Positions 1 through 64,000 of a stretch of DNA of 64,000 nucleotides are shown here, in pieces. The notes below the pieces were generated by a model. The model saw nothing but the letters and a program-made list of their open reading frames with translations. It had not been told where the DNA came from and made no database searches. Within the stretch, counting starts at the first letter, position 1, and the number at the start of each line of letters is the position of its first letter. The translations under genes were made by a program, and so were the position numbers. The DNA lies in NCBI GenBank assembly GCA_020436025.1, contig JAGQYP010000006.1, forward strand, positions 1 through 64,000. Direction: 5' to 3'. This DNA comes from Crocinitomicaceae bacterium (GTDB taxonomy: Bacteria > Bacteroidota > Bacteroidia > Flavobacteriales_D > Crocinitomicaceae).

Positions 1-18
1 CTAAAAAGACGGCTTTCG

Positions 19-1191
19 ATGAGAATTAATCTGTTATTTCTCTTCCTGATTTTTTCTTCCTTATTGGGGATTGCTTGTTTGTGGGACAACGATACCATCA
101 AAATGGAGAAACAAGATTTTCCTGAAGTCTATGATTTATTGACAGGAAATTTTATACGCCATTCAGAAGAGTATTATCATTGGAAAATAAAAGACCGAAC
201 CCAAAAATTAAAATCTGACCCCAACAATCCCAGACTCTATGATGATTTAGCGGTGGCCTATTCCAAAATGCATCAGGATAAAAAAGCGATCGAACTCATG
301 ATGCAAAAGGAAAAAATTGTGCCTGGAGAATACGAAACCTACGCCAACATGGGGACTTTTTACTTGCACGATGGTCAGCTTGAAAAAGGAATTGAATACA
401 TTGAAAAAGCCATTGCCATTAATCCCGACGCCCATTTTGGAAGAGAGGTATATCAGAAATATTTGGCGGAATATTTACTGGAAAAAGGGTATGGTAAGAA
501 TTTTGAACTGCCTGTTTCTAAAATCATTTTCCCCAACCAAAAAGACAAAACATTTTATTCTTTTCTATGTAAAAAGTTAAAAAATGATCCAAATAAAGAA
601 TTGAATTTGGAAGAATCGCAAAAAGCAATAAAAGGAATTTGTGGGATGATAAAATTTGGGAATTATAATTCGCCAATACTTCTTGAGGCACTTGGTGATA
701 TTCTATCTCAGGGTAGTGCACGACACAGTCGAAAGTCTAATAGAAATTTAGCAATTCTCGCATACTATAGAGCATCTCAAACATGCAATTCTAAATCTGC
801 GTCCAAAATCTACATTCAAAAAACTGAAAAATTAGCACGAGCATTGCAGGATTCTTACAACAAAAAAGACCCTATTTCTAATCTTACAAAAGACCTAGAT
901 AGAGATATAATCCTCGCAGATAAGAAGTTCCAAAAAATCCGAGCTAACGAAATCCAATGGATTCAGGAAGGCTTGGATGTTGATGAGAAATTCGCTGAAG
1001 TCTATTATGGTATACAACCTCAACCCAAACCAGAAAAAAAGGAAGTTGTGGAGGAAAAATTAACCGACGAAAATATTCCTGCCAAGGATTCCAAAGGTGA
1101 AATCATCTTTAACACACTTATTGGGATCATCATTTTAGCTTTTCTTGCAGTGATTGTTTTTATCATTAGAAAGAACATGAATAAAGGTTAG
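19..1191 (+). CDS. TPR-containing membrane-anchored protein
   Basis: A 390-residue protein of unknown role. It opens with a hydrophobic stretch ending at Cys20 (G-I-A-C), which could be a loose lipobox or an uncleaved anchor. Residues about 70-140 hold two tetratricopeptide-like helix pairs (pattern A.AY...-Y.NMGTFYL..G...KGIEYIEKAIAINP), normally a protein-protein interaction scaffold. The middle (about 150-340) has no family I recognise. A single strong transmembrane helix lies at about 363-385, followed by a short basic tail, so the bulk probably sits outside the cytoplasm. The ATG is only 18 bases from the window edge, so an upstream operon partner cannot be judged. Function unknown; the TPR call is firm. 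Confidence 0.75.
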   Translation: MRINLLFLFLIFSSLLGIACLWDNDTIKMEKQDFPEVYDLLTGNFIRHSEEYYHWKIKDRTQKLKSDPNNPRLYDDLAVAYSKMHQDKKAIELMMQKEKIVPGEYETYANMGTFYLHDGQLEKGIEYIEKAIAINPDAHFGREVYQKYLAEYLLEKGYGKNFELPVSKIIFPNQKDKTFYSFLCKKLKNDPNKELNLEESQKAIKGICGMIKFGNYNSPILLEALGDILSQGSARHSRKSNRNLAILAYYRASQTCNSKSASKIYIQKTEKLARALQDSYNKKDPISNLTKDLDRDIILADKKFQKIRANEIQWIQEGLDVDEKFAEVYYGIQPQPKPEKKEVVEEKLTDENIPAKDSKGEIIFNTLIGIIILAFLAVIVFIIRKNMNKG

Positions 1192-1287
1192 GATTTCTTT
1201 TTCTAACTCCCTTCTGTTCCCCTTTAAATACTTAAATCTTTCTGGACTATCTGATATTAGGATTCAAATAGTAGCCTGATAAAATTT

Positions 1288-1339
1288 TATTCGTTTAAAC
1301 AAATATTGGAAAAAGTGTATATATTTGTTCTAACAAATA
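1288..1339 (+). promoter_or_regulatory. Paired palindromic operators upstream of pirin gene
   Basis: Two related 18-bp palindromes: site A, 1288-1305 (TATTCGTTTAAACAAATA), and site B, 1322-1339 (TATTTGTTCTAACAAATA). Their centres are 34 bp apart. A third copy lies at 4713-4730 before the thioredoxin-fold gene, giving a consensus near TATTTGTTTAAACAAATA. Site B overlaps a TAnnTTTG promoter element at 1320-1327, a position suited to repression. Binding by a MarR- or HxlR-type redox regulator is an inference; no such regulator is encoded in the window. Confidence 0.6.
1320..1327 (+). promoter_or_regulatory. Bacteroidota -7 promoter element for pirin operon
   Basis: TATATTTG matches the Bacteroidota -7 consensus TAnnTTTG. 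Transcription would begin near 1332, leaving a leader of about 16 bases before the ATG at 1348. This argues against the in-frame TTG at 1306 as the start codon. No convincing -33 TTTG is seen at the usual distance. Confidence 0.5.
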
Positions 1340-1347
1340 CTTCAATC

Positions 1348-2229
1348 ATGAAAAGAAAGGAATTTTTGAAAAAAGCAACATTTGGAGGTGCGCTCGGATT
1401 AGCAGCTGTTCCATTGCTCAAAGCAAATAATGTAAAACTCAAAAAATCGAATTACGACGAATTCATGAAACAAGTAGGTTTTAATCATTTACCAAACAAG
1501 GAGGACAAAACAATGAATACAGTATTGCACAAAGCAGCTACTAGAGGTCATGCAAATCATGGTTGGTTGGATAGCCACCACACATTCAGTTTTGCAAACT
1601 ATCACAATCCAGATCGAATGCATTTCGGGGTGTTACGAGTATTGAATGACGACAGGGTTCAGGCAGGCCAGGGATTTGGAACCCACCCGCATGACAATAT
1701 GGAAATTATCTCCATCCCTTTGGAGGGCGATTTGGAACATAAAGACTCGATGGGAAATGTTGCTGTAATTAAAGAAGGGGACGTTCAAGTGATGAGTGCC
1801 GGTACAGGTATTTATCATTCAGAATACAACAAAAATGAAGATAAAGAGGTGAAATTCCTTCAAATCTGGTTGTTCCCCAACAAGAAAAATGTGCAACCTC
1901 GATACGACCAAATTTCCATTCGAGAAGTTGAAAAGGAGAATGAATTCTATCAAGTTTTATCACCAAATGCAGACGATCAAGGAGTTTGGATTCATCAAGA
2001 TGCCTGGTTTCATTTAGGCAAATTTGAAAAAGGAAAAACGACCACTTATCAGCTAAAAAATAAAGAAAACGGGGTTTATGCATTTATTCTTGAAGGAGAG
2101 GCAGAAATCGCCGGACAAAAACTTAGCAAAAGAGATGGTTTTGGAATCTGGAATGTAGAACAAATAGATTTTAAAGCTACGAATGATGCTAAAGTGCTTT
2201 TAATGGAAGTACCAATGAAATTATCTTAA
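1348..2229 (+). CDS. Pirin family protein (YhhW/quercetinase-like bicupin)
   Basis: A 293-residue bicupin of the pirin family, which includes quercetin 2,3-dioxygenases and iron-binding redox sensors. The four metal ligands are in place: His113 and His115 (GTHPHDNME), His157 and Glu159 (GTGIYHSEYN). The first 55 residues are an addition to the usual pirin start (normally near Met56, MNTVLHKA). They hold a basic KRKEFLKKA followed by a small-residue hydrophobic run, resembling a degenerate Tat signal with Arg-Lys in place of twin Arg. The protein may therefore be exported, or the true start may be 1513. I chose 1348 because a promoter element ends just upstream. It leads a run with nitroreductase, OsmC and a small Fe-S protein, a detoxification or redox-stress set. 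Confidence 0.85.
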   Translation: MKRKEFLKKATFGGALGLAAVPLLKANNVKLKKSNYDEFMKQVGFNHLPNKEDKTMNTVLHKAATRGHANHGWLDSHHTFSFANYHNPDRMHFGVLRVLNDDRVQAGQGFGTHPHDNMEIISIPLEGDLEHKDSMGNVAVIKEGDVQVMSAGTGIYHSEYNKNEDKEVKFLQIWLFPNKKNVQPRYDQISIREVEKENEFYQVLSPNADDQGVWIHQDAWFHLGKFEKGKTTTYQLKNKENGVYAFILEGEAEIAGQKLSKRDGFGIWNVEQIDFKATNDAKVLLMEVPMKLS

Positions 2230-2242
2230 AAACAACAGAGTT

Positions 2243-2887
2243 ATGAAAACAATAGAAATGAATACAATTGAAAATCTAAAATGGCGCTATGCAACAAAGA
2301 AATTTGACGCATCCCAAAAATTGGCAGAAGAGGAAATTGACATATTAAAAGAGGCTATACAGTTGTCTCCAAGTTCTTACGGATTGCAATTATTTAAGGT
2401 GATGGATGTTCGAGATGAACTTACAAGAAAAGCCCTTCAACCGGCAGCCTGGGGTCAGACACAAATTGTGGATGCTTCTAATTTGTTTGTCTTTGCCGCA
2501 AAGACAAAATTTGATGATAGTGACGTTGATAATTATGTTCACCTAAAAGCTTCGTCAAATGGAATGGATCCTTCTTCATTTAAAGGTTATTCAGATTTCG
2601 TAAAAGGAAAACTCAGTGGCATGTCGGAAGAAGAGTATCAAAACTGGACTAAAAGACAAGTGTATATTGCCTTAGGAAATTTGATGACTGTAGGGGCTGA
2701 ACTAAAAATTGATATCTGTCCGATGGAGGGTTTCGAAGCAGAAAAATTCGATGAAATTCTTGGGTTAAAATCCAAAGGTTATACTTCCACTGTAAACGCA
2801 ACAATTGGCTACAGATCCGAGGAAGACTCAACGGCAGATAGTCCCAAAATAAGAAAAAGCGTAGAGGATTTATTTGAGATTCTATAG
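2243..2887 (+). CDS. NAD(P)H-dependent nitroreductase family protein
   Basis: A 214-residue FMN flavoprotein of the nitroreductase family (NfsB/dihydropteridine reductase-like), which reduces nitro-compounds, quinones or flavins with NAD(P)H. The N-terminal phosphate-binding signature W-R-Y-A-T-K-K-F is clear, followed by SPSSYGLQ for the flavin contact and the C-terminal IGYRSEEDS segment. Length is normal. It begins 13 bases after the pirin stop, so the two are probably co-transcribed and share the paired palindromic operator upstream. The physiological substrate cannot be read from sequence. Pirin, nitroreductase and OsmC together are commonly induced by electrophile or peroxide stress in other bacteria, which is the likely context. 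Confidence 0.9.
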   Translation: MKTIEMNTIENLKWRYATKKFDASQKLAEEEIDILKEAIQLSPSSYGLQLFKVMDVRDELTRKALQPAAWGQTQIVDASNLFVFAAKTKFDDSDVDNYVHLKASSNGMDPSSFKGYSDFVKGKLSGMSEEEYQNWTKRQVYIALGNLMTVGAELKIDICPMEGFEAEKFDEILGLKSKGYTSTVNATIGYRSEEDSTADSPKIRKSVEDLFEIL

Positions 2888-2919
2888 GACTTCTGGGGGC
2901 AGGTTACTAGACTCTTTTA

Positions 2920-3000
2920 TTCACCCCTAAATCCCCTGAAGGGGACTTTAAAAACAATATCCTCGATTTTTTTAGCCTCTTTTATGGGGTTGGGGGTGAA
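2920..3000. repeat. REP-like inverted repeat between nitroreductase and osmC
   Basis: Ends form an imperfect inverted repeat: TTCACCCC at 2920-2927 pairs with GGGGTGAA at 2993-3000, with further CCCC/GGGG pairing inside. The left arm also holds the palindrome CCCCTGAAGGGG (2933-2944). Sequences of this kind are familiar as dispersed intergenic repeats in flavobacteria (from memory). It could fold into a cruciform or an mRNA hairpin separating osmC expression from the upstream genes. Confidence 0.55.
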
Positions 3001-3017
3001 ATCATTATCTTAAAAGC

Positions 3018-3413
3018 ATGATTGCAAAAGCTAGAATTCAAACAAAATACAAAACGGAAATCAATGCCCGGGGTCATGCGCTAATTGCAGATGAACCGAT
3101 TGAAAACGGGGGACAGAATTTAGGACCTTCACCGGGGGACTTACTCCGTTCTGCATTGGCAGCCTGCACGGCAATTACTTTAAAAATGTATGCCGACCGA
3201 AAAGAATGGAACGTAGGTGCAATTGACGTAAATGTAGAATACAAGAAAAATCTGGATGATATGGAAGCTAATTTTCATGTACAGGTTTCTTTTGAGAACA
3301 AATCTTTAAGCCAGGAACAGCTAATTCGATTGGAGCAGATCGCGAACAAATGTCCGGTTCATAAGATTTTGGAGAAGGGTCATGAAATTGATGTTTTCAT
3401 GAGTGATTTGTGA
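3018..3413 (+). CDS. OsmC family peroxiredoxin-like protein
   Basis: A 131-residue OsmC/Ohr-type protein, a thiol peroxidase fold that reduces organic hydroperoxides through two cysteines. The reactive Cys50 (ALAACTAITLKMYA) and resolving Cys112 (ANKCPVHKIL) are both present at family spacing. The length and the GPSPGDLL motif place it with the OsmC/YhfA side rather than classical Ohr. It follows a REP-like repeat after the nitroreductase gene and could belong to the same stress operon. Cytoplasmic; no signal peptide. The exact substrate is unknown. Confidence 0.88.
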   Translation: MIAKARIQTKYKTEINARGHALIADEPIENGGQNLGPSPGDLLRSALAACTAITLKMYADRKEWNVGAIDVNVEYKKNLDDMEANFHVQVSFENKSLSQEQLIRLEQIANKCPVHKILEKGHEIDVFMSDL

Positions 3414-3520
3414 TATTGTGATTTTATGACTTTATGATATTAGGATTTTATGACGTCATAAAAATTTTTCAAACTGGTAAGCGGTCACTGATTACTGGTT
3501 ATCGATTACTGATTACCAAA
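3411..3520. repeat. Two short iterated-word repeat tracts
   Basis: At 3411-3460 the spacer iterates degenerate copies of ATTTTATGA, and at 3487-3517 of GATTACTG. The first class recurs at about 60380-60430, upstream of the AspRS gene. The second tract ends about 15 bases before the next start codon. These are not perfect tandem repeats; the same word recurs with small changes. Confidence 0.6.
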
Positions 3521-3531
3521 AAATAAAAACC

Positions 3532-3744
3532 ATGAGTGAAGAAATTGTAAAAGAATACCAAAAAGGAGATTTCACCATTGTGTGGAAACCGAAATTATGT
3601 AAACATGCAGGGGTATGTGTCAGAATGTTGCCCGATGTATACGACCCAAAAGCCAAGCCTTGGATAACACCCGAACATGCATCGGTGGAAGAGTTGAAAA
3701 ATCAAATTGATGCTTGTCCTTCAGGGGCTTTGAGTTATAAATAG
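3532..3744 (+). CDS. Divergent 4Fe-4S mono-cluster protein (YjdI/Fer4_19 type)
   Basis: A 70-residue protein matching the small Fer4_19 family: Cys23 and Cys29 (CKHAGVC), the spacer DVYDPKAKPWI, and Cys62 (CPSGALS). Only three cysteines are present, as is usual for this family, so the fourth ligand to the presumed [4Fe-4S] cluster would be His25 or an acidic residue (inference). It probably carries electrons for an unidentified partner. It sits at the end of the pirin-nitroreductase-OsmC cluster, behind an iterated-word spacer, and before a long repeat region. Confidence 0.8.
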   Translation: MSEEIVKEYQKGDFTIVWKPKLCKHAGVCVRMLPDVYDPKAKPWITPEHASVEELKNQIDACPSGALSYK

Positions 3745-4067
3745 AGTTTCAGATTACAAGACTACAAGATTAATAGACTTTAGATTATGGCTGCGGAGGA
3801 TTCTTAGACATTCAGATTGCAAGACTACAAGATTAATAGACTTATAGATTGTCAGATTGCAAGATTATCAGTCATCTAGATTATAAGAAAATAGTCTGGT
3901 GTCTGGTGTCTGGAATCTTGAATCTTGAATCTCACTCACTCCTGTTTTACGTAGGATTTGGGAATCCTCCGCAGCATTGTTCCATGTCTGGAATCTTGTG
4001 TCTTGAGTCTAGTGTCTTGTATCTCATTCACTCCTGTTTTACGTAGGATTTGGGAATCCTCTGCAGC
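3745..4067. repeat. Repeat-rich gene-free region with inverted and direct copies
   Basis: No gene. Short words iterate: CAGATTACAAGACTACAAG and variants at about 3750-3870, then ATCTTGAATCTTG and GTCTGGTGTCTGG at about 3895-3935. A 43-bp segment occurs twice in direct orientation (about 3934-3976 and 4025-4067), each copy ending near GAATCCTCYGCAGC. The complement of that end, GCTGCGGAGGATTC, occurs at about 3789-3802, so the whole stretch is bracketed by an inverted repeat. Short ORFs here are spurious products of the repeats. Confidence 0.7.
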
Positions 4068-4080
4068 CCAAAAAAAAGAA

Positions 4081-4108
4081 AACCCAGTTGTACAAACTGG
4101 GTTTTTTG
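4081..4108. terminator. Bidirectional rho-independent terminator
   Basis: The stem AACCCAGTT (4081-4089) pairs perfectly with AACTGGGTT (4095-4103) around a 5-base loop. An A tract precedes it and a T tract follows, so it could terminate both the upstream plus-strand transcripts and the leftward thioredoxin-fold gene. Confidence 0.85.
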
Positions 4109-4133
4109 TTTTGAACTCTACTCTAGTTGCGAA

Positions 4134-4688
4134 CTATAGCATTTTTAGTTCTTCTAATATTTCTTGCTGAACCGAAATTCCTTCATCTTCATTATACCAT
4201 TTTTGAAGCAGATTGTTCAATTCCCCATACTCCATTTTTTCCTTATTTTCCAACCTGATTTTTTCCAAAGCCTTCGGTCTAGGTCCCCAAACAAAAAGAT
4301 CTTCTCCTGTTAAGCGATCTCTTACAACCAATTTAGGAATAGACTGCGAACCATTTGTATGGTATTTTTCCATCAGTTCTGGATATTCATCTCTTAAATA
4401 GATTTCCATTTGGATTCTATCACTTTCAGCCACCATCATTTGAATAAAGGGAACTGTATGAGCCGCATCACCACACCAGGGTTCTGTAATCAAAATCCAG
4501 TCTAAATCTCGATCAATTCCATGCAATACCTTTTTCACTTCTGGAAGTAATTCCCCTTTTTTCTCCCATCTTTTAGTTCGGGAAAAATTCAGTTTGGTAT
4601 AATGATCATACTGGGGTTTGCTAACTGGCCTGATCGGTTCCCCTTTTGCTCTGTGCTCAAACTCTTCTCTGTATAGATTGTAATTCAT
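4134..4688 (-). CDS. Thioredoxin-fold protein with single-Cys WCGDA motif
   Basis: A 184-residue protein of the bacteroidotal thioredoxin-like group (Thioredoxin_9 type). The motif EPWCGDAAHTVPF aligns with the WCxxC active site, but the second cysteine is replaced by Ala, so a classical dithiol exchange is not possible; a monothiol or binding role is likelier. The start is set at the ATG at 4688. A longer reading begins with a TTG inside the palindromic operator and is rejected. That operator (4713-4730) matches the two before the pirin gene, suggesting a shared redox stimulus. A terminator lies downstream. Confidence 0.8.
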   Translation of the reverse strand: MNYNLYREEFEHRAKGEPIRPVSKPQYDHYTKLNFSRTKRWEKKGELLPEVKKVLHGIDRDLDWILITEPWCGDAAHTVPFIQMMVAESDRIQMEIYLRDEYPELMEKYHTNGSQSIPKLVVRDRLTGEDLFVWGPRPKALEKIRLENKEKMEYGELNNLLQKWYNEDEGISVQQEILEELKML

Positions 4689-4712
4689 AACTTGTTTCTT
4701 GTTAACAGAAGA

Positions 4713-4730
4713 CGTTTGTTTAAACAAATA
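4713..4730 (-). promoter_or_regulatory. Palindromic operator upstream of thioredoxin-fold gene
   Basis: CGTTTGTTTAAACAAATA contains the perfect 14-bp palindrome TTTGTTTAAACAAA (4715-4728), 26 bases upstream of the start codon. It is the third copy of the element present twice before the pirin gene at 1288-1339. Confidence 0.6.
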
Positions 4731-4834
4731 CTTACAGGAATGTTCAATTTAGTTTGTTATTTCTCTGAATTTGTGAGTGTTAAAAATTATTTTTTCCTAT
4801 ATTTCAAAGTATTAAAAATTTTAAATCACTTATT

Positions 4835-5113
4835 ATGAAATTGAAAATGATGATGATGGTTGCTGTATTTTTCGTAACCACTTTTGTAAGCGCTTATTCC
4901 GTACCTTATTACAACAAAGATTCTAAGACCTACACCTTTAAAGTGAAGATCAATGGGTCGACAAGAGAGATTACTTTTAATGGATCCACTACTGGAACGG
5001 CACATTGTCCTCCAACAGCGGATATCGCTGAAATCGAATCTTCTTGTGGATGGGTTAAAGTAAAAAATGGACAGAAGATTACAATAAAGGATGGTTGCAT
5101 TACCGTGAATTAA
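4835..5113 (+). CDS. Small secreted protein, hypothetical
   Basis: A 92-residue protein with a clear Sec signal peptide (basic MKLK, hydrophobic core to about residue 18, then SAYS, the likely cleavage region). The mature part is about 70 residues with two cysteines close together (AHCPPTADIAEIESSCGW) and a third near the C-terminus, and looks all-beta. No family recognised. It is expressed alone: promoter region upstream, terminator directly downstream. Periplasmic or extracellular location is inferred from the signal peptide. Confidence 0.7.
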   Translation: MKLKMMMMVAVFFVTTFVSAYSVPYYNKDSKTYTFKVKINGSTREITFNGSTTGTAHCPPTADIAEIESSCGWVKVKNGQKITIKDGCITVN

Positions 5114-5138
5114 TTCCTTCGTTTTTTATGAAATTTTG

Positions 5139-5165
5139 AGCCTTGCTTTTGCAGGGCTTTTTTTT
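5139..5165 (+). terminator. Rho-independent terminator
   Basis: AGCCTTGC (5139-5146) pairs with GCAGGGCT (5151-5158), with one G-T wobble, around a TTTT loop and runs into eight T residues. It closes the small secreted protein gene. Confidence 0.85.
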
Positions 5166-5186
5166 GTGCAAAAAATTTTCCCAAAC

Positions 5187-5218
5187 TTGATTCTTTCATA
5201 TCGAAGCAAGTAATTTTG
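5187..5218 (+). promoter_or_regulatory. Promoter implying a near-leaderless mRNA
   Basis: TTG at 5187-5189, a 21-base spacer, then TAATTTTG (5211-5218) match the Bacteroidota -33/-7 pair. The ATG of the next gene is at 5223, four bases after the -7 element, so transcription would start at or just beside the initiation codon. Confidence 0.5.
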
Positions 5219-5222
5219 TATT

Positions 5223-5963
5223 ATGCTCGATTCTTTAGAAATAGCGTTACGGAAGTCTGTTATTAATGATGGAGGCCCTCTTTATCATGAGTTTGTTCAT
5301 GAAGGTTGGATCAAAGAACCGTGGAATGCTTTTTCCTCTCTATTCTTTTTCATTCCGGTTATTTATTGGATTTGGAAACTACGGGGAGAATACAGGGATC
5401 ACTTGATTATGGTGGCCATTATTCCACTTCTTTTTCTAAATGGTTTGGGCTCAACTTTATATCATGCCTTTAGATCTCATGAAGCATTCCTACTGTTGGA
5501 TTGGATGCCAGCATCCGCCATGTCCGTTCTACTAGCTACTTATTTTTGGACAAAAGTAGTTTATAAATGGTATTTCGGTTTTCTTATCGTCTTTGGATTT
5601 TATCTTATGGGAGTGCTAACTATTCTATTTACTATAGATGAATCGAACAAAGACATGGCTCCAAATATTGGATACTTCTTTGTCGGATCCGCATTTTTCA
5701 TCCCGATTTTTATTCTCTTGTATAAAAACCAATTCAAATATGTCCATTTAATTGCCTATGGATTCGTTTTTTTAGCGCTATCACTAGTATTTAGGACTTT
5801 AGATTATCCTAATCCTAATCCATTGCCTGATTTTCTTCCACAAGGAACACATTTCCTATGGCATGTCTTTAGCTCCTTTGCGGTTTTTAGTATTGGATAT
5901 TTCATTTACTATTATCGATTGATGGAATTAGCAGAAAAAGCTTCGAAAGAATTAAACGAATGA
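5223..5963 (+). CDS. CREST-superfamily membrane hydrolase (alkaline ceramidase-like)
   Basis: A 246-residue protein with about seven transmembrane helices. It carries the three CREST superfamily signatures: EPWNAFSSLFF near residue 32 (Glu and Ser), GSTLYHAF...LLDWMP near 79-98 (Ser, His, Asp), and GTHFLWHVF near 215 (paired His). In alkaline ceramidases, PAQR receptors and hemolysin III these residues form a zinc-dependent amide hydrolase site inside the membrane. Ceramide-type sphingolipids occur in many Bacteroidota, so an amide-lipid substrate is reasonable but unproven. It appears to be a single-gene unit. Confidence 0.8.
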   Translation: MLDSLEIALRKSVINDGGPLYHEFVHEGWIKEPWNAFSSLFFFIPVIYWIWKLRGEYRDHLIMVAIIPLLFLNGLGSTLYHAFRSHEAFLLLDWMPASAMSVLLATYFWTKVVYKWYFGFLIVFGFYLMGVLTILFTIDESNKDMAPNIGYFFVGSAFFIPIFILLYKNQFKYVHLIAYGFVFLALSLVFRTLDYPNPNPLPDFLPQGTHFLWHVFSSFAVFSIGYFIYYYRLMELAEKASKELNE

Positions 5964-6060
5964 TAAAATTAGATCTGGATCAACTGTCCTAAAAGTTGTT
6001 AATAATCGTAACGATCTTTGAGTTTCTGGCTATATTAAAATAACCAGAAAACCTTAGTTC

Positions 6061-6699
6061 ATGAGAATAGTATCTTCATTTTTCCTCCTTTTTATTCTAA
6101 CTGCTTGTAACGGTCCACTTCTAAAGAAATCACCTGAAAAAGTAGTAGTAGCTATTCAACCTTATGGAAAAATACCTCCTGCTATTATGGATACTGTTAC
6201 CAAAACTTTGCACGACATGTATGGATTTCAAATTATTGTTTACCCTTCAAAAGAACTTCCGAAATCTGCTTTCATCAACATTAAATCTCCTCGATATCGT
6301 GCGGATTCCATTTTACACATGCAGGAAAGATGGAAACCGGATAGCGTCGATTATCTTATGGGACTATCTCAATATGATATCAGCATGACAGACAGAGATA
6401 AAAACGGCAACATTAAAAAACCAATAAGCAAATACAAAGACTGGGGAGTTTTTGGATTAGGTTCCTGTCCTGGACCTACTTGTGTGGTATCCATCTTTAG
6501 ATTGCGAAAAAGAGAAAATTACATTGATCGTTTGAAGAAAATAGTTGTGCATGAATTAGGACATAACCTAGGTTTACCTCATTGTGATGATGGCCCAACA
6601 TGTGTAATGAGAGATGCGAACGAAAACATCAAAAACATAGATAAAGAAAAACTGGAACTCTGCCCTTCTTGCAAGAAAAAATTGTACGGGGAACAATAA
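6061..6699 (+). CDS. Archaemetzincin-like zinc metalloprotease lipoprotein
   Basis: A 212-residue protein with a lipoprotein signal (ILTAC, Cys16). The full archaemetzincin (peptidase M54) signature is present: His164-Glu165-x-x-His168 and Gly171 (HELGHNLG), His174-Cys175, Cys181, the met-turn Met183, and after exactly 17 residues Cys201-x-x-Cys204. The first part binds catalytic zinc; the four cysteines bind a structural zinc. Archaemetzincins are usually described as soluble cytosolic proteins, so the lipid anchor is unusual. Its stop lies two bases from the stop of the convergent DUF2141 gene. Substrate unknown. Confidence 0.88.
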   Translation: MRIVSSFFLLFILTACNGPLLKKSPEKVVVAIQPYGKIPPAIMDTVTKTLHDMYGFQIIVYPSKELPKSAFINIKSPRYRADSILHMQERWKPDSVDYLMGLSQYDISMTDRDKNGNIKKPISKYKDWGVFGLGSCPGPTCVVSIFRLRKRENYIDRLKKIVVHELGHNLGLPHCDDGPTCVMRDANENIKNIDKEKLELCPSCKKKLYGEQ

Positions 6700-6701
6700 T
6701 T

Positions 6702-7133
6702 TTACTCGCTCACAATTGGCTGTATCAAACGTATACTCAATTTCTTCCCATTTTCAGACTTAAAACTGCATTGTCCAAAAGTAGGAACTGCAAAAAATGG
6801 AACTACATTGTTTGAAAAACCAAATGCTTCAAGTGGAATTTGCAATTTATTTTGATTACAAATATTGTCACTATTTTTATCGTGATAAACACTAATCGCA
6901 TATTTTCCATCAGGAATCTTAATCAACTTAGTGATCTCTTTATCGGTAACTTTTAAAACATATTTTTTGTATTCTTTATTGACTTTAGGAAAGTGATCTG
7001 GATCTTTATAAAGCCCAATATGGATATTCCCTTTAAGCTCCTTTATGTTGGTCACCTTAATCTCTAAAGTACTTGTTTGTGAATACAAACTAATAGAAAA
7101 CAATAAAAATAGATATAGGATTGGGTTTCTCAT
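6702..7133 (-). CDS. DUF2141 family secreted protein
   Basis: A 143-residue protein with a signal peptide (cleavage near residue 18, SLYSQ) and the DUF2141 pattern: LKGNIHIGLYKDPDHFP, then IPDGKYAISVYHDKNSDN, then EAFGFSNN. This family is a small beta-sandwich exported protein of unknown function common in Bacteroidota. Its start overlaps the stop of the upstream SDR gene by four bases, so the two are translationally coupled. Function not known. Confidence 0.85.
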   Translation of the reverse strand: MRNPILYLFLLFSISLYSQTSTLEIKVTNIKELKGNIHIGLYKDPDHFPKVNKEYKKYVLKVTDKEITKLIKIPDGKYAISVYHDKNSDNICNQNKLQIPLEAFGFSNNVVPFFAVPTFGQCSFKSENGKKLSIRLIQPIVSE

Positions 7134-8155
7134 GAGGGAACATTTTTAAAGAAATAATTCATGTCTTCAGAGTTCTTCTGTTTGAAAGCTTTATAGGGTC
7201 TGGACATGGATAACAAATATTTTTTCACAGGTCGTTGAACTACTCTTGTGACAACTTTTTGAGCTTTTGGGACAGATTGCTCAATCATTTTAAAATAATC
7301 ATTTAGATCTTGACTTCTAAAGTTTAATATGTTCTGCAATTGATCTCCATCTTGATAAAACCCGCAGTGGAAATTATGCTCAGCAAAGGAATGTTCTGGA
7401 AAATTAATCTCTCCCAATCCGAATAATTGAAAATACTTTCCAAGCAAATCGCGGTACTGTATTCTACACTTTTCTCCTCCACCCAAATTAAAGGTATTTC
7501 TGCTCAAAACTTCCCTTTTATCGATCGCATTTGCAAAGGCTCGTGCGGCGTCCATTGGGGTACATATTTCAACTGAAGTCTCCAAAGGCATTTCGAAAAG
7601 CAAACCAGAAGCTTTATGATTTCCAACTCCCATAATGGCAGTCAGCCTAAAAATGGTCCAATCTAATTTCGAATTTCTAAGTATCTCCTCCGCTTTAATT
7701 TTTGTCTTTCCATATTCATCTCGTGGAGAGGCTTTTAATTCATCTGAAATTTTAATATCAGGATTTTCCAGACGACATCCATAAACTGAAACAGAAGAAG
7801 AATATATAAAAAAAGCATCCGGAGAATATTTTTCTAGAGACTCTAATAGGTTTTTTGTCCCTCCAACATTTATTAATTCGGCAAACTCTGGTTCTTCATC
7901 TGCAAGTGGTGGAATTATAGCCGCAAGATGAATTACAGTATCTATATTTTTACAAACCTCTTCGACTTGTTCCCTATTTCTTAAATCCCCAAAGTGTACT
8001 GTAATTTGTCCCTCATATTGCGAAAAAACCTTCTTTGCTCTTTTAGAAGGCACATCAAATACATGGATTTCTACATTTGGGTTTTTCACCAAATTCTTCA
8101 AAGCCTCCGAACCTACAGTCCCCGATGCTCCAGTAAGAAGAACTTTCTTTTTCAT
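7130..8155 (-). CDS. NAD-dependent epimerase/dehydratase (extended SDR)
   Basis: A 341-residue extended short-chain dehydrogenase. The Rossmann motif GASGTVGSE lies at residues 8-16, a conserved Asp (HFGDLRN) follows the third strand, IDTVIHLAA marks strand 4, and the catalytic Ser and YGKTK (Tyr-x-x-x-Lys) lie near residues 122-150. These enzymes act on nucleotide sugars or related hydroxy compounds with NAD(P). The C-terminal 40 residues are basic and not typical. It leads a two-gene operon with the DUF2141 protein, overlapping it by four bases. The substrate cannot be assigned. Confidence 0.85.
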   Translation of the reverse strand: MKKKVLLTGASGTVGSEALKNLVKNPNVEIHVFDVPSKRAKKVFSQYEGQITVHFGDLRNREQVEEVCKNIDTVIHLAAIIPPLADEEPEFAELINVGGTKNLLESLEKYSPDAFFIYSSSVSVYGCRLENPDIKISDELKASPRDEYGKTKIKAEEILRNSKLDWTIFRLTAIMGVGNHKASGLLFEMPLETSVEICTPMDAARAFANAIDKREVLSRNTFNLGGGEKCRIQYRDLLGKYFQLFGLGEINFPEHSFAEHNFHCGFYQDGDQLQNILNFRSQDLNDYFKMIEQSVPKAQKVVTRVVQRPVKKYLLSMSRPYKAFKQKNSEDMNYFFKNVPS

Positions 8156-8492
8156 GTGTGTTTTAAATTGAAAGTAATGATCGATTCATTCCTTTAAAAA
8201 TCAGGAATAGTGCCAAAATTAAAAAAGGAAAATAGAATTGCTGAAAAAAATAAGCGAACAGGCAAAAATCTTCGTTAATTTCCTGAACTCTCAAGCCAAT
8301 TGCGCCCTGAGGTCAATACTCGTTTTGATTGTTTTCACTTTCATCCTTTTGACTCAGGATAAACTTTGCGTTTCACTTTTATTGAATTAAACTCTCACCC
8401 CAATTACGCCCTGAGGTCAAAAACTCGGTTTGGATGTTAATCTCTTTCATCCATTTGACTCAGGATAAACTTTGCGTTTCACTTTAATTGAA
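8156..8492. other. Gene-free region, mostly tandem repeat
   Basis: The 130 bases after the SDR start (8156-8286) show no feature I can support beyond a probable promoter region for the leftward SDR gene. The rest, 8287-8492, is the tandem repeat described separately. Confidence 0.6.
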
Positions 8493-8514
8493 TTAAACTC
8501 TCACCCCAATTACG
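8287..8514. repeat. 104-106 bp tandem repeat reaching into a gene 3' end
   Basis: Units begin with ACTCTCA at 8287, 8391 and 8497, spaced 104 and 106 bp. Two full diverged units are followed by a partial third (to about 8514) that is the last six codons of the SpoIIE gene on the minus strand. Each unit contains CCTGAGGTCAA and TTTGACTCAGG, able to form an imperfect hairpin. The duplication therefore copied the gene end plus its downstream flank. Confidence 0.75.
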
Positions 8515-10448
8515 CAAACATCGTCGATTTGCTCTAGTTGTCCTTTCCAAGATTCAAACTCAATATCTAAGTTGTTATTTTGATCTTCTGCTGATAGATG
8601 GGCTATTGACATTAAATGTTCCCTAAATCTTTTGTATTTGTATTTTTTTCCTTGATCTCCTCCAAATTGATCCGCATAGCCATCGCTAAAAGTATAAATC
8701 ATGTCACCGGAATTTAATTGGATCTTGGTTTGACTAAAAGACCTCAATTCTCCTGTGTGCGACCCCACAGGCATTTTATCTGGTAAGAATTCTAACAACC
8801 CTAACTGCTCATTGGATTCTTTCAATGGATCGGTTTCCTTAATTGATTCTTTGTTGCGAATGATATACAATGGATTATTAGCTCCTGCGAAAGTGAGAGT
8901 ATTTGTTTTCTTTTCCCAAACACACAAGGCCAAATCGATTCCATCTTTGCGCTCTGTATCCAGGTTTTTTTGTTTTAAGGCACTGATGATCTTTTCTCTC
9001 AATTTATTTAATACCTCTTGTGGCTCTAAAATCTTATTCTCAATAATGATCTCATTCAAAAATCCAATTCCAAGCATGGACATAAATGCCCCAGGCACAC
9101 CATGACCTGTGCAGTCTGCGGCTACCCAAATTGACAATCCTTCTTCTTCATGTTCTAGAGCCCAGAAAAAATCACCGGAAACGACATCTTTTGGTTTGAA
9201 AAGAATAAAAAACTCTGGACTTATTTTTGACCACTCAGCATCCGAAGTAAGCAGAGCAGTTTGGATTTGCCTGGCGTAGTTGATACTATCCGTAATTTCT
9301 TTATGCTGTTCTTCAATCTGCTCGTTTTTATCTGTCAACAATCTATTAATCTTCCTTCTTCTCAAGCTTTGCAGCAAAATCAATACAGTAACAATCAACA
9401 CTAATCCAATGACAATTCCCAAATAAATTCTAGTTTTCTTAACAAAGGATATTTCTTCTTGAGATCTTTGTTCCTGCTCCTCTAATAAGGCAATCTCGTG
9501 TTGCTTTTTTTCATTGTCGATCACGGCATCCTTTTCAGATAATTCCATCAAAAACTCTTGATTTCTTAATGAATCGCGCAATTTTATTCCTTCCGCTAAG
9601 TAGGTGTACGCCTTTTCAAATGAGGCCAAATCTCTGTAAAGAGTTGAAATATATATTTTGGCATCTGCAACTTGATCCCACTGCTCTTTTTCGATCGAAA
9701 TACTTATTTCCTGTAAGAACAATTCTTCCGCTTTTTTGAGCTCGCCTTTTTTGTAATACAACTGACCGAGAGTATTCGATAAATTGGTTATGGTCACATA
9801 ATTCCCTAATTCCATGGCCAACTTATAGGCTTTCTCTAAATAGAAAAAGGAACTGTCATCCTGTTCCAAATAGAAAAAACAATTCCCAATATTCATGTAG
9901 ATATTTGGATCTATCTGACCCATTTTTTCTTGAATTCTTCTGGCTCTATGAAATTTTTCTAATGCTCCATTATAATTTTTTTCATCATACTGAAGAATCC
10001 CAAAATTGATATCACTCAATATCACCCCAGGAATAAATCCATACTTTTCAAAGACTTCTTTACATTCCTGAAAAGCTTTGGAGGCAAGATTAGATTTTTT
10101 TATTGATCGATAGATGATTCCTTCGTTGTACCTCACTTTGTAAGCATTCATTGAATCTTTAGCATCTATAAAAACTTTGAACGCCACCTCATAATGTTCC
10201 ATCGCTTTTTCTGGATTTCCCCGTACATCTGCGATCACTCCCCTTCCCTTTTCGGCCAAACCAATTGCCGTTGTATAATCCATTTCTTTTGCTTCCTCTA
10301 GGATGATTTTATACAAGGAATCTGCTCCAGATGGATTGGGATAATGCCAGGAAACAGCCACCTGTAACAAGCTGTCGATCCTTTGCTCCTTCTGACTAAA
10401 AAGGAGTCCGAAATTCAAAATAAAGAGGACAAACAGGATCTTTTTCAA
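8493..10448 (-). CDS. TPR sensor with SpoIIE-type serine phosphatase domain
   Basis: A 651-residue signalling protein. A signal peptide (1-18) leads into about seven TPR-like helix pairs (30-310) outside the membrane, then a coiled segment, one transmembrane helix at about 341-362, a second coiled coil (365-400), and a PP2C/SpoIIE phosphatase (410-651). The metal-binding motif ISIWVAADCTGHGVPGA is reduced here to AADCTGHGVPGAFMS, and the later GDMIYTFSDGYADQFGG carries the second Asp pair. This RsbU-like layout is widespread in Bacteroidota; targets are usually anti-sigma-factor antagonists, but none is nearby. Its last codons lie within the tandem repeat at 8287-8514. Confidence 0.88.
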   Translation of the reverse strand: MKKILFVLFILNFGLLFSQKEQRIDSLLQVAVSWHYPNPSGADSLYKIILEEAKEMDYTTAIGLAEKGRGVIADVRGNPEKAMEHYEVAFKVFIDAKDSMNAYKVRYNEGIIYRSIKKSNLASKAFQECKEVFEKYGFIPGVILSDINFGILQYDEKNYNGALEKFHRARRIQEKMGQIDPNIYMNIGNCFFYLEQDDSSFFYLEKAYKLAMELGNYVTITNLSNTLGQLYYKKGELKKAEELFLQEISISIEKEQWDQVADAKIYISTLYRDLASFEKAYTYLAEGIKLRDSLRNQEFLMELSEKDAVIDNEKKQHEIALLEEQEQRSQEEISFVKKTRIYLGIVIGLVLIVTVLILLQSLRRRKINRLLTDKNEQIEEQHKEITDSINYARQIQTALLTSDAEWSKISPEFFILFKPKDVVSGDFFWALEHEEEGLSIWVAADCTGHGVPGAFMSMLGIGFLNEIIIENKILEPQEVLNKLREKIISALKQKNLDTERKDGIDLALCVWEKKTNTLTFAGANNPLYIIRNKESIKETDPLKESNEQLGLLEFLPDKMPVGSHTGELRSFSQTKIQLNSGDMIYTFSDGYADQFGGDQGKKYKYKRFREHLMSIAHLSAEDQNNNLDIEFESWKGQLEQIDDVCVIGVRV

Positions 10449-10658
10449 TGTATTATTTTTTTAGAAAACTCCCCTAAAATAAGAAAATCCCGCTATTTCT
10501 AAATATGAGTTAAAATTGGTTTTCAGATTTAATGAAAAAACATGTCTCTGTTCACATAATCCATATATTCCTCTGAAATAAATCGCTTTAGAATTCCACG
10601 AAAGACTGCTTTTTTGGTTCAAATATTCCCGATAATTTTTAATTATATTCGTGCCAAT

Positions 10659-11078
10659 ATGCTTTCTAAGAGAACTAAATACGGTTTAAAGGCTTTGACA
10701 TTCATAGCTAAACAGGACAAAGAAAATCCTGTTCAAATTGCTACGATTTCAAAAGAAGAAAACATCTCACATAAGTTTCTTGAATCGATCCTATTAAGCA
10801 TGCGAAAAGCCGGATTCCTTGGATCCAAAAAGGGAAAAGGAGGAGGCTATTACCTTTTAAAAGATGCGGATAAAATTCAAATGAGCGATGTGATTCGGCT
10901 TTTAGAAGGTCCCATTGCCATGCTTCCATGCGTAAGTTTAAACTTCTATGAAAGATGCGATGATTGTCCTGATGAAACAAAATGCAGTGTACATGCACTC
11001 ATGATCGAAGTTCGAGACGCTACCCTGGAGATCCTTAAAAACAAGACTTTAGCCGATCTTGTAGCTGATATTTCTTAA
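10659..11078 (+). CDS. Rrf2 family transcriptional regulator (likely cysteine/Fe-S responsive)
   Basis: A 139-residue Rrf2/IscR-type repressor with an N-terminal winged helix (MLSKRTKYGLKALTFIA, recognition helix HKFLESILLSMRKAG, wing GKGGGYYL). Cys91, Cys100, Cys103 and Cys109 form a cluster ligand set close to that of [2Fe-2S]-binding members. The start is the ATG at 10659; the in-frame TTG at 10614 adds residues foreign to the family. It stands 106 bases before the sulfate assimilation genes and is the obvious candidate regulator; in other bacteria Rrf2 members such as CymR control cysteine metabolism. Target site inferred: the inverted repeat at 11142-11160. Confidence 0.9.
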   Translation: MLSKRTKYGLKALTFIAKQDKENPVQIATISKEENISHKFLESILLSMRKAGFLGSKKGKGGGYYLLKDADKIQMSDVIRLLEGPIAMLPCVSLNFYERCDDCPDETKCSVHALMIEVRDATLEILKNKTLADLVADIS

Positions 11079-11106
11079 ATCAATTTCAAAAAAAATTAAA
11101 AAAACA

Positions 11107-11137
11107 TTTGGAACACATTGATTTTCATTTACCTTTG
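11107..11137 (+). promoter_or_regulatory. Promoter of the sulfate assimilation operon
   Basis: TTTG (11107-11110), a 19-base spacer and TACCTTTG (11130-11137) fit the Bacteroidota promoter consensus exactly. Transcription would begin near 11142-11145, at the edge of the inverted repeat that follows. Confidence 0.75.
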
Positions 11138-11141
11138 TATT

Positions 11142-11160
11142 CCCTACTTATCCGATAGGG
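11142..11160. promoter_or_regulatory. Inverted repeat operator candidate at the cys transcription start
   Basis: CCCTA (11142-11146) and TAGGG (11156-11160) flank nine bases. The repeat sits at the predicted transcription start, where a bound repressor would block initiation. The adjacent Rrf2 protein is the likely ligand (inference). Confidence 0.5.
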
Positions 11161-11184
11161 TTTAAAGTTTAAAAGAAAATTAAG

Positions 11185-11439
11185 ATGATAATTGATCAAG
11201 CAATACCAAGAAATACGGGCTACACAGAAGATCGAACAAGTGGTGATAAACCCTTAAGAAGCATCATAAAATCGATCAGCTGGCGTCTTGTGGGCACCTT
11301 GGACACGATACTTATTTCTTGGGTAATTACAGGTGAACTGACTCTGGCATTCTCCATTGGTTCGATCGAATTATTCACAAAAATGATCTTGTATTTCTTT
11401 CATGAAAGAATTTGGAACAATGTTAAATGGGGTAAATAA
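11185..11439 (+). CDS. DUF2061 family small membrane protein
   Basis: An 84-residue DUF2061 protein with two transmembrane helices (about 35-52 and 56-70). Family marks are SWRLVGTLDTILISW and the C-terminal HERIWNNVKWG. In Bacteroidota it regularly heads sulfate assimilation operons, as here, which suggests a part in sulfate or sulfite handling at the inner membrane; the biochemical role is not known. It has its own consensus promoter, and its stop is four bases from the cysH start. Confidence 0.88.
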   Translation: MIIDQAIPRNTGYTEDRTSGDKPLRSIIKSISWRLVGTLDTILISWVITGELTLAFSIGSIELFTKMILYFFHERIWNNVKWGK

Positions 11440-11442
11440 AAA

Positions 11443-12054
11443 ATGATGAATCTGGAAAATATCAATAACGAATTAAAAGAGAAGTCTCCAAAAGAGATTA
11501 TCGAATGGGCGATGAATAATTCTGAAAGACCCGTTCTTACAACAAATTTCAGACCTTATGAATCGGCTATTTTGCACGCGGTTTCAAATGTAAAACTCGA
11601 TATAAAGGTCATTTGGTGTGATACTGGGTACAATACTCCAAACACCTACAGACATGCCAAAGAATTAATTGATCAGCTCGAATTGTCTGTGGATATCTAT
11701 GTGCCTAAAATTTCTGTTGGCTATCGAAATGTGCTGATGGGAATACCTGAAGTGGATACAGATGAACACCAGGAATTCACGGAACAAGTCAAATTGGAAC
11801 CCTTCCGAAGAGCCATGGAAGAACATCAACCAGATTTATGGTTTACGAATTTGAGAAAAGGTCAAACAGCTTTCAGAGACTCCATCGATATTGTTTCAAA
11901 AGGAAAAGATGGCAAAATCAAAGTGAGTCCATTTTACCATTGGACAGATGAAGAATTAGACGTATACCTTGATACTCATAATCTTCCAAACGAATTCAAA
12001 TATTTCGACCCAACAAAGGTATTGTCGAACAGAGAATGCGGACTTCATGCTTAG
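11443..12054 (+). CDS. cysH: Phosphoadenosine phosphosulfate reductase
   Basis: A 203-residue PAPS/APS reductase family enzyme, which reduces activated sulfate to sulfite. The P-loop-like phosphate region TTNFRPYESAILHAV is at 33-47, IKVIWCDTGYNT follows, and the C-terminal catalytic Cys is in RECGLHA, the last residues. The CC...CxxC cluster of assimilatory APS reductases is absent, which favours PAPS as substrate; however, no APS kinase (CysC) is seen in the window or fused to CysN, so the substrate is open. It is at the short end for the family (about 240 residues in enterobacteria). Followed one base after the stop by a purine-rich repeat. Confidence 0.88.
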   Translation: MMNLENINNELKEKSPKEIIEWAMNNSERPVLTTNFRPYESAILHAVSNVKLDIKVIWCDTGYNTPNTYRHAKELIDQLELSVDIYVPKISVGYRNVLMGIPEVDTDEHQEFTEQVKLEPFRRAMEEHQPDLWFTNLRKGQTAFRDSIDIVSKGKDGKIKVSPFYHWTDEELDVYLDTHNLPNEFKYFDPTKVLSNRECGLHA

Positions 12055-12136
12055 GAGTAGTGAGCAAGAGAATTGAGCAAGAGCAAGAGTAGTGAGCAAG
12101 AGCAAGAGTAGTGAGCAAGAAAAATAATAAAGAGAA
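12055..12136. repeat. GAGCAAGA-type repeat spacer between cysH and cysD
   Basis: Purine-rich spacer built from GAGCAAGA, GAGTAGT and GAATT words, starting directly after the cysH stop and ending just before cysD. It is closely related, base for base at its start, to the spacer after cysD at 13046-13137. Confidence 0.7.
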
Positions 12137-12142
12137 TTAGAT

Positions 12143-13045
12143 ATGAAAAATATATTAGAAAATAATGCATTAGAAAACGAAGCCATCTTCATCATTCATG
12201 AAGTTGCGGCTCAGTTTGAAAAGCCGGTTCTGTTGTTTTCAGGTGGAAAGGATTCAATCACATTGGTGAGATTGGCTCAAAAAGCTTTCTATCCTGCTAA
12301 AATTCCTTTTCCTCTGCTACATGTAGATACAGGACATAATTTTCCTGAGACCATCGAGTTCCGAGACAATTTGGTTGAAGAATTAGGTTTAGAATTGATC
12401 GTTAGAAATGTCCAGGACAATATTGACGCTGGACGAGTTAAAGAGGAAACAGGGAAATACGCTTCCAGAAACATGCTCCAAACGGAGACCCTTTTGGATG
12501 CCATTGAGGAATTCGGTTTTGATGCTTGTATTGGTGGGGCTCGTCGTGATGAGGAAAAAGCAAGAGCTAAAGAACGCATTTTCTCCGTTCGAGATGATTT
12601 CGGACAATGGGATGAAAAAAACCAAAGACCTGAAGTATTCGATATGCTCAATGGACGCATTGATCTTGGTCAAAATGTTCGTGTTTTCCCAATTTCGAAT
12701 TGGACGGAACTGGATGTTTGGTCCTACATTGAAAAAGAAGGTATCGAAATCCCTTCTATCTATTTCGCACACAAAAGACCTGTTTTCGAGAGAGATGGTT
12801 TGATCTGGTCGGCAAATGATGAATATGTCTACCGAGAAAATGATGAATTGGTATATGAAAAAATAGTTCGTTTCAGAACTGTCGGAGACATGTCTTGTAC
12901 CGCAGCAGTTGAATCCAATGCTTTTATCATTGAAGATGTAGTGAGAGAAATTCGAGAATCGAAAATATCAGAACGAGGTGCTCGTATCGATGATAAAAGA
13001 TCGGAAGCTGCCATGGAAAAAAGGAAACAACAAGGATACTTTTAG
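12143..13045 (+). CDS. cysD: Sulfate adenylyltransferase subunit 2
   Basis: A 300-residue CysD, the catalytic small subunit of ATP sulfurylase (sulfate + ATP to APS + PPi), an N-type ATP pyrophosphatase. The SGGKDS loop is at residues 34-39 (LFSGGKDSITLVRLA), followed by HVDTGHNFPETI, GGARRDEEKARAKER and FRTVGDMSCTAAVES, all diagnostic. Length is typical. It works with the GTPase subunit CysN encoded next. The spacer between them (298 bases) is unusually long for an operon and consists of repeats. Confidence 0.95.
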   Translation: MKNILENNALENEAIFIIHEVAAQFEKPVLLFSGGKDSITLVRLAQKAFYPAKIPFPLLHVDTGHNFPETIEFRDNLVEELGLELIVRNVQDNIDAGRVKEETGKYASRNMLQTETLLDAIEEFGFDACIGGARRDEEKARAKERIFSVRDDFGQWDEKNQRPEVFDMLNGRIDLGQNVRVFPISNWTELDVWSYIEKEGIEIPSIYFAHKRPVFERDGLIWSANDEYVYRENDELVYEKIVRFRTVGDMSCTAAVESNAFIIEDVVREIRESKISERGARIDDKRSEAAMEKRKQQGYF

Positions 13046-13137
13046 AGTTGTGAGCAAGAGAATTGAGCAAGAGCAAGAGTTGTGCCCTTCGAAAAGCTCA
13101 GGAACCGCAAGAGTTTTGAGCAAGAGCAAGAAAAATT
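13046..13137. repeat. GAGCAAGA repeat spacer interrupted by REP-like element
   Basis: A second copy of the purine-rich spacer found after cysH. Here the GAGCAAGA words are interrupted at 13085-13106 by a REP-like half palindrome (CCCTTCGAAAAGCTCAGG core), absent from the first copy. The same core occurs at 14981-15002 and 61047-61066. Confidence 0.7.
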
Positions 13138-13223
13138 AATTGGACAATAGATACTAGATAATAGATTCTAGACAAAAGACAACAGAGAAAAGACAATGAA
13201 CAATTAACAATTAACAATTAAAA
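13138..13223. repeat. Iterated AACAATT/GACAATAGA words
   Basis: Low-complexity spacer of degenerate words (ATAGATACTAGATAATAGA, then AACAATTAACAATTAAC). A comparable AACAATGAATAATG tract stands at about 14610-14690 in front of the second copy of the following duplicated module. Confidence 0.55.
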
Positions 13224-13343
13224 ATGGGTAAAAGACTTAGTTAGAAATTGAATTGATTTAGAAGATTAAATATCAATCTATTAGTCTGAAAGTCTTGCAA
13301 TCTGAAAATCTTGTAGTCTTGCAGTCTCAAAATCTTAAAAAAA
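13224..13343 (+). repeat. Duplicated leader module, copy 1 (before cysN)
   Basis: A 120-bp segment that recurs, diverged, at 14689-14819. Both copies begin with a six-codon mini-ORF (MGKRLS, stop), continue with AATTG and AGTCTGAAA words, then TCTTGCAATCT/TCTTGTAGTCT words, and end CAGTCTCAAAATCT plus an A-rich stretch right before an ATG. Here the ATG is that of cysN. Confidence 0.65.
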
Positions 13344-14594
13344 ATGGAAGTACTTAAAATAGCAACAGCAGGAAGTGTGGATGATGGAAAGTCCACTTTG
13401 ATTGGTCGGATTCTGTATGATACGAATTCATTGACTGATGATAAATTAGAGGCAATTGAAAAAAATAGTCGATCTAAAGGATATGATTACTTGGATTTTT
13501 CTTTGGCAACAGATGGATTGGTAGCGGAAAGGGAACAGGGCATCACAATTGACGTGGCTCATATCTACTTTTCTACAAATAAAAGATCCTACATCATTGC
13601 AGATACTCCGGGTCACATTGAATATACCCGAAACATGGTTACCGGAGCCTCAACTTCTCAAGCATCCATTATTTTAGTGGACGCTCGAAATGGGGTGATC
13701 GAACAAACTAAAAGACACTTTTTTATCAATAATTTATTGCGTGTAAAGGAGATCATTGTAGCTGTCAATAAAATGGATTTGGTGAATTTTGAAGAAGGTC
13801 GTTTCAATGAAATAAAAGATCAAATACAACAATTGGTTGATTCGGCTTCCTACAAAAATCAGAATATCACTTTCGTTCCAATTTCGGCATTGAAAGGTGA
13901 TAATGTGGTGAAGAAATCAGAAAATACAACCTGGTATACAGGAGAAACTTTGTTGGAGCATCTAGAAAAAATTGAAAACAAAGATGTTTATGAAGAAGCG
14001 CAAGCAAGGTTTCCCGTACAAACGGTGATCAGACCAAAAACAGATGAATACCATGATTTTAGAGGATATGCGGGCAAAATTTATGGAGGGGATTTATCTG
14101 TAGGTGATGAAGTGGTGATTCTACCTTCGGAAACGAAATCAAAAATAAAAGAAATCCACTTTTTTAATGAGCAATTTCAATCGGCCAAAAGAGGTTCTTC
14201 TGTGACCATTACATTAGAAGATAATGTGAATGTTTCTAGAGGAGACATGATCGTAAAAGCCAATGAAATACCAAATGTCAGTAAATCGCTAAATGCCACT
14301 ATTTGTTGGATGGACAACAATCCACTTAAACCGCTATCCAAATATTATTTGCAACACGGGGTAAATAATGTAGCAACAAAAATAGAGTCGATTGATTCCA
14401 TTTTAGCGACTGATTTTAGCGGAGAAACAACGGAAGTGTCTGAATTGAATTTAAACGATATCGGTAAGGTTCAACTAAAAGTTAATAAACCTCTATTTTA
14501 TGATTCCTACGATGAAAACAAAGGCAATGGAGCTTTTATTTTAATTGATAGTCAAACAAATACAACTGCAGGAGTAGGATTCATTAATGGATAA
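13344..14594 (+). CDS. cysN: Sulfate adenylyltransferase subunit 1 (GTPase)
   Basis: A 416-residue EF-Tu-like GTPase that couples GTP hydrolysis to APS formation by CysD. G1 is AGSVDDGKST (residues 9-18), switch regions include REQGITIDVAHIYF, G3 is ADTPGHIEY, and G4 is AVNKMDL; two beta-barrel domains follow. There is no C-terminal APS kinase extension, so this is CysN rather than NodQ/CysNC. It is flanked on both sides by copies of a duplicated leader module. Downstream, an attenuator separates it from the sulfite reductase gene. Confidence 0.95.
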   Translation: MEVLKIATAGSVDDGKSTLIGRILYDTNSLTDDKLEAIEKNSRSKGYDYLDFSLATDGLVAEREQGITIDVAHIYFSTNKRSYIIADTPGHIEYTRNMVTGASTSQASIILVDARNGVIEQTKRHFFINNLLRVKEIIVAVNKMDLVNFEEGRFNEIKDQIQQLVDSASYKNQNITFVPISALKGDNVVKKSENTTWYTGETLLEHLEKIENKDVYEEAQARFPVQTVIRPKTDEYHDFRGYAGKIYGGDLSVGDEVVILPSETKSKIKEIHFFNEQFQSAKRGSSVTITLEDNVNVSRGDMIVKANEIPNVSKSLNATICWMDNNPLKPLSKYYLQHGVNNVATKIESIDSILATDFSGETTEVSELNLNDIGKVQLKVNKPLFYDSYDENKGNGAFILIDSQTNTTAGVGFING

Positions 14595-14688
14595 AAAAGA
14601 GATGTTAGACAATAGACAATTAAAAATGAACAATGAATAATGAATAATGAACAATGAATAATGAACAATGAATAATGAATAATGAATA
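14595..14688. repeat. Iterated AACAATGAATAATG tract
   Basis: After cysN the spacer iterates AACAATGAATAATG words up to the second leader module. The minus-strand ORF that runs through this tract is an artefact of the repeats. The gene-free stretch from here to 15035 is otherwise filled by the second leader module, the leader ORF, the attenuator and a REP-like element. Confidence 0.65.
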
Positions 14689-14819
14689 ATGGGTAAAAGA
14701 CTTAGTTAGGAATTGATGTAGAATAATAATGTAGTCTGAAAATCTGATAGTCTTGCAATCTTGTAGTCTTGTAGTCTTGTAGTCTTGCAATCTTGCAGTC
14801 TCAAAATCTAAAAAATCAA
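14689..14819 (+). repeat. Duplicated leader module, copy 2 (before Cys-rich leader ORF)
   Basis: Second copy of the module at 13224-13343. It begins with the same MGKRLS-stop mini-ORF, has extra TCTTGTAGTCT iterations, and ends CAGTCTCAAAATCT with an A-rich run directly before the ATG at 14820. The shared placement before a start codon supports the view that the small ORF is translated. Confidence 0.65.
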
Positions 14820-14900
14820 ATGAATAAAAATCAAACATATTGCTGCTTTTGTTGGATGAACCCATTTATGGTTCCCAATAGCAAATGGAATGAAGATTAA
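14820..14900 (+). CDS. Cys-codon leader peptide of sulfite reductase attenuator
   Basis: A 26-codon ORF, MNKNQTYCCFCWMNPFMVPN followed by SKWNED and a TAA stop. Codons 8, 9 and 11 are TGC, TGC and TGT, a dense cysteine run inside an otherwise ordinary peptide. It starts directly after a leader module identical in kind to that before cysN, and stops 22 bases before a strong terminator hairpin upstream of the sulfite reductase gene. This is the expected form of a leader peptide whose translation senses charged tRNA-Cys. Alternatively it is a small functional Cys-rich protein or chance. Inference from sequence only. Confidence 0.6.
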   Translation: MNKNQTYCCFCWMNPFMVPNSKWNED

Positions 14901-14960
14901 ATAGTCAATTAGTTTCAATCTTAAAAGTCCGTTTGTTAATACTCAAACGGACTTTTTTTT
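14848..14960 (+). promoter_or_regulatory. Putative cysteine-responsive transcription attenuator
   Basis: Three alternative pairings. Pause hairpin 1:2 is TTTGTTGG (14848-14855) with CCAA (14875-14878) and CAAA (14882-14885), enclosing GAACC (14858-14862)/GGTTC (14870-14874). Antiterminator 2:3 is TAGCAAATGGA (14879-14889) with TCCGTTTGTTA (14928-14938), 11 pairs including two G-U. Terminator 3:4 is 14923-14935 with 14944-14956. Region 1 overlaps the third Cys codon and region 2 the end of the ORF, so stalling at Cys would favour 2:3, while completed translation would cover region 2 and permit termination. Confidence 0.6.
14923..14960 (+). terminator. Strong rho-independent terminator (attenuator 3:4 stem)
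   Basis: AAAAGTCCGTTTG (14923-14935) pairs perfectly with CAAACGGACTTTT (14944-14956) across an 8-base loop; eight T residues occupy 14953-14960. It lies between cysN and the sulfite reductase gene, so it either ends the cysN transcript or acts as the conditional arm of the attenuator. Confidence 0.9.
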
Positions 14961-14980
14961 ACCCAAAAAAAGAAGAAGAT

Positions 14981-15002
14981 CCCTTCGGCTACCGCTCAGG
15001 GC
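14981..15002. repeat. REP-like half palindrome
   Basis: CCCTTCGGCTACCGCTCAGG core with CCCT/AGGG ends. It belongs with the copies at 13085-13106 and 61047-61066. It is followed by three iterations of GAACTTA (about 15010-15032) ending at the sulfite reductase start. Confidence 0.6.
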
Positions 15003-15035
15003 AACGCTTAGAACTTAGAACTTAGAACTTAAATT

Positions 15036-16223
15036 ATGCAAAGTTTTAGAACAGAATTAGAAAATCCAGTCGTTGAAAAAGACATTTTAGAACTGGAAAA
15101 AAAGATCCTCCTTTTCAAAGAGGGGAAAATAGATGAAGAAAAATTTAGAAGCCTAAGATTGGCACGTGGAGTCTATGGTCAAAGACAACCAGGTGTTCAA
15201 ATGATTCGAATTAAACTGCCTTATGGGAAAGTGACCTCTAAGCAGTTACGAAGAATTTCAGATGTGGCTGACGAATATTCGACGGGTCGATTACACATTA
15301 CAACTCGCCAAGATATTCAAATCCACCATGTGAGTTTGGATCGCACTCCTCAGCTTTGGGCAGAGTTGGAAAAAGACGATATTACCCTTCGTGAGGCTTG
15401 TGGAAATACGGTTCGAAACGTCACTGCGAGTCCGACTGCCGGAGTAGACCCAAACGAAGCATTTGATGTGACTCCCTATGCGGATGCCGTTTTCAATTAC
15501 TTTTTACGAAATCCATTTTGCCAGGAAATGGGTCGAAAATTCAAGATTTCTTTTTCTGGAAGCGAAGAGGATACGGCTTTGGCCTACATGCATGATCTTG
15601 GGTTTATTGCCAAAGTTCAACTGAAAGAAGGAAAAAAAATTCACGGATTCAAAGTTTTACTTGCAGGTGGTTTAGGTTCCCAACCTCGATTAGGTGATGT
15701 GGTTCAAGAGTTTCTCGAAGCTGATCAATTGATTCCCTTTATCGAAGGAGTTTTAAGGGTTTATGATCGCCATGGAGAACGATCTAATCGAAACAAAGCG
15801 AGAGTCAAGTTTTTGGTTAAATCGATTGGTCCAGAAGCGTTCATCGAATTGGTAGAAGCGGAAAAAAAAGCTCTTTATCAGCAATCCTACCCTATACAAT
15901 ATTTGGAGTCTGAAACGAAAATAGCGCTTCATTCTGCACCAACAATTCGAATAGACAATGATCCTCTTTTTGAGATTTGGAAGAAAACAAATGTACTTCC
16001 TCAGAAACAAAAAGGATTGGTAAGCATTGGTGTTCGCGTGCCTTTGGGAGATTTCTATACAGATCAAGCTCGTGACCTGGCTGAACTGATTGCGAACTAT
16101 TCAGGAGATGAAATTCGATTTACCCTGCGCCAGGATCTTCTAATTCGAGATGTTCCGGAAGAATCCATTTCATTTTTTTTATCAAGAACTCAAAAAGCTG
16201 AATTTAGCCAGTCCGGGATTTGA
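15036..16223 (+). CDS. Sulfite/nitrite reductase, N-terminal part (frameshifted gene)
   Basis: The first 380 or so residues of a siroheme [4Fe-4S] sulfite/nitrite reductase: ferredoxin-like half-domain with GVYGQRQPGVQMIRIKLPYG near 46-65, TGRLHITTRQDIQIHH near 88-103 (substrate and siroheme Arg/Lys set), and ACGNTVRNVTASPTAG near 128-143. The reading frame is lost at a run of eight T at 16173-16180, and the translation ends in unrelated residues. Read with seven T, the frame joins the following ORF into a 701-residue protein of normal length. Setting and partners point to assimilatory sulfite reduction rather than nitrite. Confidence 0.88.
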   Translation: MQSFRTELENPVVEKDILELEKKILLFKEGKIDEEKFRSLRLARGVYGQRQPGVQMIRIKLPYGKVTSKQLRRISDVADEYSTGRLHITTRQDIQIHHVSLDRTPQLWAELEKDDITLREACGNTVRNVTASPTAGVDPNEAFDVTPYADAVFNYFLRNPFCQEMGRKFKISFSGSEEDTALAYMHDLGFIAKVQLKEGKKIHGFKVLLAGGLGSQPRLGDVVQEFLEADQLIPFIEGVLRVYDRHGERSNRNKARVKFLVKSIGPEAFIELVEAEKKALYQQSYPIQYLESETKIALHSAPTIRIDNDPLFEIWKKTNVLPQKQKGLVSIGVRVPLGDFYTDQARDLAELIANYSGDEIRFTLRQDLLIRDVPEESISFFLSRTQKAEFSQSGI

Positions 16224-17142
16224 ATCTACTTTGGATATTACGGCTTGTCCGGGAACAGATACTTGTAATTTAGGAATCGCTAGTTCAACCGGAATTACAA
16301 AAGAACTTAGTGAAATCATTCAAAACGAATATCCTGAATTCATTTCGAATAAAGATTTGACTATCAAAATCTCTGGATGCATGAATTCTTGTGGTCAACA
16401 TTCCATGGCTCCAATAGGTTTTCAAGGGATGTCGATCAAAGTGGATCAGAAATTAGCTCCCGCTCTACAGGTTTTACTCGGAGGAGGAAACTTAGGAAAT
16501 GGAAATGGAAGATTCGCTGATAAAGTGATCAAAATCCCAAGTAAAAGAGGTCAGCAAGCACTTCGCATTTTACTGGATGATTATGTCGAAAATGGGAAAG
16601 AACAGGTGTTTCATGAATATTATGATCATCAGGGTAAAGCTTATTTCTACGAGTTACTGAAAGATCTGTCTATTACGGATAATCTAGTGGAGGATGATTT
16701 TGTGGATTGGGGTCATGACAAATCCTACATCCAAGCGATTGGAATAGGAGAATGTGCTGGCGTGGTGATAGATTTAGTGGCTACTCTATTTTTTGAATCC
16801 GAAGAAAAGCTTTTGTTAGCCAAAGACAACTTGAATTCAAATCAGTGGGGAGATAGTATTTATCACTCCTATGCTTCCATCATCAATTCTGCCAAGGCAC
16901 TTTTGAGTTTGGAACAGAAGAAAACAAACTCTTACGCGAAAATTATAGAGGATTTTCAAACTGAATTTGTAGCTACAAAAAAAATCAAATTGGCGATCAG
17001 TTTTCAGGAATTTGTATACCAGATAAAGGAAAATGAACCATCCATTGAATTCGCCTACAGTTTTTTTGAAGATGCAGAGAATTTTTACAAACAAGTCGAC
17101 CAATACCGACTTAAAAATTTACAAAATGAGAACTCAAAATAA
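16150..17142 (+). CDS. Sulfite/nitrite reductase, C-terminal part (frameshifted gene)
   Basis: Continuation of the reductase from about 16180 in the +1 frame; the apparent ATG at 16150 precedes the true junction and is not a start. The cluster and siroheme ligands are here: CPGTDTC and SGCMNSCGQHS (Cys-x5-Cys and Cys-x3-Cys), followed by the second half-domain. The last 150 residues are a helical extension of the HEPN-like type found on flavobacterial members, of unknown function. It overlaps the SumT gene by 17 bases, consistent with co-expression of the enzyme and its siroheme cofactor pathway. Confidence 0.85.
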   Translation: MFRKNPFHFFYQELKKLNLASPGFESTLDITACPGTDTCNLGIASSTGITKELSEIIQNEYPEFISNKDLTIKISGCMNSCGQHSMAPIGFQGMSIKVDQKLAPALQVLLGGGNLGNGNGRFADKVIKIPSKRGQQALRILLDDYVENGKEQVFHEYYDHQGKAYFYELLKDLSITDNLVEDDFVDWGHDKSYIQAIGIGECAGVVIDLVATLFFESEEKLLLAKDNLNSNQWGDSIYHSYASIINSAKALLSLEQKKTNSYAKIIEDFQTEFVATKKIKLAISFQEFVYQIKENEPSIEFAYSFFEDAENFYKQVDQYRLKNLQNENSK

Positions 17143-17914
17143 ATTATTTACTCTTGTTGGCGCTGGGCCAGGCGATCCTGAATTGATCAGCATAAAAGGA
17201 ATAAAAGCACTCAATACTGCAGATGTTGTTTTGTACGATGCATTGGTCGACACCTCCCTACTCGATCACGCGCCAAGAGCCAAAAAGATATTTGTAGGCA
17301 AAAGATTGGGGTATAAAAAATACAATCAAGAAGAGATTAATACATTGATTGTTCAATCTGCTTTTAATTATGGGCATGTGGTCCGACTAAAAGGAGGTGA
17401 CCCATTCATTTTCGGTCGTGGATCAGAAGAAATCGAATACGCTGAAAATTTTGGTATTCCCACTGCAATTGTTCCTGGAATAAGCTCCGCAACATCCGTT
17501 CCCGCCTCCTTGGGGATTTCTCCCACCAAAAGAGGAGTTTCGGAAAGCTATTGGATCATTACAGGCACCACAAAAACGGGAAGTTTAAGTGAAGACATCG
17601 CCCTGGCCGCTCAATCAACCGCTACAGTTGGCATCTTGATGGGCATGAGTAAACTTTTAGAAATTGTCAAACTCTTCCAACAAAATGGAAAAGGTGAAAC
17701 TCCGGTAGCAATCATCCAAAACGGAACATTAGCAAATGAAAGATCAGGTATAGGAACGATCAACACGATTGTAGAAGTTGTCAATCAAAAACAACTCTCC
17801 AACCCCGCCCTAATCATCATCGGCGAAACAGTAGCTGAAAGCCACAAACTAAAAGACTACCTTAAAAATATAGAGCTCAAACCACAACCAACCATTCTAC
17901 ATTCTACACTCTAA
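17126..17914 (+). CDS. cobA: Uroporphyrinogen-III C-methyltransferase (SumT)
   Basis: A 262-residue SAM-dependent methyltransferase that converts uroporphyrinogen III to precorrin-2, the first committed step to siroheme. Diagnostic motifs: TLVGAGPGDPELISIKG near residue 9, DVVLYDALV, VRLKGGDPFIFGRGSEE and the VPGISSATSVPASLGI segment. The ATG at 17126 gives the family N-terminus; an earlier ATG at 17033 lies inside the reductase gene and is rejected. It supplies siroheme for the reductase encoded just upstream. Confidence 0.93.
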   Translation: MRTQNKLFTLVGAGPGDPELISIKGIKALNTADVVLYDALVDTSLLDHAPRAKKIFVGKRLGYKKYNQEEINTLIVQSAFNYGHVVRLKGGDPFIFGRGSEEIEYAENFGIPTAIVPGISSATSVPASLGISPTKRGVSESYWIITGTTKTGSLSEDIALAAQSTATVGILMGMSKLLEIVKLFQQNGKGETPVAIIQNGTLANERSGIGTINTIVEVVNQKQLSNPALIIIGETVAESHKLKDYLKNIELKPQPTILHSTL

Positions 17915-17947
17915 ATTCATAATTCTACATTCTTAATTCCTAATTCA
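17915..17947. repeat. Iterated TTCTACATTC/TAATTC words
   Basis: Short spacer between the SumT and dehydrogenase genes made of degenerate TTCTACATTC and AATTC words, which begin already in the last codons of the SumT gene. Confidence 0.45.
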
Positions 17948-18523
17948 ATGAATTCCCTCTATCCCATATTTCTAAAAACAGAAAAGCTCAACATCCTCAT
18001 TATTGGAGGAGGAAAAGTGGGACTGGAAAAACTAAGCTTTCTGTTGAAATCAAGTCCTGAGGCAAATGTGGAAGTCATCAGTATGGAATTTCACAATGAA
18101 ATAAAGGAACTCGCTCATCAACATAAAATTAAACTGACTCATAGAGCATTCAGGAAAAAAGATTTAAAAAATAGATCGATTGTGATATCTGCTACAAACG
18201 ATGCACAAAAAAACAAGGAAATTCATCACTTGGCGAAAAAGAAAAGAATATTAATTAATGTAGCAGACACACCAGAATTATGTGATTTCTATCTAGGTGG
18301 AATCGTTACCAAAGGTCATGTGAAAATCGCTATTTCAACTGGAGGAAAATCGCCCACAACGGCTAAAAGAATGCGCCAATTTTTTGAAGAAGTCATTCCA
18401 GAAAATATGAATGAAATGGTAGAGAATTTAAATACCTACAGAAACTCAATCAAAGGGGATTTTGCAACCAAAGTTTCTCAATTAAATGAATTAACTAAAA
18501 GTCTAATAAATAAACAATCATGA
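17948..18523 (+). CDS. Precorrin-2 dehydrogenase / siroheme ferrochelatase-type protein
   Basis: A 191-residue protein matching the N-terminal half of CysG and Met8/SirC: YPIFLKTEKLNILIIGGGKVG (Rossmann NAD motif GGGKVG), VISATND, INVADTPELCDFYLGGIV with the catalytic Asp, and AISTGGKSPTTAKRMR. It oxidises precorrin-2 to sirohydrochlorin with NAD+ and, in Met8-type proteins, also inserts iron. No separate ferrochelatase (SirB) is in the window, so both activities may reside here (inference). Its stop overlaps the next start by four bases. Confidence 0.9.
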   Translation: MNSLYPIFLKTEKLNILIIGGGKVGLEKLSFLLKSSPEANVEVISMEFHNEIKELAHQHKIKLTHRAFRKKDLKNRSIVISATNDAQKNKEIHHLAKKKRILINVADTPELCDFYLGGIVTKGHVKIAISTGGKSPTTAKRMRQFFEEVIPENMNEMVENLNTYRNSIKGDFATKVSQLNELTKSLINKQS

Positions 18524-19572
18524 TTCAAACAGATGTCTTAATTATCGGAGCAGGCCCTGTGGGAATGTTCACCGTGTTCGAAGCCGGACTACTCAAGCTT
18601 AGATGTCATCTCATTGACGCATTACCTCAACCCGGTGGCCAATGTGCTGAAATCTATCCTAAAAAACCCATTTATGATATCCCGGCTTATCCAGAAGTTT
18701 TGGCTGGTGATCTCATTACGAATCTAGCAGAACAAATTCGTCCTTTTGAACCAGGGTATACCTTGGGTGAAAGAGCGGAAACTATTGAGAAATTGGAAGA
18801 CAATAGTTTTCTGGTAACAACCAATAAAGGAGCAGTTCATCACGCCCCAGTTATTATCATTGCAGGAGGTTTGGGATCCTTTGAACCTAGAAAACCTCCC
18901 ATCCCGAATCTGGATCAATTTGAAGAAAAAGGAGTGGAGTACTTTATCAAAGATCCTGAGATTTACCGCGACAAAAAAGTGTTGATTTCCGGAGGCGGAG
19001 ATTCAGCTTTGGATTGGTCTATTTTCCTAGCTGACGTGGCAAGTGAGGTAAATTTAGTGCACCGAAGAAATGAATTCAGAGGCGCCTTGGATTCCGTTGA
19101 AAAAGTAATCGAATTATCGAAAATCGGAAAAATCAATCTCATTACTGAAGCTGAAGTGAAAGAAATTCATGGAAAAGAACATGTAGAGGCTCTTGTGATT
19201 CAAAGTAAATCAGAAGGAGAAATTTACAAAGAAGTGGATCATTTCATTCCACTATTTGGTTTAGCTCCCAAATTGGGTCCGATCGCCAACTGGGGCTTGG
19301 AAATTGATAAAAATGCTATCGTAGTCAACAATGCTTTAGATTATTCTACCAACATTCCAGGAATTTTTGCTGTGGGAGATGTCAATACCTATCCCGGTAA
19401 ATTAAAACTGATTCTATGCGGTTTTCACGAAGCAACTATTGCAGTTCAATTTGCTTATAATATCATTCACCCAGATAAAAAGTATGTGATGAAATATACA
19501 ACTGTTGGAGGTGTGGAAGGATTTGATGGAAGTGTGAAGGAAGCCAAAAAAGCGGCTATCGTAAAAGTTTAA
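18520..19572 (+). CDS. Ferredoxin-NADP reductase (thioredoxin reductase-like, type 2)
   Basis: A 350-residue flavoprotein of the YumC/ycgT-type ferredoxin-NADP reductases. FAD motif IIGAGPVGMFTVFEAG (residues 7-22), PGGQCAEIYPKKPIYDIPA typical of the group, NADPH motif ISGGGDSALDW near 157-167, and the C-terminal FAVGDVNTYPGKLKLI. It lacks the CxxC of thioredoxin reductases. Coupled to the siroheme gene by a four-base overlap, it is the likely electron donor route (NADPH to ferredoxin to sulfite reductase). A terminator closes the operon. Confidence 0.92.
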   Translation: MIQTDVLIIGAGPVGMFTVFEAGLLKLRCHLIDALPQPGGQCAEIYPKKPIYDIPAYPEVLAGDLITNLAEQIRPFEPGYTLGERAETIEKLEDNSFLVTTNKGAVHHAPVIIIAGGLGSFEPRKPPIPNLDQFEEKGVEYFIKDPEIYRDKKVLISGGGDSALDWSIFLADVASEVNLVHRRNEFRGALDSVEKVIELSKIGKINLITEAEVKEIHGKEHVEALVIQSKSEGEIYKEVDHFIPLFGLAPKLGPIANWGLEIDKNAIVVNNALDYSTNIPGIFAVGDVNTYPGKLKLILCGFHEATIAVQFAYNIIHPDKKYVMKYTTVGGVEGFDGSVKEAKKAAIVKV

Positions 19573-19578
19573 TCAAAA

Positions 19579-19602
19579 AAAGGGAGTCGTTTGACTCCCT
19601 TT
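19579..19602. terminator. Bidirectional terminator between sulfate operon and protease gene
   Basis: AAAGGGAGTC (19579-19588) pairs with GACTCCCTTT (19593-19602) across GTTT. A- and T-rich flanks let it serve both converging transcripts. Confidence 0.85.
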
Positions 19603-19623
19603 CTATATTCAAATATATACTGA

Positions 19624-22600
19624 TTATTGTTTGATCAGCTTCACTATTTTAAGATCGCTATCATTTCGAACTTTCATGATGTACACCCCTTGAGCCTCAT
19701 TCGTAAGATCCAAGTTGATTTCCATTTCACCATTCAATTCTTTTTTGTATACGATTCTTCCTCTGTCATCTGTGATTTCCATATTGCTGAACAAATTCAT
19801 CCCAGTGAATTTCACAATATATTTTCCATCTGATGGGTTCGGATAGATGGAAATTGAATTCTCCTCATTTTCCCCTATTCCTACTCCAGTGATCGTCTCA
19901 CAAGGTGAAGTCACCTCACAGTTCCCGTCTACAGTTGAAGTCACAATAACTGCATAGCTTCCATTTGCTGTAGCCGTATAACTTTGATTTGTTTCTCCAG
20001 CTATCAAAGCATTTCCATTGTTACAATCGATCCATTGGTAAGTTGCTTGTGAACTTTGGTTTGACGACAAAGTAAATCCACTAACAGAAACTGAGAAACT
20101 CAAAGAAACAACCGTTGCATTGGTATTAATCGTTGAATCACATCCGTTTTGGTCTGTCAACACAGTTGTATTTGAAGCAGTCGTTGTCGTATTCGATCCA
20201 TCAGGGAAAGTATAAGTATCCCCATTACAGAAAGTCGCATTGACTGTTCCATTGTAAGGAGTAAATACATTCACCGTAATTGGCTCACAAGATGCTGAAG
20301 TTCCAACGCATCCACCAGTTCCTCTTACATAGTAAGTTGTTGTAGCGGTTGGATTCACATTTACTGTTGTTCCAGTTCCTACAGAAGTACCTCCACAAGA
20401 TCCGGAGTACCATTCCCAATCTGTTGCGTCATTCAAGTTACCTGAAGTGATTGAAAGTGTAGATAATCCATTTGGACATACATTTGTTGCAGTAGCAGAT
20501 AAAGTTGGAGTTGAAGCTTGGTTACATACCCCAAGACAAATTGCCAATCCCCAAGAATCCAGTGATCCACCATCTTGATTTGCTCCATCTGAAACAGTAA
20601 GTGTCCAAGTTCCGTTAGGATCTTCTCCATTGAAAGCACTTAAGGCATCCACTGGTTGATAGGTTCCTCCACCAACTGGTGGACAAGGTAAAGCTCCCGG
20701 TGTCGCTCCATCATCAAAATTCAAATCCCAATCATTCTCATTATTACAAACGGCATCAAATAAAGTAACCGTAGTATTTGAAGGAGAAGTTAATGTAATG
20801 GTAATATCACTGATCCAAGTATGTTGACCAATCAAATCTACCACATCCAAATCTTGAATTGTTCCAGTTGCTCCGGAAATAACCAATGTGGAAGTTACCG
20901 TTGGTGTACCTGAAGCAGAAATAGTTTTCGGTACATCTGTACTTGCATAAGTATTACATGTGCTTGTTTCGAATGAGAAACTTGCAGATGCTGGTGCAGT
21001 CGAACATGAATTATAAGCAGTAACTCTCCAGTAATACATCGTACTTGAAGAAAGCCCTGATTCAACATATGAATTCGTAGTTAATCCTGTTGGATTGGAA
21101 ACGATTGTAGAGAATCCCGCGTCAGTTGCAATCTCAACATCATAAGTGGCTCCCGGACCTGCGTCTGTCCACTGGAAGTTGATTGGAGAAGAAACTCCTG
21201 TCTGACCATCCGTTGGATAAGTTAATGTTACTGCACTCAAAGAACCAGCGGATACTGTTAAAGTAAGCGCTAACTGCTTAGTTCCAGATGTTGAATTTCC
21301 TTCTAACGTCAAATTGTAAACCCCGGGAGTTACACCTGCAGTTCCAGAAATTGTTAATGTAGAAGTTCCTGCTGGAGTTACTGGATTTGTCGAAAACCCT
21401 GCTGTTGCTCCACCTGGCAAACCAGTTACAGAAAGCGTCACATTATCATTGTATCCACCGATGCTACCTACATCAATTGTGTACTGTGCATTAACACCTT
21501 GACAAACTGTTTGACTTGGTGCAGTACAAGCTAAAGTATAATCAAATGTTGCTCCTTGAATCGTAAAGTTATTATCTGATACGTCAAAGAAAGTTCCGTT
21601 TTGGGCCATTACCATAACTCTACAGTTTGGAGATGGAGTATTTGGAACAGTTACCGTATACGATCCAATATTTGGCACATCATCCGCTAACTGAGTTGGG
21701 TAAGTTTGTCCACCATCAATCGATAGGAAAATATCCACATTCTGACAGTTTACATTGGCATTTGTAGTATTCGCTACGTTCCAAGTTACTGTTTCTGTAG
21801 TTAGTGCATTCCAAGTAATACCTGTCGCATTTGGATAAGTCACAATGAAAGGACCTGCAGTTGCATCTGTGTTCATTGAGATGTCTGCGTGATCTGTACA
21901 ACCCCCGCCTGCCGCTTGATCTCTAACCGTTACTCTAAAATCCATTGCTCTGGATACGGAGGGAGTAACCTCCCAAGTTGGAGTTAAGTTCCCCGCATTA
22001 ACAGAAGTTAGATTTGGAAAATATCTTGTTGGACTCGTAACTGGACTATTAGATCTGTAATTTGGTCCTGTTGTAGATGAAGCTACTGGAGCCTGAGTTG
22101 AAATCTCATTATCCATCTGCTCCCAACAATATAACAATGTATTCCCATCAGGATCTGTTGCTGTACAAGTTAATGCAAATGGAGTGTTGGCAGGAACATA
22201 AAAACTTGTTGTAGTAGTTGTAATAATCGGAGGATTATTGGACAATGAAGTCACCACTGGACAAGAAGTACTCATGATATGCGCATCCATCTCTTGTAAA
22301 GAAATTCCATGAAAATGATCATCAGAATTACTTTGAACATCAGGAGGACAAATACCAGCATAGGCCATGATTGTTGAACCTGATCCTGGCTCAACCGCCG
22401 TACCATTGTTTCTGTTACCACCACATGAATTATTAAAAGTGTGGTTACATCCAAACTGATGCCCCATTTCGTGAGCAACATAATCAATATCGAATGGGTC
22501 TCCCACTGGTGCAGCAGAACCAGTAACTCCTCTTCCTTTAGATCCGTTGTTACATACAACACCTAATCCAGCTAATCCACCAGAGTTGGTTCCAAATACG

Positions 22601-23493
22601 TGTCCGATATCATAATTTGCTGATCCAATTTGAGAATCACAAGTCGATTGACATTGTGTAATCATGGAACCAGGATTTCCGTTTGTAAATGGATCGGATC
22701 CTGAATTTGTATAAATTATCATGCTATTGTTGGCAACAATTACCATGGTAATAGCCATGTCTCTTTCGTACACTTCATTCACACGGTTCATTGTAGTCAC
22801 CTGTGCAGAAGCAGCTTGACCAGCTGTACCTCCATGGAAAGTGGTGTACTCTCCGGTAGCACATAAGGCTAAACGATAGGTTCTCAATTGGCAATCACCA
22901 AACTGTCTTGTAACTGAAGGATCTACATCCGCTAAATCGGAATTTCCTTCGAATTCACATACAGCGTTTTTATCTGTATAGAAATCTGCTTTCCAATAAG
23001 CCATGTGGATTTGATCATTCCCATGGTAAACAGGATCAATGAAGAATTTTCCTTTTCCAGGAATCGTAATCATCGCATGAAAACCAAAAAGGGTGTAATC
23101 GATCTTCCCATGTATGTTTGGATCGTCTTCGGCAATCACATCAAAGGTTCTGATGTTCGGGAATTCTTCTTTCAATCCCTCTGCCATAGTTGTGTTGTGC
23201 AACACGCGGTATCTTCTCTGACCACCATCTGGATCAGGAATATACATGTAAACTGAACTTCCAATCCCCTGACGGTCTCTGTGTTCCGCCAATGGAAGCT
23301 TGGATTTCAATTCGTTTAGGTCAATGAGTATTTTTCTGGACTTAGTAGTGTGAATGTATTGCGGTGCTTCGCTTGTTGGCACGTAAGTTGGACTTTCTGT
23401 AAAGTAGTTTCCAACTTTTACCGAACCTTGACCGAAGACCATCGAACATAGCAAAATAGCCATGAACGAGCTCATCAAAGTAACTCTTTTCAT
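19624..23493 (-). CDS. Secreted reprolysin-like metalloprotease with T9SS sorting domain
   Basis: A 1289-residue exported protein. Order: signal peptide (1-23, ending VFGQ), a propeptide-like region, a zinc protease domain with HEMGHQFGCNHTF (HExxHxxGxxH, about 338-350) followed by an AYAGICPP met-turn region, Ig-like and fibronectin III-like modules, a proprotein convertase P-domain (about 845-990, ending LDSWGLAICLG), another Ig-like module, and a type A T9SS C-terminal domain (about 1210-1289, starting SIYPNPSDGKY). It is exported by Sec, then secreted or anchored by T9SS. The ATG at 23493 gives a proper signal peptide; the longer reading is rejected. Confidence 0.9.
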   Translation of the reverse strand: MKRVTLMSSFMAILLCSMVFGQGSVKVGNYFTESPTYVPTSEAPQYIHTTKSRKILIDLNELKSKLPLAEHRDRQGIGSSVYMYIPDPDGGQRRYRVLHNTTMAEGLKEEFPNIRTFDVIAEDDPNIHGKIDYTLFGFHAMITIPGKGKFFIDPVYHGNDQIHMAYWKADFYTDKNAVCEFEGNSDLADVDPSVTRQFGDCQLRTYRLALCATGEYTTFHGGTAGQAASAQVTTMNRVNEVYERDMAITMVIVANNSMIIYTNSGSDPFTNGNPGSMITQCQSTCDSQIGSANYDIGHVFGTNSGGLAGLGVVCNNGSKGRGVTGSAAPVGDPFDIDYVAHEMGHQFGCNHTFNNSCGGNRNNGTAVEPGSGSTIMAYAGICPPDVQSNSDDHFHGISLQEMDAHIMSTSCPVVTSLSNNPPIITTTTTSFYVPANTPFALTCTATDPDGNTLLYCWEQMDNEISTQAPVASSTTGPNYRSNSPVTSPTRYFPNLTSVNAGNLTPTWEVTPSVSRAMDFRVTVRDQAAGGGCTDHADISMNTDATAGPFIVTYPNATGITWNALTTETVTWNVANTTNANVNCQNVDIFLSIDGGQTYPTQLADDVPNIGSYTVTVPNTPSPNCRVMVMAQNGTFFDVSDNNFTIQGATFDYTLACTAPSQTVCQGVNAQYTIDVGSIGGYNDNVTLSVTGLPGGATAGFSTNPVTPAGTSTLTISGTAGVTPGVYNLTLEGNSTSGTKQLALTLTVSAGSLSAVTLTYPTDGQTGVSSPINFQWTDAGPGATYDVEIATDAGFSTIVSNPTGLTTNSYVESGLSSSTMYYWRVTAYNSCSTAPASASFSFETSTCNTYASTDVPKTISASGTPTVTSTLVISGATGTIQDLDVVDLIGQHTWISDITITLTSPSNTTVTLFDAVCNNENDWDLNFDDGATPGALPCPPVGGGTYQPVDALSAFNGEDPNGTWTLTVSDGANQDGGSLDSWGLAICLGVCNQASTPTLSATATNVCPNGLSTLSITSGNLNDATDWEWYSGSCGGTSVGTGTTVNVNPTATTTYYVRGTGGCVGTSASCEPITVNVFTPYNGTVNATFCNGDTYTFPDGSNTTTTASNTTVLTDQNGCDSTINTNATVVSLSFSVSVSGFTLSSNQSSQATYQWIDCNNGNALIAGETNQSYTATANGSYAVIVTSTVDGNCEVTSPCETITGVGIGENEENSISIYPNPSDGKYIVKFTGMNLFSNMEITDDRGRIVYKKELNGEMEINLDLTNEAQGVYIMKVRNDSDLKIVKLIKQ

Positions 23494-23706
23494 AACACTT
23501 GAATTATAAATTTTAACGGTTTTTAAGTAATCTCGCGGTAAGATACAAAACTTATCTTGTTTTGTCTGAGCCAAATATCCGCTGAAATTTGAATCCTAAT
23601 TCAAAAAAAAAGCGAAAAAAGCGGGAAATAACGGGAACTTCGATAAAATATCAAACGGTCATATCCAATTCTTATTTGTTAAAATAAGATTAGAATATGT
23701 TAAGCA

Positions 23707-23958
23707 TTAAATGGAAATCGCTTCAACTCCCTTCACTTCAGGAGCATGTCTTTTGATTGTTTCTTCGATACCACCTTTCACGGTAGTTGCACTCATATTG
23801 CAATCAGCACACATTCCTTTCAATTCAATTCGAACGATGAAATCTTCTGTGATTTCTACAAACTCACAATCTCCTCCATCGGATTGTAAAAAAGGTCTAA
23901 TCTCCTGCAATCCGGCTTCAATTTTCTGATGAAGCTCCTTATTTTCAACTGGACTCAT
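23707..23958 (-). CDS. NifU-domain Fe-S scaffold/carrier protein
   Basis: An 83-residue stand-alone NifU C-terminal domain (Nfu type). The cluster-binding Cys50-x-x-Cys53 lies in LKGMCADCNMS, preceded by LQSDGGDCEFVEI. Such proteins carry [4Fe-4S] clusters to apoproteins as dimers. It starts three bases after the stop of the Mrp-type ATPase gene, and the two form a compact Fe-S trafficking operon, probably serving proteins such as the sulfite reductase. Confidence 0.93.
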   Translation of the reverse strand: MSPVENKELHQKIEAGLQEIRPFLQSDGGDCEFVEITEDFIVRIELKGMCADCNMSATTVKGGIEETIKRHAPEVKGVEAISI

Positions 23959-23961
23959 ATG

Positions 23962-25065
23962 CTACCTTCTTGTGATTTCTACTAATCTGGTTTCAGGTAA
24001 ATTTTCATTTCTCCATTTTACCTGGTCTACAAATGCATCAACTAATTCTTCAAATATCCTGGCATTCTCAGTTCCTTCTTGCAATACGGCTGGATGACCT
24101 ACATCTCCACCTTCTCTTACGCTCATCAATAATGGCATCTGACCCAATAATTTGACCTTCATCTGCTCTGCCAAACCTACTCCACCATCTTTTCCAAAAA
24201 TGTAGTATTTGTTATTTGGCAATTCTTCCGGTGTGAACCAAGACATATTTTCTACCAATCCAATGATCGGCACATTTACGTTTTCATTTCGGAACATGGA
24301 AATTCCTTTTCTTGCATCAGCTAATGCAACTTCCTGTGGAGTAGTTACCACTACCGCTCCGGTTAACTGGATATTCTGAACCAATGTTAATTGAATATCC
24401 CCTGTTCCTGGAGGTAAATCCAGTAAAAGATAATCCAACTCCCCCCAATCTCCATCATTGATCATTTGGGTTAAAGCCTTGGATTGCATGGATCCTCTCC
24501 AAACAATGGCCTGATTCGGCTCCACGAAAAATCCCATGGATAAAATCTTCACTCCATAACTTTCAATGGGAACAATCATCTTCTTCCCATCCTTTTCTAC
24601 AGATCTAGGTCGTGCATTAACCAAGTCAAACATGGTTGGCATGCTCGGACCATGAATATCTGCATCAATCAGTCCAACTTTATAACCTTTTTTCGCCAAC
24701 CCAGCAGCTAAATTTGAAGTAATCGTAGATTTTCCAACTCCTCCCTTTCCAGAAGCGATGGCAATCACATTTTTTACTTCACTTAGATGTTTTCTCTGTT
24801 CTTGAGGTCGATCTTTTGGTAATCCTTCAATCTTGATATCAGCTTCAATTTCTTTTCCAAAGGCTCTTTCCAATGCAAACTCCAAAGCCTCTACCATTCG
24901 GGTTCTGGCATGCATGGCTGGATTAGAAACTTTAACTAAAAAGGATATTTTCTTCCCTTCAATCTCAATATCTGACACTAAATTCAATTCGGTGATTGAC
25001 TTTTTTAAGTCTGGTTCAATCACATTCTTTAGCGCCTCAAGTATATTTTCTGCTGTTAATTCCAT
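23962..25065 (-). CDS. Mrp/ApbC-type iron-sulfur carrier ATPase
   Basis: A 367-residue P-loop ATPase of the Mrp/NBP35 family. An N-terminal FeS-assembly (DUF59/MIP18) domain occupies about 1-85; the deviant Walker A GKGGVGKST follows near residue 108, with the DADIHGPSMPTMF and LDLPPGTGD motifs. The usual CxxC after VENMSWF is missing (the segment reads FTPEELPNNKYYIFGKDGG), a variant I associate with Bacteroidota. The start at 25065 is the family Met (MELTAENILEAL); the longer reading is rejected. Co-transcribed with the NifU-like gene. Confidence 0.92.
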   Translation of the reverse strand: MELTAENILEALKNVIEPDLKKSITELNLVSDIEIEGKKISFLVKVSNPAMHARTRMVEALEFALERAFGKEIEADIKIEGLPKDRPQEQRKHLSEVKNVIAIASGKGGVGKSTITSNLAAGLAKKGYKVGLIDADIHGPSMPTMFDLVNARPRSVEKDGKKMIVPIESYGVKILSMGFFVEPNQAIVWRGSMQSKALTQMINDGDWGELDYLLLDLPPGTGDIQLTLVQNIQLTGAVVVTTPQEVALADARKGISMFRNENVNVPIIGLVENMSWFTPEELPNNKYYIFGKDGGVGLAEQMKVKLLGQMPLLMSVREGGDVGHPAVLQEGTENARIFEELVDAFVDQVKWRNENLPETRLVEITRR

Positions 25066-25139
25066 AGTCTGTCGAACAACAAATTTACAACCTAATTTAA
25101 TTGAAATCAATAGTATTTAGAACTAATCTAAATAAATCC

Positions 25140-26144
25140 TTATTGAATGAGGATTCTTTCGGTCTTGAATTGTTCCCCACTTTTCAAATTCAACCAATAT
25201 ATTCCTGGAGAAACAACAAGGTTTAGTTCATACCGAACCTCGTGAAAGACGCCTTCAGCTACCTCTCTTCCAAACTGATCTAAAACTGAATACTCAATTT
25301 TTTCATACTTCGATTGCTGAATGGTAAAGTTTCCTTGAGAAGGATTTGGGTAGACTAAAAATTCGATGAGTTCCTTATTTTTCACCTCTAACAATTCTTG
25401 GTTGTGAATGACACCCACCCCGTCTAAATCAAATCCTCCAGATTCCCATGGTGTAGGAAATGGGTCATTAATGAGGGTTCCCTGACTATCAAAAGTTCCG
25501 TAATTTGGATCAATAGAACCCACACAATCTTTTATTTTCACAAAGCGAATGTTCTGGAGATCAATGCTCGAATTACCACTCAATTCATTTAAATCGAAAG
25601 GTGTTCCATAACCTCCTCTGTATTTTCCGGCTAGATTGTGAATATACTCTGGTTGCAAATTGGCGTAAGGTCCAACTTGTGCTACAAGGCTCGTTTCTGA
25701 AGTACTTTCAAACTCGAGAAAATTGATTCCATCTGTTGAAACAGCAACTGTAGCGAGCTCAAGGTAGGTATCGGAAAAACTATTCTCAAAAACTGCAAAA
25801 TCATATCCCGGCCCATCAACTATCGGACTATCAAAAACAAGAATCGCTTCGCCAGCATCTCCCAAAGAAACAATATCATTGGGATTTCCTTCTGCCATTC
25901 CTAAGGCATCTGAAGGTTGACCGTAAGAGGCCTTATTTGTTCCTGCGACCTGGTAATTCGTATCCGTGATATTCAAAAAACCTCTGGTGAGAAAAATGCC
26001 ATTTGCCCAAGCAATAAAAATTGAAGAATCCTTATGAATCGCTGTTGATCCAGTCTGACCCGCTGCAGGAGCAAACGATTGACTCCAATTCAAAACGGGG
26101 AAAATCATCCAAATAAGGAGAACGATTTTATTCAAAAATGACAA
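25140..26144 (-). CDS. T9SS-sorted surface protein of the B12 uptake operon
   Basis: A 334-residue exported protein with a signal peptide (1-22, VLNWSQS), a beta-rich domain with the FAVFENSF and GGFDLDGVGVIH segments often annotated only as cell surface protein, and a short T9SS type A domain at about 265-334 (FLVYPNPSQGNFTIQ). It overlaps the propeller gene by 17 bases and is the last gene of the riboswitch-controlled operon, so a part in cobalamin capture at the cell surface is likely. No B12-binding residues can be named. Confidence 0.82.
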   Translation of the reverse strand: MSFLNKIVLLIWMIFPVLNWSQSFAPAAGQTGSTAIHKDSSIFIAWANGIFLTRGFLNITDTNYQVAGTNKASYGQPSDALGMAEGNPNDIVSLGDAGEAILVFDSPIVDGPGYDFAVFENSFSDTYLELATVAVSTDGINFLEFESTSETSLVAQVGPYANLQPEYIHNLAGKYRGGYGTPFDLNELSGNSSIDLQNIRFVKIKDCVGSIDPNYGTFDSQGTLINDPFPTPWESGGFDLDGVGVIHNQELLEVKNKELIEFLVYPNPSQGNFTIQQSKYEKIEYSVLDQFGREVAEGVFHEVRYELNLVVSPGIYWLNLKSGEQFKTERILIQ

Positions 26145-27186
26145 CTTTTTTCGGTAAATAACCTGTATTGATTTGTCTCAACAACCCACCTGTCATGTTG
26201 TGCTGAAAGAGTGTCCCAGAAGAGGAATAATTTTTGGCGTCTAACAAATAAACGACATTATTCACTGGATCTACGTGAAAGCCGTAAAGCGTTTGAATGT
26301 GAGCGACACTGAATATATTTGTGGAAACCACTTGCTCTGTTGCAGCATCTATCTTACCTAACTGCGCATTATTTCCAAAAGCATCTGTATGCACAAAGTA
26401 AATTTCCTGATCTGTGCTGAAGATTTGAGTAATGTTTAAGCCCGAAAACTCTTGAAGGACTGTTTGAGAAATTGGATCAATTTTTAAAAGTCTTGAACTG
26501 TCTGAACCATAATCCCCTCTTTTGATGACATAAATATCTCCTTCAAAATCTGACACAATCATTCCCGGGTTTTGACCAACTGTAATTCTCGCTGTTTCCT
26601 GAAAAATACTCAGGTCCACAACTGATACTGTCGTATCATAATTGGGGAAATCAAGTCCGCCCGAATTGGAAACATACAATTTTCCATTTTGAACAACCAT
26701 GCCATCTGGGTTTCTTCCCAAGGTCAAAGTGGCTTCTGGATACAAAGTAGATGTGTCCAATTTCACGACGCTTCCATCAAAAGAAGCGACATAGATCTTG
26801 TTTTCGTTTGCAACAATATTTCTCGGTCCTCTTCCTGTTCCATTATCTGTCATGGGAATCTTTTTCAGCACCAATCCTGAATGCGCATCTAATACCGTAA
26901 CAATGTGGGAATTATTGAGAACAATGTAAATCTTCCCCCCATAATGAAGAATGTCGTTGGCTACATCTCCTAACATCTCATCATTATTGTTCAGATAAAA
27001 ACTCTGATGCAAATGATTGTTTAAATCGTCATAATAAGTAAGAGAAGCATTATTCTGTTGAAAAAGCCCTTCACTCATGATGAGTACTCCCTTGTTGATC
27101 AAAACTGGAGAATTCCCGTTGTCATCTGGTTTATGACAGCTCGAAAGCAAAACGAGTAAGAGAGTTATTTTAGCGAGTAAATTCAT
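26128..27186 (-). CDS. BtuG-like YncE/DUF5074 beta-propeller lipoprotein
   Basis: A 352-residue lipoprotein (LLSSC, Cys17) whose next residues HKPDDN fit the acidic surface-export signal of Bacteroidota lipoproteins. The rest is a YVTN/YncE-like propeller: repeated blades such as KIYVASFDGSVVKLDTSTL and KLYVSNSGG...DTTVSVVDL. In Bacteroides, BtuG proteins of this type bind B12 at the surface and hand it to BtuB. The placement directly after a TonB receptor in a cobalamin-riboswitch operon supports the same role here. It overlaps both neighbours by 17 bases. Confidence 0.88.
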   Translation of the reverse strand: MNLLAKITLLLVLLSSCHKPDDNGNSPVLINKGVLIMSEGLFQQNNASLTYYDDLNNHLHQSFYLNNNDEMLGDVANDILHYGGKIYIVLNNSHIVTVLDAHSGLVLKKIPMTDNGTGRGPRNIVANENKIYVASFDGSVVKLDTSTLYPEATLTLGRNPDGMVVQNGKLYVSNSGGLDFPNYDTTVSVVDLSIFQETARITVGQNPGMIVSDFEGDIYVIKRGDYGSDSSRLLKIDPISQTVLQEFSGLNITQIFSTDQEIYFVHTDAFGNNAQLGKIDAATEQVVSTNIFSVAHIQTLYGFHVDPVNNVVYLLDAKNYSSSGTLFQHNMTGGLLRQINTGYLPKKVVIFE

Positions 27187-29164
27187 AAACCAATTTTACA
27201 TTGAAGTTAATCCCGGGCATTGGGAAGGATTTCACTAAAACGTATTGTTCATTCAAAATATTTCTGACGTCTAATTTAATACGAAGTAAGTGTTTTTCCT
27301 CTTTAAATTTGAAATTATAATAAAGCGATAAGTCGTTGATCAAATAGGATGGCAATTTATTCATCTCAATATTTTCAGCTAATGAATACCGTGGCCCTCC
27401 ATAATTGATTCCCCAGCTAATGCCAAAATCAAGAAACTCAAATCCAACTGTAGTGGAAAAATTGTCCTTTGAAGTATAAGGAAGCTGATTTCTATAAGTT
27501 TTTGAATTTGGGTCAGTTACGTCTTGAGCTAAAAGTAAAGTATACTTAAAATCCCATAAAATTCGAATGGGTTTTTCCTCTTTGGTCTTGAAACCAACAT
27601 TGAAATCCATTCCTGTCACATCTACTTTCCCAACATTTTGAATGGACCAAACAAACAAGTTTTGAGTAGGCAATAAAATGATTTTATTTCGGACAAAATT
27701 TTTGTAAAAATCAACTCCTAAATTGAAATATTCGAACCAAGTCCAATTTATAATTTTATAACTCATCCCTAAATTTAACTGATGCGCCGTTTCAGGTTGA
27801 ATATTTTTAATGATCTGATTGTAATACAACTCATTCATTGTGGGCGGTCTCAAACTATTTTTATAAAAGAACCGAATGTGAAACAAGGAATTCTTGATTG
27901 GATAAATGCCCATTGAAAAATATGGATTCAGCTTCAAACTTTCGAAGGTTGTTTTGTCTTGGTTTTGATCCGTGATATAAGTCAAGATTCCATTCAACTG
28001 GAATTTAATTCGCCACACGCTGTAGTTGATCCCTATCATCGAACGTAAGTCGCTTCTCCAGGTATGATTCAAAGTCGATTTGTTTGAAGTAAGTGTAGTC
28101 AAAGCCTCATCCATACCGATCAACAATTCCAAGCGCTTGGCGGGTTTAATTCCAAAATGAAATCCACCAAACCAATTGCTCTGCCAGTATTCATCATCCA
28201 ATCCTCCAGTGGAATTCAAATAGTCAGGATCTTGGTAGTGGATATAATCATACCGATAACTTCCAAAAGCCAGTACCGACCACTTTTCTTCATTTAGAAA
28301 ATACTTGAGCTGTCCACTGAAATTTTGATTTACCAACTGTTGTCTCGATTCGGTTGAATCATACAAAATAATGGCTCCAGGTAGTTGTTTGGAATCAATA
28401 TAAAAAGAAGTCCGATAACTCAACTTCCCTTTTTTCAACTGATGAATCCCTCCAATATTTCCCAAAAATGTAGCCACTCTTGAGTTTTTCCTTTTCCCAT
28501 CAACAGTTGATCCTCCATTTTGAAAACTGAATGGGTAATTACTATCTGAATAGAGATATCTCAAATTCACACCTATCCGATTCGCTTTCCTTTTTCCGTA
28601 TCGAGTATTGATCCCAAGGAAAGGTTCTATTGTATTAAAACTTCCATAGCTTCCGCTTACCCTTAATTTTAAATCTTTATAATCCTCCCTCAATTCAGAA
28701 GGTGTTATATTGATACTACTCACATAAGAATTGGCTCTAACAGGCATATCCGAAGCATTCACAGATCCGATTCCAAACTGAATTCCAGACATGTTTTCCG
28801 ATCTCAAATTTCCCAAATTCACGCTTCCGGTCTGCTGGTTTTGAAGAGGAAGTCCACCGATAAAAACTCCGGTATGATTTGAAGAAAAACCTCTTACTGA
28901 AACTGTTTTTAAACCACCCACTCCACCATAGTCTTTCAAAGTAACATTGGAAGAACGGCTTAAAATGGTTCCCAAATCATCATTTGCGGAGTTCTGAATT
29001 TCTTTGGAGTCGAATTCCAAATAAACCATATTCGGATAGCAGTTTTTCAAGGCAGAGTCAGACTCAATCACTACAGTTTGCAATTGCACCTGACTAGAAT
29101 CTTTTTGCCCAAATAACCCAGGCGCGATTCCGATAAAAAATGCTATCCGAATAGAAATTTTCAA
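27170..29164 (-). CDS. TonB-dependent receptor, BtuB-like (cobalamin uptake)
   Basis: A 664-residue outer membrane receptor: signal peptide (1-19), plug domain with DLGTILSRSSNVTLKDYGG and SVRGFSSNHTGVFIGGLP (about 60-130), then a 22-strand-type barrel ending in an aromatic strand (VKLVYEFTR). Size and plug resemble vitamin B12 receptors. The cobalamin riboswitch upstream and the BtuG-like partner downstream point to corrinoid import energised by TonB. Three bases separate it from the preceding DUF4465 gene. Confidence 0.9.
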   Translation of the reverse strand: MKISIRIAFFIGIAPGLFGQKDSSQVQLQTVVIESDSALKNCYPNMVYLEFDSKEIQNSANDDLGTILSRSSNVTLKDYGGVGGLKTVSVRGFSSNHTGVFIGGLPLQNQQTGSVNLGNLRSENMSGIQFGIGSVNASDMPVRANSYVSSINITPSELREDYKDLKLRVSGSYGSFNTIEPFLGINTRYGKRKANRIGVNLRYLYSDSNYPFSFQNGGSTVDGKRKNSRVATFLGNIGGIHQLKKGKLSYRTSFYIDSKQLPGAIILYDSTESRQQLVNQNFSGQLKYFLNEEKWSVLAFGSYRYDYIHYQDPDYLNSTGGLDDEYWQSNWFGGFHFGIKPAKRLELLIGMDEALTTLTSNKSTLNHTWRSDLRSMIGINYSVWRIKFQLNGILTYITDQNQDKTTFESLKLNPYFSMGIYPIKNSLFHIRFFYKNSLRPPTMNELYYNQIIKNIQPETAHQLNLGMSYKIINWTWFEYFNLGVDFYKNFVRNKIILLPTQNLFVWSIQNVGKVDVTGMDFNVGFKTKEEKPIRILWDFKYTLLLAQDVTDPNSKTYRNQLPYTSKDNFSTTVGFEFLDFGISWGINYGGPRYSLAENIEMNKLPSYLINDLSLYYNFKFKEEKHLLRIKLDVRNILNEQYVLVKSFPMPGINFNVKLVYEFTR

Positions 29165-29167
29165 AGC

Positions 29168-30160
29168 TTATTCTTTGATTAATTTTCCTCTTGATTTGAG
29201 TTGCCCATTCTCAAATGCGTCCACAATGTAAACTCCACTTTTCAATTGAAGAATCGCAATATCAGAAAGTATTCCTGTTTGATGTAAAACAACTTTTCCA
29301 CTTAAGTCCATGATTCTAATTTCATCCATTTCATTTCCAACAATTTGAAAGGAAGTGGAAGCCGGATTCGGATAAAGATTCAATTTAGAAATGGATGCTT
29401 CTGAAACACTTAAAATTGGATTAAATGTCAAATCATCCATCACAAAATAAGTTGGAGTATTGATTCCAAATTGTCCAACATCACTCGAAGTAAAGGTGAA
29501 TTCTAATTTTCTACCCGATTGCAATCCACTAAGATTTACAAAGGTCCATTGATCCACAATGTAATCATCCTGGGAATTAGGAAATCTGAAATCCGCTAAA
29601 TAAAAACCAGTTGAATCCAGTCTATTCCCCAAAACATCAACTGAAAAAATACTCAGTAATAAAAAGTCCTCGCCGTTGGTTCCATCGGGCTGACCATTGG
29701 CATCGTTTGGAGAACCAAATTGTTTGGCATAAGCATCCCCATCCCTCATGGAAACAGCCGTGTAAGTTGAATTATTGATATAGAAACCGGTGAAATTTAC
29801 ATCTCCGCCAAAATCAATATAGCGTGTTCCACTAAAACCTGGAAAAAAAACAGCATAAGCCTCCGACGAATGTCCGGAACCACTGTAGCAACTGTACTGA
29901 TTGCCCCAGCCTGCTGTTGTATCATCTCGCATGGAAGAAAGAGCAAATCCATCCCAACTGGCAAAATTCATGTCGTAAACCAATTCGAAAGTGGCATTGT
30001 TAGCTACATATGATGGATTCCCATCCGAACCATTCCAAAAAGTGTCGACTTGAGTCAATAAATTTTCAAAATCTACTGTAACCTGACCAAATAAAGAAGA
30101 GCTAAAACCAAGGGCTACAGTAATACCCATTAGTTTTGCCGAAGTGTAAAGTTTTTTCAT
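29168..30160 (-). CDS. DUF4465 surface protein with T9SS sorting domain
   Basis: A 330-residue protein: signal peptide (1-25, SLFGQ), a DUF4465 domain (about 28-250; marks include FWNGSDGNPSYV, WDGFALSSMRDDTTAGWGNQ, VDQWTFVNLSGL), and a T9SS type A sorting domain (about 255-330, LNLYPNPASTSFQI). DUF4465 proteins recur in cobalamin-riboswitch loci of Bacteroidota and are presumed to help bind corrinoids at the cell surface. First gene after the riboswitch, about 105 bases downstream of it. Confidence 0.88.
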   Translation of the reverse strand: MKKLYTSAKLMGITVALGFSSSLFGQVTVDFENLLTQVDTFWNGSDGNPSYVANNATFELVYDMNFASWDGFALSSMRDDTTAGWGNQYSCYSGSGHSSEAYAVFFPGFSGTRYIDFGGDVNFTGFYINNSTYTAVSMRDGDAYAKQFGSPNDANGQPDGTNGEDFLLLSIFSVDVLGNRLDSTGFYLADFRFPNSQDDYIVDQWTFVNLSGLQSGRKLEFTFTSSDVGQFGINTPTYFVMDDLTFNPILSVSEASISKLNLYPNPASTSFQIVGNEMDEIRIMDLSGKVVLHQTGILSDIAILQLKSGVYIVDAFENGQLKSRGKLIKE

Positions 30161-30265
30161 TGAATGAAACTTTAAAAATGAAACAATACACTTTCGGGTA
30201 AAAATTTAGAATCTGAACGAGTCAAAATCCTAGCTTTTATCCTGAAAGCTGTGAATTAACTAAAA

Positions 30266-30434
30266 CCTTGGCCGGTATTCTGACTCGCTCCCTTGTCCTG
30301 AAAGCCTTCCCATTCAATTTGCTTGAACAGTGGCATTATCCAGGTTTTTGAGAACTTACAGCTGCAGGAACAGTTTTGGATTTTCACCAAATTCCCTTTT
30401 CAATCCCGATTCGGGATAACCAAAATTCTGGTAC
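30266..30434 (-). promoter_or_regulatory. Cobalamin riboswitch (AdoCbl/B12 aptamer)
   Basis: On the minus strand the conserved aptamer elements occur in order: AAAAGGGAA, GGTGAAAATCC, ACTGTTCCTGCAGCTGTAA (B12-box region), TGCCACTG, ATGGGAAGGC, and GCGAGTCAGAATACCGGCC. Together they match the class I cobalamin riboswitch. The expression platform lies in the 105 bases before the DUF4465 start; a hairpin AGCTTT/AAAGCT near 30234-30251 is a candidate part. High corrinoid would lower expression of the four-gene uptake operon. The remainder of the gap to 30526 holds the promoter region of the rightward lipoprotein gene. Confidence 0.93.
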
Positions 30435-30526
30435 GAAGATACGACAAAGAACTTATTTATTGAATATATGGCATACTCTTTGTAAATTTAGGGCATCGAA
30501 CAATCAATACTTAAAAATTAAAACGC

Positions 30527-31312
30527 ATGAAAAAATTAATTGGATTTGCAGTTTTAGCTTTAATAGTTACAAGCTGTACTTGGAGAAAATTCGAAAATCA
30601 AGACGATTTGAGAAACAATTACGTTGGGGAGTCTGCATTTACCGAAATGACTAACATGACCGATCAAGCCATTGATGGTAGCCTAGTTTTCTATAAAGGA
30701 AAACAAAATTGCGCTACAATTACGGTGGACACAACTTCAAATCCTAAAGTGATTGTGATTGATTTTGGTCCGACGAATTGCCAGTGTGATGACGGCAAAA
30801 CAAGAAGAGGAGCCATTATCACAACTTTTACTGGACCTTATGGTCAAGCTGGAACCGTTATTACGCACACTCCACAAGATTATTATGTAAATGACTACAA
30901 AGTAGAAGGAACCAAAATTGTAACCAACAATGGAAACAACGGAAATGGAGATCCCTATTTTACTGTAGATATTGATGGAACTATTACAACACCTGACGGA
31001 GAAGTATTTACTTATGTTTCTGATAGAATTAGAACCTGGGAAGTAGGACATGACACTCCGTTGAATGTTTATGATGATGAATATTCGATTACAGGAACTG
31101 CTTCAGGAACGAATCAAAATGGTGGATCCTATACTATTGCTACAGGGACACCGGTATATTATACGTTAGCTTGTAGAAGACCTGTTTCTGGTACTTTAAC
31201 TATCAATCTTTCTTCTTTAAACGATGATATCTTAGTCGATTATGGAGATGGAACTTGCGGTTATAGTTTTACGGCTATGTATCGAGGCAAAACGTATACT
31301 ATTTTTTATTAG
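30527..31312 (+). CDS. Hypothetical lipoprotein
   Basis: A 261-residue protein with a lipoprotein signal (LIVTSC, Cys17). The mature part is beta-rich, with the cysteine pair NCQCDD near residue 85 and late cysteines ACRRP and GTCGYS. No family is recognised; a similar layout (polar beta-strands, G/T/D-rich turns) is common among flavobacterial surface lipoproteins. It is followed after four bases by an outer membrane barrel gene, so the two are probably co-transcribed. Confidence 0.7.
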   Translation: MKKLIGFAVLALIVTSCTWRKFENQDDLRNNYVGESAFTEMTNMTDQAIDGSLVFYKGKQNCATITVDTTSNPKVIVIDFGPTNCQCDDGKTRRGAIITTFTGPYGQAGTVITHTPQDYYVNDYKVEGTKIVTNNGNNGNGDPYFTVDIDGTITTPDGEVFTYVSDRIRTWEVGHDTPLNVYDDEYSITGTASGTNQNGGSYTIATGTPVYYTLACRRPVSGTLTINLSSLNDDILVDYGDGTCGYSFTAMYRGKTYTIFY

Positions 31313-31316
31313 ATAG

Positions 31317-31949
31317 ATGAAAAAGAACATACTAATTCTCTTTTTGGCAACCCTGATCTCGATTTCGGGGTTGAGTCAAAGAGTTTTTAATATTGGGTTT
31401 AAGGCAGGAGTAAACATGCATTCTCCTGCCTTTTCTGATTTTAGCAGTATCCAATCTTTAAAAGATAATTACTGGGGATTCAATTTAGGTCTTTCCACCC
31501 GTTTTAGAATTAAGTTTGTTTCTATTCAACCAGAGTTTCTTTTTTCATACAGTTCCACCGAAGTACAGGTTCAAGACACAGGAATTGACGATGTAGTAAA
31601 AGGAAAATTCTCGGACATCACAATTCCTCTGATGATCAATTTTCATTTTCTCAAAGTAATGCATGCAGGATTTGGCCCCTTGTACACTTTCCAATTCCCC
31701 ACATTTTCTGGAAGTAACCACTGGACCGAATTGAAAAACAATTTCAATGCAGGTTCATTTGGCGCACAAGTGGGATTAGGTGTGGATTTTTGGAGAATGT
31801 ACATTGATGTCAACTATCAAATCGGAATTGGTAAGTACAAATCCAACATGGTTATCAACGGAAATACCTATCAATTGGATTCCAGACCGAATGTCCTTTG
31901 GGTAACTGTTGGAATCTGGTTCCTCAATCCAAAAGGCAAGAAAAAATAA
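31317..31949 (+). CDS. PorT-like outer membrane beta-barrel protein
   Basis: A 210-residue protein: signal peptide (1-20, ISGLSQR), then FNIGFKAGVNMHS, the usual opening of the PorT/OMP beta-barrel family, followed by alternating amphipathic strands (FRIKFVSIQPEFLFSY, GAQVGLGVDFWRMYIDVNYQIGIG) and a final strand before a basic tail. Predicted small outer membrane barrel. Whether it has a T9SS role, as PorT does, cannot be said; barrels of this family are numerous. Confidence 0.8.
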   Translation: MKKNILILFLATLISISGLSQRVFNIGFKAGVNMHSPAFSDFSSIQSLKDNYWGFNLGLSTRFRIKFVSIQPEFLFSYSSTEVQVQDTGIDDVVKGKFSDITIPLMINFHFLKVMHAGFGPLYTFQFPTFSGSNHWTELKNNFNAGSFGAQVGLGVDFWRMYIDVNYQIGIGKYKSNMVINGNTYQLDSRPNVLWVTVGIWFLNPKGKKK

Positions 31950-32036
31950 ATTCTGTTTAACCTTTTCTTTATTTTTTTAGCTTATCCTTAAACATTTTAA
32001 GGTTTCGATTGTTTATCTCCAAACTCAATGTAGGAG

Positions 32037-33071
32037 ATGATCAAGAATCAGTGGTATTTAGCGGCGTTATTGCCTGAATTAAAGAAACAAAACCCCTTAC
32101 CTAAAAAAATAATTGGTAAGGAATTGGTCATTTTTAAAACCGAAAGTGGAGCAATCCACGTTCTCGAAGATCGATGTTGTCACAGAAATGTGAACCTTTC
32201 CCTGGGATATGTAAAAGGAGAACACCTCAAATGTGCTTACCATGGTTGGGAATTCCAGGGAAATGGAAAATGTGGTTGCATCCCTTCGCTCCCTAGAGAA
32301 CAAGAAATTCCTAACACAGTAAAAATTGCTACCTACCCAACTGTTCAAAAACACAATTGTATTTGGGTATGGATGGGGGAAGTGGAAAAAATGGATCAAT
32401 CCAAAATCCCTCCCATGGATGAGTTGGATGAATACCCTTTTGTTTACAATTACCACGACATAAAAGGCGACTTGCAATTGATTGCCGAAAGTTTGATCGA
32501 TGCCTACCACATCAATCATGTTCACCGCAATAGTATCAAAGGAATGATGGGAAATCTTCACGGGGAAGAAATTGCATTTAATTTAAATGTTGACGAAGCG
32601 AGCTTAACTGGAGAATATTACCGCCACAATGAGGGAAGCATTTTTGAAAAATTCTATTTCGGATTTGAAAAAAAGATTCTAACCAAGTTTGGATTTTGGT
32701 TTCCCCATTCCTCAAAACTCGATATTCATTTCAAAAAAAGAAGATTAGTCATTTACGAGCATTTTTACCAAATCGATGAAAATACGGTACGAATGTGCCA
32801 GATTACGGCCTGGAAAAAAATTTTTAATGGCTTTCCTCTCTTCTTCTTTGCCAAATGGTTCATGTTGAACAAATCCATTCGAATTGTACAAGAAGACATC
32901 GCCTTTTTAGAAAGCAATAAAAAAATCAAAGACAAAAGACCCGGTCACGATCTACTGATTACGCCGTCAGACGAGGTGAGTCTGGAATTCATCAAATTAT
33001 GGAAAAAGAATACACAGCCTTATGAGAAAGCAACTGAAAAAGAAGATAGAAAAGAAGCTCAAGTATTATAA
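32037..33071 (+). CDS. Rieske non-heme iron oxygenase
   Basis: A 344-residue aromatic-ring-hydroxylase-type oxygenase. The Rieske [2Fe-2S] ligands are Cys47, His49 (RCCHRN) and Cys66, His69 (CAYHGW); the mononuclear iron triad is Asp155, His158 and His163 (IDAYHINHVH). It has no fused reductase and needs external electrons. It overlaps by 50 bases the next gene, an FAD enzyme resembling carotene desaturase/methyltransferases, so the pair probably modifies the same lipid-soluble substrate; in cyanobacteria a Rieske protein (CruH) acts with CruE on aromatic carotenoids. That parallel is an inference from family resemblance. Confidence 0.85.
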   Translation: MIKNQWYLAALLPELKKQNPLPKKIIGKELVIFKTESGAIHVLEDRCCHRNVNLSLGYVKGEHLKCAYHGWEFQGNGKCGCIPSLPREQEIPNTVKIATYPTVQKHNCIWVWMGEVEKMDQSKIPPMDELDEYPFVYNYHDIKGDLQLIAESLIDAYHINHVHRNSIKGMMGNLHGEEIAFNLNVDEASLTGEYYRHNEGSIFEKFYFGFEKKILTKFGFWFPHSSKLDIHFKKRRLVIYEHFYQIDENTVRMCQITAWKKIFNGFPLFFFAKWFMLNKSIRIVQEDIAFLESNKKIKDKRPGHDLLITPSDEVSLEFIKLWKKNTQPYEKATEKEDRKEAQVL

Positions 33072-34524
33072 AGTTCCTCTAAATACAGTGGACACAGATA
33101 AATTAGAGGTAGTATCGACTGCAAAGAAGGTGGCAGTAATCGGTGGTGGAATTGCAGGAATTTCAGCAGCTAGTAATTTGGCTGAAAAAGGTTTTCAAGT
33201 AACCTTGTTCGAAAAAGAGCATTTCCTCGGAGGCAAAGTGGGTTCTTGGGAATTTGAAAGCAATGGAGAAAAGCTGAGAGCAGAACATGGATTTCACGCT
33301 TTTTTCAGACAATACTATAATCTTCGTGACTATCTGAAAAAAATCGATGCATTCAAATATCTAATCCCAATTGAAGACTACATCATTCTTCTACAAAATG
33401 GAGATCAAATGGGGTTCAAGAATTTGGACGAAACTCCAGGTCTGAATGTTTGGGACTTGAGAAAAGAGGGCGTGATGAATTGGAAAACATTTGTGAGTCC
33501 AAAGAGTCTGCCTTTCATCCAACTTTTGAAATTTAGTGAGCAGAAAACATTTAAAAAATACGATCACCTCAGCTTCGAAAAATTTGCTAAAAAGACTGGA
33601 ATGCCTCAAAAAATGAGACTGGTATTCAATACATTCGCAAGAGCCTTTTTTTCAGAACCAGATAAAATGAGCATGGCGGAATTGATTAAAGGTTTTCATT
33701 TTTACTTCTTAAGCAATGACCATGGACTTTTATATGATGTGTTGGATGATGATTTTCAGTATACTTTCATTGATCCCGCTGCAAAATTCATGATTGATCA
33801 CGGAGTACAAATCAAGACTTCCACTCCGATCAATGAGTTAGAAAAAACTGATTCTGGATTCACTGTAAATAACGAAGCCTTTGATTATTGTGTACTTTGT
33901 ACGGATGTCAAGCACATACGCCCTTTGATTCAAAATTCTAAGGGTCTTGAAGACTATTCGAACTTTACAAAACAAATTGATCAGCTACAAGCCTCTGATC
34001 GCTATGCTGTTTATAGAATATGGACCAACAAATTTGAACAGAAAGACTGGCCATTTTTTGTTTTTACGGATAGAAAAGATTGCTTGGACAGTGTTACTTT
34101 CTATCACAAAATGGAAAATGAATCAGCGGAATGGAGCAAGCAAAACAAGGGAGGAATATTTGAACTGCATTCTTATGCTTTACCTGAAAGTCTAAAAGAA
34201 GAAGAAGCAATCAAAAAGGCTTTATTGGAAGAATTCTATTTTTATTTCCCTGAATTGAAAGACTTAGAAATCAAACACAGCTATTTCCAACATAGAAATG
34301 ATTTCCCAGCTTTTCACACTGGTTTAAGAAAGAACCGACCAGAAATTCAAACGGAGGTTCCTGGGTTGTTCCTAGCAGGTGATTGGGTTAAAATGGATAA
34401 TCCAACTATGTTAATGGAAGCTGCTTACACCAGTGGCTCAATAGCCGCGAACAAGATCATGAAGGAGGAAGGAGTTCAGGAACATCAATTATTCTGTGTG
34501 CCTTCTAAAGGAATATTGGCATAA
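33022..34524 (+). CDS. FAD-dependent oxidoreductase, CrtU/CruE-like
   Basis: A 500-residue flavoprotein of the phytoene desaturase superfamily. The dinucleotide motif VAVIGGGIAGISAASNLAEKG starts at about residue 38; a C-terminal FAD motif is in LFLAGDWVKMDNPTMLMEAA. The segment EHGFHAFFRQYYNL near residue 93 is close to the mark of CrtU/CruE beta-carotene desaturase/methyltransferases. An N-terminal basic extension of about 35 residues precedes the Rossmann fold. No phytoene synthase or lycopene cyclase is in the window, so a carotenoid substrate remains a hypothesis. Its gene overlaps the Rieske oxygenase gene. Confidence 0.8.
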   Translation: MRKQLKKKIEKKLKYYKVPLNTVDTDKLEVVSTAKKVAVIGGGIAGISAASNLAEKGFQVTLFEKEHFLGGKVGSWEFESNGEKLRAEHGFHAFFRQYYNLRDYLKKIDAFKYLIPIEDYIILLQNGDQMGFKNLDETPGLNVWDLRKEGVMNWKTFVSPKSLPFIQLLKFSEQKTFKKYDHLSFEKFAKKTGMPQKMRLVFNTFARAFFSEPDKMSMAELIKGFHFYFLSNDHGLLYDVLDDDFQYTFIDPAAKFMIDHGVQIKTSTPINELEKTDSGFTVNNEAFDYCVLCTDVKHIRPLIQNSKGLEDYSNFTKQIDQLQASDRYAVYRIWTNKFEQKDWPFFVFTDRKDCLDSVTFYHKMENESAEWSKQNKGGIFELHSYALPESLKEEEAIKKALLEEFYFYFPELKDLEIKHSYFQHRNDFPAFHTGLRKNRPEIQTEVPGLFLAGDWVKMDNPTMLMEAAYTSGSIAANKIMKEEGVQEHQLFCVPSKGILA

Positions 34525-34552
34525 AAAAAGCCGGACAATCGCCCGGCTTTTT
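34525..34552. terminator. Bidirectional terminator between convergent genes
   Basis: AAAAAGCCGG (34525-34534) pairs with CCGGCTTTTT (34543-34552) across an 8-base loop, between the FAD enzyme gene and the leftward adhesin gene. Confidence 0.85.
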
Positions 34553-34571
34553 CTCAATCAAAAATATTATT

Positions 34572-37001
34572 CTAGAATTTCTTCATCGCTCTGACATAAG
34601 TAAGTCCAGTTTTTGTAGTCTGAGTGATTTGGTATGTCTGTGCATTAATTTGTAATGCCATTGTTGAAGCTCCTCCTTGAGAACTAGACCAATAAACAAG
34701 TGTTGAAGCACTTTGGTGTTTGATCACTGTTCCTCCAGCAGCTGCAATACCAATATTCGCAATACCTCTTCTGTTGAATAACAAAGTTAATTCATCAATC
34801 GAAGGCAAATACCAACCTGCTCCGTGTCCTTGACACCAAGTTCCCGCAGAAGAACCTAATCCTACAATTTGAGTTGTATTTGTTTCCCCATCGTAACTTG
34901 TATTTGTTGGTAATAAAGTTCCTGTATTCGAACACATTTGTCCAAATCCTTCATCTTTACTTACTAACAAACCGTGTTGAGTTCCATCCAAATCTTCATA
35001 CAAGAAGAATACGATTCCGTTAAGTGTATCTTGCCCTAAGTAAAACTTGTGGCTTGTTCCACCTCCACCTCCTCCAGAAGGAGTAGTCCAAGAATAGTTT
35101 CCAGAACCGTCTGTAGTTAACATGTCTCCATTTGATCCACCAGCTGGTAATTCAATCTCATTAGTTGGGTCAGCATCCGCATCGTTTGGTGAAGTGATAT
35201 ATCCATTGTTTGCTACAAATGCATCTACTGCTGCTTCGTTCAACTGTGTATCTGTATCTACTGTTTGATTAACCCAAGTATAGTTTCCAGAACCATCTGT
35301 TTGTAACACCTGACCATTTGATCCACCTGCTGGTAATTCGATCTCGTTAGTAGGGTCTCCATCTAATTCTGTATCTAACTTGTTATTCCAATTTGTGATA
35401 TCCGCATTCGTAATACCTGCCGCTGGAGAAGCTCCATAAACAGGGTCAACTTCTGAACCTGCCGCTGGTGAAACCCAAGAGTAGTTGCCAGCTCCATCTG
35501 TTTGAAGCAATTGACCGTTGGAACCACCTGCTGGTAATTCGATCTCGTTGGTTGGGTCAGCATCCGCATCGTTTGGTGATGTGATGTATCCATTGTTTGC
35601 AACAAATGCATCTACTGCAGCTTCGTTCAACTGAGTATCTGTATCCACTGTTTGGTTTACCCAAGTGTAGTTACCAGAACCATCTGTTTGTAATACCTGA
35701 CCATTTGATCCACCCGCTGGTAATTCGATCTCGTTAGTAGGGTCTCCATCTAATTCTGTATCTAACTTGTTATTCCAATTTGTGATATCCGCATTCGTAA
35801 TACCTGCTGCTGGAGAAGCTCCATATACAGGATCTGCTTCAACTCCACCTGCTGGGGCAACCCATGCATAGTTACCAGAGCCATCTGTTTGAAGAATGTC
35901 ACCATTATTCCCACCTGCTGGTAATTCGATCTCATTTGTTGGGTCTCCATCCGCTTCTGCAGTTAAATATCCATTGTTTGCAACAAATGCATCAACCGCT
36001 GTTTCGTCCAACTGCGTATCTGTATCTACTGTTTGAGCAGTCCAAGAATAAACTCCTGAACCATTAGTTTGTAGAACATATCCATTCAAACCTCCTGCAG
36101 GTAATTCAATCTCGTTAGTTGGATCTGAATCCGCATCGTTTGGTGAAGTAATGTATCCGTTGTTGGCAACAAAAGCATCAACAGCAGTTTCATCTAATTG
36201 TGTATCCGTGTCTACTGTTTGTGGTACCCAAGTATATACTCCAGATCCATTGGTTTGAAGTACATATCCATTCACCCCACCTGCTGGTAATTCAATTTCG
36301 TTGGTTGGATCCGCATCCGCATCATCCGGACTCGTGATATATCCATTATTAGAAACGTATAAATCAACAGCTGCTTCGTTCAATACTGCTTGGTTTACCC
36401 AGGAGTAGTTTCCAGAACCATCTGTTTGTAAAACCTGACCGTTTGATCCACCTACAGGTAATTCGATCTCGTTGGTTGGGTCTCCATCGACCTCAGCGTC
36501 TAATTTATTATTCCATGCTGTCGTATCCGCACCTGTAATTCCTGCAGCTAAAGAAGCAGCATAAACTGGATCCGTTTCGTTCAAAGTTCCAGAAATTGAT
36601 TCAGCTGTTTTCGCATGTAAAGCGTAAGGCACACTCATCAACTGGCTTGTTCCAGTAATAGTGTAGTTTGTACCCCCCGCAGGATCTGTTTCTGTTTTGA
36701 TAAAATAAGGTCCGTTCCCCCAGTCGATCGTAGTGAAATCTCCTGAAACAACTGTTCCTGTACCAATTTCCGTAGTGACCAAACCATTATTGTTAGTCGT
36801 CGGTGTCAAAGTTTCTACATAAACTGGCGTACCAGTTGCAGAACCTTGTAAAATAGAAACCTGCATACCTACAGTCTGGTTAGCAAGTAAACTGTTAGAA
36901 GCATCTCTCACAACAGCCTGATAAGTCATTTTCTCCGGAGTTTGGGAAAATGCACTTGTTCCACATAAAATCGCAAAAGCGAATAAGTAAATTTTCTTCA
37001 T
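34572..37001 (-). CDS. Repeat-rich surface protein with DUF1566/Lcl-type C-terminal domain
   Basis: An 809-residue exported protein: signal peptide (1-19), an N-terminal domain common to flavobacterial tail-fibre-like proteins (MTYQAVVRDASNSLL), then about 500 residues of repeats built on DGDPTNEIELPAGGSNGQVL, LQTDGSGNYTWV, VDTDTQLNEAAVDAFVANNG and NADITNWNNKLD modules. The last 150 residues are a Lcl/DUF1566 domain (GWYLPSIDELTLLFNRRG, YWSSSQGG, YVRAMKKF), which has a C-type-lectin-like fold in relatives. Likely adhesin. One 387-bp block (129 residues) is repeated nearly unchanged, so recent duplication is visible. Confidence 0.82.
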   Translation of the reverse strand: MKKIYLFAFAILCGTSAFSQTPEKMTYQAVVRDASNSLLANQTVGMQVSILQGSATGTPVYVETLTPTTNNNGLVTTEIGTGTVVSGDFTTIDWGNGPYFIKTETDPAGGTNYTITGTSQLMSVPYALHAKTAESISGTLNETDPVYAASLAAGITGADTTAWNNKLDAEVDGDPTNEIELPVGGSNGQVLQTDGSGNYSWVNQAVLNEAAVDLYVSNNGYITSPDDADADPTNEIELPAGGVNGYVLQTNGSGVYTWVPQTVDTDTQLDETAVDAFVANNGYITSPNDADSDPTNEIELPAGGLNGYVLQTNGSGVYSWTAQTVDTDTQLDETAVDAFVANNGYLTAEADGDPTNEIELPAGGNNGDILQTDGSGNYAWVAPAGGVEADPVYGASPAAGITNADITNWNNKLDTELDGDPTNEIELPAGGSNGQVLQTDGSGNYTWVNQTVDTDTQLNEAAVDAFVANNGYITSPNDADADPTNEIELPAGGSNGQLLQTDGAGNYSWVSPAAGSEVDPVYGASPAAGITNADITNWNNKLDTELDGDPTNEIELPAGGSNGQVLQTDGSGNYTWVNQTVDTDTQLNEAAVDAFVANNGYITSPNDADADPTNEIELPAGGSNGDMLTTDGSGNYSWTTPSGGGGGGTSHKFYLGQDTLNGIVFFLYEDLDGTQHGLLVSKDEGFGQMCSNTGTLLPTNTSYDGETNTTQIVGLGSSAGTWCQGHGAGWYLPSIDELTLLFNRRGIANIGIAAAGGTVIKHQSASTLVYWSSSQGGASTMALQINAQTYQITQTTKTGLTYVRAMKKF

Positions 37002-37005
37002 AACA

Positions 37006-37488
37006 TTAGTTTTTGATCACTTTAAAAGATTTGATAGGTTTATCCTCTTTAAAAATATTTAAGTAGTAATTTCCTGGAGGATTATCTCCTAAAGAAATTT
37101 GAGTTTCGACTTGATTAATATTATTTTCTTCCACTAATCTACCTTGAGAATCATAAACTTTAAATTCAACTCCCGTCAAATCTAAACCTCCAATATTGAG
37201 ATTTAAGTTCTCTCTGGTTGGATTGGGAAATAAAATAATAGATAAATCCTTGTAGTTCTCGACTACATCTAAGGTTTGGATTTCATAAGGTTGTTGAACA
37301 CCTTCTCCAATCGTACCAACGGATCCTGAATTAGTCAGATACGAAACCTGACCTATAGAATAAGAAACAGATCCACCACTTCCTGTGGCTTCTCCACCCG
37401 AAGCAACTGGTGCTTCTTGAGCCTGAAGACCTGAAAATGCAAAGACAGCAATCCCAAGCGTGAATAGGCGAGTATTTTTAACTTTCAT
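37006..37488 (-). CDS. Small T9SS type A sorting-domain protein
   Basis: A 160-residue protein: signal peptide (1-23, GLQAQE), a short region SGGEATGSGGSVSYSIGQVSYLTN of a type often encoded before repeat adhesins in flavobacteria, and a T9SS type A domain (about 84-160, IILFPNPTRENLNLNI). Four bases separate it from the adhesin gene downstream on the same strand. A role as a surface partner of that adhesin is inferred from linkage only. Confidence 0.82.
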   Translation of the reverse strand: MKVKNTRLFTLGIAVFAFSGLQAQEAPVASGGEATGSGGSVSYSIGQVSYLTNSGSVGTIGEGVQQPYEIQTLDVVENYKDLSIILFPNPTRENLNLNIGGLDLTGVEFKVYDSQGRLVEENNINQVETQISLGDNPPGNYYLNIFKEDKPIKSFKVIKN

Positions 37489-37639
37489 GGTTTGTAATTC
37501 TGGTTTTCGCTCTCAGTTAACCCGTTCAGAAAGACCATTTTGAGACTATTAAACGATAGTTGTAAAATAAAGTTTCGTTCTCATGGACTTTTCATCCGCG
37601 TTATAAGCAAGCCACAAATTACAACAAAAACAAATTGAA

Positions 37640-37987
37640 TCAAAATATTAATTCATCTTTTGGATCCCAAAAAACCTGTGCGTAACCAATAATTTGGTCA
37701 TTTTCAATCACATGTCCTTCAGCTTCTAATTTTTCTTGCATTGCAGTAGGAGAAGAAAAATGCATTTTCCCAGTGAGTAAGCCATTTCGATTCACTACTC
37801 TATGAGCTGGAAAGGGGTCCTCTAACTTATGAGAAGCATTCATGGCCCAACCTACCATTCTTGAAGATTTAGGGGTTCCCAGACATTTTGCAATCGCCCC
37901 ATAACTGGTTACTCTGCCTTCTGGAATAAGCCTTACGATCTCAAATACAGAATCGAAAAAGTCTTTATGTTTTTCGGAAATTTTCAT
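37640..37987 (-). CDS. Alkyltransferase-like protein (ATL) of the MGMT family
   Basis: A 115-residue protein with the MGMT DNA-binding fold: IPEGRVTSYGAIAKCLGTPKSSRMVGWAM carries the helix-turn-helix and the Arg finger region. The alkyl-accepting motif PCHRV reads PAHRVVNRNG here, so the methyl-acceptor Cys is Ala. It therefore cannot be a direct-reversal transferase; ATL proteins (E. coli YbaZ, yeast Atl1) instead bind O6-alkylguanine and flag it for nucleotide excision repair. The stop is adjacent to the trmB gene on the same strand, so they are likely co-transcribed. Confidence 0.9.
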   Translation of the reverse strand: MKISEKHKDFFDSVFEIVRLIPEGRVTSYGAIAKCLGTPKSSRMVGWAMNASHKLEDPFPAHRVVNRNGLLTGKMHFSSPTAMQEKLEAEGHVIENDQIIGYAQVFWDPKDELIF

Positions 37988-38668
37988 TTAATCAACTTGA
38001 AATCGACAATATTTGATGATATGACCTTTAGAAGCAAATAATTTTTCATAGTGGGTTCGAATATTGAGTACTTCTTTTTCGTCTTCAGATAAATTGTCAA
38101 AATAGTCCCCATAGACATCTCCGGTGGACTCAATCATTTTGTAACCATTCTCTTTTATTTCTTCTAAGGTGAATTCATATAATAAGTCTGAATCTGTTTT
38201 TAAATGAATCACCCCACCAGGCTTTAAGAACTTTCTATATCTATTGATAAATAATGGTCCCGTCAATCTCTTTCTTGGTTTTTCTTTTTGAGGATCCGAA
38301 AAGGTTAACCAAATTTCATCAACTTCCCCTTCACCAAAAAATCGATCAATAAAATCGATCTTACTTCGAATAAAACCTACATTTTCCAAGTTATGCTCCT
38401 CCACATCCTTTGCCCCTCTCCAAATTCTGGCGCCTTTAATGTCCACCCCTATGAAATTCTTATCAGGATATTTCTTTCCAAGACCAACGCTATATTCTCC
38501 TTTTCCACATCCCAATTCAATGATTAACGGCCCTTCTTTCCCGAAAAACTCTAGGCACCACTTTCCTTTTAAATGAAAATCATCATTCTTAATATCCTCC
38601 ATGGACGGCTGAATCACTCGGTCCATCCCCTTCATCTCATTAAATCGCTCTAGTTTTCTCTTTGCCAT
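37988..38668 (-). CDS. trmB: tRNA (guanosine(46)-N7)-methyltransferase
   Basis: A 226-residue SAM methyltransferase that forms m7G46 in tRNA variable loops. Diagnostic: IIELGCGKGEYSVGLGKKYPDKNFIGVDIKG is the SAM site (cited here as GCGKGEYS at about 55), followed by IWLTFSDPQKEKPRKR (catalytic Asp and basic RNA contact) and the C-terminal YEKLFASKGHIIKY. The ATG at 38668 (MAKRKLERF) is preferred to the upstream reading. Start sites of this gene and the divergent glycosyltransferase are only about 31 bases apart, so their promoters overlap. Confidence 0.94.
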   Translation of the reverse strand: MAKRKLERFNEMKGMDRVIQPSMEDIKNDDFHLKGKWCLEFFGKEGPLIIELGCGKGEYSVGLGKKYPDKNFIGVDIKGARIWRGAKDVEEHNLENVGFIRSKIDFIDRFFGEGEVDEIWLTFSDPQKEKPRKRLTGPLFINRYRKFLKPGGVIHLKTDSDLLYEFTLEEIKENGYKMIESTGDVYGDYFDNLSEDEKEVLNIRTHYEKLFASKGHIIKYCRFQVD

Positions 38669-38699
38669 CTTGAAAAATATCGACAAATTTAAAAACTCT

Positions 38700-39668
38700 A
38701 TGACAAATCCTTTGATTCCAAAATTCCAAAATAAAAAAATTGCCTATTCCGTTCTGAACTGGGGCATGGGTCACCTTACTCGAAGTCTGTCTGTTTTCAA
38801 AGAGTTAAGTAAAAACAATGAGGTTCATTTTTTTGGTGATGTGGATCAAATTAACTTCTTGAAGGTTGAAGATTGCCAAATTGTATATCACGAATTTTCG
38901 AATTACAATCTCAACTTTTCTGGAAAATCATTTTTAGTTGAAATGATCTTTAATTCTCCTAGAATGATCCAGGCGATCCAAGTCGAAAATGCACAAATTC
39001 AAAAAATACAGGAGAAAGAAAACTTCGATCTTATTATTTCAGACAACAGATTTGGTTTTCGGATAGAGGGAGTAAAGTCTGTAATACTAACTCATCAGCT
39101 CAATATCAAATCTCCTCTTTTTGAAAAACAAGGAAGTAAACTCAATCAAATCTATCTAAACAAATTTGATGAAATATGGGTGCCAGATGATGCTAACCAC
39201 ACCTTTTCAGGGGAATTAAGTCGTGCTGAACTGAAAAAACCAGTCATTTTCCTGGGGAATATTTCGGATCTTAAATGTACATACTCACCTAAAACAATCG
39301 ATTATTTCGTGATTGGTTCCGGACCTGAACCCTATCGATCTGAATTTATGATGAAAATGTACCATCACCTTTCCACTTTGGGTAAAAAAGTGGTGATGAC
39401 GGGCTTCCCTAAATTTGAATCGGAATATGAAAATATTATCATCCAAGAGCAAATGAATCGAAATCAAATTGAAGAAAACATCAACCAGGCCCATTGTGTT
39501 TTATCGAAAGCTGGATACACGACTCTCCTAGATCTGGCTCAATGTAAAGCCAAAGCAATCCTATTCCCAACAAAAACCCAATATGAACAGGAGTATTTAG
39601 CTGAGCATCTGAATAACCATCCACACTTCACTTTTCTAAGTGAAACCGAGATCTCTTCTATTGACTAA
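38700..39668 (+). CDS. GT-B glycosyltransferase (MurG/family 28-like)
   Basis: A 322-residue predicted glycosyltransferase. The N-terminus KKIAYSVLNWGMGHLTRSLSV matches the sugar-nucleotide transferase opening of the GT28-like group, and IIQEQMNRNQIEENINQAHCVLSKAGYTTLLDLAQCKAKAILFP is the donor-binding half (SKAGYTTLLD near 270). An ATG at 38700 is used instead of a TTG at 38670. Acceptor and product unknown; cell-surface glycan synthesis is likely. It converges on and overlaps the copper monooxygenase gene by 11 bases. Confidence 0.82.
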   Translation: MTNPLIPKFQNKKIAYSVLNWGMGHLTRSLSVFKELSKNNEVHFFGDVDQINFLKVEDCQIVYHEFSNYNLNFSGKSFLVEMIFNSPRMIQAIQVENAQIQKIQEKENFDLIISDNRFGFRIEGVKSVILTHQLNIKSPLFEKQGSKLNQIYLNKFDEIWVPDDANHTFSGELSRAELKKPVIFLGNISDLKCTYSPKTIDYFVIGSGPEPYRSEFMMKMYHHLSTLGKKVVMTGFPKFESEYENIIIQEQMNRNQIEENINQAHCVLSKAGYTTLLDLAQCKAKAILFPTKTQYEQEYLAEHLNNHPHFTFLSETEISSID

Positions 39669-41243
39669 CTACAAATTTTTCCGTGAAATCTTGTCCTCTG
39701 TATCGGATTCCAAAGAAATAAGTTCCAGAAGCCAGCCCACTAACGTTGTAGTCAATCGTTGATCTTCCTTTTGGATAAAACTTATTCTTTTCTATTATTT
39801 CAATTCTTTTTCCACTCATGTCATAAATACCAAGCGTGATTTTCTCTCCTTCAGCCAAACTGAATCCCATTTTAATGTTTCCATTGGCTGGGTTTGGGAA
39901 AATTGGGTAAATCTTAGTTAGTGGCACCGTTAATTCACCTTCCTCTGTGCTTAACTGCAAGTTTTCATCTCCAGCCTGATAAGGAACATAATCAAAAAAG
40001 CAGTAGAACATTTCATCTGCGGTATTATCCCCAAAAAACACCCATTGTGGCGGACTATTTGGATTGGTTGGATTGCTGCTGGTATTGTCATAAGTGGCTT
40101 CTACATAAACAGTGGAACCTGCTGTAATTTTTACCAAATTTTGAAATGCATATCGATACTGATAATTAAAATCCCAATCATCAATTTTTATTAATTGTGT
40201 TGTATCTCCTTGAGAACTCACTGAATAAGCCAACCAAGATTTCCCAACCAAATGTGCATGCGGCATAATCGATAGCAAAGAAACATCTACTGGTACGGTA
40301 TAAGATCCTTTAAAAGAAACCACTTGGTCTGGTGGAATTTGAAAAGGAACTGTTAAATGGGCTTGACTCATCCAAACTGTTTGCACATATCTTGGTGCCG
40401 CTGTTTGGGCAAAAAAGAGATTAATGTGCGAGGAGTCATAATCCAAAACCGGAGATGGAGCATAATGCATCTGCAGTAATATCTTAGAATTTGGATAGAT
40501 TTTCTTACTCATTCCGGGAGGAAAGAATCTTGGGGTTTGACCAGGAGCCCAAATCTGATATGCAAATTCTGTTGGACTAAATCCAAATCCACCATACATT
40601 TCATAACCATAAGCAGGATCCGCTGCATCTAAAGCATCTGCTTGATTTGTGGTATCCATTCCAATTACTGCATGGTGACAAATCGTTGCATTTCCTGCTC
40701 TGAACTCAATTGCTTTCACTTCTTCTACTTGAGTAACTCCAGGATCCAAAACAAAAACCTGATAATGATCTTGATTAGTTCCCTGATGTGCATACATTTG
40801 ATCCATTGAAACCACAACATCCGGAGTTCCTAAAACCGAACCTGTTGGGAAATTTGGCATGGCGGCTTCATTTAAAGGATCTCCAGCAGGCATTCCCCCA
40901 TCATACCAGTCTGCAATAGTCTGAATTTCCGCATCTGTCAAGACGTTCTCATCTAAGAAGTGACGGTAATCAGGATCTGCTTTCCAAGGCGGCATGTATT
41001 TGATTCCGGTTACATATTTCACCATAGCGCCATATGCTGTAACCTCAGAAATATTCGATAGGGGCATTGGGCCAATTTCTCCTGTTCGATGACATTTGGT
41101 ACAATGATTATAAATAATGGGAGAAATATCCTCATAATAAGTCGGAGTTGGAGGTTTTGGAGGCTCCACTTTTACCACTAGGTTCATGGAGATATTAACA
41201 ACTCCTACTATCAGCAATATGCCTAATAAAATTTTTTTTTCAT
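39658..41243 (-). CDS. Cytochrome c / copper type II monooxygenase-like T9SS protein (start frameshifted)
   Basis: About 528 residues once repaired. An N-terminal heme c motif CTKCH near residue 48, then a copper monooxygenase-like double domain (ICHHAVIGMD, LQMHYAP, MPHAHLVGKSW; His/Met copper ligands as in PHM/DBM-type enzymes), and a T9SS type A domain (IFPNPANGNIKMGF). The open frame begins at 41217 with TTG, but an ATG at 41243 followed by nine A would, with ten A, read MKKKILLGILLIVGVVNIS, a proper signal anchor. The gene is thus one base out of frame at its start. Pairs with the redoxin gene three bases upstream. Confidence 0.78.
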
Positions 41244-41246
41244 GAT

Positions 41247-41756
41247 TTATTGATGTTTCGTAATAAAGCAGCCTACGGCCTGTGTTTTCGCCACTGCAAT
41301 TTTCTCTTGTTTTTCAATACTATTTAATGCATTTACCAAATCATCCGATTGCACTTGTTGTTTTCGTTGTCCTACACGATAATAATTATCATCAATCCTC
41401 CCTCGATAGTACACACTGTCTTGATCGGCATTGTAAACAAATACTTCCGGGGTAACATCCGCATTCAGTTTTTTCACCCAATAATGGTCTTGATCGATAA
41501 TATGTCGAAATTCCAGTTTATACTTCTTCTTGTACTTTTCTATCGTTTCCTCATTGGAAAGTTTATTGGGAAACACTAGTACAATCTCATAAGGATATTG
41601 ATCAGCAATTTCTCTGAGCTTTTTGGTATAATATTGACAGATGGGGCAAGTTTCGGCAACAAAGACAAAAATTGTAGGTTGTTGATTTGTTTCTGAGACT
41701 TTAGCATCAGAAAAAGAAACAAGAAGTGGAAGCAATATAAATAGTAGTAATTTCAT
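41247..41756 (-). CDS. Thioredoxin-like redoxin, exported
   Basis: A 169-residue exported thioredoxin-fold protein: signal peptide (1-18, SFSDAK), active site Cys37-Pro-Ile-Cys40 in ETCPICQYYTKKLR, the cis-Pro region ADVTPEVFVYN, and an unusual C-terminal tail TQAVGCFITK with one more Cys. It is encoded directly before the cytochrome c/copper monooxygenase gene, a pairing I recall as frequent in flavobacteria, which suggests a part in maturing heme or copper sites of that enzyme. That role is inferred. Confidence 0.85.
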   Translation of the reverse strand: MKLLLFILLPLLVSFSDAKVSETNQQPTIFVFVAETCPICQYYTKKLREIADQYPYEIVLVFPNKLSNEETIEKYKKKYKLEFRHIIDQDHYWVKKLNADVTPEVFVYNADQDSVYYRGRIDDNYYRVGQRKQQVQSDDLVNALNSIEKQEKIAVAKTQAVGCFITKHQ

Positions 41757-41839
41757 GTGATTCAGAAAATTACAAAAATTTCGTTAGAAATAAAATACCC
41801 CTCTTAGACAAATGAGAATCAGAAAGGTTTAAAAAGAAA

Positions 41840-42883
41840 TTACTTTTTGGCTTTATCGAGCTCAAATGAGAAAGTAGATCCAACTCCAACAGTTGAACGA
41901 ACAGAGATTTCGTAACCATGAGATTCGACAATATGCTTTACAATGGCTAATCCCAATCCACTTCCACCAATGTGCCTAGCTCTTGATTTATCAACGCGAT
42001 AAAATCTTTCGAAAAGTCGGGGAATTTCTTTTTCTGCAATACCGGGACCATTGTCTGCAATCTCAATAAGCACAGAATCATTCAACCTGTTTAATCTTAC
42101 TATGGTCTCCCCTCCTTCATTTCCATATGAAATGGAATTGGATATTAAGTTGGTTATTACTTGTGATATTTTTCCTTTATCGGCATGAACTAAAATTGGA
42201 GAATATTCTTTGGCAAATCTAAGTTTGATCTTTTTTTCATCCGCCATCATTTTCATGCCATCCATGACATCTTTGGCAATCTCAACAATGTCAAAATTTT
42301 TAAGATTCAACTTTGTTCGATCGGATTCCAAACGAGTGATTTCATCCAGATCTTCAAGAATATCCGTCATCCGATCCACCCCTTTTGAAGCACGCAATAA
42401 GAATTCACGATTCACACTTTCATCTTCTAATCCACCTTCTAGAAGGGTCAAAATATAACCTTGGATACTAAAGACAGGTGTTTTTAACTCATGTGCTAAA
42501 TTTCCCAAAAACTCGGTTCGAAATTCCGCTTGTTCTCTCAATTTGGAAATTTCTTGTCTTCTTTCAGTAGCCCAAATTTTGGTCTCTTTGGTTAACTCTT
42601 CAAGTACATCATCCGAAAGTTTAATTCTTTTAGGTTTCTTGTTTGAAATCTTTTCCTTTTTGATGATTTTATGAATCAGATTGATTTTGCTATTTAGAAA
42701 TTTTTCGATAAAGAAAAGGAAGACAACAAATGTCGTGACTCCAAAAAATAAAGCCAATAAGAAGATCACTAAAGGACTGAATTCAACGTCCAAATAGCTT
42801 AAAAATGAAATAAGCGCCCCGGAAATGAGCGCTATGACAATACTACCTAAGATGATGACCTGAATGGGTCTGTTATATCTCAA
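41840..42883 (-). CDS. PhoR-like sensor histidine kinase
   Basis: A 347-residue kinase: two transmembrane helices (about 11-31 and 36-58) with almost no periplasmic loop, HisKA phospho-acceptor in FLGNLAHELKTPVFSIQGYI (His near 134), and HATPase motifs ITNLISNSISYGNEGG, EIADNGPGIAEKEIPRLFERFYR and GGSGLGLAIVKHI. The near absence of an external sensor domain matches PhoR proteins that sense through partners such as the phosphate transporter and PhoU. Its start overlaps the response regulator stop by four bases. With the PHO-box-like repeats upstream, phosphate sensing is the best assignment. Confidence 0.88.
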   Translation of the reverse strand: MRYNRPIQVIILGSIVIALISGALISFLSYLDVEFSPLVIFLLALFFGVTTFVVFLFFIEKFLNSKINLIHKIIKKEKISNKKPKRIKLSDDVLEELTKETKIWATERRQEISKLREQAEFRTEFLGNLAHELKTPVFSIQGYILTLLEGGLEDESVNREFLLRASKGVDRMTDILEDLDEITRLESDRTKLNLKNFDIVEIAKDVMDGMKMMADEKKIKLRFAKEYSPILVHADKGKISQVITNLISNSISYGNEGGETIVRLNRLNDSVLIEIADNGPGIAEKEIPRLFERFYRVDKSRARHIGGSGLGLAIVKHIVESHGYEISVRSTVGVGSTFSFELDKAKK

Positions 42884-43557
42884 ATTTCTTCAAATTTATA
42901 TCCTACTCCTTTAACTGTTTTGATACTATTGTCTCCTATTTTTTCTCTTAACTTTCGGATGTGGACATCGATGGTTCGGTCTCCAACAATAGTTTCATTC
43001 CCCCAAACCTCGTCAAAAATCATTTCTCTAGTGAAGACGATTCCTGGTCGGGATATAAGTAAAGATAATAATTCAAATTCTTTTTTTGGCAAAACTACTT
43101 CCTGATCATTTTGAAAAACCATGTATTTTTCTCGATCAACCTGAATGCTTTGTTTTTTGTTGGTCGGATTTAAGTCTTTTCTTCTTAATAGTGCCTTCAC
43201 ACGACTCAACAAAAGTCTTGGACGGATTGGTTTTTCAATATAGGCATCAGCTCCTGCATCAAAACCGGCAATCTGACTGTAATCTTCTGTTCTGGCAGTA
43301 AGGAAAGTGACGATTAAATTTTTAAAATCATTGGATTGTCTGATCTCCCGGCACACCTCAATCCCATCCATTTCAGGCATCATGACATCCAGAATTACAA
43401 GATCAGGAACAAAGGTTTTTAATTTTTTAAGGGCCTCAACACCATTTTCAACAGTCTTAACGATATACCCTTCTTTTTTTAGGTTGAATTCTAATATTGT
43501 TCTGATATCTTCCTCATCGTCTACAACAAGGATTTTGTATTTATAATCTGGATTCAT
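42880..43557 (-). CDS. PhoB-like response regulator (OmpR family)
   Basis: A 225-residue response regulator: receiver with phospho-acceptor Asp57 (LVILDVMMPEMDG), Thr/Lys switch residues (FLTARTED, EKPIRPR), and an OmpR/PhoB winged-helix domain (ELLSLLISRPGIVFTREMI, then DRTIDVHIRKLREKIGD). Paired by a four-base overlap with the PhoR-like kinase. A near relative is encoded at 48215. Three hexamers at 11-bp spacing lie 52 bases upstream of the start, suggesting autoregulation. Confidence 0.9.
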   Translation of the reverse strand: MNPDYKYKILVVDDEEDIRTILEFNLKKEGYIVKTVENGVEALKKLKTFVPDLVILDVMMPEMDGIEVCREIRQSNDFKNLIVTFLTARTEDYSQIAGFDAGADAYIEKPIRPRLLLSRVKALLRRKDLNPTNKKQSIQVDREKYMVFQNDQEVVLPKKEFELLSLLISRPGIVFTREMIFDEVWGNETIVGDRTIDVHIRKLREKIGDNSIKTVKGVGYKFEEI

Positions 43558-43608
43558 TTTTTATTCATTGTAGTTGATAACAAAAATATCCTACAAAGAT
43601 TATTCACG

Positions 43609-43636
43609 CTTTAATCCCCCGTTATGACTGCGTTAA
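43609..43636 (-). promoter_or_regulatory. PHO-box-like triple direct repeat
   Basis: On the minus strand: TTAACG, ATAACG and TTAAAG at 43631-43636, 43620-43625 and 43609-43614, each exactly 11 bp apart. This matches the TT(A/C/T)ACA repeats at 11-bp period bound by PhoP/PhoB-type regulators. It lies 52 bases before the phoB-like start. Confidence 0.55.
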
Positions 43637-43725
43637 TTAAAAATCCCCTTTTGTTTTAATTCCCTTAACATAAAAAAGGGACAAAACTTGCGCCTCATCC
43701 CCTTTTCTTTTTTATAGAAGGTATC

Positions 43726-46680
43726 TTATTTAAATCTGTACTTGAAACCAATAGAGAATTTTCTTCCTGGTAACATTTTTTGGAAAGTTTGATCTTGAGA
43801 GTTGTATGAGGTGTAATAGTGGTACACAAAATCTCCTATTAAATTTTCAGCATTGAAATCGATGGACATCTTTTGGTCTTTTCCAAAAGCCACATTCAAA
43901 CCAAAATTTAAACCATGGAATGGATCCGTATAAACATCAGGGAAAATTCCTGATCCAACGATATACAAAGTAGGTCCTTTCACATTATAGAAAACTCCAA
44001 CATCAATCCCAATTTTATTCTCTTTCTTTCCTAATTCTTTATTTGAATAAGAAATTCCTGCATTGATAACCCATGGAGATTGTCCAGCCATTTGTCTCCT
44101 TGGAGCCAATCCTTCATCCGGTTTTTCATACAATTTTCTATTGTTGAATTCCGCACTTGTCATTTGAACTTCTGATTTCACCATAGTTAAGTTCCCGAAC
44201 AAAGTAAGGTTGGCAAGTGATTCATGAATGAAATCTAAATTCTTTCTAAATTCAAACTCAAATCCTGCTAGCCAAGCACCACCCACGTTTCTTGGTTGGT
44301 ACTCACTGTTGGCCGTTTGTTGTGGAATTCTCACTAGTTCAATCGGAGCGTCAAAGTTTTTGTAGAAAATACTTGCCGTAACCAACTGACCTCTTTTAAA
44401 GAATGTTTCCCATCTCAAATCAGCATTGTGGATTCTTGTTGATCTTAAGTCTCCATTCCAATCTGGATACGTAAACAAACCACCATTAAAAGCACGACCT
44501 GTAATCGGATCATAAATCTGTGCATAAGAAAGCTCTTTAAATGATGGTCTTGCAATCGACATCGAGTAAGAGGCTCTAATGTTTGTCGTGATATTTTCAT
44601 TTTTCTTAGAATCCAGTGTTAAAATCAAATTGACTTCTGGAAAAACGTCTAAATCGTTCAATACGATATCATTGTCTAAGTTTTTACCATTTGTAAAATC
44701 TCCACTAGCCCATTTTTGATCTCTACCCGTATGTGTTTGCAAATAGTGCTCAAGTCTTACACCCACAATGGCCTTGAATATTTTAGCCAATGGAAATTCA
44801 TTATTAATGTAAATTGCAGAATTATGTACCATAGATTGGTATTCATTTGGATTTGGACGAGTCACACCTGACTGATAATAAATTCCATTTGGGTTGTTGG
44901 GGTAAATATTATCATCTGTCAATACATTCGATTGTTCTGGTCTTCCTGTTATTGGATCATTAGTCCAACTTTGTGGATTCCAGAATTGCATATTGTATCG
45001 AATGATCTCGTAACTTCTTCTTTTGAACACATAGCTCGCTCCAAATTTCAATTTAGCATCTCTTTTTAAAAGCTTGTATTTTTTCTCTGTATCGAATCTA
45101 CCAGGAGCATTGATTTCACTCAAATTTCTCCACATCCTAGCTGGCAAACCTCCTCCTCCTGGAGCAAAAGAAATAGTCGTTGCACCTACCGTAAATGCCG
45201 TTTTTCGAATATCTGGATCTTTCGACAAAGAAAATGTTGGAGAAATTCCCCAATTGAAAGACCATCCGGTGGTATCTTTCACATGCTCACCTGCAATCAA
45301 TAAGTTGGTTAAACCTCTTTGATTGTACTCTAGGTTGTCTGAATACGCGATATAACCTGACTGTCCTACAGCATTTCCATTATTATTGATATCAAATTTT
45401 GCGGCTGTCGAAACTGCATTTTGAAGATGCATTAAAGTAAATCTGTACTTATTCAATTTGGTTTTTACTGCCAATCCTCCAAGCAGACCTAAAATAACAC
45501 TTCTTTGACCTATTTCACCAGTATTAATAGTGGAATACTCCATTTCAAATTGGTCCGATTCAATCGGTTTAATATATTCTGAGTTTTCTACCTCACTGTA
45601 ATATTTGTAGTTTACTTTGTAAGAAGCAGAAAAAATGTATCCTAATTTTTTACCCTTATTTTTTTCATTCTTTTCACCCATATCGATTTGGTCTCCCATT
45701 GAATAAGAAATACCAAAATCCATAGGACTCATAGTTCTTTCAGCTCCCAAAACAGGACTAAACTGTTTTACAAAAGCATTTACTTGATTGGAAGGAGAAC
45801 CAATCGCAGGGGAAGGTGGATTGGGACTTAAAGCTTGCGAAGGCAATTGTCTTGCTCCAGCATCAAATCCTAAATAATCTGTTTTTGATCCTTGATAGGT
45901 CAAATAATTCTTATTGAAATGCATACTCGGGTTGTAACCTAAACTAAAAGAAATCTTTGAAAATTTCTTGTCTGGAAAACCAATCGTTTCAATATTCACT
46001 AAACCTCCAGTATACTCTGCAGGATTAGAAGACGTAAAGTTTTTACTTACGACCAAATTCTCAATCAATGCAGAAGGGAACATGTCCAGTTGCAAACTGT
46101 TACGATCTGGATCCAATCCAGGAATTTCCATTCCATTTAAGGTTGTTTTGGTATATCTGTCTCCCAATCCACGAACGTAAATATATTTACCTCCTTCAAC
46201 AGAGACTCCTGTTACTTGTTTTGCGGCATCTCCTGCTGTACCAGCTCCAGAAAGTGCAATTTGATCACCATCGATACCATCTGTTGAAACAATAGAATTT
46301 TTCTTTTGTTCCATTCTATTGATTACACCGTCAGTTTTTAATGTTCCTGTAACAACAACCACATCTAACTCACTATCATCTGTCATAAAAATATCTGGAA
46401 TAACAGTTACCTCACCAGCTTTTACAACAACATCTTCTATGATGTACTCTTTATACATCACATAACTTACTTTTACTTTATACACACCTGGAGCAATAGA
46501 AATCGAAAAATTTCCATCTAAATCTGTGGCAATACCTTTATCTTGATCCACCACTAATACACTCGCTCCAATCACCGTCTCACCTGTATTCTTATCTAAA
46601 ACAGTTCCTCTAATCGTCCCATTTTGTGCTAGGGAATACAATCCGATGAAAAACGTAAGAATAAATACTAACCTTCTCAT
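43726..46680 (-). CDS. TonB-dependent receptor with carboxypeptidase-regulatory-like domain
   Basis: A 984-residue outer membrane receptor: signal peptide (1-19), CarboxypepD_reg-like domain (about 22-105, GTIRGTVLDKNTGETVIGASVLV), TonB plug (about 125-235, with KQVTGVSVEGGKYIYVRGLGDRY), and a barrel ending in GFKYRFK. The plug wording is of the OmpA/IroN-like type used for large substrates. It is preceded by a lipoprotein gene on the same strand and surrounded by phosphate regulators, so it may import a phosphorus-containing compound; the ligand is not known. Confidence 0.88.
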   Translation of the reverse strand: MRRLVFILTFFIGLYSLAQNGTIRGTVLDKNTGETVIGASVLVVDQDKGIATDLDGNFSISIAPGVYKVKVSYVMYKEYIIEDVVVKAGEVTVIPDIFMTDDSELDVVVVTGTLKTDGVINRMEQKKNSIVSTDGIDGDQIALSGAGTAGDAAKQVTGVSVEGGKYIYVRGLGDRYTKTTLNGMEIPGLDPDRNSLQLDMFPSALIENLVVSKNFTSSNPAEYTGGLVNIETIGFPDKKFSKISFSLGYNPSMHFNKNYLTYQGSKTDYLGFDAGARQLPSQALSPNPPSPAIGSPSNQVNAFVKQFSPVLGAERTMSPMDFGISYSMGDQIDMGEKNEKNKGKKLGYIFSASYKVNYKYYSEVENSEYIKPIESDQFEMEYSTINTGEIGQRSVILGLLGGLAVKTKLNKYRFTLMHLQNAVSTAAKFDINNNGNAVGQSGYIAYSDNLEYNQRGLTNLLIAGEHVKDTTGWSFNWGISPTFSLSKDPDIRKTAFTVGATTISFAPGGGGLPARMWRNLSEINAPGRFDTEKKYKLLKRDAKLKFGASYVFKRRSYEIIRYNMQFWNPQSWTNDPITGRPEQSNVLTDDNIYPNNPNGIYYQSGVTRPNPNEYQSMVHNSAIYINNEFPLAKIFKAIVGVRLEHYLQTHTGRDQKWASGDFTNGKNLDNDIVLNDLDVFPEVNLILTLDSKKNENITTNIRASYSMSIARPSFKELSYAQIYDPITGRAFNGGLFTYPDWNGDLRSTRIHNADLRWETFFKRGQLVTASIFYKNFDAPIELVRIPQQTANSEYQPRNVGGAWLAGFEFEFRKNLDFIHESLANLTLFGNLTMVKSEVQMTSAEFNNRKLYEKPDEGLAPRRQMAGQSPWVINAGISYSNKELGKKENKIGIDVGVFYNVKGPTLYIVGSGIFPDVYTDPFHGLNFGLNVAFGKDQKMSIDFNAENLIGDFVYHYYTSYNSQDQTFQKMLPGRKFSIGFKYRFK

Positions 46681-46718
46681 TTTCTGTACTTTAAAATTTA
46701 CCTTCTATAAAAAATAGA

Positions 46719-46749
46719 AAACTTGCAGGTCTATAACTCCTGCAAGTTT
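46719..46749 (-). terminator. Hairpin between lipoprotein and TonB receptor genes
   Basis: AAACTTGCAGG (46719-46729) and CCTGCAAGTTT (46739-46749) form a perfect 11-bp stem with a 9-base loop, followed on the minus strand by a T-rich stretch broken by CTA. A partial terminator or mRNA-stability hairpin that could set the ratio of the two products. Confidence 0.6.
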
Positions 46750-46780
46750 CCGTTAAATATTCTAATCTTAGTTCACTCAA

Positions 46781-48055
46781 TTAAAGTGCTCCGTCTTGGC
46801 TAGCCCAAGTCCATCCAAAAGCTGAAGCTGTTCCACCAACAGTGTTTGTTCCAGCAGCAACTGAAGTTGTGATGCTGTTTGGCATATCCATGAAGATGGT
46901 ATCTTCTTTCAACATGTTTGTAACAGAATCAACAAATGTGTATTGGAAGTTAGACATTGTTCCTCCCATATCCGCTGACCAAACAGCATAATCTGCAACT
47001 CTGTTTAATGAGTTATCAATGCTATTGAAGTAAATGTTAGACATGTCAACATTTGTAGTTTTTGATGGTCCATCAACATCTAACAAGTGATCTGCAATTG
47101 ATGAGTGATTTACAGTTCCATTGATGAAAGAGTGGTTTCCTGTTGTAAGCGGAGTACCTTCTGGTCCATCCAATTCAAAAGCTGATCCTCCAATTGCTCC
47201 AAGGATAAAAAAGTTAGATACAGTTCCCGAATACCCCTTATCAGTATCCAAACCATCATCCATAACATTCCAAATCACTACATTCGATACATCAACAGTT
47301 CCACCGAACCACTCGATTCCGTCGTCATTATTTCCTACGATCTCGATGTAGCTAACAGTTGTACCAGAACCAACAGCTCCTAAAGTAAGACCTTGGATTT
47401 CATTTCCTGGAGATAATTCAATACCAGAGTGTCTCACAGATACATAAGTAATAGACCCAGAGTTATCAGTGTTATCAGAACCTCCATACAATCCGTTTGG
47501 ATCAGAAGTAGGAATTCCTTCAACTTGCTCCTCTGTTCCAGCAGCGAATGATCCTTCTGCTTTACCACAAATTACCAATCCACCCCATAAACCAGAGTTT
47601 GTTGGTGAAAGGTTTGGTGAGGCATAGTTTCCAGCAGCAACATTTACAGAAGTAATATTATCTGAAAGTGCAGTAAAAATGATTGGTAATGATGCTGTTC
47701 CATCAGCCATTAATTTACCTCCTCTAGCAACCAATAAAACTGTTGCAGATGCTCCTGTTCCTGGATGCGCTTTAATCACTGTACCTGGCATGATAGTTAA
47801 AGTTACCCCATCGACAACAGTTACTTTTCCTTTAATCTGAACATCTCCAGACCAAGTAGTATTAGCTGTGATCTCACCTGTAATGTAGTCATAAGTACAA
47901 GTGTTATCATCAGTTTTTGCCTTCTCGTCGTAATTATTTGCGGTAGAATCTGTACATCCTTCTTTCTTACAAGAAGTTGCAACTCCCATGGTAGTAGCTA
48001 GTGTTAAAACTGCCATGGTTCTCATTGCTTTAGCAGCTGTAATTTTCTTCTTCAT
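46781..48055 (-). CDS. Beta-helix lipoprotein, partner of TonB receptor
   Basis: A 424-residue lipoprotein with a long basic N-terminus and Cys29 (VATSCKKEG). A short thrombospondin-3-like or Cys-rich segment CTDSTANNYDEKAKTDDNTC follows, then a right-handed parallel beta-helix-like domain with turns such as WSGDVQIKGKVTVVDGVTLTIMPGTVI and NDDGIEWFGGTVDVSNVVIWN. Proteins of this kind are often encoded beside TonB receptors of the type found next here and are induced by phosphate limitation in some marine Bacteroidota (from memory). Presumed surface-exposed; substrate unknown. Confidence 0.8.
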   Translation of the reverse strand: MKKKITAAKAMRTMAVLTLATTMGVATSCKKEGCTDSTANNYDEKAKTDDNTCTYDYITGEITANTTWSGDVQIKGKVTVVDGVTLTIMPGTVIKAHPGTGASATVLLVARGGKLMADGTASLPIIFTALSDNITSVNVAAGNYASPNLSPTNSGLWGGLVICGKAEGSFAAGTEEQVEGIPTSDPNGLYGGSDNTDNSGSITYVSVRHSGIELSPGNEIQGLTLGAVGSGTTVSYIEIVGNNDDGIEWFGGTVDVSNVVIWNVMDDGLDTDKGYSGTVSNFFILGAIGGSAFELDGPEGTPLTTGNHSFINGTVNHSSIADHLLDVDGPSKTTNVDMSNIYFNSIDNSLNRVADYAVWSADMGGTMSNFQYTFVDSVTNMLKEDTIFMDMPNSITTSVAAGTNTVGGTASAFGWTWASQDGAL

Positions 48056-48141
48056 TTTGATTTTAGTTTAAATTCAAAACAAAACTACAGGTGCAATCTA
48101 TCTAGGTGGTTAAACCGATATTAATTAAGGATTAAATTTTG

Positions 48142-48158
48142 TTTACCTAATCTTAACA
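48142..48158 (+). promoter_or_regulatory. Possible PHO-box-like pair, reverse orientation
   Basis: TTTACC (48142-48147) and TTAACA (48153-48158) are 11 bp apart. They lie upstream of the leftward lipoprotein gene but run in the opposite direction to it, which weakens the case. Confidence 0.25.
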
Positions 48159-48214
48159 ATTAAAATATTTGAATTGAAAGTTTGAAAATTAACCAAAACA
48201 TTTTTTTAGAGGAT

Positions 48215-48880
48215 CTAATCAACATATTTATAACCCACCCCTTTAAGGGTAACAAAATATTTGGAGCCAAATTTTTCGCGTAACTTTCTAATATGTACAT
48301 CGATGGTACGGTCGCTTACTATCACATCATCCCCCCAAACACTTGATAGTATATATCTCCTTTCAAAAACTTTATTCGGTTGAGAATATAGTAGTGCTAA
48401 AAGTTCAAATTCTTTTTTAGGTAGATTTACTAATTCACCATTAAACTTTACTTGGTATTTTTCAGTGTCTACTTCAATAACTTTTGAATGACTCTTGGCA
48501 GAATCCGAAGCGTTTGATCTTCTTAAAATTGCCTTTATTCTTGCTATTAATACTTTAGGCTTTATTGGTTTACTGATATAATCATCTCCCCCTGCTTCTA
48601 GCCCTGCAATTTGCGAATAATCCTCATTTCGTGCCGTTAAAAAACAAATTGAAATCTTATCAAATTCAGGATTACTTCTTAATTCTTGACAAAATTCAAT
48701 GCCATCCATCTCTGGCATCATAACATCTAAAATAATTAGATCAGGAAATTCCTTTGAAACTATCCCTAGAGCTTCTTTACCCGATTTTGCTTCAAAAATC
48801 TGAAAGCCTTCCTTCTCAAGGTTATAAGCAATAATCCTTCTTATATCCTTCTCGTCATCAACTAGTAAAATCTTTTTCAA
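48215..48880 (-). CDS. Second PhoB-like response regulator
   Basis: A 221-residue OmpR-family regulator with phospho-acceptor Asp52 (LIILDVMMPEMDG) and a winged-helix domain ending HIRKLREKFGSKYFVTLKGVGY. It is strikingly like the regulator at 42880: both share TARxEDYSQIAG in the receiver and KKEFELL, SDRTIDVHIRKLREK-type recognition segments. No kinase is adjacent. Sixty-three bases after the Na/Pi cotransporter gene on the same strand, it may be co-transcribed with it and share the PhoR-like kinase (inference). Confidence 0.9.
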   Translation of the reverse strand: MKKILLVDDEKDIRRIIAYNLEKEGFQIFEAKSGKEALGIVSKEFPDLIILDVMMPEMDGIEFCQELRSNPEFDKISICFLTARNEDYSQIAGLEAGGDDYISKPIKPKVLIARIKAILRRSNASDSAKSHSKVIEVDTEKYQVKFNGELVNLPKKEFELLALLYSQPNKVFERRYILSSVWGDDVIVSDRTIDVHIRKLREKFGSKYFVTLKGVGYKYVD

Positions 48881-48943
48881 ATTTTTGTATTTGGTTACGG
48901 CTTTACAAAACCAATATACAAAAATATTTATTTTTTAATACAA

Positions 48944-51142
48944 TCAGTTTGCTTCAACAATTGCCTCAGAAACATTAATTATATGATCTCCTACTTTCTC
49001 TAAAGACGAAAAACAGTCGTTATAAATCATACCTGTCCGAAGACCTTGAGAATCATTCTCTAGACTAATTAGATGATTCTTTCTTAACTTGTTCCTCATT
49101 GAGTTAATTTCTTTCTCCTTTTCTTTTGCTTCATCAATATTAACTGAACCATATTCTGCTTTTAAATTTTCTCGCATTATCTCGAAAGCTGAATCCACAA
49201 GGTCAATCATTTTCATTAATCCTTCTCTTTGCTCAGGAGTGAACCATAATTTTTGTTCGTCTTTTCTCTCAAGTTGCTTTGATATTTGAAAATAAATATC
49301 TCCAATTCTTTCAAGATCATTTGTAATGCTATTCATAGCACTAATTCTGGCAGAAGTAATTTCCGACATTTCGTTGCTCGCTACCTTAGCTAGAAAGTTT
49401 GCTACTTCAATTTCAACTCTATCTGTTATTTCCTCATACTTTTTAACTTTTGAATATAACTTAGATTTTTTCTTTTTATCCTGTTCAGTTAGCAATTTCC
49501 TGTTGAAACCATTCATTCTACTTGTAATGTCTCCGAATTTAGCAACTTCTTTTTTTGCCTCCAATATTGCTATTTCAGGAGAAACAAGGGCCTTATTCCC
49601 AATAAAATCCAGCCTGAATTCCTCATCCGCCGCACCTTTAGATTTTACACTTAATTCAGCAATCTTTACTAGTTTTGGGACAAACCAAATCAGGATTAAC
49701 ACATTTATCAGGTTAAAAATTGTATGGAACATGGCTAAACCTGTATTCCTTGAGTCAACATCATCAACCGGATTACCCCATCCCAAAACATTTTCTTGAA
49801 AAAATACCAATCCTGAAATAAACAAAGGAAATATGATTACCATCCATGTTACCCCAATAATATTAAATAAGGAATGGATTCTTGCAGACCGCTTTGCATG
49901 GACATTTCCAACCATTGATGCAAGTTCTGCAGTAATTGTAGTTCCAATATTCTCTCCTAAAATCATGGCACAAGCCACTTCAAAAGGGATAATATCAGCT
50001 GCTACCATGGTCATGGTCAATGCCATTGCTGCCGAGGATGATTGAATTACTATAGTAACAAGAGTCCCTAATGCAACGAACAACAATGTACTTACAACAG
50101 GAATATCCTGATAGTTCACGAAAAACTGAACTAAAGCAGAATCTTGATCTAGACTTGGAACGGTATCTTTCAAAGCGCCTAATCCCATGAAAAGCAAGGC
50201 AAAACCAATGATAACACTTGACCATGCTTTTAATTTACTTCGGCTAAAAAATAATAATGGGGCTCCAAACGCAATAAACATAAAAGAATAAGAAGCCAAA
50301 CTAATTTTGAACCCGAACAAATTGATTATCCATCCAGTTATAGTTGTTCCAATATTAGCTCCCATCATAATTCCAGCAGATTGTGTCAAAGTCAATAGAC
50401 CTGCATTCACAAAACTTACAGTCATTACAGTTGTTACGGATGAACTTTGAACAAGTGAAGTAATTCCAAATCCTGTAAGAACACCTTTTACTCTATTGGA
50501 TGTAATAGAGCCCAACATTTTTCTCAATCCACTTCCTGAAGCTTGTTGTAATCCGTCAGACATTACTTTCATTCCATAAATGAATAGTCCTAATGCCCCT
50601 ATCAGAACTAATACTTTCATTAAACCCCAAGCTCGATCTGTTTTAAATTTGCCCTTATCAGACCAGACCATTGCTTTTTTATTGTGTATGTTTTTAGAAA
50701 GCTCCCCTACTTTTGAATACCCAATTTTCCAAACAAAGGACTCAGCATCATCCAGTCCTTCAATTTTAAAATGACCAATGTTTGCAGGCAACACCTGTGT
50801 ATACTCCCATTCCAGATCTTTATTTTTGGATTTAAGCTTGGTCGTATATTTAATTACAACAGAATCGACTTGATCCAAGTATTCAGGTGCAACAGACCAT
50901 TGAAATTCTACTGAATGTTCTGAAGATTTCGAATTAATAAATGAAAATGCCTTTTTACCATCCTCTTTTCCTGATGTTTTTGCTAGCTTCTTTTCTGAAT
51001 TTTCAATTTTATTTTCAATGAAAATCGTATCATTCTTTATATGTTGAGATGAGTCTTTGGAAGTACATAAAGCATTAGTTGCAAAACCTCCAGAAAAAAC
51101 AAGACTTATAAAAAGTAACCTTATTAGCTTAATCATTTTCAA
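48944..51142 (-). CDS. Na/Pi cotransporter (NptA/PNaS family) with PhoU-like tail and N-terminal exported domain
   Basis: A 732-residue protein. Residues 1-25 are a signal peptide; about 55-170 form a fibronectin/Ig-like extracytoplasmic domain (VEFQWSVAPEYLDQVDSVVIKY); about 178-500 are the NptA transport core with both inverted QSSS repeats (TSLVQSSSVTTVMTVSF, VTIVIQSSSAAMALTMTMV); and about 530-732 a PhoU-like helical bundle. Import of inorganic phosphate with sodium is the family function. The N-terminal external domain is not part of ordinary NptA proteins. A PHO-box-like pair stands about 80 bases upstream. Confidence 0.9.
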   Translation of the reverse strand: MKMIKLIRLLFISLVFSGGFATNALCTSKDSSQHIKNDTIFIENKIENSEKKLAKTSGKEDGKKAFSFINSKSSEHSVEFQWSVAPEYLDQVDSVVIKYTTKLKSKNKDLEWEYTQVLPANIGHFKIEGLDDAESFVWKIGYSKVGELSKNIHNKKAMVWSDKGKFKTDRAWGLMKVLVLIGALGLFIYGMKVMSDGLQQASGSGLRKMLGSITSNRVKGVLTGFGITSLVQSSSVTTVMTVSFVNAGLLTLTQSAGIMMGANIGTTITGWIINLFGFKISLASYSFMFIAFGAPLLFFSRSKLKAWSSVIIGFALLFMGLGALKDTVPSLDQDSALVQFFVNYQDIPVVSTLLFVALGTLVTIVIQSSSAAMALTMTMVAADIIPFEVACAMILGENIGTTITAELASMVGNVHAKRSARIHSLFNIIGVTWMVIIFPLFISGLVFFQENVLGWGNPVDDVDSRNTGLAMFHTIFNLINVLILIWFVPKLVKIAELSVKSKGAADEEFRLDFIGNKALVSPEIAILEAKKEVAKFGDITSRMNGFNRKLLTEQDKKKKSKLYSKVKKYEEITDRVEIEVANFLAKVASNEMSEITSARISAMNSITNDLERIGDIYFQISKQLERKDEQKLWFTPEQREGLMKMIDLVDSAFEIMRENLKAEYGSVNIDEAKEKEKEINSMRNKLRKNHLISLENDSQGLRTGMIYNDCFSSLEKVGDHIINVSEAIVEAN

Positions 51143-51431
51143 ATTGTTTAATTATTTCAATTCTTGAAATCTTTGGTGGCCAAAAGTAAACTAAAAAACA
51201 AGTAGACAAATTCATCTTAATGTTAAGGTTTGGTTAATAAATATAATCTCTAGTAAACCATAAAAATCACTTACAAATAGACTAGTCAACTGAATATCTG
51301 CAACTTAAAGATCACTTATGTTTTCTTATTGCTATCTAATTATTAATATTTCGTAATCATTGTTTTGTAATCGTTAAAATATTGAAATTCCTCCGCAATT
51401 TTGCCTCTGTCTAATTTGAAAAAAGTTTAAA
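51143..51431. other. Divergent intergenic region, Na/Pi cotransporter and porin
   Basis: This 289-base region holds the two divergent promoters. On the minus strand TTAACC (51232-51237) and TTAACA (51221-51226) are 11 bp apart, a PHO-box-like pair facing the cotransporter. Nearer the porin, GTAATC recurs 14 bp apart (51353-51358 and 51367-51372). No gene or long repeat is seen. Confidence 0.5.
51221..51237 (-). promoter_or_regulatory. PHO-box-like direct repeat upstream of Na/Pi cotransporter
   Basis: TTAACC-N5-TTAACA on the minus strand, 11-bp period, about 80 bases before the cotransporter start. Same type as the triple repeat before the phoB-like gene at 43609-43636. Confidence 0.45.
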
Positions 51432-52664
51432 ATGAGAACAAAATTTGGATTAATAATCTTCCTCTTAATTTCTAACTTTTCAATCTGTTTTGGTCAGGAA
51501 AAAACAAAGCAAAACTACTTTATGGGTTATAAAAAAGTAGGTCAGGGTTTAGTTTTTCACGACACAATAGATAATTCATTTAAAATAAAAATTGGAATTC
51601 GATTTCAAACACTGTTCAATAATGTTTGGACAGTAAAAAATGATAATATTGGACAAGTAGGTCAACATACACCGGAAATACTAATTAGAAGAGCTAGATT
51701 TAAAATGGACGGTAGCTTCCTTAAAAATAAAATCTACTTTAAGTTCGAATTAGGATTATCCCCAAGAGACATAAGAGGTGGAGATGATTTTGAGCACGGA
51801 AATACTGCTAGTATTATTTTGGATGCCTTTGTCGGATGGAATATCAACAAAAACTTTTGGCTTCAAGTTGGCCAAGGCAAACTTCCTGGGAATAGAGAAA
51901 GGTTAATATCTTCTGGAAGTCTTGAATTTGTAGATAGATCTTTATTAAATTCTAGATTCAATATAGATAGAGACATTGGAGTACAAATTGGTCACAAATG
52001 GAAAAAAGGAAACTTTTTTATGAAAGAGATTATTCATATTTCTAAAGGTGAAGGAAGAAATGTAATTGCTACGGGAAATAGCGGGTTAAATTACACAGGT
52101 AAGATTGAAATTTATCCTATGGGTGAATTTACGAAAAAAGGCGACTATTTTGCTATGGATCTTTTAAGAGAAGAAAAACCTAAATTAGCCATTGCTACTG
52201 CCTTTAATTTCAACAACAATGCAATTAGAGAAAGAGGTCAACTAGGCGATTTTATTAAAGATGCGAATGACAATTATTTTGGGAAAAATCACTATCAATT
52301 ATTTGCCGACTTAATGTTCAAATATAAAGGATTTAGCATAATGACTGAATATGCCCAAAGATGGACAAATGGTTCGTCAATCGTAATGGACGATTCTAGT
52401 AATGTAATTGGAACGGTTTATACTGGGAAAGCACTAAATGTACAAATGGGATATGTAACAAAATCCAATTTTGGCTTTTCTTTAAGATACACGGGGAATG
52501 ATCCGGATTCTGACGTTGGTACAAACGTACACATGTATACTTTTTGTTTTTCAAAATTCTTTTTCGGTCATAAATTAAAAATACAATCAGATTTTTCATA
52601 CTTACAAAACATCTCAAAAGATGATAATATGTGGTGGAGACTTCAAGTCGAATTTCATTTATAA
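51432..52664 (+). CDS. Phosphate-selective porin O/P-type outer membrane protein
   Basis: A 410-residue outer membrane barrel: signal peptide (1-21, CFGQEK), the Porin_O_P opening FKIKIGIRFQTLFNN and RRARFKMDGSFLKNKIYFKFELGLS, LDAFVGWNINKNFWLQVGQGKLPGNRERL in the middle, and a last strand WRLQVEFHL ending in a hydrophobic residue. OprO/OprP relatives pass phosphate or polyphosphate. It is divergent from the Na/Pi cotransporter, which completes an outer-plus-inner membrane route for phosphate. Confidence 0.87.
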   Translation: MRTKFGLIIFLLISNFSICFGQEKTKQNYFMGYKKVGQGLVFHDTIDNSFKIKIGIRFQTLFNNVWTVKNDNIGQVGQHTPEILIRRARFKMDGSFLKNKIYFKFELGLSPRDIRGGDDFEHGNTASIILDAFVGWNINKNFWLQVGQGKLPGNRERLISSGSLEFVDRSLLNSRFNIDRDIGVQIGHKWKKGNFFMKEIIHISKGEGRNVIATGNSGLNYTGKIEIYPMGEFTKKGDYFAMDLLREEKPKLAIATAFNFNNNAIRERGQLGDFIKDANDNYFGKNHYQLFADLMFKYKGFSIMTEYAQRWTNGSSIVMDDSSNVIGTVYTGKALNVQMGYVTKSNFGFSLRYTGNDPDSDVGTNVHMYTFCFSKFFFGHKLKIQSDFSYLQNISKDDNMWWRLQVEFHL

Positions 52665-52766
52665 CTTAAGAGACGATAAATTTGAATTTCCAAATCCCCA
52701 TTCTCCAAATTTGATAAAAAGGATGAATGGGGATTTCTTCATTTCTACCATTATTAAAATTGTTTC

Positions 52767-52774
52767 TAATTTTG
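52767..52774 (+). promoter_or_regulatory. -7 promoter element before bestrophin gene
   Basis: TAATTTTG fits TAnnTTTG, 19 bases before the ATG at 52794. No clear -33 partner is seen. Confidence 0.4.
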
Positions 52775-52793
52775 GTATCAAAGAGCGTAACTA

Positions 52794-53669
52794 ATGATCG
52801 ACTACAACCCCAAAAGCTGGTTTAAAGTAATACTTACCTTTCACAAGTCTGGAACGGTAAGAAAATTCTGGAAAGAACTCATTTTAATTGGCCTATTCAC
52901 CGCAGCCATGACTTTTATCGAATTGAAATATTTTAAAAATCACCCGGCGATTGCAAAAGTGGGCGATTTTCACTCGTTTTTAGGTCTGGCATTTTCTCTT
53001 TTGTTAGTTTTTCGAATTAATTCAGCCTATGACAAATGGTGGGAAGGTAGAAAACTATGGGGTCGATTGGTCAACGAAACCCGCAATATGGCCACAAAAT
53101 TTTCAGTTTTTCTTCCTAAAGAAGCTACGGCTGAGCGAAAGTATGTACAAACATTGATTGAAAATTACCCTTTCGCATTGAAAGAACATTTGAGAGACAA
53201 TATGAAATGGGAAGAACTGGAAGACATGGATGGTTTAATAGCGCATCTTCAAACCAAAAAACATGTGCCCAATGAAATTTCCAGATTGCTTTATGAGTTC
53301 GCCATGAAACTCAAAAAAGAAGGGAAAATGTCTGAAGAAGAGTTTTTATCCATCGACAAGGAAATCAAAGCCTTATCGGATGTTTTAGGAGGCTGCGAAA
53401 GAATTAAAAAGACGCCCATTCCCTATTCCTATAGCCTATTTCTTAAAAAATTCATCTTTATTTTTATCTCCACTGCTCCTATTGGTTTCATCCCAGCGAT
53501 GGAATATTATACCATTCCCGTTGCAATTGTGATTTTCTATGTATTTGTAAGTTTGGAATACATCGCAGAAGAAATTGAAGATCCTTTCGGACTAGATGCA
53601 AACGATTTGCCTACCGATCGATTGGCCAAAACAATTAAAGCAAACGTAACTGAAATTTTTAACGGATAA
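52794..53669 (+). CDS. Bestrophin family (UPF0187) ion channel
   Basis: A 291-residue membrane protein of the bacterial bestrophin family: SWFKVILTFHKSGTVRKFW at the start, LGLAFSLLLVFRINSAYDKWWEGRKLWGRLVNETRN (the gate and neck region) near 62-97, and C-terminal EEIEDPFGLDANDLPTD, the conserved Asp/Glu cluster. Bacterial homologues form pentameric channels, cation- or anion-selective. It converges on the next lipoprotein gene, overlapping it by 11 bases. Link to phosphate genes is by position only. Confidence 0.92.
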   Translation: MIDYNPKSWFKVILTFHKSGTVRKFWKELILIGLFTAAMTFIELKYFKNHPAIAKVGDFHSFLGLAFSLLLVFRINSAYDKWWEGRKLWGRLVNETRNMATKFSVFLPKEATAERKYVQTLIENYPFALKEHLRDNMKWEELEDMDGLIAHLQTKKHVPNEISRLLYEFAMKLKKEGKMSEEEFLSIDKEIKALSDVLGGCERIKKTPIPYSYSLFLKKFIFIFISTAPIGFIPAMEYYTIPVAIVIFYVFVSLEYIAEEIEDPFGLDANDLPTDRLAKTIKANVTEIFNG

Positions 53670-54168
53670 TCGGATCGGTAAAAACCCAATCACTTTTGTT
53701 TAAGGCCCGATCAATCAACTGAATTCGGTATTTTATAGTATCCGAATTGGGTGAAGTAGGATTGTAAAAAATGGGCTCGATCGAAACGGAAATATTCCCT
53801 TTCAAGGCCTTTTCTTTATTGCCATCCAAAATGCGGTCAATGCGGTATTTGAATATAATACTATCTCCATTCAAATCTTTTCCAGGAATCCACCCCAAAA
53901 CATCATGCTTTTCCCAATACTGAACATACAAATTGTAGTAGTAGTAAGAGCCAACATTATAAGGTGCTTGGGTTTCACTTTCAGACAAACCAATATCTCC
54001 ATTACCATCTGTAAAATCAACAGAGAGGTCTGCCGAATCGCCCTCAATGGTGAAACTGTGATAAGTTAAAACAGGTTCATCCGGATAATTAGGATTATCA
54101 AAGCACGAAGGCAATAATAGGACTAGAATTGCTAATATTGTAAATGGAAGTGCTTGTCTTAATTTCAA
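53659..54168 (-). CDS. Hypothetical lipoprotein
   Basis: A 169-residue protein with a lipoprotein signal (LLLPSC, Cys22). The mature part is beta-rich and contains VDFTDGNGDIGLSESET, a calcium-loop-like acidic run seen in many flavobacterial lipoproteins of unknown function, and a Fn3-like ending YRIQLIDRALNKSDWVFTDPI. It is transcribed away from the LuxE homologue, whose start lies 19 bases off. Confidence 0.75.
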   Translation of the reverse strand: MKLRQALPFTILAILVLLLPSCFDNPNYPDEPVLTYHSFTIEGDSADLSVDFTDGNGDIGLSESETQAPYNVGSYYYYNLYVQYWEKHDVLGWIPGKDLNGDSIIFKYRIDRILDGNKEKALKGNISVSIEPIFYNPTSPNSDTIKYRIQLIDRALNKSDWVFTDPIIR

Positions 54169-54187
54169 TTTCAGAGATTTTTTGCTA

Positions 54188-55165
54188 ATGCTTACAGAAG
54201 TAAAAATACAAGATTTATTTCGTATTTCAAACGATGAGGAATTCGAGAAAATTGCATTGCAGGTCTTTGAATTTCAAAAAAATCAAAATTCTGTCTATAA
54301 AAATTATCTCAAATTTCTGGGAAAAGAGGATTTCCTACCACAGAAAATAAGTGAGATTCCCTTTCTTCCCATCTCTTTTTTTAAAAGCCATCAAGTTATT
54401 TGTGGAAAGCAGGATGCCAAACAAATTTTTACTAGCAGCGGCACAGGAGGAATGCAGTCTCGGCATTTAGTTTCTGATTTGGAGGTTTACAGGCAGTCTT
54501 ACCGTCAAGGTTTTCAGTATTTTTATGGGCCTCCATCAGAGTATCACATTTTGGCATTACTCCCTTCTTATTTAGAAAGAGAGGGCTCTAGTTTGATCTA
54601 CATGGTGGAAGATTTGATTCAGTTATCTAATTCTGAAATCAGTGGGTTTTTCCTGAATAACATGGAAGAATTAATACAATCTTTACATGCAGCAAGAAAA
54701 ACAAATCGAAAAATTCTCTTACTTGGTGTTTCATTTGCTCTTTTGGATTTGGCGGAATCACATCCCATGGATTTATCTGATGTATTGATCATGGAAACGG
54801 GCGGAATGAAGGGACGAAGAGAAGAAATAACGAGGGAAGAATTACACGGAATTCTTAAAAATTCTTTTCAAGTTAAACAGGTTCATTCGGAATATGGTAT
54901 GACGGAGTTATTGTCTCAAGCCTACTCCGATGGAAATGGAATCTTCAATTGTCCTCCATGGATGAAAGTAATTTTTAGAAACACCTATGATCCATTTGAA
55001 TTGAATAAAAATTCTGGTGGTGTCAATGTAATAGATCTTGCGAATATTTATTCCTGTTCATTCATTGAAACTGCGGATTTGGGAAGAGTTCATGGAAGGG
55101 GATTTGAAATTTTAGGTAGATTAGACAACTCGGATATCAGGGGTTGTAATTTAATGATAGAATGA
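54188..55165 (+). CDS. LuxE-type acyl-protein synthetase family protein
   Basis: A 325-residue member of the LuxE/adenylate-forming superfamily. The phosphate-binding loop IFTSSGTGGMQSRH is near residue 82-95; HSEYGMTELLSQAYS near 236-250 is the adenylate motif. In luminous bacteria LuxE activates fatty acids, but in Bacteroidota homologues lie in surface polysaccharide or other loci, so the acyl substrate is open. The ATG at 54188 is used in place of the TTG at 54182. Its stop is four bases before the polyphosphate kinase start, so the two are co-transcribed. Confidence 0.85.
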   Translation: MLTEVKIQDLFRISNDEEFEKIALQVFEFQKNQNSVYKNYLKFLGKEDFLPQKISEIPFLPISFFKSHQVICGKQDAKQIFTSSGTGGMQSRHLVSDLEVYRQSYRQGFQYFYGPPSEYHILALLPSYLEREGSSLIYMVEDLIQLSNSEISGFFLNNMEELIQSLHAARKTNRKILLLGVSFALLDLAESHPMDLSDVLIMETGGMKGRREEITREELHGILKNSFQVKQVHSEYGMTELLSQAYSDGNGIFNCPPWMKVIFRNTYDPFELNKNSGGVNVIDLANIYSCSFIETADLGRVHGRGFEILGRLDNSDIRGCNLMIE

Positions 55166-55169
55166 TTTT

Positions 55170-57185
55170 ATGCAATTTGTAAACAGAGAATTAAGTTGGT
55201 TATCCTTTAATGACAGGGTGCTTCAGGAGGCTTTTGACTCTGAAAACCCAATTATTGAAAGGATTCGTTTTCTAGGAATTTATTCGAATAATATGGATGA
55301 ATTTTTTAGGGTTCGGGTAGCCACTGTGAAGCGGATTATTGCTTTGGGCGGTAAAACGGTCTCTGCATATGAAGGCACTTTCGAAGACCTGTTGGAAGAC
55401 ATGATGAAAATCGTGAAAAAGCAACAGAAAAAATTTGAATTGGCCTATCAAAAAATTCTCAAAGAATTAGAAAAGGAAAACATTCAGCATATTAATGAAA
55501 ATGATTTGTATGATGATCAGATCAAGGAATTGAATGCCTATTTTGCTGAAAAAATTGAAGACCAGATTGTTCCTATTCTGCTAGACAAAAAAAGAGCTGT
55601 TTCGAGATTAAGAGACAGCATGATCTATTTAGCTGTAAAAATCAATGCAGACAAAAAAACGATGTATGCCTTGATTGAAGTGCCCGATACGGTGAATCGA
55701 TTTTATGTTTTGAATGATAAATTTGGTCAGAAAGTGATCCTGATCGATGACATTATTCGCCTGAACTTAGATCGATTGTTCCATATTTTTACCTATGATT
55801 CTATTGAAGCCTACACATTTAAATTTACCCGTGATGCCGAAATTGATTACGATGATGATCTTTCCGTATCCATCGTAGATAAAATGAAAAAAGGGATCAA
55901 AGGAAGAAAACAAGGGGATCCCGTTCGATTTGTTTATGATGAACAAATGCCGGATGATCTTTTCAAATTTCTGATTAAAAAACTAGACGTAGATAAAAAT
56001 GAGGTAATTACAGGAGGGAAATACCACAACTTCAAAGATTTCATGAAATTTCCTTCTTTCAATAAAAAGGAATACACTTTCAAACCCATGCCTCCAGTTT
56101 TTCATCCCGATTTGGTGAATGTAAAATCGATTATCAAACAAGTTTTTGAAAAAGATATCTTATTGCACTATCCTTATCAAAAATTCGAGCACGTTATTGA
56201 CCTCCTTCGAGAAGCCGCATTGGACCCGAAAGTAGAGTCGATTAAAATTAATCTTTATCGGGTTGCTAAGAATTCTCAAATCATTAATGCACTCATCAAT
56301 GCCATTAAAAATGATAAAGAGGTAACCGTAATTGTAGAATTACAAGCAAGATTTGATGAAGAAAACAATATTTATTGGGCTCGAGTTTTAAAGGAATATG
56401 GAGCCAAAATCATCTTCGGGGTTTCTGGATTGAAAGTACACTCTAAACTGATTCTCATTAAAAGAAGGGATAAGTTTATCACCCACATTGGTACAGGAAA
56501 TTTCCATGAAAAAACGGCTCGAATTTATGAAGACTTTTCTTTGATAACTGCCGATCCAGGAATTGCAAGTGAAGTCAATAAAGTCTTTGTTTTATTTGAA
56601 AATAATCTGGATCGTTCTATTTACAAGGAGTTATATGTCTCCCCTTTCAATACAAGAAGGAATTTTGTAAACCTCATCAACCAAGAAATTTTGAATGTAC
56701 GAAGCGGACACGACAGCTACATCATTTTGAAAATGAATAACCTGATTGATTCCACTTTGATCAAAAAATTATACGATGCTTCGAATGCAGGAGTGAAGAT
56801 TTCTTTGATTATTCGCGGAATGTGTGGATTGGTTCCGGGTATTCCGAAGCAATCTGAAAATATCCGAGTAATTTCGATTGTAGGAAGATATTTAGAGCAC
56901 TCCAGAGTAATGGTGTTTTCAAATAAAGGAGAACCCAAAATTTACATTTCTTCTGCCGACTGGATGGGAAGGAATTTGGACAAACGAATAGAAGTCACAG
57001 CACCTATTAAGGATCCTGACAATAAAAAAGAGATTTTGGAATATCTTGATTTTCAGCTTAAAGACAATTGTAAAGCCAGAATCATTGACCAAATGCAAAA
57101 AAATAAGTATTATCGGGATGATAAAGAGAAGTTTGATTCGCAAGAAAGAACTTACAAATACTACAAACAAAAACTAAAGAATTAG
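55170..57185 (+). CDS. ppk1: Polyphosphate kinase 1
   Basis: A 671-residue PPK1, which builds polyphosphate from ATP reversibly. N-terminal FVNRELSWLSFNDRVLQEA is diagnostic; the two phospholipase-D-like catalytic domains carry the histidines in LKVHSKLILI and HIGTGNFHEKTARIYEDFSL, and YLEHSRVMVF in the last third, with the ATP-contact Tyr/Arg set. Length is slightly under the usual 690. It lies one base before the ppx gene, a classical pairing, and in the same region as phosphate uptake and PhoBR genes. Confidence 0.95.
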   Translation: MQFVNRELSWLSFNDRVLQEAFDSENPIIERIRFLGIYSNNMDEFFRVRVATVKRIIALGGKTVSAYEGTFEDLLEDMMKIVKKQQKKFELAYQKILKELEKENIQHINENDLYDDQIKELNAYFAEKIEDQIVPILLDKKRAVSRLRDSMIYLAVKINADKKTMYALIEVPDTVNRFYVLNDKFGQKVILIDDIIRLNLDRLFHIFTYDSIEAYTFKFTRDAEIDYDDDLSVSIVDKMKKGIKGRKQGDPVRFVYDEQMPDDLFKFLIKKLDVDKNEVITGGKYHNFKDFMKFPSFNKKEYTFKPMPPVFHPDLVNVKSIIKQVFEKDILLHYPYQKFEHVIDLLREAALDPKVESIKINLYRVAKNSQIINALINAIKNDKEVTVIVELQARFDEENNIYWARVLKEYGAKIIFGVSGLKVHSKLILIKRRDKFITHIGTGNFHEKTARIYEDFSLITADPGIASEVNKVFVLFENNLDRSIYKELYVSPFNTRRNFVNLINQEILNVRSGHDSYIILKMNNLIDSTLIKKLYDASNAGVKISLIIRGMCGLVPGIPKQSENIRVISIVGRYLEHSRVMVFSNKGEPKIYISSADWMGRNLDKRIEVTAPIKDPDNKKEILEYLDFQLKDNCKARIIDQMQKNKYYRDDKEKFDSQERTYKYYKQKLKN

Positions 57186-57186
57186 C

Positions 57187-58068
57187 TTGAAATACGGAGC
57201 AATTGACATCGGGACAAACGCAGCCAGATTATTAATCGGCGAAATTTCTCCCTCCAACAAACACGAAATAGTAAAAAAAATATCCTACACTAGAATTCCT
57301 TTAAGACTCGGATACGATGTGTTCGAAAATGGAGAAATTTCACCTAGAAAGGAAAAAGAATTTCTGAAAACCATACAAGCCTTCAAACTCATATCCGAAG
57401 TTTTTGATGTGAAAGAATTGAGAGCTTGCGCAACTTCTGCCATGCGTGAAGCGGAAAATGGTAAAGACATTCAAAAGAGAATTAAAAAAGCAACAGGGGT
57501 TGATATTGAGATAATCGGAGGAAAAGAAGAAGGGGATCTAATTATTTCCTCCTTCGAATTATTGGATTTTGATCATAGAAGTCCTTTTATTGTCATCGAT
57601 GTTGGAGGAGGTTCAACTGAAATCTCCATGTTTAATCGAGGAAAAAAAGTGAACTCCAGATCATTCAATGTGGGGACAATTCGCTTACTTAAAAATAAAG
57701 TGAAAAAGGGGGTTTGGGAAGACATTAATGAGTACATCAAAGACAATTTTCACATGACCAAAAAGGCAAAAGTTTTTGCCACCGGGGGAAACATCAATAA
57801 GATTCATAAATTATTTGGATTGCAGTACATGCAACCCATTTATACAGATCAGCTCATGGATTTTCACGATGAAGTAAAGCCACTTTCCATCTCGAAAAGA
57901 ATTGAAAAGTACCAATTGAAAGAAGACCGAGCTGATGTTATTGTTCCAGCTATGGAAATCTATACCAAAGTCTTGAAAAAAATGAGTTGCGGAAGGGTTT
58001 ATGTACCTAAGATTGGATTGTCTGACGGAATCATTTACGATCTACACAAGAAAAATTCTAAAAAATAG
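57187..58068 (+). CDS. ppx: Exopolyphosphatase (Ppx/GppA family)
   Basis: A 293-residue Ppx/GppA phosphatase of the ASKHA fold. PHOSPHATE-1 motif AIDIGTNAARLLIGEI begins at residue 5, RACATSAMREAENG near 78, and PHOSPHATE-2 FIVIDVGGGSTEISMF near 135. It would degrade polyphosphate from its end or hydrolyse pppGpp. At under 300 residues it has only the first two domains. The start is TTG at 57187, immediately after the ppk1 stop; no ATG gives the conserved N-terminus, so this unusual start is well supported. Confidence 0.92.
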   Translation: MKYGAIDIGTNAARLLIGEISPSNKHEIVKKISYTRIPLRLGYDVFENGEISPRKEKEFLKTIQAFKLISEVFDVKELRACATSAMREAENGKDIQKRIKKATGVDIEIIGGKEEGDLIISSFELLDFDHRSPFIVIDVGGGSTEISMFNRGKKVNSRSFNVGTIRLLKNKVKKGVWEDINEYIKDNFHMTKKAKVFATGGNINKIHKLFGLQYMQPIYTDQLMDFHDEVKPLSISKRIEKYQLKEDRADVIVPAMEIYTKVLKKMSCGRVYVPKIGLSDGIIYDLHKKNSKK

Positions 58069-58118
58069 ACCTTAAAATTCAAGCATTCTTAGTTTTTTTG
58101 CAGTCAAATTAGAAGGAA

Positions 58119-58445
58119 ATGGGAGATATTAAAGTCACGATCATTGACAGAGAAGGAGTTGCTCACGAGTTGGATGCTCCGACCGACATGAACATGAACA
58201 TCATGGAGCTTTGCAAAGCCTACGAATTACCTGTAGAAGGAACTTGCGGAGGTATGGCCATGTGTGCTTCTTGTCAGTGTTACTTAGAATCCGATACAGA
58301 TCTTCCCGAACAATCTGATGACGAACTAGACATGCTGGATCAAGCCTTTTTCGTGGAAGACAATTCCCGTTTGGGTTGTCAAATCAAAATCACAGAAGAT
58401 ATAGACGGAATTGTTTTAAGACTGGCTCCTGAGAGTGAGGTTTGA
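58119..58445 (+). CDS. [2Fe-2S] ferredoxin, adrenodoxin/Isc type
   Basis: A 108-residue ferredoxin of the vertebrate/Fdx type. Cluster ligands Cys43, Cys49, Cys52 and Cys87 (GTCGGMAMCASCQC, then RLGCQIKI) at the C-x5-C-x2-C-x34-C spacing. These donate electrons for Fe-S cluster assembly or cytochrome reactions, not photosynthesis. Its own promoter region lies in the 50 bases after ppx. Downstream is a pair of inverted REP-like hairpins before the convergent AspRS gene. Confidence 0.92.
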   Translation: MGDIKVTIIDREGVAHELDAPTDMNMNIMELCKAYELPVEGTCGGMAMCASCQCYLESDTDLPEQSDDELDMLDQAFFVEDNSRLGCQIKITEDIDGIVLRLAPESEV

Positions 58446-58454
58446 TTTCTGAAG

Positions 58455-58543
58455 GGTGGTCTCGGCTCGCGCTCGACCACCTATCTCAATTTTATCAACT
58501 TAATTGCAGCCTCACTTAGGCCATCGAGCGCTAGTCGAGATGC
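58455..58543. repeat. Inverted pair of GC-rich REP-like hairpins
   Basis: A hairpin GGTGGTC (58455-58461)/GACCACC (58475-58481) carries the core CTCGGCTCGCGCTCGA (58461-58476). The complement of a near-identical core lies at 58525-58540, so the two copies face each other. Higher in G+C than surroundings. They probably act as a bidirectional terminator or are mobile REP-type sequences. Confidence 0.65.
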
Positions 58544-58562
58544 CGGAAGCTGAGTAATTAAA

Positions 58563-59117
58563 TTAACCCTCCGCTTTCACCACCGTCGCAATTGAAAGCT
58601 CTTCCAACTGTGCTTTATCCAATGGCGCTGGTGCATCAATCATTACATCTCTTCCTGAATTGTTCTTCGGGAAAGCGATGAAATCTCTAATGGAATCCGT
58701 TCCAGACATAGTTGCGCACAAACGATCAAATCCAAAAGCTAAACCTCCGTGGGGTGGTGCTCCGTATTGGAAGGCATCCATTAAGAATCCGAACTGAGCT
58801 TTGGCTTCTTCGTCCGTAAAACCAAGTAGTTTAAACATTCTTGCTTGCAATTCTTTATCGTGAATACGAATGGATCCTCCGCCTAACTCTACTCCGTTCA
58901 TGGCTAAATCGTAGGCATTGGCTCTCACTTTTCCTGGATCTGTTTCAATTAAATCCCAATCTTCTTTTTTCGGTGAAGTAAATGGGTGGTGCATGGCGTG
59001 AAATCTTTGTGTGTCTTCATCCCATTCCAAAAGCGGAAAATCCAATACCCAAAGTGGTTTGAAAACATTAGGATCTCGTAATCCCAATTCAGTTCCCATG
59101 TGCAAAACGCAATTCAT
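58563..59117 (-). CDS. aspS: Aspartyl-tRNA synthetase, C-terminal part (frameshifted gene)
   Basis: The C-terminal third of Asp[30 protein letters not shown], the class II motif 3 region [13 protein letters not shown] and the ending. Its apparent ATG is not a start; the segment joins the upstream AspRS frame at an A4 run on the plus strand (59104-59107; T4 in the gene). With three T the junction reads [15 protein letters not shown], as expected for the family, and the whole protein is about 587 residues. Confidence 0.9.
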
Positions 59118-60327
59118 TCATTTGCTTTCTTGTTGTATCCAAATCTCCGGAAAGCACCAAAAGTAAATCTCCTTTCTCTGCTCCCGCCAATTCTGCCCAT
59201 TCCTTCAAATCAGCTTCTGAATAAAATTTATCTACGGAAGATTTAAAAGTTCCGTCTTCATTGCATTTTACATACACCAATCCTTTGGCTCCAATTTGAG
59301 GTCTTTTTACCCAGTCCGTCAACTGATCTAACTGTTTTCTGGTGTATTCCGAACAACCTTTGGCATTGATTCCTAAAACGATTTCAGCAGCGTCAAACAC
59401 ATTGAATCCTTTTCCTTGTGCAGCAGCATTCAAATTCACAAATTCCATTCCGAAACGGATATCTGGCTTATCAGAACCATATCTTTCCATGGCTTCCGCG
59501 TAGGTCATTCTTGGGAAATCTCCGTCAAATTCAATTCCTCTTACTTCTCTGAACAAATGCTTGATTAAACCTTCGAAAGTATTCAATACATCTTCTTGCT
59601 CAACGAAGGCCATTTCGCAGTCAATTTGGGTAAACTCAGGTTGTCTGTCCGCTCTTAAATCTTCATCTCTAAAGCATTTTACAATCTGGTAATACTTGTC
59701 ATAACCCGAAACCATCAACAACTGCTTGAATGTTTGAGGCGATTGTGGCAAAGCATAAAACTCGCCTGGATTCATTCTCGAAGGCACCACAAAATCTCTT
59801 GCTCCTTCTGGGGTTGATTTGATCAAATAAGGTGTTTCTACCTCCATAAAATCAACTGAATCCAAATATTTTCTGGTTTCTAAGGAAACTTTATGTCTCA
59901 ATTTTAATTTCTCCTTCACAGGATTTCTTCTCAAATCCAAATACCTGTATTGCATTCTCAATTCTTCTCCCCCATCTGTTTGGTCTTCGATAGTAAATGG
60001 AGGTGTTTTGGAAGCATTCAAAATAGTAATCTTCTCCATTTTGATCTCCACTTCTCCAGTCAACATATCCGGATTTTTTGAGTAACGCTCAATCACTTCT
60101 CCTTCTACCTGAATCACAAACTCACGACCCAACTCGCGGATAGTTCCAAAAATGGCATCATCCACCTTTCCCTGCTCAGCTAATAATTGAGTCACACCGT
60201 AACGATCTCTTAAGTCGATCCAAGCAATATTTCCTTTGTCTCGGATGGTTTGCACCCAACCTGAAAGCGTTACTTTTTCACCAATATTTGAGCTCCTTAA
60301 TTCTCCGCAAGTATGTGTTCTGTACAT
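59089..60327 (-). CDS. aspS: Aspartyl-tRNA synthetase, N-terminal part (frameshifted gene)
   Basis: The first 400 residues of class II AspRS, which charges tRNA-Asp: OB-fold anticodon domain ([29 protein letters not shown]), motif 1 and motif 2 ([23 protein letters not shown]), and the bacterial GAD insert (about 290-400). The frame ends prematurely after TRKQMNELR through a single extra T. AspRS is essential and no second copy is seen in the window, so a sequencing error is the likeliest cause. Iterated ATTTTATGA words lie upstream of the start at about 60380-60430. Confidence 0.92.
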
Positions 60328-60369
60328 GTTAATTTGTTTTGAGAGGGCAAAAGTAGGGATTTTGGTTGT

Positions 60370-60445
60370 TTTTTGATGGATTGATTTTATGATTTTATGA
60401 GTTTATGATTTTAGGACTTTATGATAGTTTGATCCAATGATATCA
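60370..60445. repeat. Iterated GATTTTATGA words
   Basis: Degenerate copies of GATTTTATGA and ACTTTATGA between the AspRS start and the next gene, of the same class as at 3411-3460. Confidence 0.55.
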
Positions 60446-60460
60446 TGAAGAGTATGGATT

Positions 60461-61099
60461 TTACAGCTCCATCAGCATTTTTAGCTGTTCTTCGGAAATA
60501 TCTTGTTTCAATTGCTCTAATGAAACGGTGTCACCAAAAACAAAAAAATGATCTTTGTCTTTCCCTAAAATACCCAGTTTATCCGACGATTTGAAGGTTT
60601 GAAAATCGGCATTCACCTTTCCGTTTCGGGGATAATAAACACTGTCTTTGTACAAAATATAATTGCCCATCATTTTGAAATCAGCTGGGTCGTCGGTCCA
60701 AATATGAAAATAACCTCCATCCGACATATCATAATGAAAATATATCCGGTTATTATCTCGATACATATTTCCGTTCAACTCCTTAAATGATTTTATGTCA
60801 ATCACATTCTTAAGCTGAGTCGTATCTTCCCAACCAAAATGCGTGATGTAATCTTCTCCAACCCCCTCATGTTTGTCGGGATTCATGCCTTCATGAGCCA
60901 GAAAAGCCAAATCGCCTTCTTTATTCAGATATAGTAAATGGCCAACTTTTTTCCATCTCTCTGGCTTGTTCTTACTCAAAGAATTCTTCTCCGAACCACA
61001 AAAACTGAAAAGCCCAGATAACACCAACAACAGTATGAATTTTGCACCCTTCGACAAGCTCAGGGCAGGCTTTGTATTTTGAATTTTGAATTGAATCAC
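60461..61099 (-). CDS. DKNYY-like lipoprotein with REP-derived N-terminal insertion
   Basis: A 212-residue protein. Residues 1-19 (MIQFKIQNTKPALSLSKGA) precede what looks like the real lipoprotein signal (KFILLLVLSGLFSFCGS, Cys35). The peptide ALSLSKG is the translation of a REP-like sequence at 61047-61066, so a repeat has entered the start of the gene and the only available ATG now overlaps the response regulator stop by four bases. The mature part has NNRIYFHYDM, FKMMGNYILYKDSVYY and LGKDKDHFFVFGD, resembling DKNYY repeats of unknown function. Confidence 0.75.
   Translation of the reverse strand: MIQFKIQNTKPALSLSKGAKFILLLVLSGLFSFCGSEKNSLSKNKPERWKKVGHLLYLNKEGDLAFLAHEGMNPDKHEGVGEDYITHFGWEDTTQLKNVIDIKSFKELNGNMYRDNNRIYFHYDMSDGGYFHIWTDDPADFKMMGNYILYKDSVYYPRNGKVNADFQTFKSSDKLGILGKDKDHFFVFGDTVSLEQLKQDISEEQLKMLMEL
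61047..61066. repeat. REP-like half palindrome inside coding region
   Basis: CCCTTCGACAAGCTCAGGGC. Same family as 13085-13106 and 14981-15002. It is read in frame as ALSLSKG on the minus strand. Sequences of this kind are common dispersed repeats in bacteria. Confidence 0.7.
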
Positions 61100-61779
61100 G
61101 GAGTAAACTTATATCCCACCCCTCGAATAGACTGAAAATACTTTGGTTGTTTCGGATTATCCTCAAAATACTTTCTAAAATTCAAGATGAAATTATCGAT
61201 GGTTCTGGATGTTGGGTATTTTTCTTCACCCCAAACATGATCTAAAATTTCATTTCTCGAGATCACTTCATTGGGTCTGGAAACAATGTATTTGAGTAAT
61301 TCACATTCTTTTTTGGTCAGACCAACTTCGCCGCTTCTCGAATCGGTTTTGAAGTTTTTAAAATCGACTTCGAAATCACCTATTTTAAAATTGGAAGTTT
61401 CCTTTTCTTGTTCTTGAAGTGGAGCCAAAAGAATCTGTATCCTGAGTAATAATTCTTCTAAATCAAAGGGTTTTGGTAGGTAATCGTTGGCTCCCAATTT
61501 CAAACCAAAAATTCGATCTTGCGTGGTTCCTTTTGCAGATAAAAATAATATAGGGACATTGGAATAGGTCCTAATTTCACGACATACATCGTACCCACTT
61601 TTCTTCGGAAGCATCACATCCAATAAAACCAAATCGGGTTGAAATGACTTGAATTTTGATAGAGCTTCTTCTCCATCTACTGCAGTTTCCAAAGCATAAC
61701 CTTCCAGATCCAAATTGAGTTGGAGGGTTTCCAAGATGTTTTCTTCATCTTCTACTATAAGGATTTTTTGCTTTTTCAA
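61096..61779 (-). CDS. OmpR-family response regulator
   Basis: A 227-residue regulator: receiver with phospho-acceptor Asp54 (LVLLDVMLPKKSG), KPFDLEELLLR, then a winged-helix domain (LTKKECELLKYIVSRPNEVISR, SRTIDNFILNFRKYFED). It differs from the two PhoB-like proteins in the window (FILNFRKYFE in place of VHIRKLREK) and resembles the RprY group of Bacteroidota. No kinase is adjacent. It overlaps by four bases the DKNYY-like lipoprotein gene, which may therefore be part of its signalling unit. Confidence 0.9.
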   Translation of the reverse strand: MKKQKILIVEDEENILETLQLNLDLEGYALETAVDGEEALSKFKSFQPDLVLLDVMLPKKSGYDVCREIRTYSNVPILFLSAKGTTQDRIFGLKLGANDYLPKPFDLEELLLRIQILLAPLQEQEKETSNFKIGDFEVDFKNFKTDSRSGEVGLTKKECELLKYIVSRPNEVISRNEILDHVWGEEKYPTSRTIDNFILNFRKYFEDNPKQPKYFQSIRGVGYKFTP

Positions 61780-61813
61780 ATCTGATAATGAATAGACTAC
61801 AAAATTAATAACA

Positions 61814-62692
61814 TTATCCTTTTAGGATTTCATTCAGCTTCCAAAGATCAAAATTCCGAATGCTCACTTGATCGGATTTCAAATCTTGTTCGATACTTTT
61901 CTCTTTTCTTTTATAATACGCTTTGAAAAGTCCTTTTATTGGAAATTTGCTGAATATTTTATGATAGCGAAGTAATTTCACTTCTTTGCACGAAAGCTTA
62001 CCCTCTTTTTGCAAAACCAATAAATTCTTAATGCCTTCTTTGGTTTTTGACAAAAATTCTTCTTTTGTTTCCAAACCAATATGAACAGCAGGATTGTCAA
62101 TATGAATAATTGGAATTTCTCTCTTCTTTAATTCCATTCCAAGTAAGGTGTCTTCATGTCCATAGCCTACCAGATTTTCATCTAATTTGATTTCTAAAAA
62201 TACCTTTCGATCAATCAAGAAATTATTGGTCATGAAAGATTGGTAGGGATTCTGAATTCTAATGTCAGCTGGAATGATTTCTCTTTCTACTCCATATTTC
62301 CATCTCAAAAAATAGGCGGCTTCGGGTGGATTTTGATCATAGGTTCTTCCTCCGTAAACCACGGATCCTTCTTGGAAATTTTGAACATAGGCTTTAATGA
62401 AATCCTGTTTATCAATTCTGGAATCACAATCCAAATAAAGTAAAGCCTCAAAATGAGCCGCTTCCGCCAGTAAATTACGAATGCGAGAGCGACCTTGATT
62501 TTCACTAAACTCTTTGTAGAGGATTTTGTCATTGGCTAAATCTTCATTCTTGAATTTATCTGAACTCCCATCATCAAAAAGGAGAATTTCAAAGTCTTTT
62601 AAATCATGGGCAAGGGAGCATTGAGAATAGAGTTCTTCTACCAATTCTCGAACATCAAAATTGAAAATTGGAATCAGAATGCTAATCTTCAT
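61814..62692 (-). CDS. Family 2 glycosyltransferase
   Basis: A 292-residue GT-A glycosyltransferase: ISILIPIFNFDVRELVEEL at the start, FDDGSSD near 40, the metal-binding YLDCDSRIDKQDF near 92-100, and GYGHEDTLLGMEL (the ED motif) near 187. The C-terminal 60 residues are basic and may associate with the membrane. The acceptor is unknown; cell-envelope glycan is likely. Its start overlaps the FtsE stop by 11 bases. Confidence 0.88.
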   Translation of the reverse strand: MKISILIPIFNFDVRELVEELYSQCSLAHDLKDFEILLFDDGSSDKFKNEDLANDKILYKEFSENQGRSRIRNLLAEAAHFEALLYLDCDSRIDKQDFIKAYVQNFQEGSVVYGGRTYDQNPPEAAYFLRWKYGVEREIIPADIRIQNPYQSFMTNNFLIDRKVFLEIKLDENLVGYGHEDTLLGMELKKREIPIIHIDNPAVHIGLETKEEFLSKTKEGIKNLLVLQKEGKLSCKEVKLLRYHKIFSKFPIKGLFKAYYKRKEKSIEQDLKSDQVSIRNFDLWKLNEILKG

Positions 62693-63401
62693 CCTTTATA
62701 ATCGGTTGGAATGGATTGAAAGTATTGATGGTTTCCAATTCATGTACTTCAGAATCTTTCACTTGCACAACTCTGGAAGGGAATTTTTCCATCAAACTCA
62801 AATCATGAGTAGCCATTAAAATAGCTGTGCCTTGCTTGGAAATTCCAATTAAAACTTTCATGATTTCTCTGGAAGTTTCGGGATCCAGATTTCCAGTAGG
62901 CTCATCTGCCAATAATAAATCGGGAGAATTCACTAAGGCTCTTGCGATTACCACTCTTTGCTGCTCTCCTCCGGATAATTCAAAAGGCATTTTATAACCC
63001 TTATTTTCAAGTCCGACCAAACTCAAAACTTCATCTGCCTTTTTTTGCATCTCAGCTTTGTTGTTCCATCCTGTGGACTTCATCACAAAGAACAAATTTT
63101 TATAGACGTTTCGATCGGTAAGCAACTGGAAATCTTGAAAAACAATCCCAATTTTTCTTCTTAAAAATGGAACATCCTTTCGCTTAAGTTGGGTGATATC
63201 GTAGCCCACAACCGTTCCTTCACCTTCCTGCAAAGGCAGTTCTCCATACAAAGTTTTCAATAAAGATGATTTTCCCGTTCCGGTTTTTCCGATGAGATAA
63301 ACAAATTCACCTTTCTCTACATGCATCTCAACTTCTTTCAAAACGAGTGCATTTTTCTGATAAATTTTTGCTTTGGAGATTTTAAATACCGACTCTGCCA
63401 T
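62682..63401 (-). CDS. ftsE: Cell division ABC-type ATPase FtsE
   Basis: A 239-residue ABC ATPase of the FtsE/LolD group: Walker A GKTGTGKSSLLK (about 38-49), Q-loop FQDFQLL, signature LSGGEQQRVVIARAL, Walker B LLLADEPTGNLD and switch His MATHDLS. The wording RRKIGIVFQDFQLLTDRNVYKNLFF is typical of FtsE, which with FtsX controls peptidoglycan hydrolases at the septum. FtsX is not adjacent, which is common for Bacteroidota. It is co-transcribed with the downstream glycosyltransferase gene. Confidence 0.9.
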   Translation of the reverse strand: MAESVFKISKAKIYQKNALVLKEVEMHVEKGEFVYLIGKTGTGKSSLLKTLYGELPLQEGEGTVVGYDITQLKRKDVPFLRRKIGIVFQDFQLLTDRNVYKNLFFVMKSTGWNNKAEMQKKADEVLSLVGLENKGYKMPFELSGGEQQRVVIARALVNSPDLLLADEPTGNLDPETSREIMKVLIGISKQGTAILMATHDLSLMEKFPSRVVQVKDSEVHELETINTFNPFQPIIKDED

Positions 63402-63546
63402 AATTGATTAATCTAACGTAAAGATGCAAAAATTATGCGAAACAGGAACTTGTGATTCAGTACAATAATCTTAACACATTCGCGTTTAAAACTTTTAACA
63501 TCCCTAGTGTTTTTGCCCAAGTTTCATATTTAATTTTACTCGGATT

Positions 63547-64000
63547 ATGACAATGGTAAAAAGACTAATTACATCCTATTTTGTGTTGTTTACTGTGTTT
63601 TCTTTTGCCCAACTTTCTAATTGGTCGGAAGGAAAGTACAGCAAATATTACATTGCTGAAGATCTTTTTGAAAAGGAAAAATATGCGGCGAGCCAGAACG
63701 AATACGGCGAGTTTATTCGAAGCATGGCCGAACCGAACGACCCTTTTGTAATCAAAGCCAGATATTACCAAACGCTTTGTGCATTGGAACTTTACAACAA
63801 TAATTGTGTGAAGATGGTGGAGGATTTCATTAAGGATTATCCTGAAAATATTTTCCGTGAAGAGCTATATTTCAAAGTTGGTAATTACTTTTTCCAAAAG
63901 AAGAAATACAAAGAAACAATCGAGTGGTTTTCGAAGCTAACGAAATTCCAAATTCAAGAAATCGACCAACATGAATACCATTTCAAAATGGGGTATTCGT
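63547..64000 (+). CDS. TPR-repeat exported protein (3' end beyond window)
   Basis: An ORF of at least 151 residues that runs off the window end. It starts ATG at 63547 (or 63553), with a signal peptide (MVKRLITSYFVLFTVFSFAQ). The visible part has helix pairs of TPR type: YYIAEDLFEKEKYAASQNEYGEFI, KARYYQTLCALELYNNN and EELYFKVGNYFFQKKKYKETIEWF. Long TPR proteins of this type are common in the Bacteroidota periplasm, some in gliding or envelope assembly. Truncated, so domain order past the TPRs is unknown. Confidence 0.82.
   Translation, partial: MTMVKRLITSYFVLFTVFSFAQLSNWSEGKYSKYYIAEDLFEKEKYAASQNEYGEFIRSMAEPNDPFVIKARYYQTLCALELYNNNCVKMVEDFIKDYPENIFREELYFKVGNYFFQKKKYKETIEWFSKLTKFQIQEIDQHEYHFKMGYS

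Follow-up and report, generated by a model that had tools for sequence, protein, structure and literature searches.

We identified a putative trp-type, ribosome-mediated transcription attenuator that would read the cell's cysteine supply, placed directly before the sulfite reductase gene in a 64,000-nucleotide stretch of Crocinitomicaceae DNA (hereafter the window), and we give this reading a probability of about 90%. Such a device would most likely let the cell make sulfide only under cysteine scarcity. The first-pass annotation, made on the window alone, had proposed an attenuator of this type at 14820-14960; its interpretation is supported by the comparisons below, which show a system far wider than could be seen from the window.

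The leader and the RNA elements before the sulfite reductase gene

The leader lies between cysN (13344-14594) and the sulfite reductase gene, which starts at 15036. The elements considered here are the following:

11107-11137, + strand: candidate Bacteroidetes-type operon promoter, called from the consensus (TTTG at 11107, TACCTTTG at 11130)
11443-14594, + strand: cysH, cysD and cysN, in the same operon upstream of the attenuator, from domain searches
14820-14900, + strand: leader ORF, MNKNQTYCCFCWMNPFMVPNSKWNED, 26 codons plus stop; ATG start at 14820 and TAA stop at 14898-14900, read from the sequence
14841-14852, + strand: predicted regulatory codons TGC TGC TTT TGT (Cys-Cys-Phe-Cys), a Cys cluster that recurs across leaders
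14848-14885, + strand: candidate 1:2 hairpin, with its pairs present but marginal
14879-14889, + strand: antiterminator 5' arm (region 2), TAGCAAATGGA, starting 27 nt past the last Cys codon
14928-14938, + strand: antiterminator 3' arm, TCCGTTTGTTA, overlapping the terminator 5' arm
14923-14956, + strand: intrinsic terminator hairpin, 14923-14935 (AAAAGTCCGTTTG) with 14944-14956, a perfect 13 bp
14953-14960, + strand: T8 tract of the terminator, read from the sequence
15036-16223, + strand: predicted controlled gene, sulfite reductase hemoprotein, first part, with NIR_SIR domains
16150-17142, + strand: sulfite reductase gene, second part, in another frame, from sequence and domain search
17033-19572, + strand: downstream operon genes (tetrapyrrole methylase, siroheme synthase-like, NAD(P)H-dependent reductase), from domain searches

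The ORF, the 11-bp antiterminator, the 13-bp terminator and the T8 tract are all found where the first-pass annotation had placed them. The three Cys codons (TGC 14841, TGC 14844 and TGT 14850) encode residues 8, 9 and 11 of the leader. The attenuator region folds better than 200 of 200 dinucleotide shuffles (z -3.7), and the antiterminator duplex, 11 bp with two G-U pairs, reaches -12.8 kcal/mol against -6.4 in shuffles (z about -3.8). The pause hairpin of the first-pass annotation fared less well: its pairs exist (14848-14851 with 14882-14885, and 14852-14855 with 14875-14878), but as a conserved part it is not borne out, with a marginal p of 0.09 in the window and pairing no better than chance (Fisher p 0.053) across the 63 nonredundant leaders on which all pairing and spacing statistics are based. 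Simple tandem repeats lie on both flanks of the attenuator, at 14625-14691, 14730-14801 and 15007-15031 (AATGAAT, AGTCTTGC and CTTAGAA units).

A structured leader ending in a terminator, such as this one, could also be a riboswitch, a T-box or a protein-binding leader that senses cysteine with translation irrelevant. We regard this as highly unlikely, since the leader gives no Rfam 15 match at the gathering score, the weak ones (PyrR, E 0.06) falling far below the cut-off, and across genera there is no conserved RNA core, just the codons and the pairing.

Operon context and promoters

Domain searches of the operon identified PAPS reductase family genes (cysH and cysD), CysN, NIR_SIR, a tetrapyrrole methylase and a siroheme-synthase-like protein. 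All NCBIfam reductase models scored below their cut-offs for the window reductase, and its identity as a sulfite, not nitrite, reductase is taken from the cysHDN and siroheme neighbours in the operon. Its frame changes in an eight-T run (16174-16181), whereas in relatives the gene is a single frame of about 700 codons; the split in the window may reflect either a faulty assembly or a disrupted gene. The first gene of the cys operon encodes a small DUF2061 membrane protein (11185-11439), preceded by a gene for an Rrf2-family regulator (10614-11078). Elsewhere in the window there is a cobalamin riboswitch (30253-30439, - strand, 111.5 bits).

No promoter box near the window leader fits the TAnnTTTG-type consensus fully, and the leader is probably transcribed from the candidate cys operon promoter at 11107-11137, which would make it an internal attenuator. 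Across the 63 leaders, a TAnnTTTG-type box is found within 80 nt upstream in 34, with 6.5 expected. In some relatives just 4-11 nt separate this box from the ATG, which makes their ORFs nearly leaderless.

Distribution in Bacteroidia

We collected sulfite reductase loci from the family, the order and the class (n=143) and scanned all of them by one rule, a short ATG ORF with a Cys cluster and a stop at most 60 nt ahead of an intrinsic terminator. The rule matched 78 of the 143 loci, or 77 once chance matches were removed; as it demanded Cys doublets, the Cys enrichment of the leaders is partly built in, while the Met enrichment, the pairing and the spacing are not. Chance overlaps (for example MIGCFC) and antisense matches were removed before counting, and matches of the type MCGCMPSRLL before the sulfite reductase of Tenacibaculum and Polaribacter turned out to be a ferredoxin gene read out of frame. 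The class-wide set comprises 93 elements from 20 families and 32 genera, with two in series at 16 loci, and probably includes the cultured Fluviicola taffensis RW262 (leader MIQKNFMLQMQMCCMSQKEMRKE). The relatives keep the terminator and antiterminator together with the Cys codons, in favour of the first-pass annotation, which had proposed an alignment to look for conserved Cys codons; the peptide is otherwise little conserved.

The element was undetected at 66 of the 143 loci, including whole families, and it is lacking in the Cytophagales and Flavobacteriaceae that made up most of a collection of named genomes. The device is thus not essential for regulating the sulfite reductase gene. Where a family lacks the element, its reductase gene is usually not preceded by any terminator. 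This last point, together with the strength of the window hairpin, fits another explanation, namely an ordinary terminator that ends the cysHDN transcript, next to a chance ORF and followed by a separate sulfite reductase promoter. However, a Cys-doublet ORF precedes 77% of the terminators upstream of sulfite reductase genes and only about 0-3% of those elsewhere: 2 of 73 in 400 kb of a Fluviicola-type genome (G097; one site counted twice), 0 of 48 in 229 kb of the genome to which the window belongs (G000) and 0 of 16 in the remainder of the window. The synonymous change at the Cys codons and the calibrated antiterminator (see below) also speak against it. A reductase promoter past 14960, one of the findings that the first-pass annotation had said would refute its proposal, did not appear, with no promoter-like box found between the terminator and the reductase start (14955-15040). 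We therefore consider an ordinary terminator very improbable.

Three groups have the attenuator about 1 kb further upstream, where it precedes an extra gene located before sulfite reductase. In genus g10 and part of f32 this gene is, by our reading, aldo/keto-reductase-like (its first 60 residues gave no Pfam call), and in genus g207 it encodes an AhpC/TSA peroxiredoxin, as checked in L200. At this locus (family f49) the peroxiredoxin gene stands between the attenuators and sulfite reductase, which hints that control is shared with oxidative defence.

Complete attenuators stand two in series at L005, L011, L012, L067, L205, L213, L294, L301 and L324. In several tandem pairs the first leader stops at the Cys cluster and has a longer spacer to its terminator, and the second has a longer tail.

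Pairing, spacing and ribosome position

The antiterminator was measured as the best duplex that the terminator 5' arm forms with the stretch past the last Cys codon, against dinucleotide shuffles. Over the 63 leaders the mean z is -2.4, with p<=0.05 in 38 and a Fisher p of 7e-37, and the 5' segments pair better with their own terminator arm than with the arms of other families. In 57 of the 63 the antiterminator 5' arm starts 8-21 nt past the last Cys codon, compared with 31% of shuffles (maximum 46%); the window, where region 2 starts at 27 nt, is outside this usual range. A ribosome holding a Cys codon in its A site would have its leading edge within about this 8-21 nt range. In well-supported cases the antiterminator ends before the stop codon or at most 18 nt beyond it, and would thus be covered wholly or in part by a ribosome that has reached the stop.

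The first-pass annotation had predicted that a stall exposes region 2 and that a ribosome at the stop covers it, and folding of the window transcript before the 3' terminator arm agrees: with a ribosome mask on the Cys codons the antiterminator stands at 0.98, and with the mask at the stop the value is about 0. In the full-length RNA at equilibrium the terminator is favoured (0.97) even with the Cys codons masked, so the choice of readthrough must be kinetic, as in classical systems.

We also considered that the ORF acts mainly by polarity or translational coupling and not by terminator/antiterminator switching, as mycobacterial polycysteine uORFs act in the absence of conserved terminators (PMC1262725; Canestrari et al. 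2020, as relayed in PMC13236596). Nearly all of the leaders studied here, however, have an intrinsic terminator behind them, at a distance that varies little, and a matching antiterminator, which makes such a mechanism improbable, although less so than the ordinary terminator.

Codon evolution and methionine

The element occupies the same position in a congener (G001), where the leader reads MNTHFKYCCFCWMNCMKVPKRKWYVI. Between the two leaders, all three clustered Cys codons and the preceding Tyr codon have changed synonymously; these four are the only synonymous changes, against 12 amino-acid changes elsewhere. Over congener pairs, Cys codons show 39 synonymous and 30 nonsynonymous differences, and other residues 101 and 365, respectively. 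The Cys codons are thus conserved at the amino-acid level. The leaders share only the Cys cluster (with Met) and are otherwise unlike in peptide sequence and length. A search with the 26-residue peptide finds the congener as its sole match because the peptide is not conserved, and relatives were found by searching with the reductase gene and then scanning upstream.

These data also bear on whether the ORF encodes a small Cys-rich protein that works in trans, by metal or redox binding, and lies before sulfite reductase by chance. The Cys clusters here are CxxC-like, and clusters of this kind resemble metal-binding peptides. What is conserved, however, is the position and the spacing to the terminator and not, beyond Cys and Met, the peptide sequence or its length, which leaves a protein acting in trans with hardly any credibility.

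Methionine makes up 12% of leader residues compared with about 2% in the window proteins (about 6-fold), and occupies position -1 relative to the Cys cluster in 46% of leaders and position -2 in 43%. In the 12 nt ahead of the Cys cluster, ATG triplets are in frame in 75 cases and out of frame in 6. In the window leader, Met comes after the Cys cluster and not before it. The Met codons may act as methionine sensors, an appealing role, as both amino acids draw on sulfide. A broader proposal, that the leaders are joint sulfur-amino-acid sensors in which Met codons set tightly beside the Cys codons would let a shortage of either charged tRNA open the operon, with two sensors in series in some lineages, is possible, but we put it forward tentatively and at somewhat less than even odds. 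Two leaders of family f52 (L212 and L211; MPMHYCYMMREQI and MNNNFIAVKTDARMMYSCSKTK) contain a single Cys and pairs of Met, stand before a terminator of this type and would fit Met sensing.

Further cysteine leaders

A second Cys leader, MNALKLNTCCLCFCSPRTEAKRCI, is present in the window's genome before cysE-cysM, together with a promoter, an antiterminator and a terminator, and is nearly identical in the congeners (L407 584-750, G000:C116; L466, G001:C26). In G340 (L431, about 2411-2550, - strand) the leader MTFSTNMCCCCCCCLTDRGRLRMRG and a terminator stand directly before a cysteine synthase gene, and in G725 a Cys leader precedes cysE. The targets, sulfite reductase, cysE-cysM and cysteine synthase, have one common product, cysteine. 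No element of their own was found at the cysH/cysD, cysS, sulfate permease and PF01053 loci examined; for cysS, there were 0 Cys-doublet matches among the 24 terminators at 30 PF01406 loci (the cysS of 16 genomes plus weaker matches).

Proposed mechanism

The element combines clustered codons, an intrinsic terminator before the first regulated gene, a mutually exclusive antiterminator, the region 2 geometry (27 nt in the window) and a downstream gene in cysteine synthesis, as in trp-type attenuators. From these parts, their conservation and spacing, and the like element before cysE-cysM, we infer that the leader is translated, that ribosomes stall in it and in which direction the operon responds. 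RNA polymerase would leave cysN and transcribe the leader, with a ribosome translating it meanwhile. When Cys-tRNA is short, the ribosome would stall on the Cys codons and leave 14879-14889 free to pair with the emerging 14928-14938, delaying the terminator until the polymerase is inside the sulfite reductase gene. When Cys-tRNA is plentiful, the ribosome would reach the stop at 14898 and cover region 2, the terminator (14923-14956) would form and transcription would end.

If correct, this mechanism would link Cys-tRNA directly to sulfur assimilation at the RNA level in many bacteria, the cultured F. taffensis among them, and would explain in a simple and testable way how many Bacteroidota regulate their assimilatory sulfite reductase and their synthesis of cysteine. 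The distance from codons to antiterminator implies that in Bacteroidota a translating ribosome follows close behind RNA polymerase, a coupling that could be tested with this natural reporter. New questions on multi-input attenuation come from the leaders in tandem and from the Met-Cys codons, and joint sensing, if true, would point to an old, fast-evolving and translation-coupled control of sulfur metabolism across Bacteroidia.

Comparison with known systems

The element shares with trp/his/leu-type attenuation a leader ORF with tandem codons for the end product, an intrinsic terminator, a competing antiterminator and a cognate biosynthetic gene. In contrast, the Bacteroidia leaders read Cys (perhaps also Met), do not conserve a protector 1:2 hairpin and are sometimes found two in series. 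The host also differs, since Bacteroidota initiate translation largely without Shine-Dalgarno pairing.

Mycobacteria and other Actinobacteria have polycysteine leaderless uORFs with no conserved terminator hairpins, whose control was described as translational or polar (PMC1262725; Canestrari et al. 2020, as relayed in PMC13236596). Like the Bacteroidia leaders, these are short ORFs that contain runs of Cys codons and lie ahead of cys operons. The Bacteroidia elements, however, all have an intrinsic terminator and an antiterminator, and the window leader is internal to its operon, with no good promoter box near, and not leaderless. Closer in design is the uORFC-8-2 motif, a short uORF with tandem Cys codons followed by an intrinsic terminator before cysS of Rhodobacterales, for which Cys-tRNA attenuation was proposed (PMC8632094). 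That motif belongs to cysS in Alphaproteobacteria, whereas the Bacteroidia leaders belong to sulfite reductase and cysE/cysM and have a free antiterminator and Met-Cys clusters.

Within the same phylum, unspecified clues to leader-peptide attenuation before amino-acid operons were mentioned for Flavobacterium psychrophilum (PMC9723704); the text names pheA, hisG and others, and no cysteine or sulfur gene among them. The first-pass annotation knew of no such attenuator in Bacteroidota sulfate assimilation, and despite these clues the open-access literature agrees: a search of it found no report of a Bacteroidota cysteine attenuator. Ribosome-mediated attenuation is well described, and Cys leaders have been reported from mycobacteria and Rhodobacterales; what is new in relation to this literature is the widespread Bacteroidota form.
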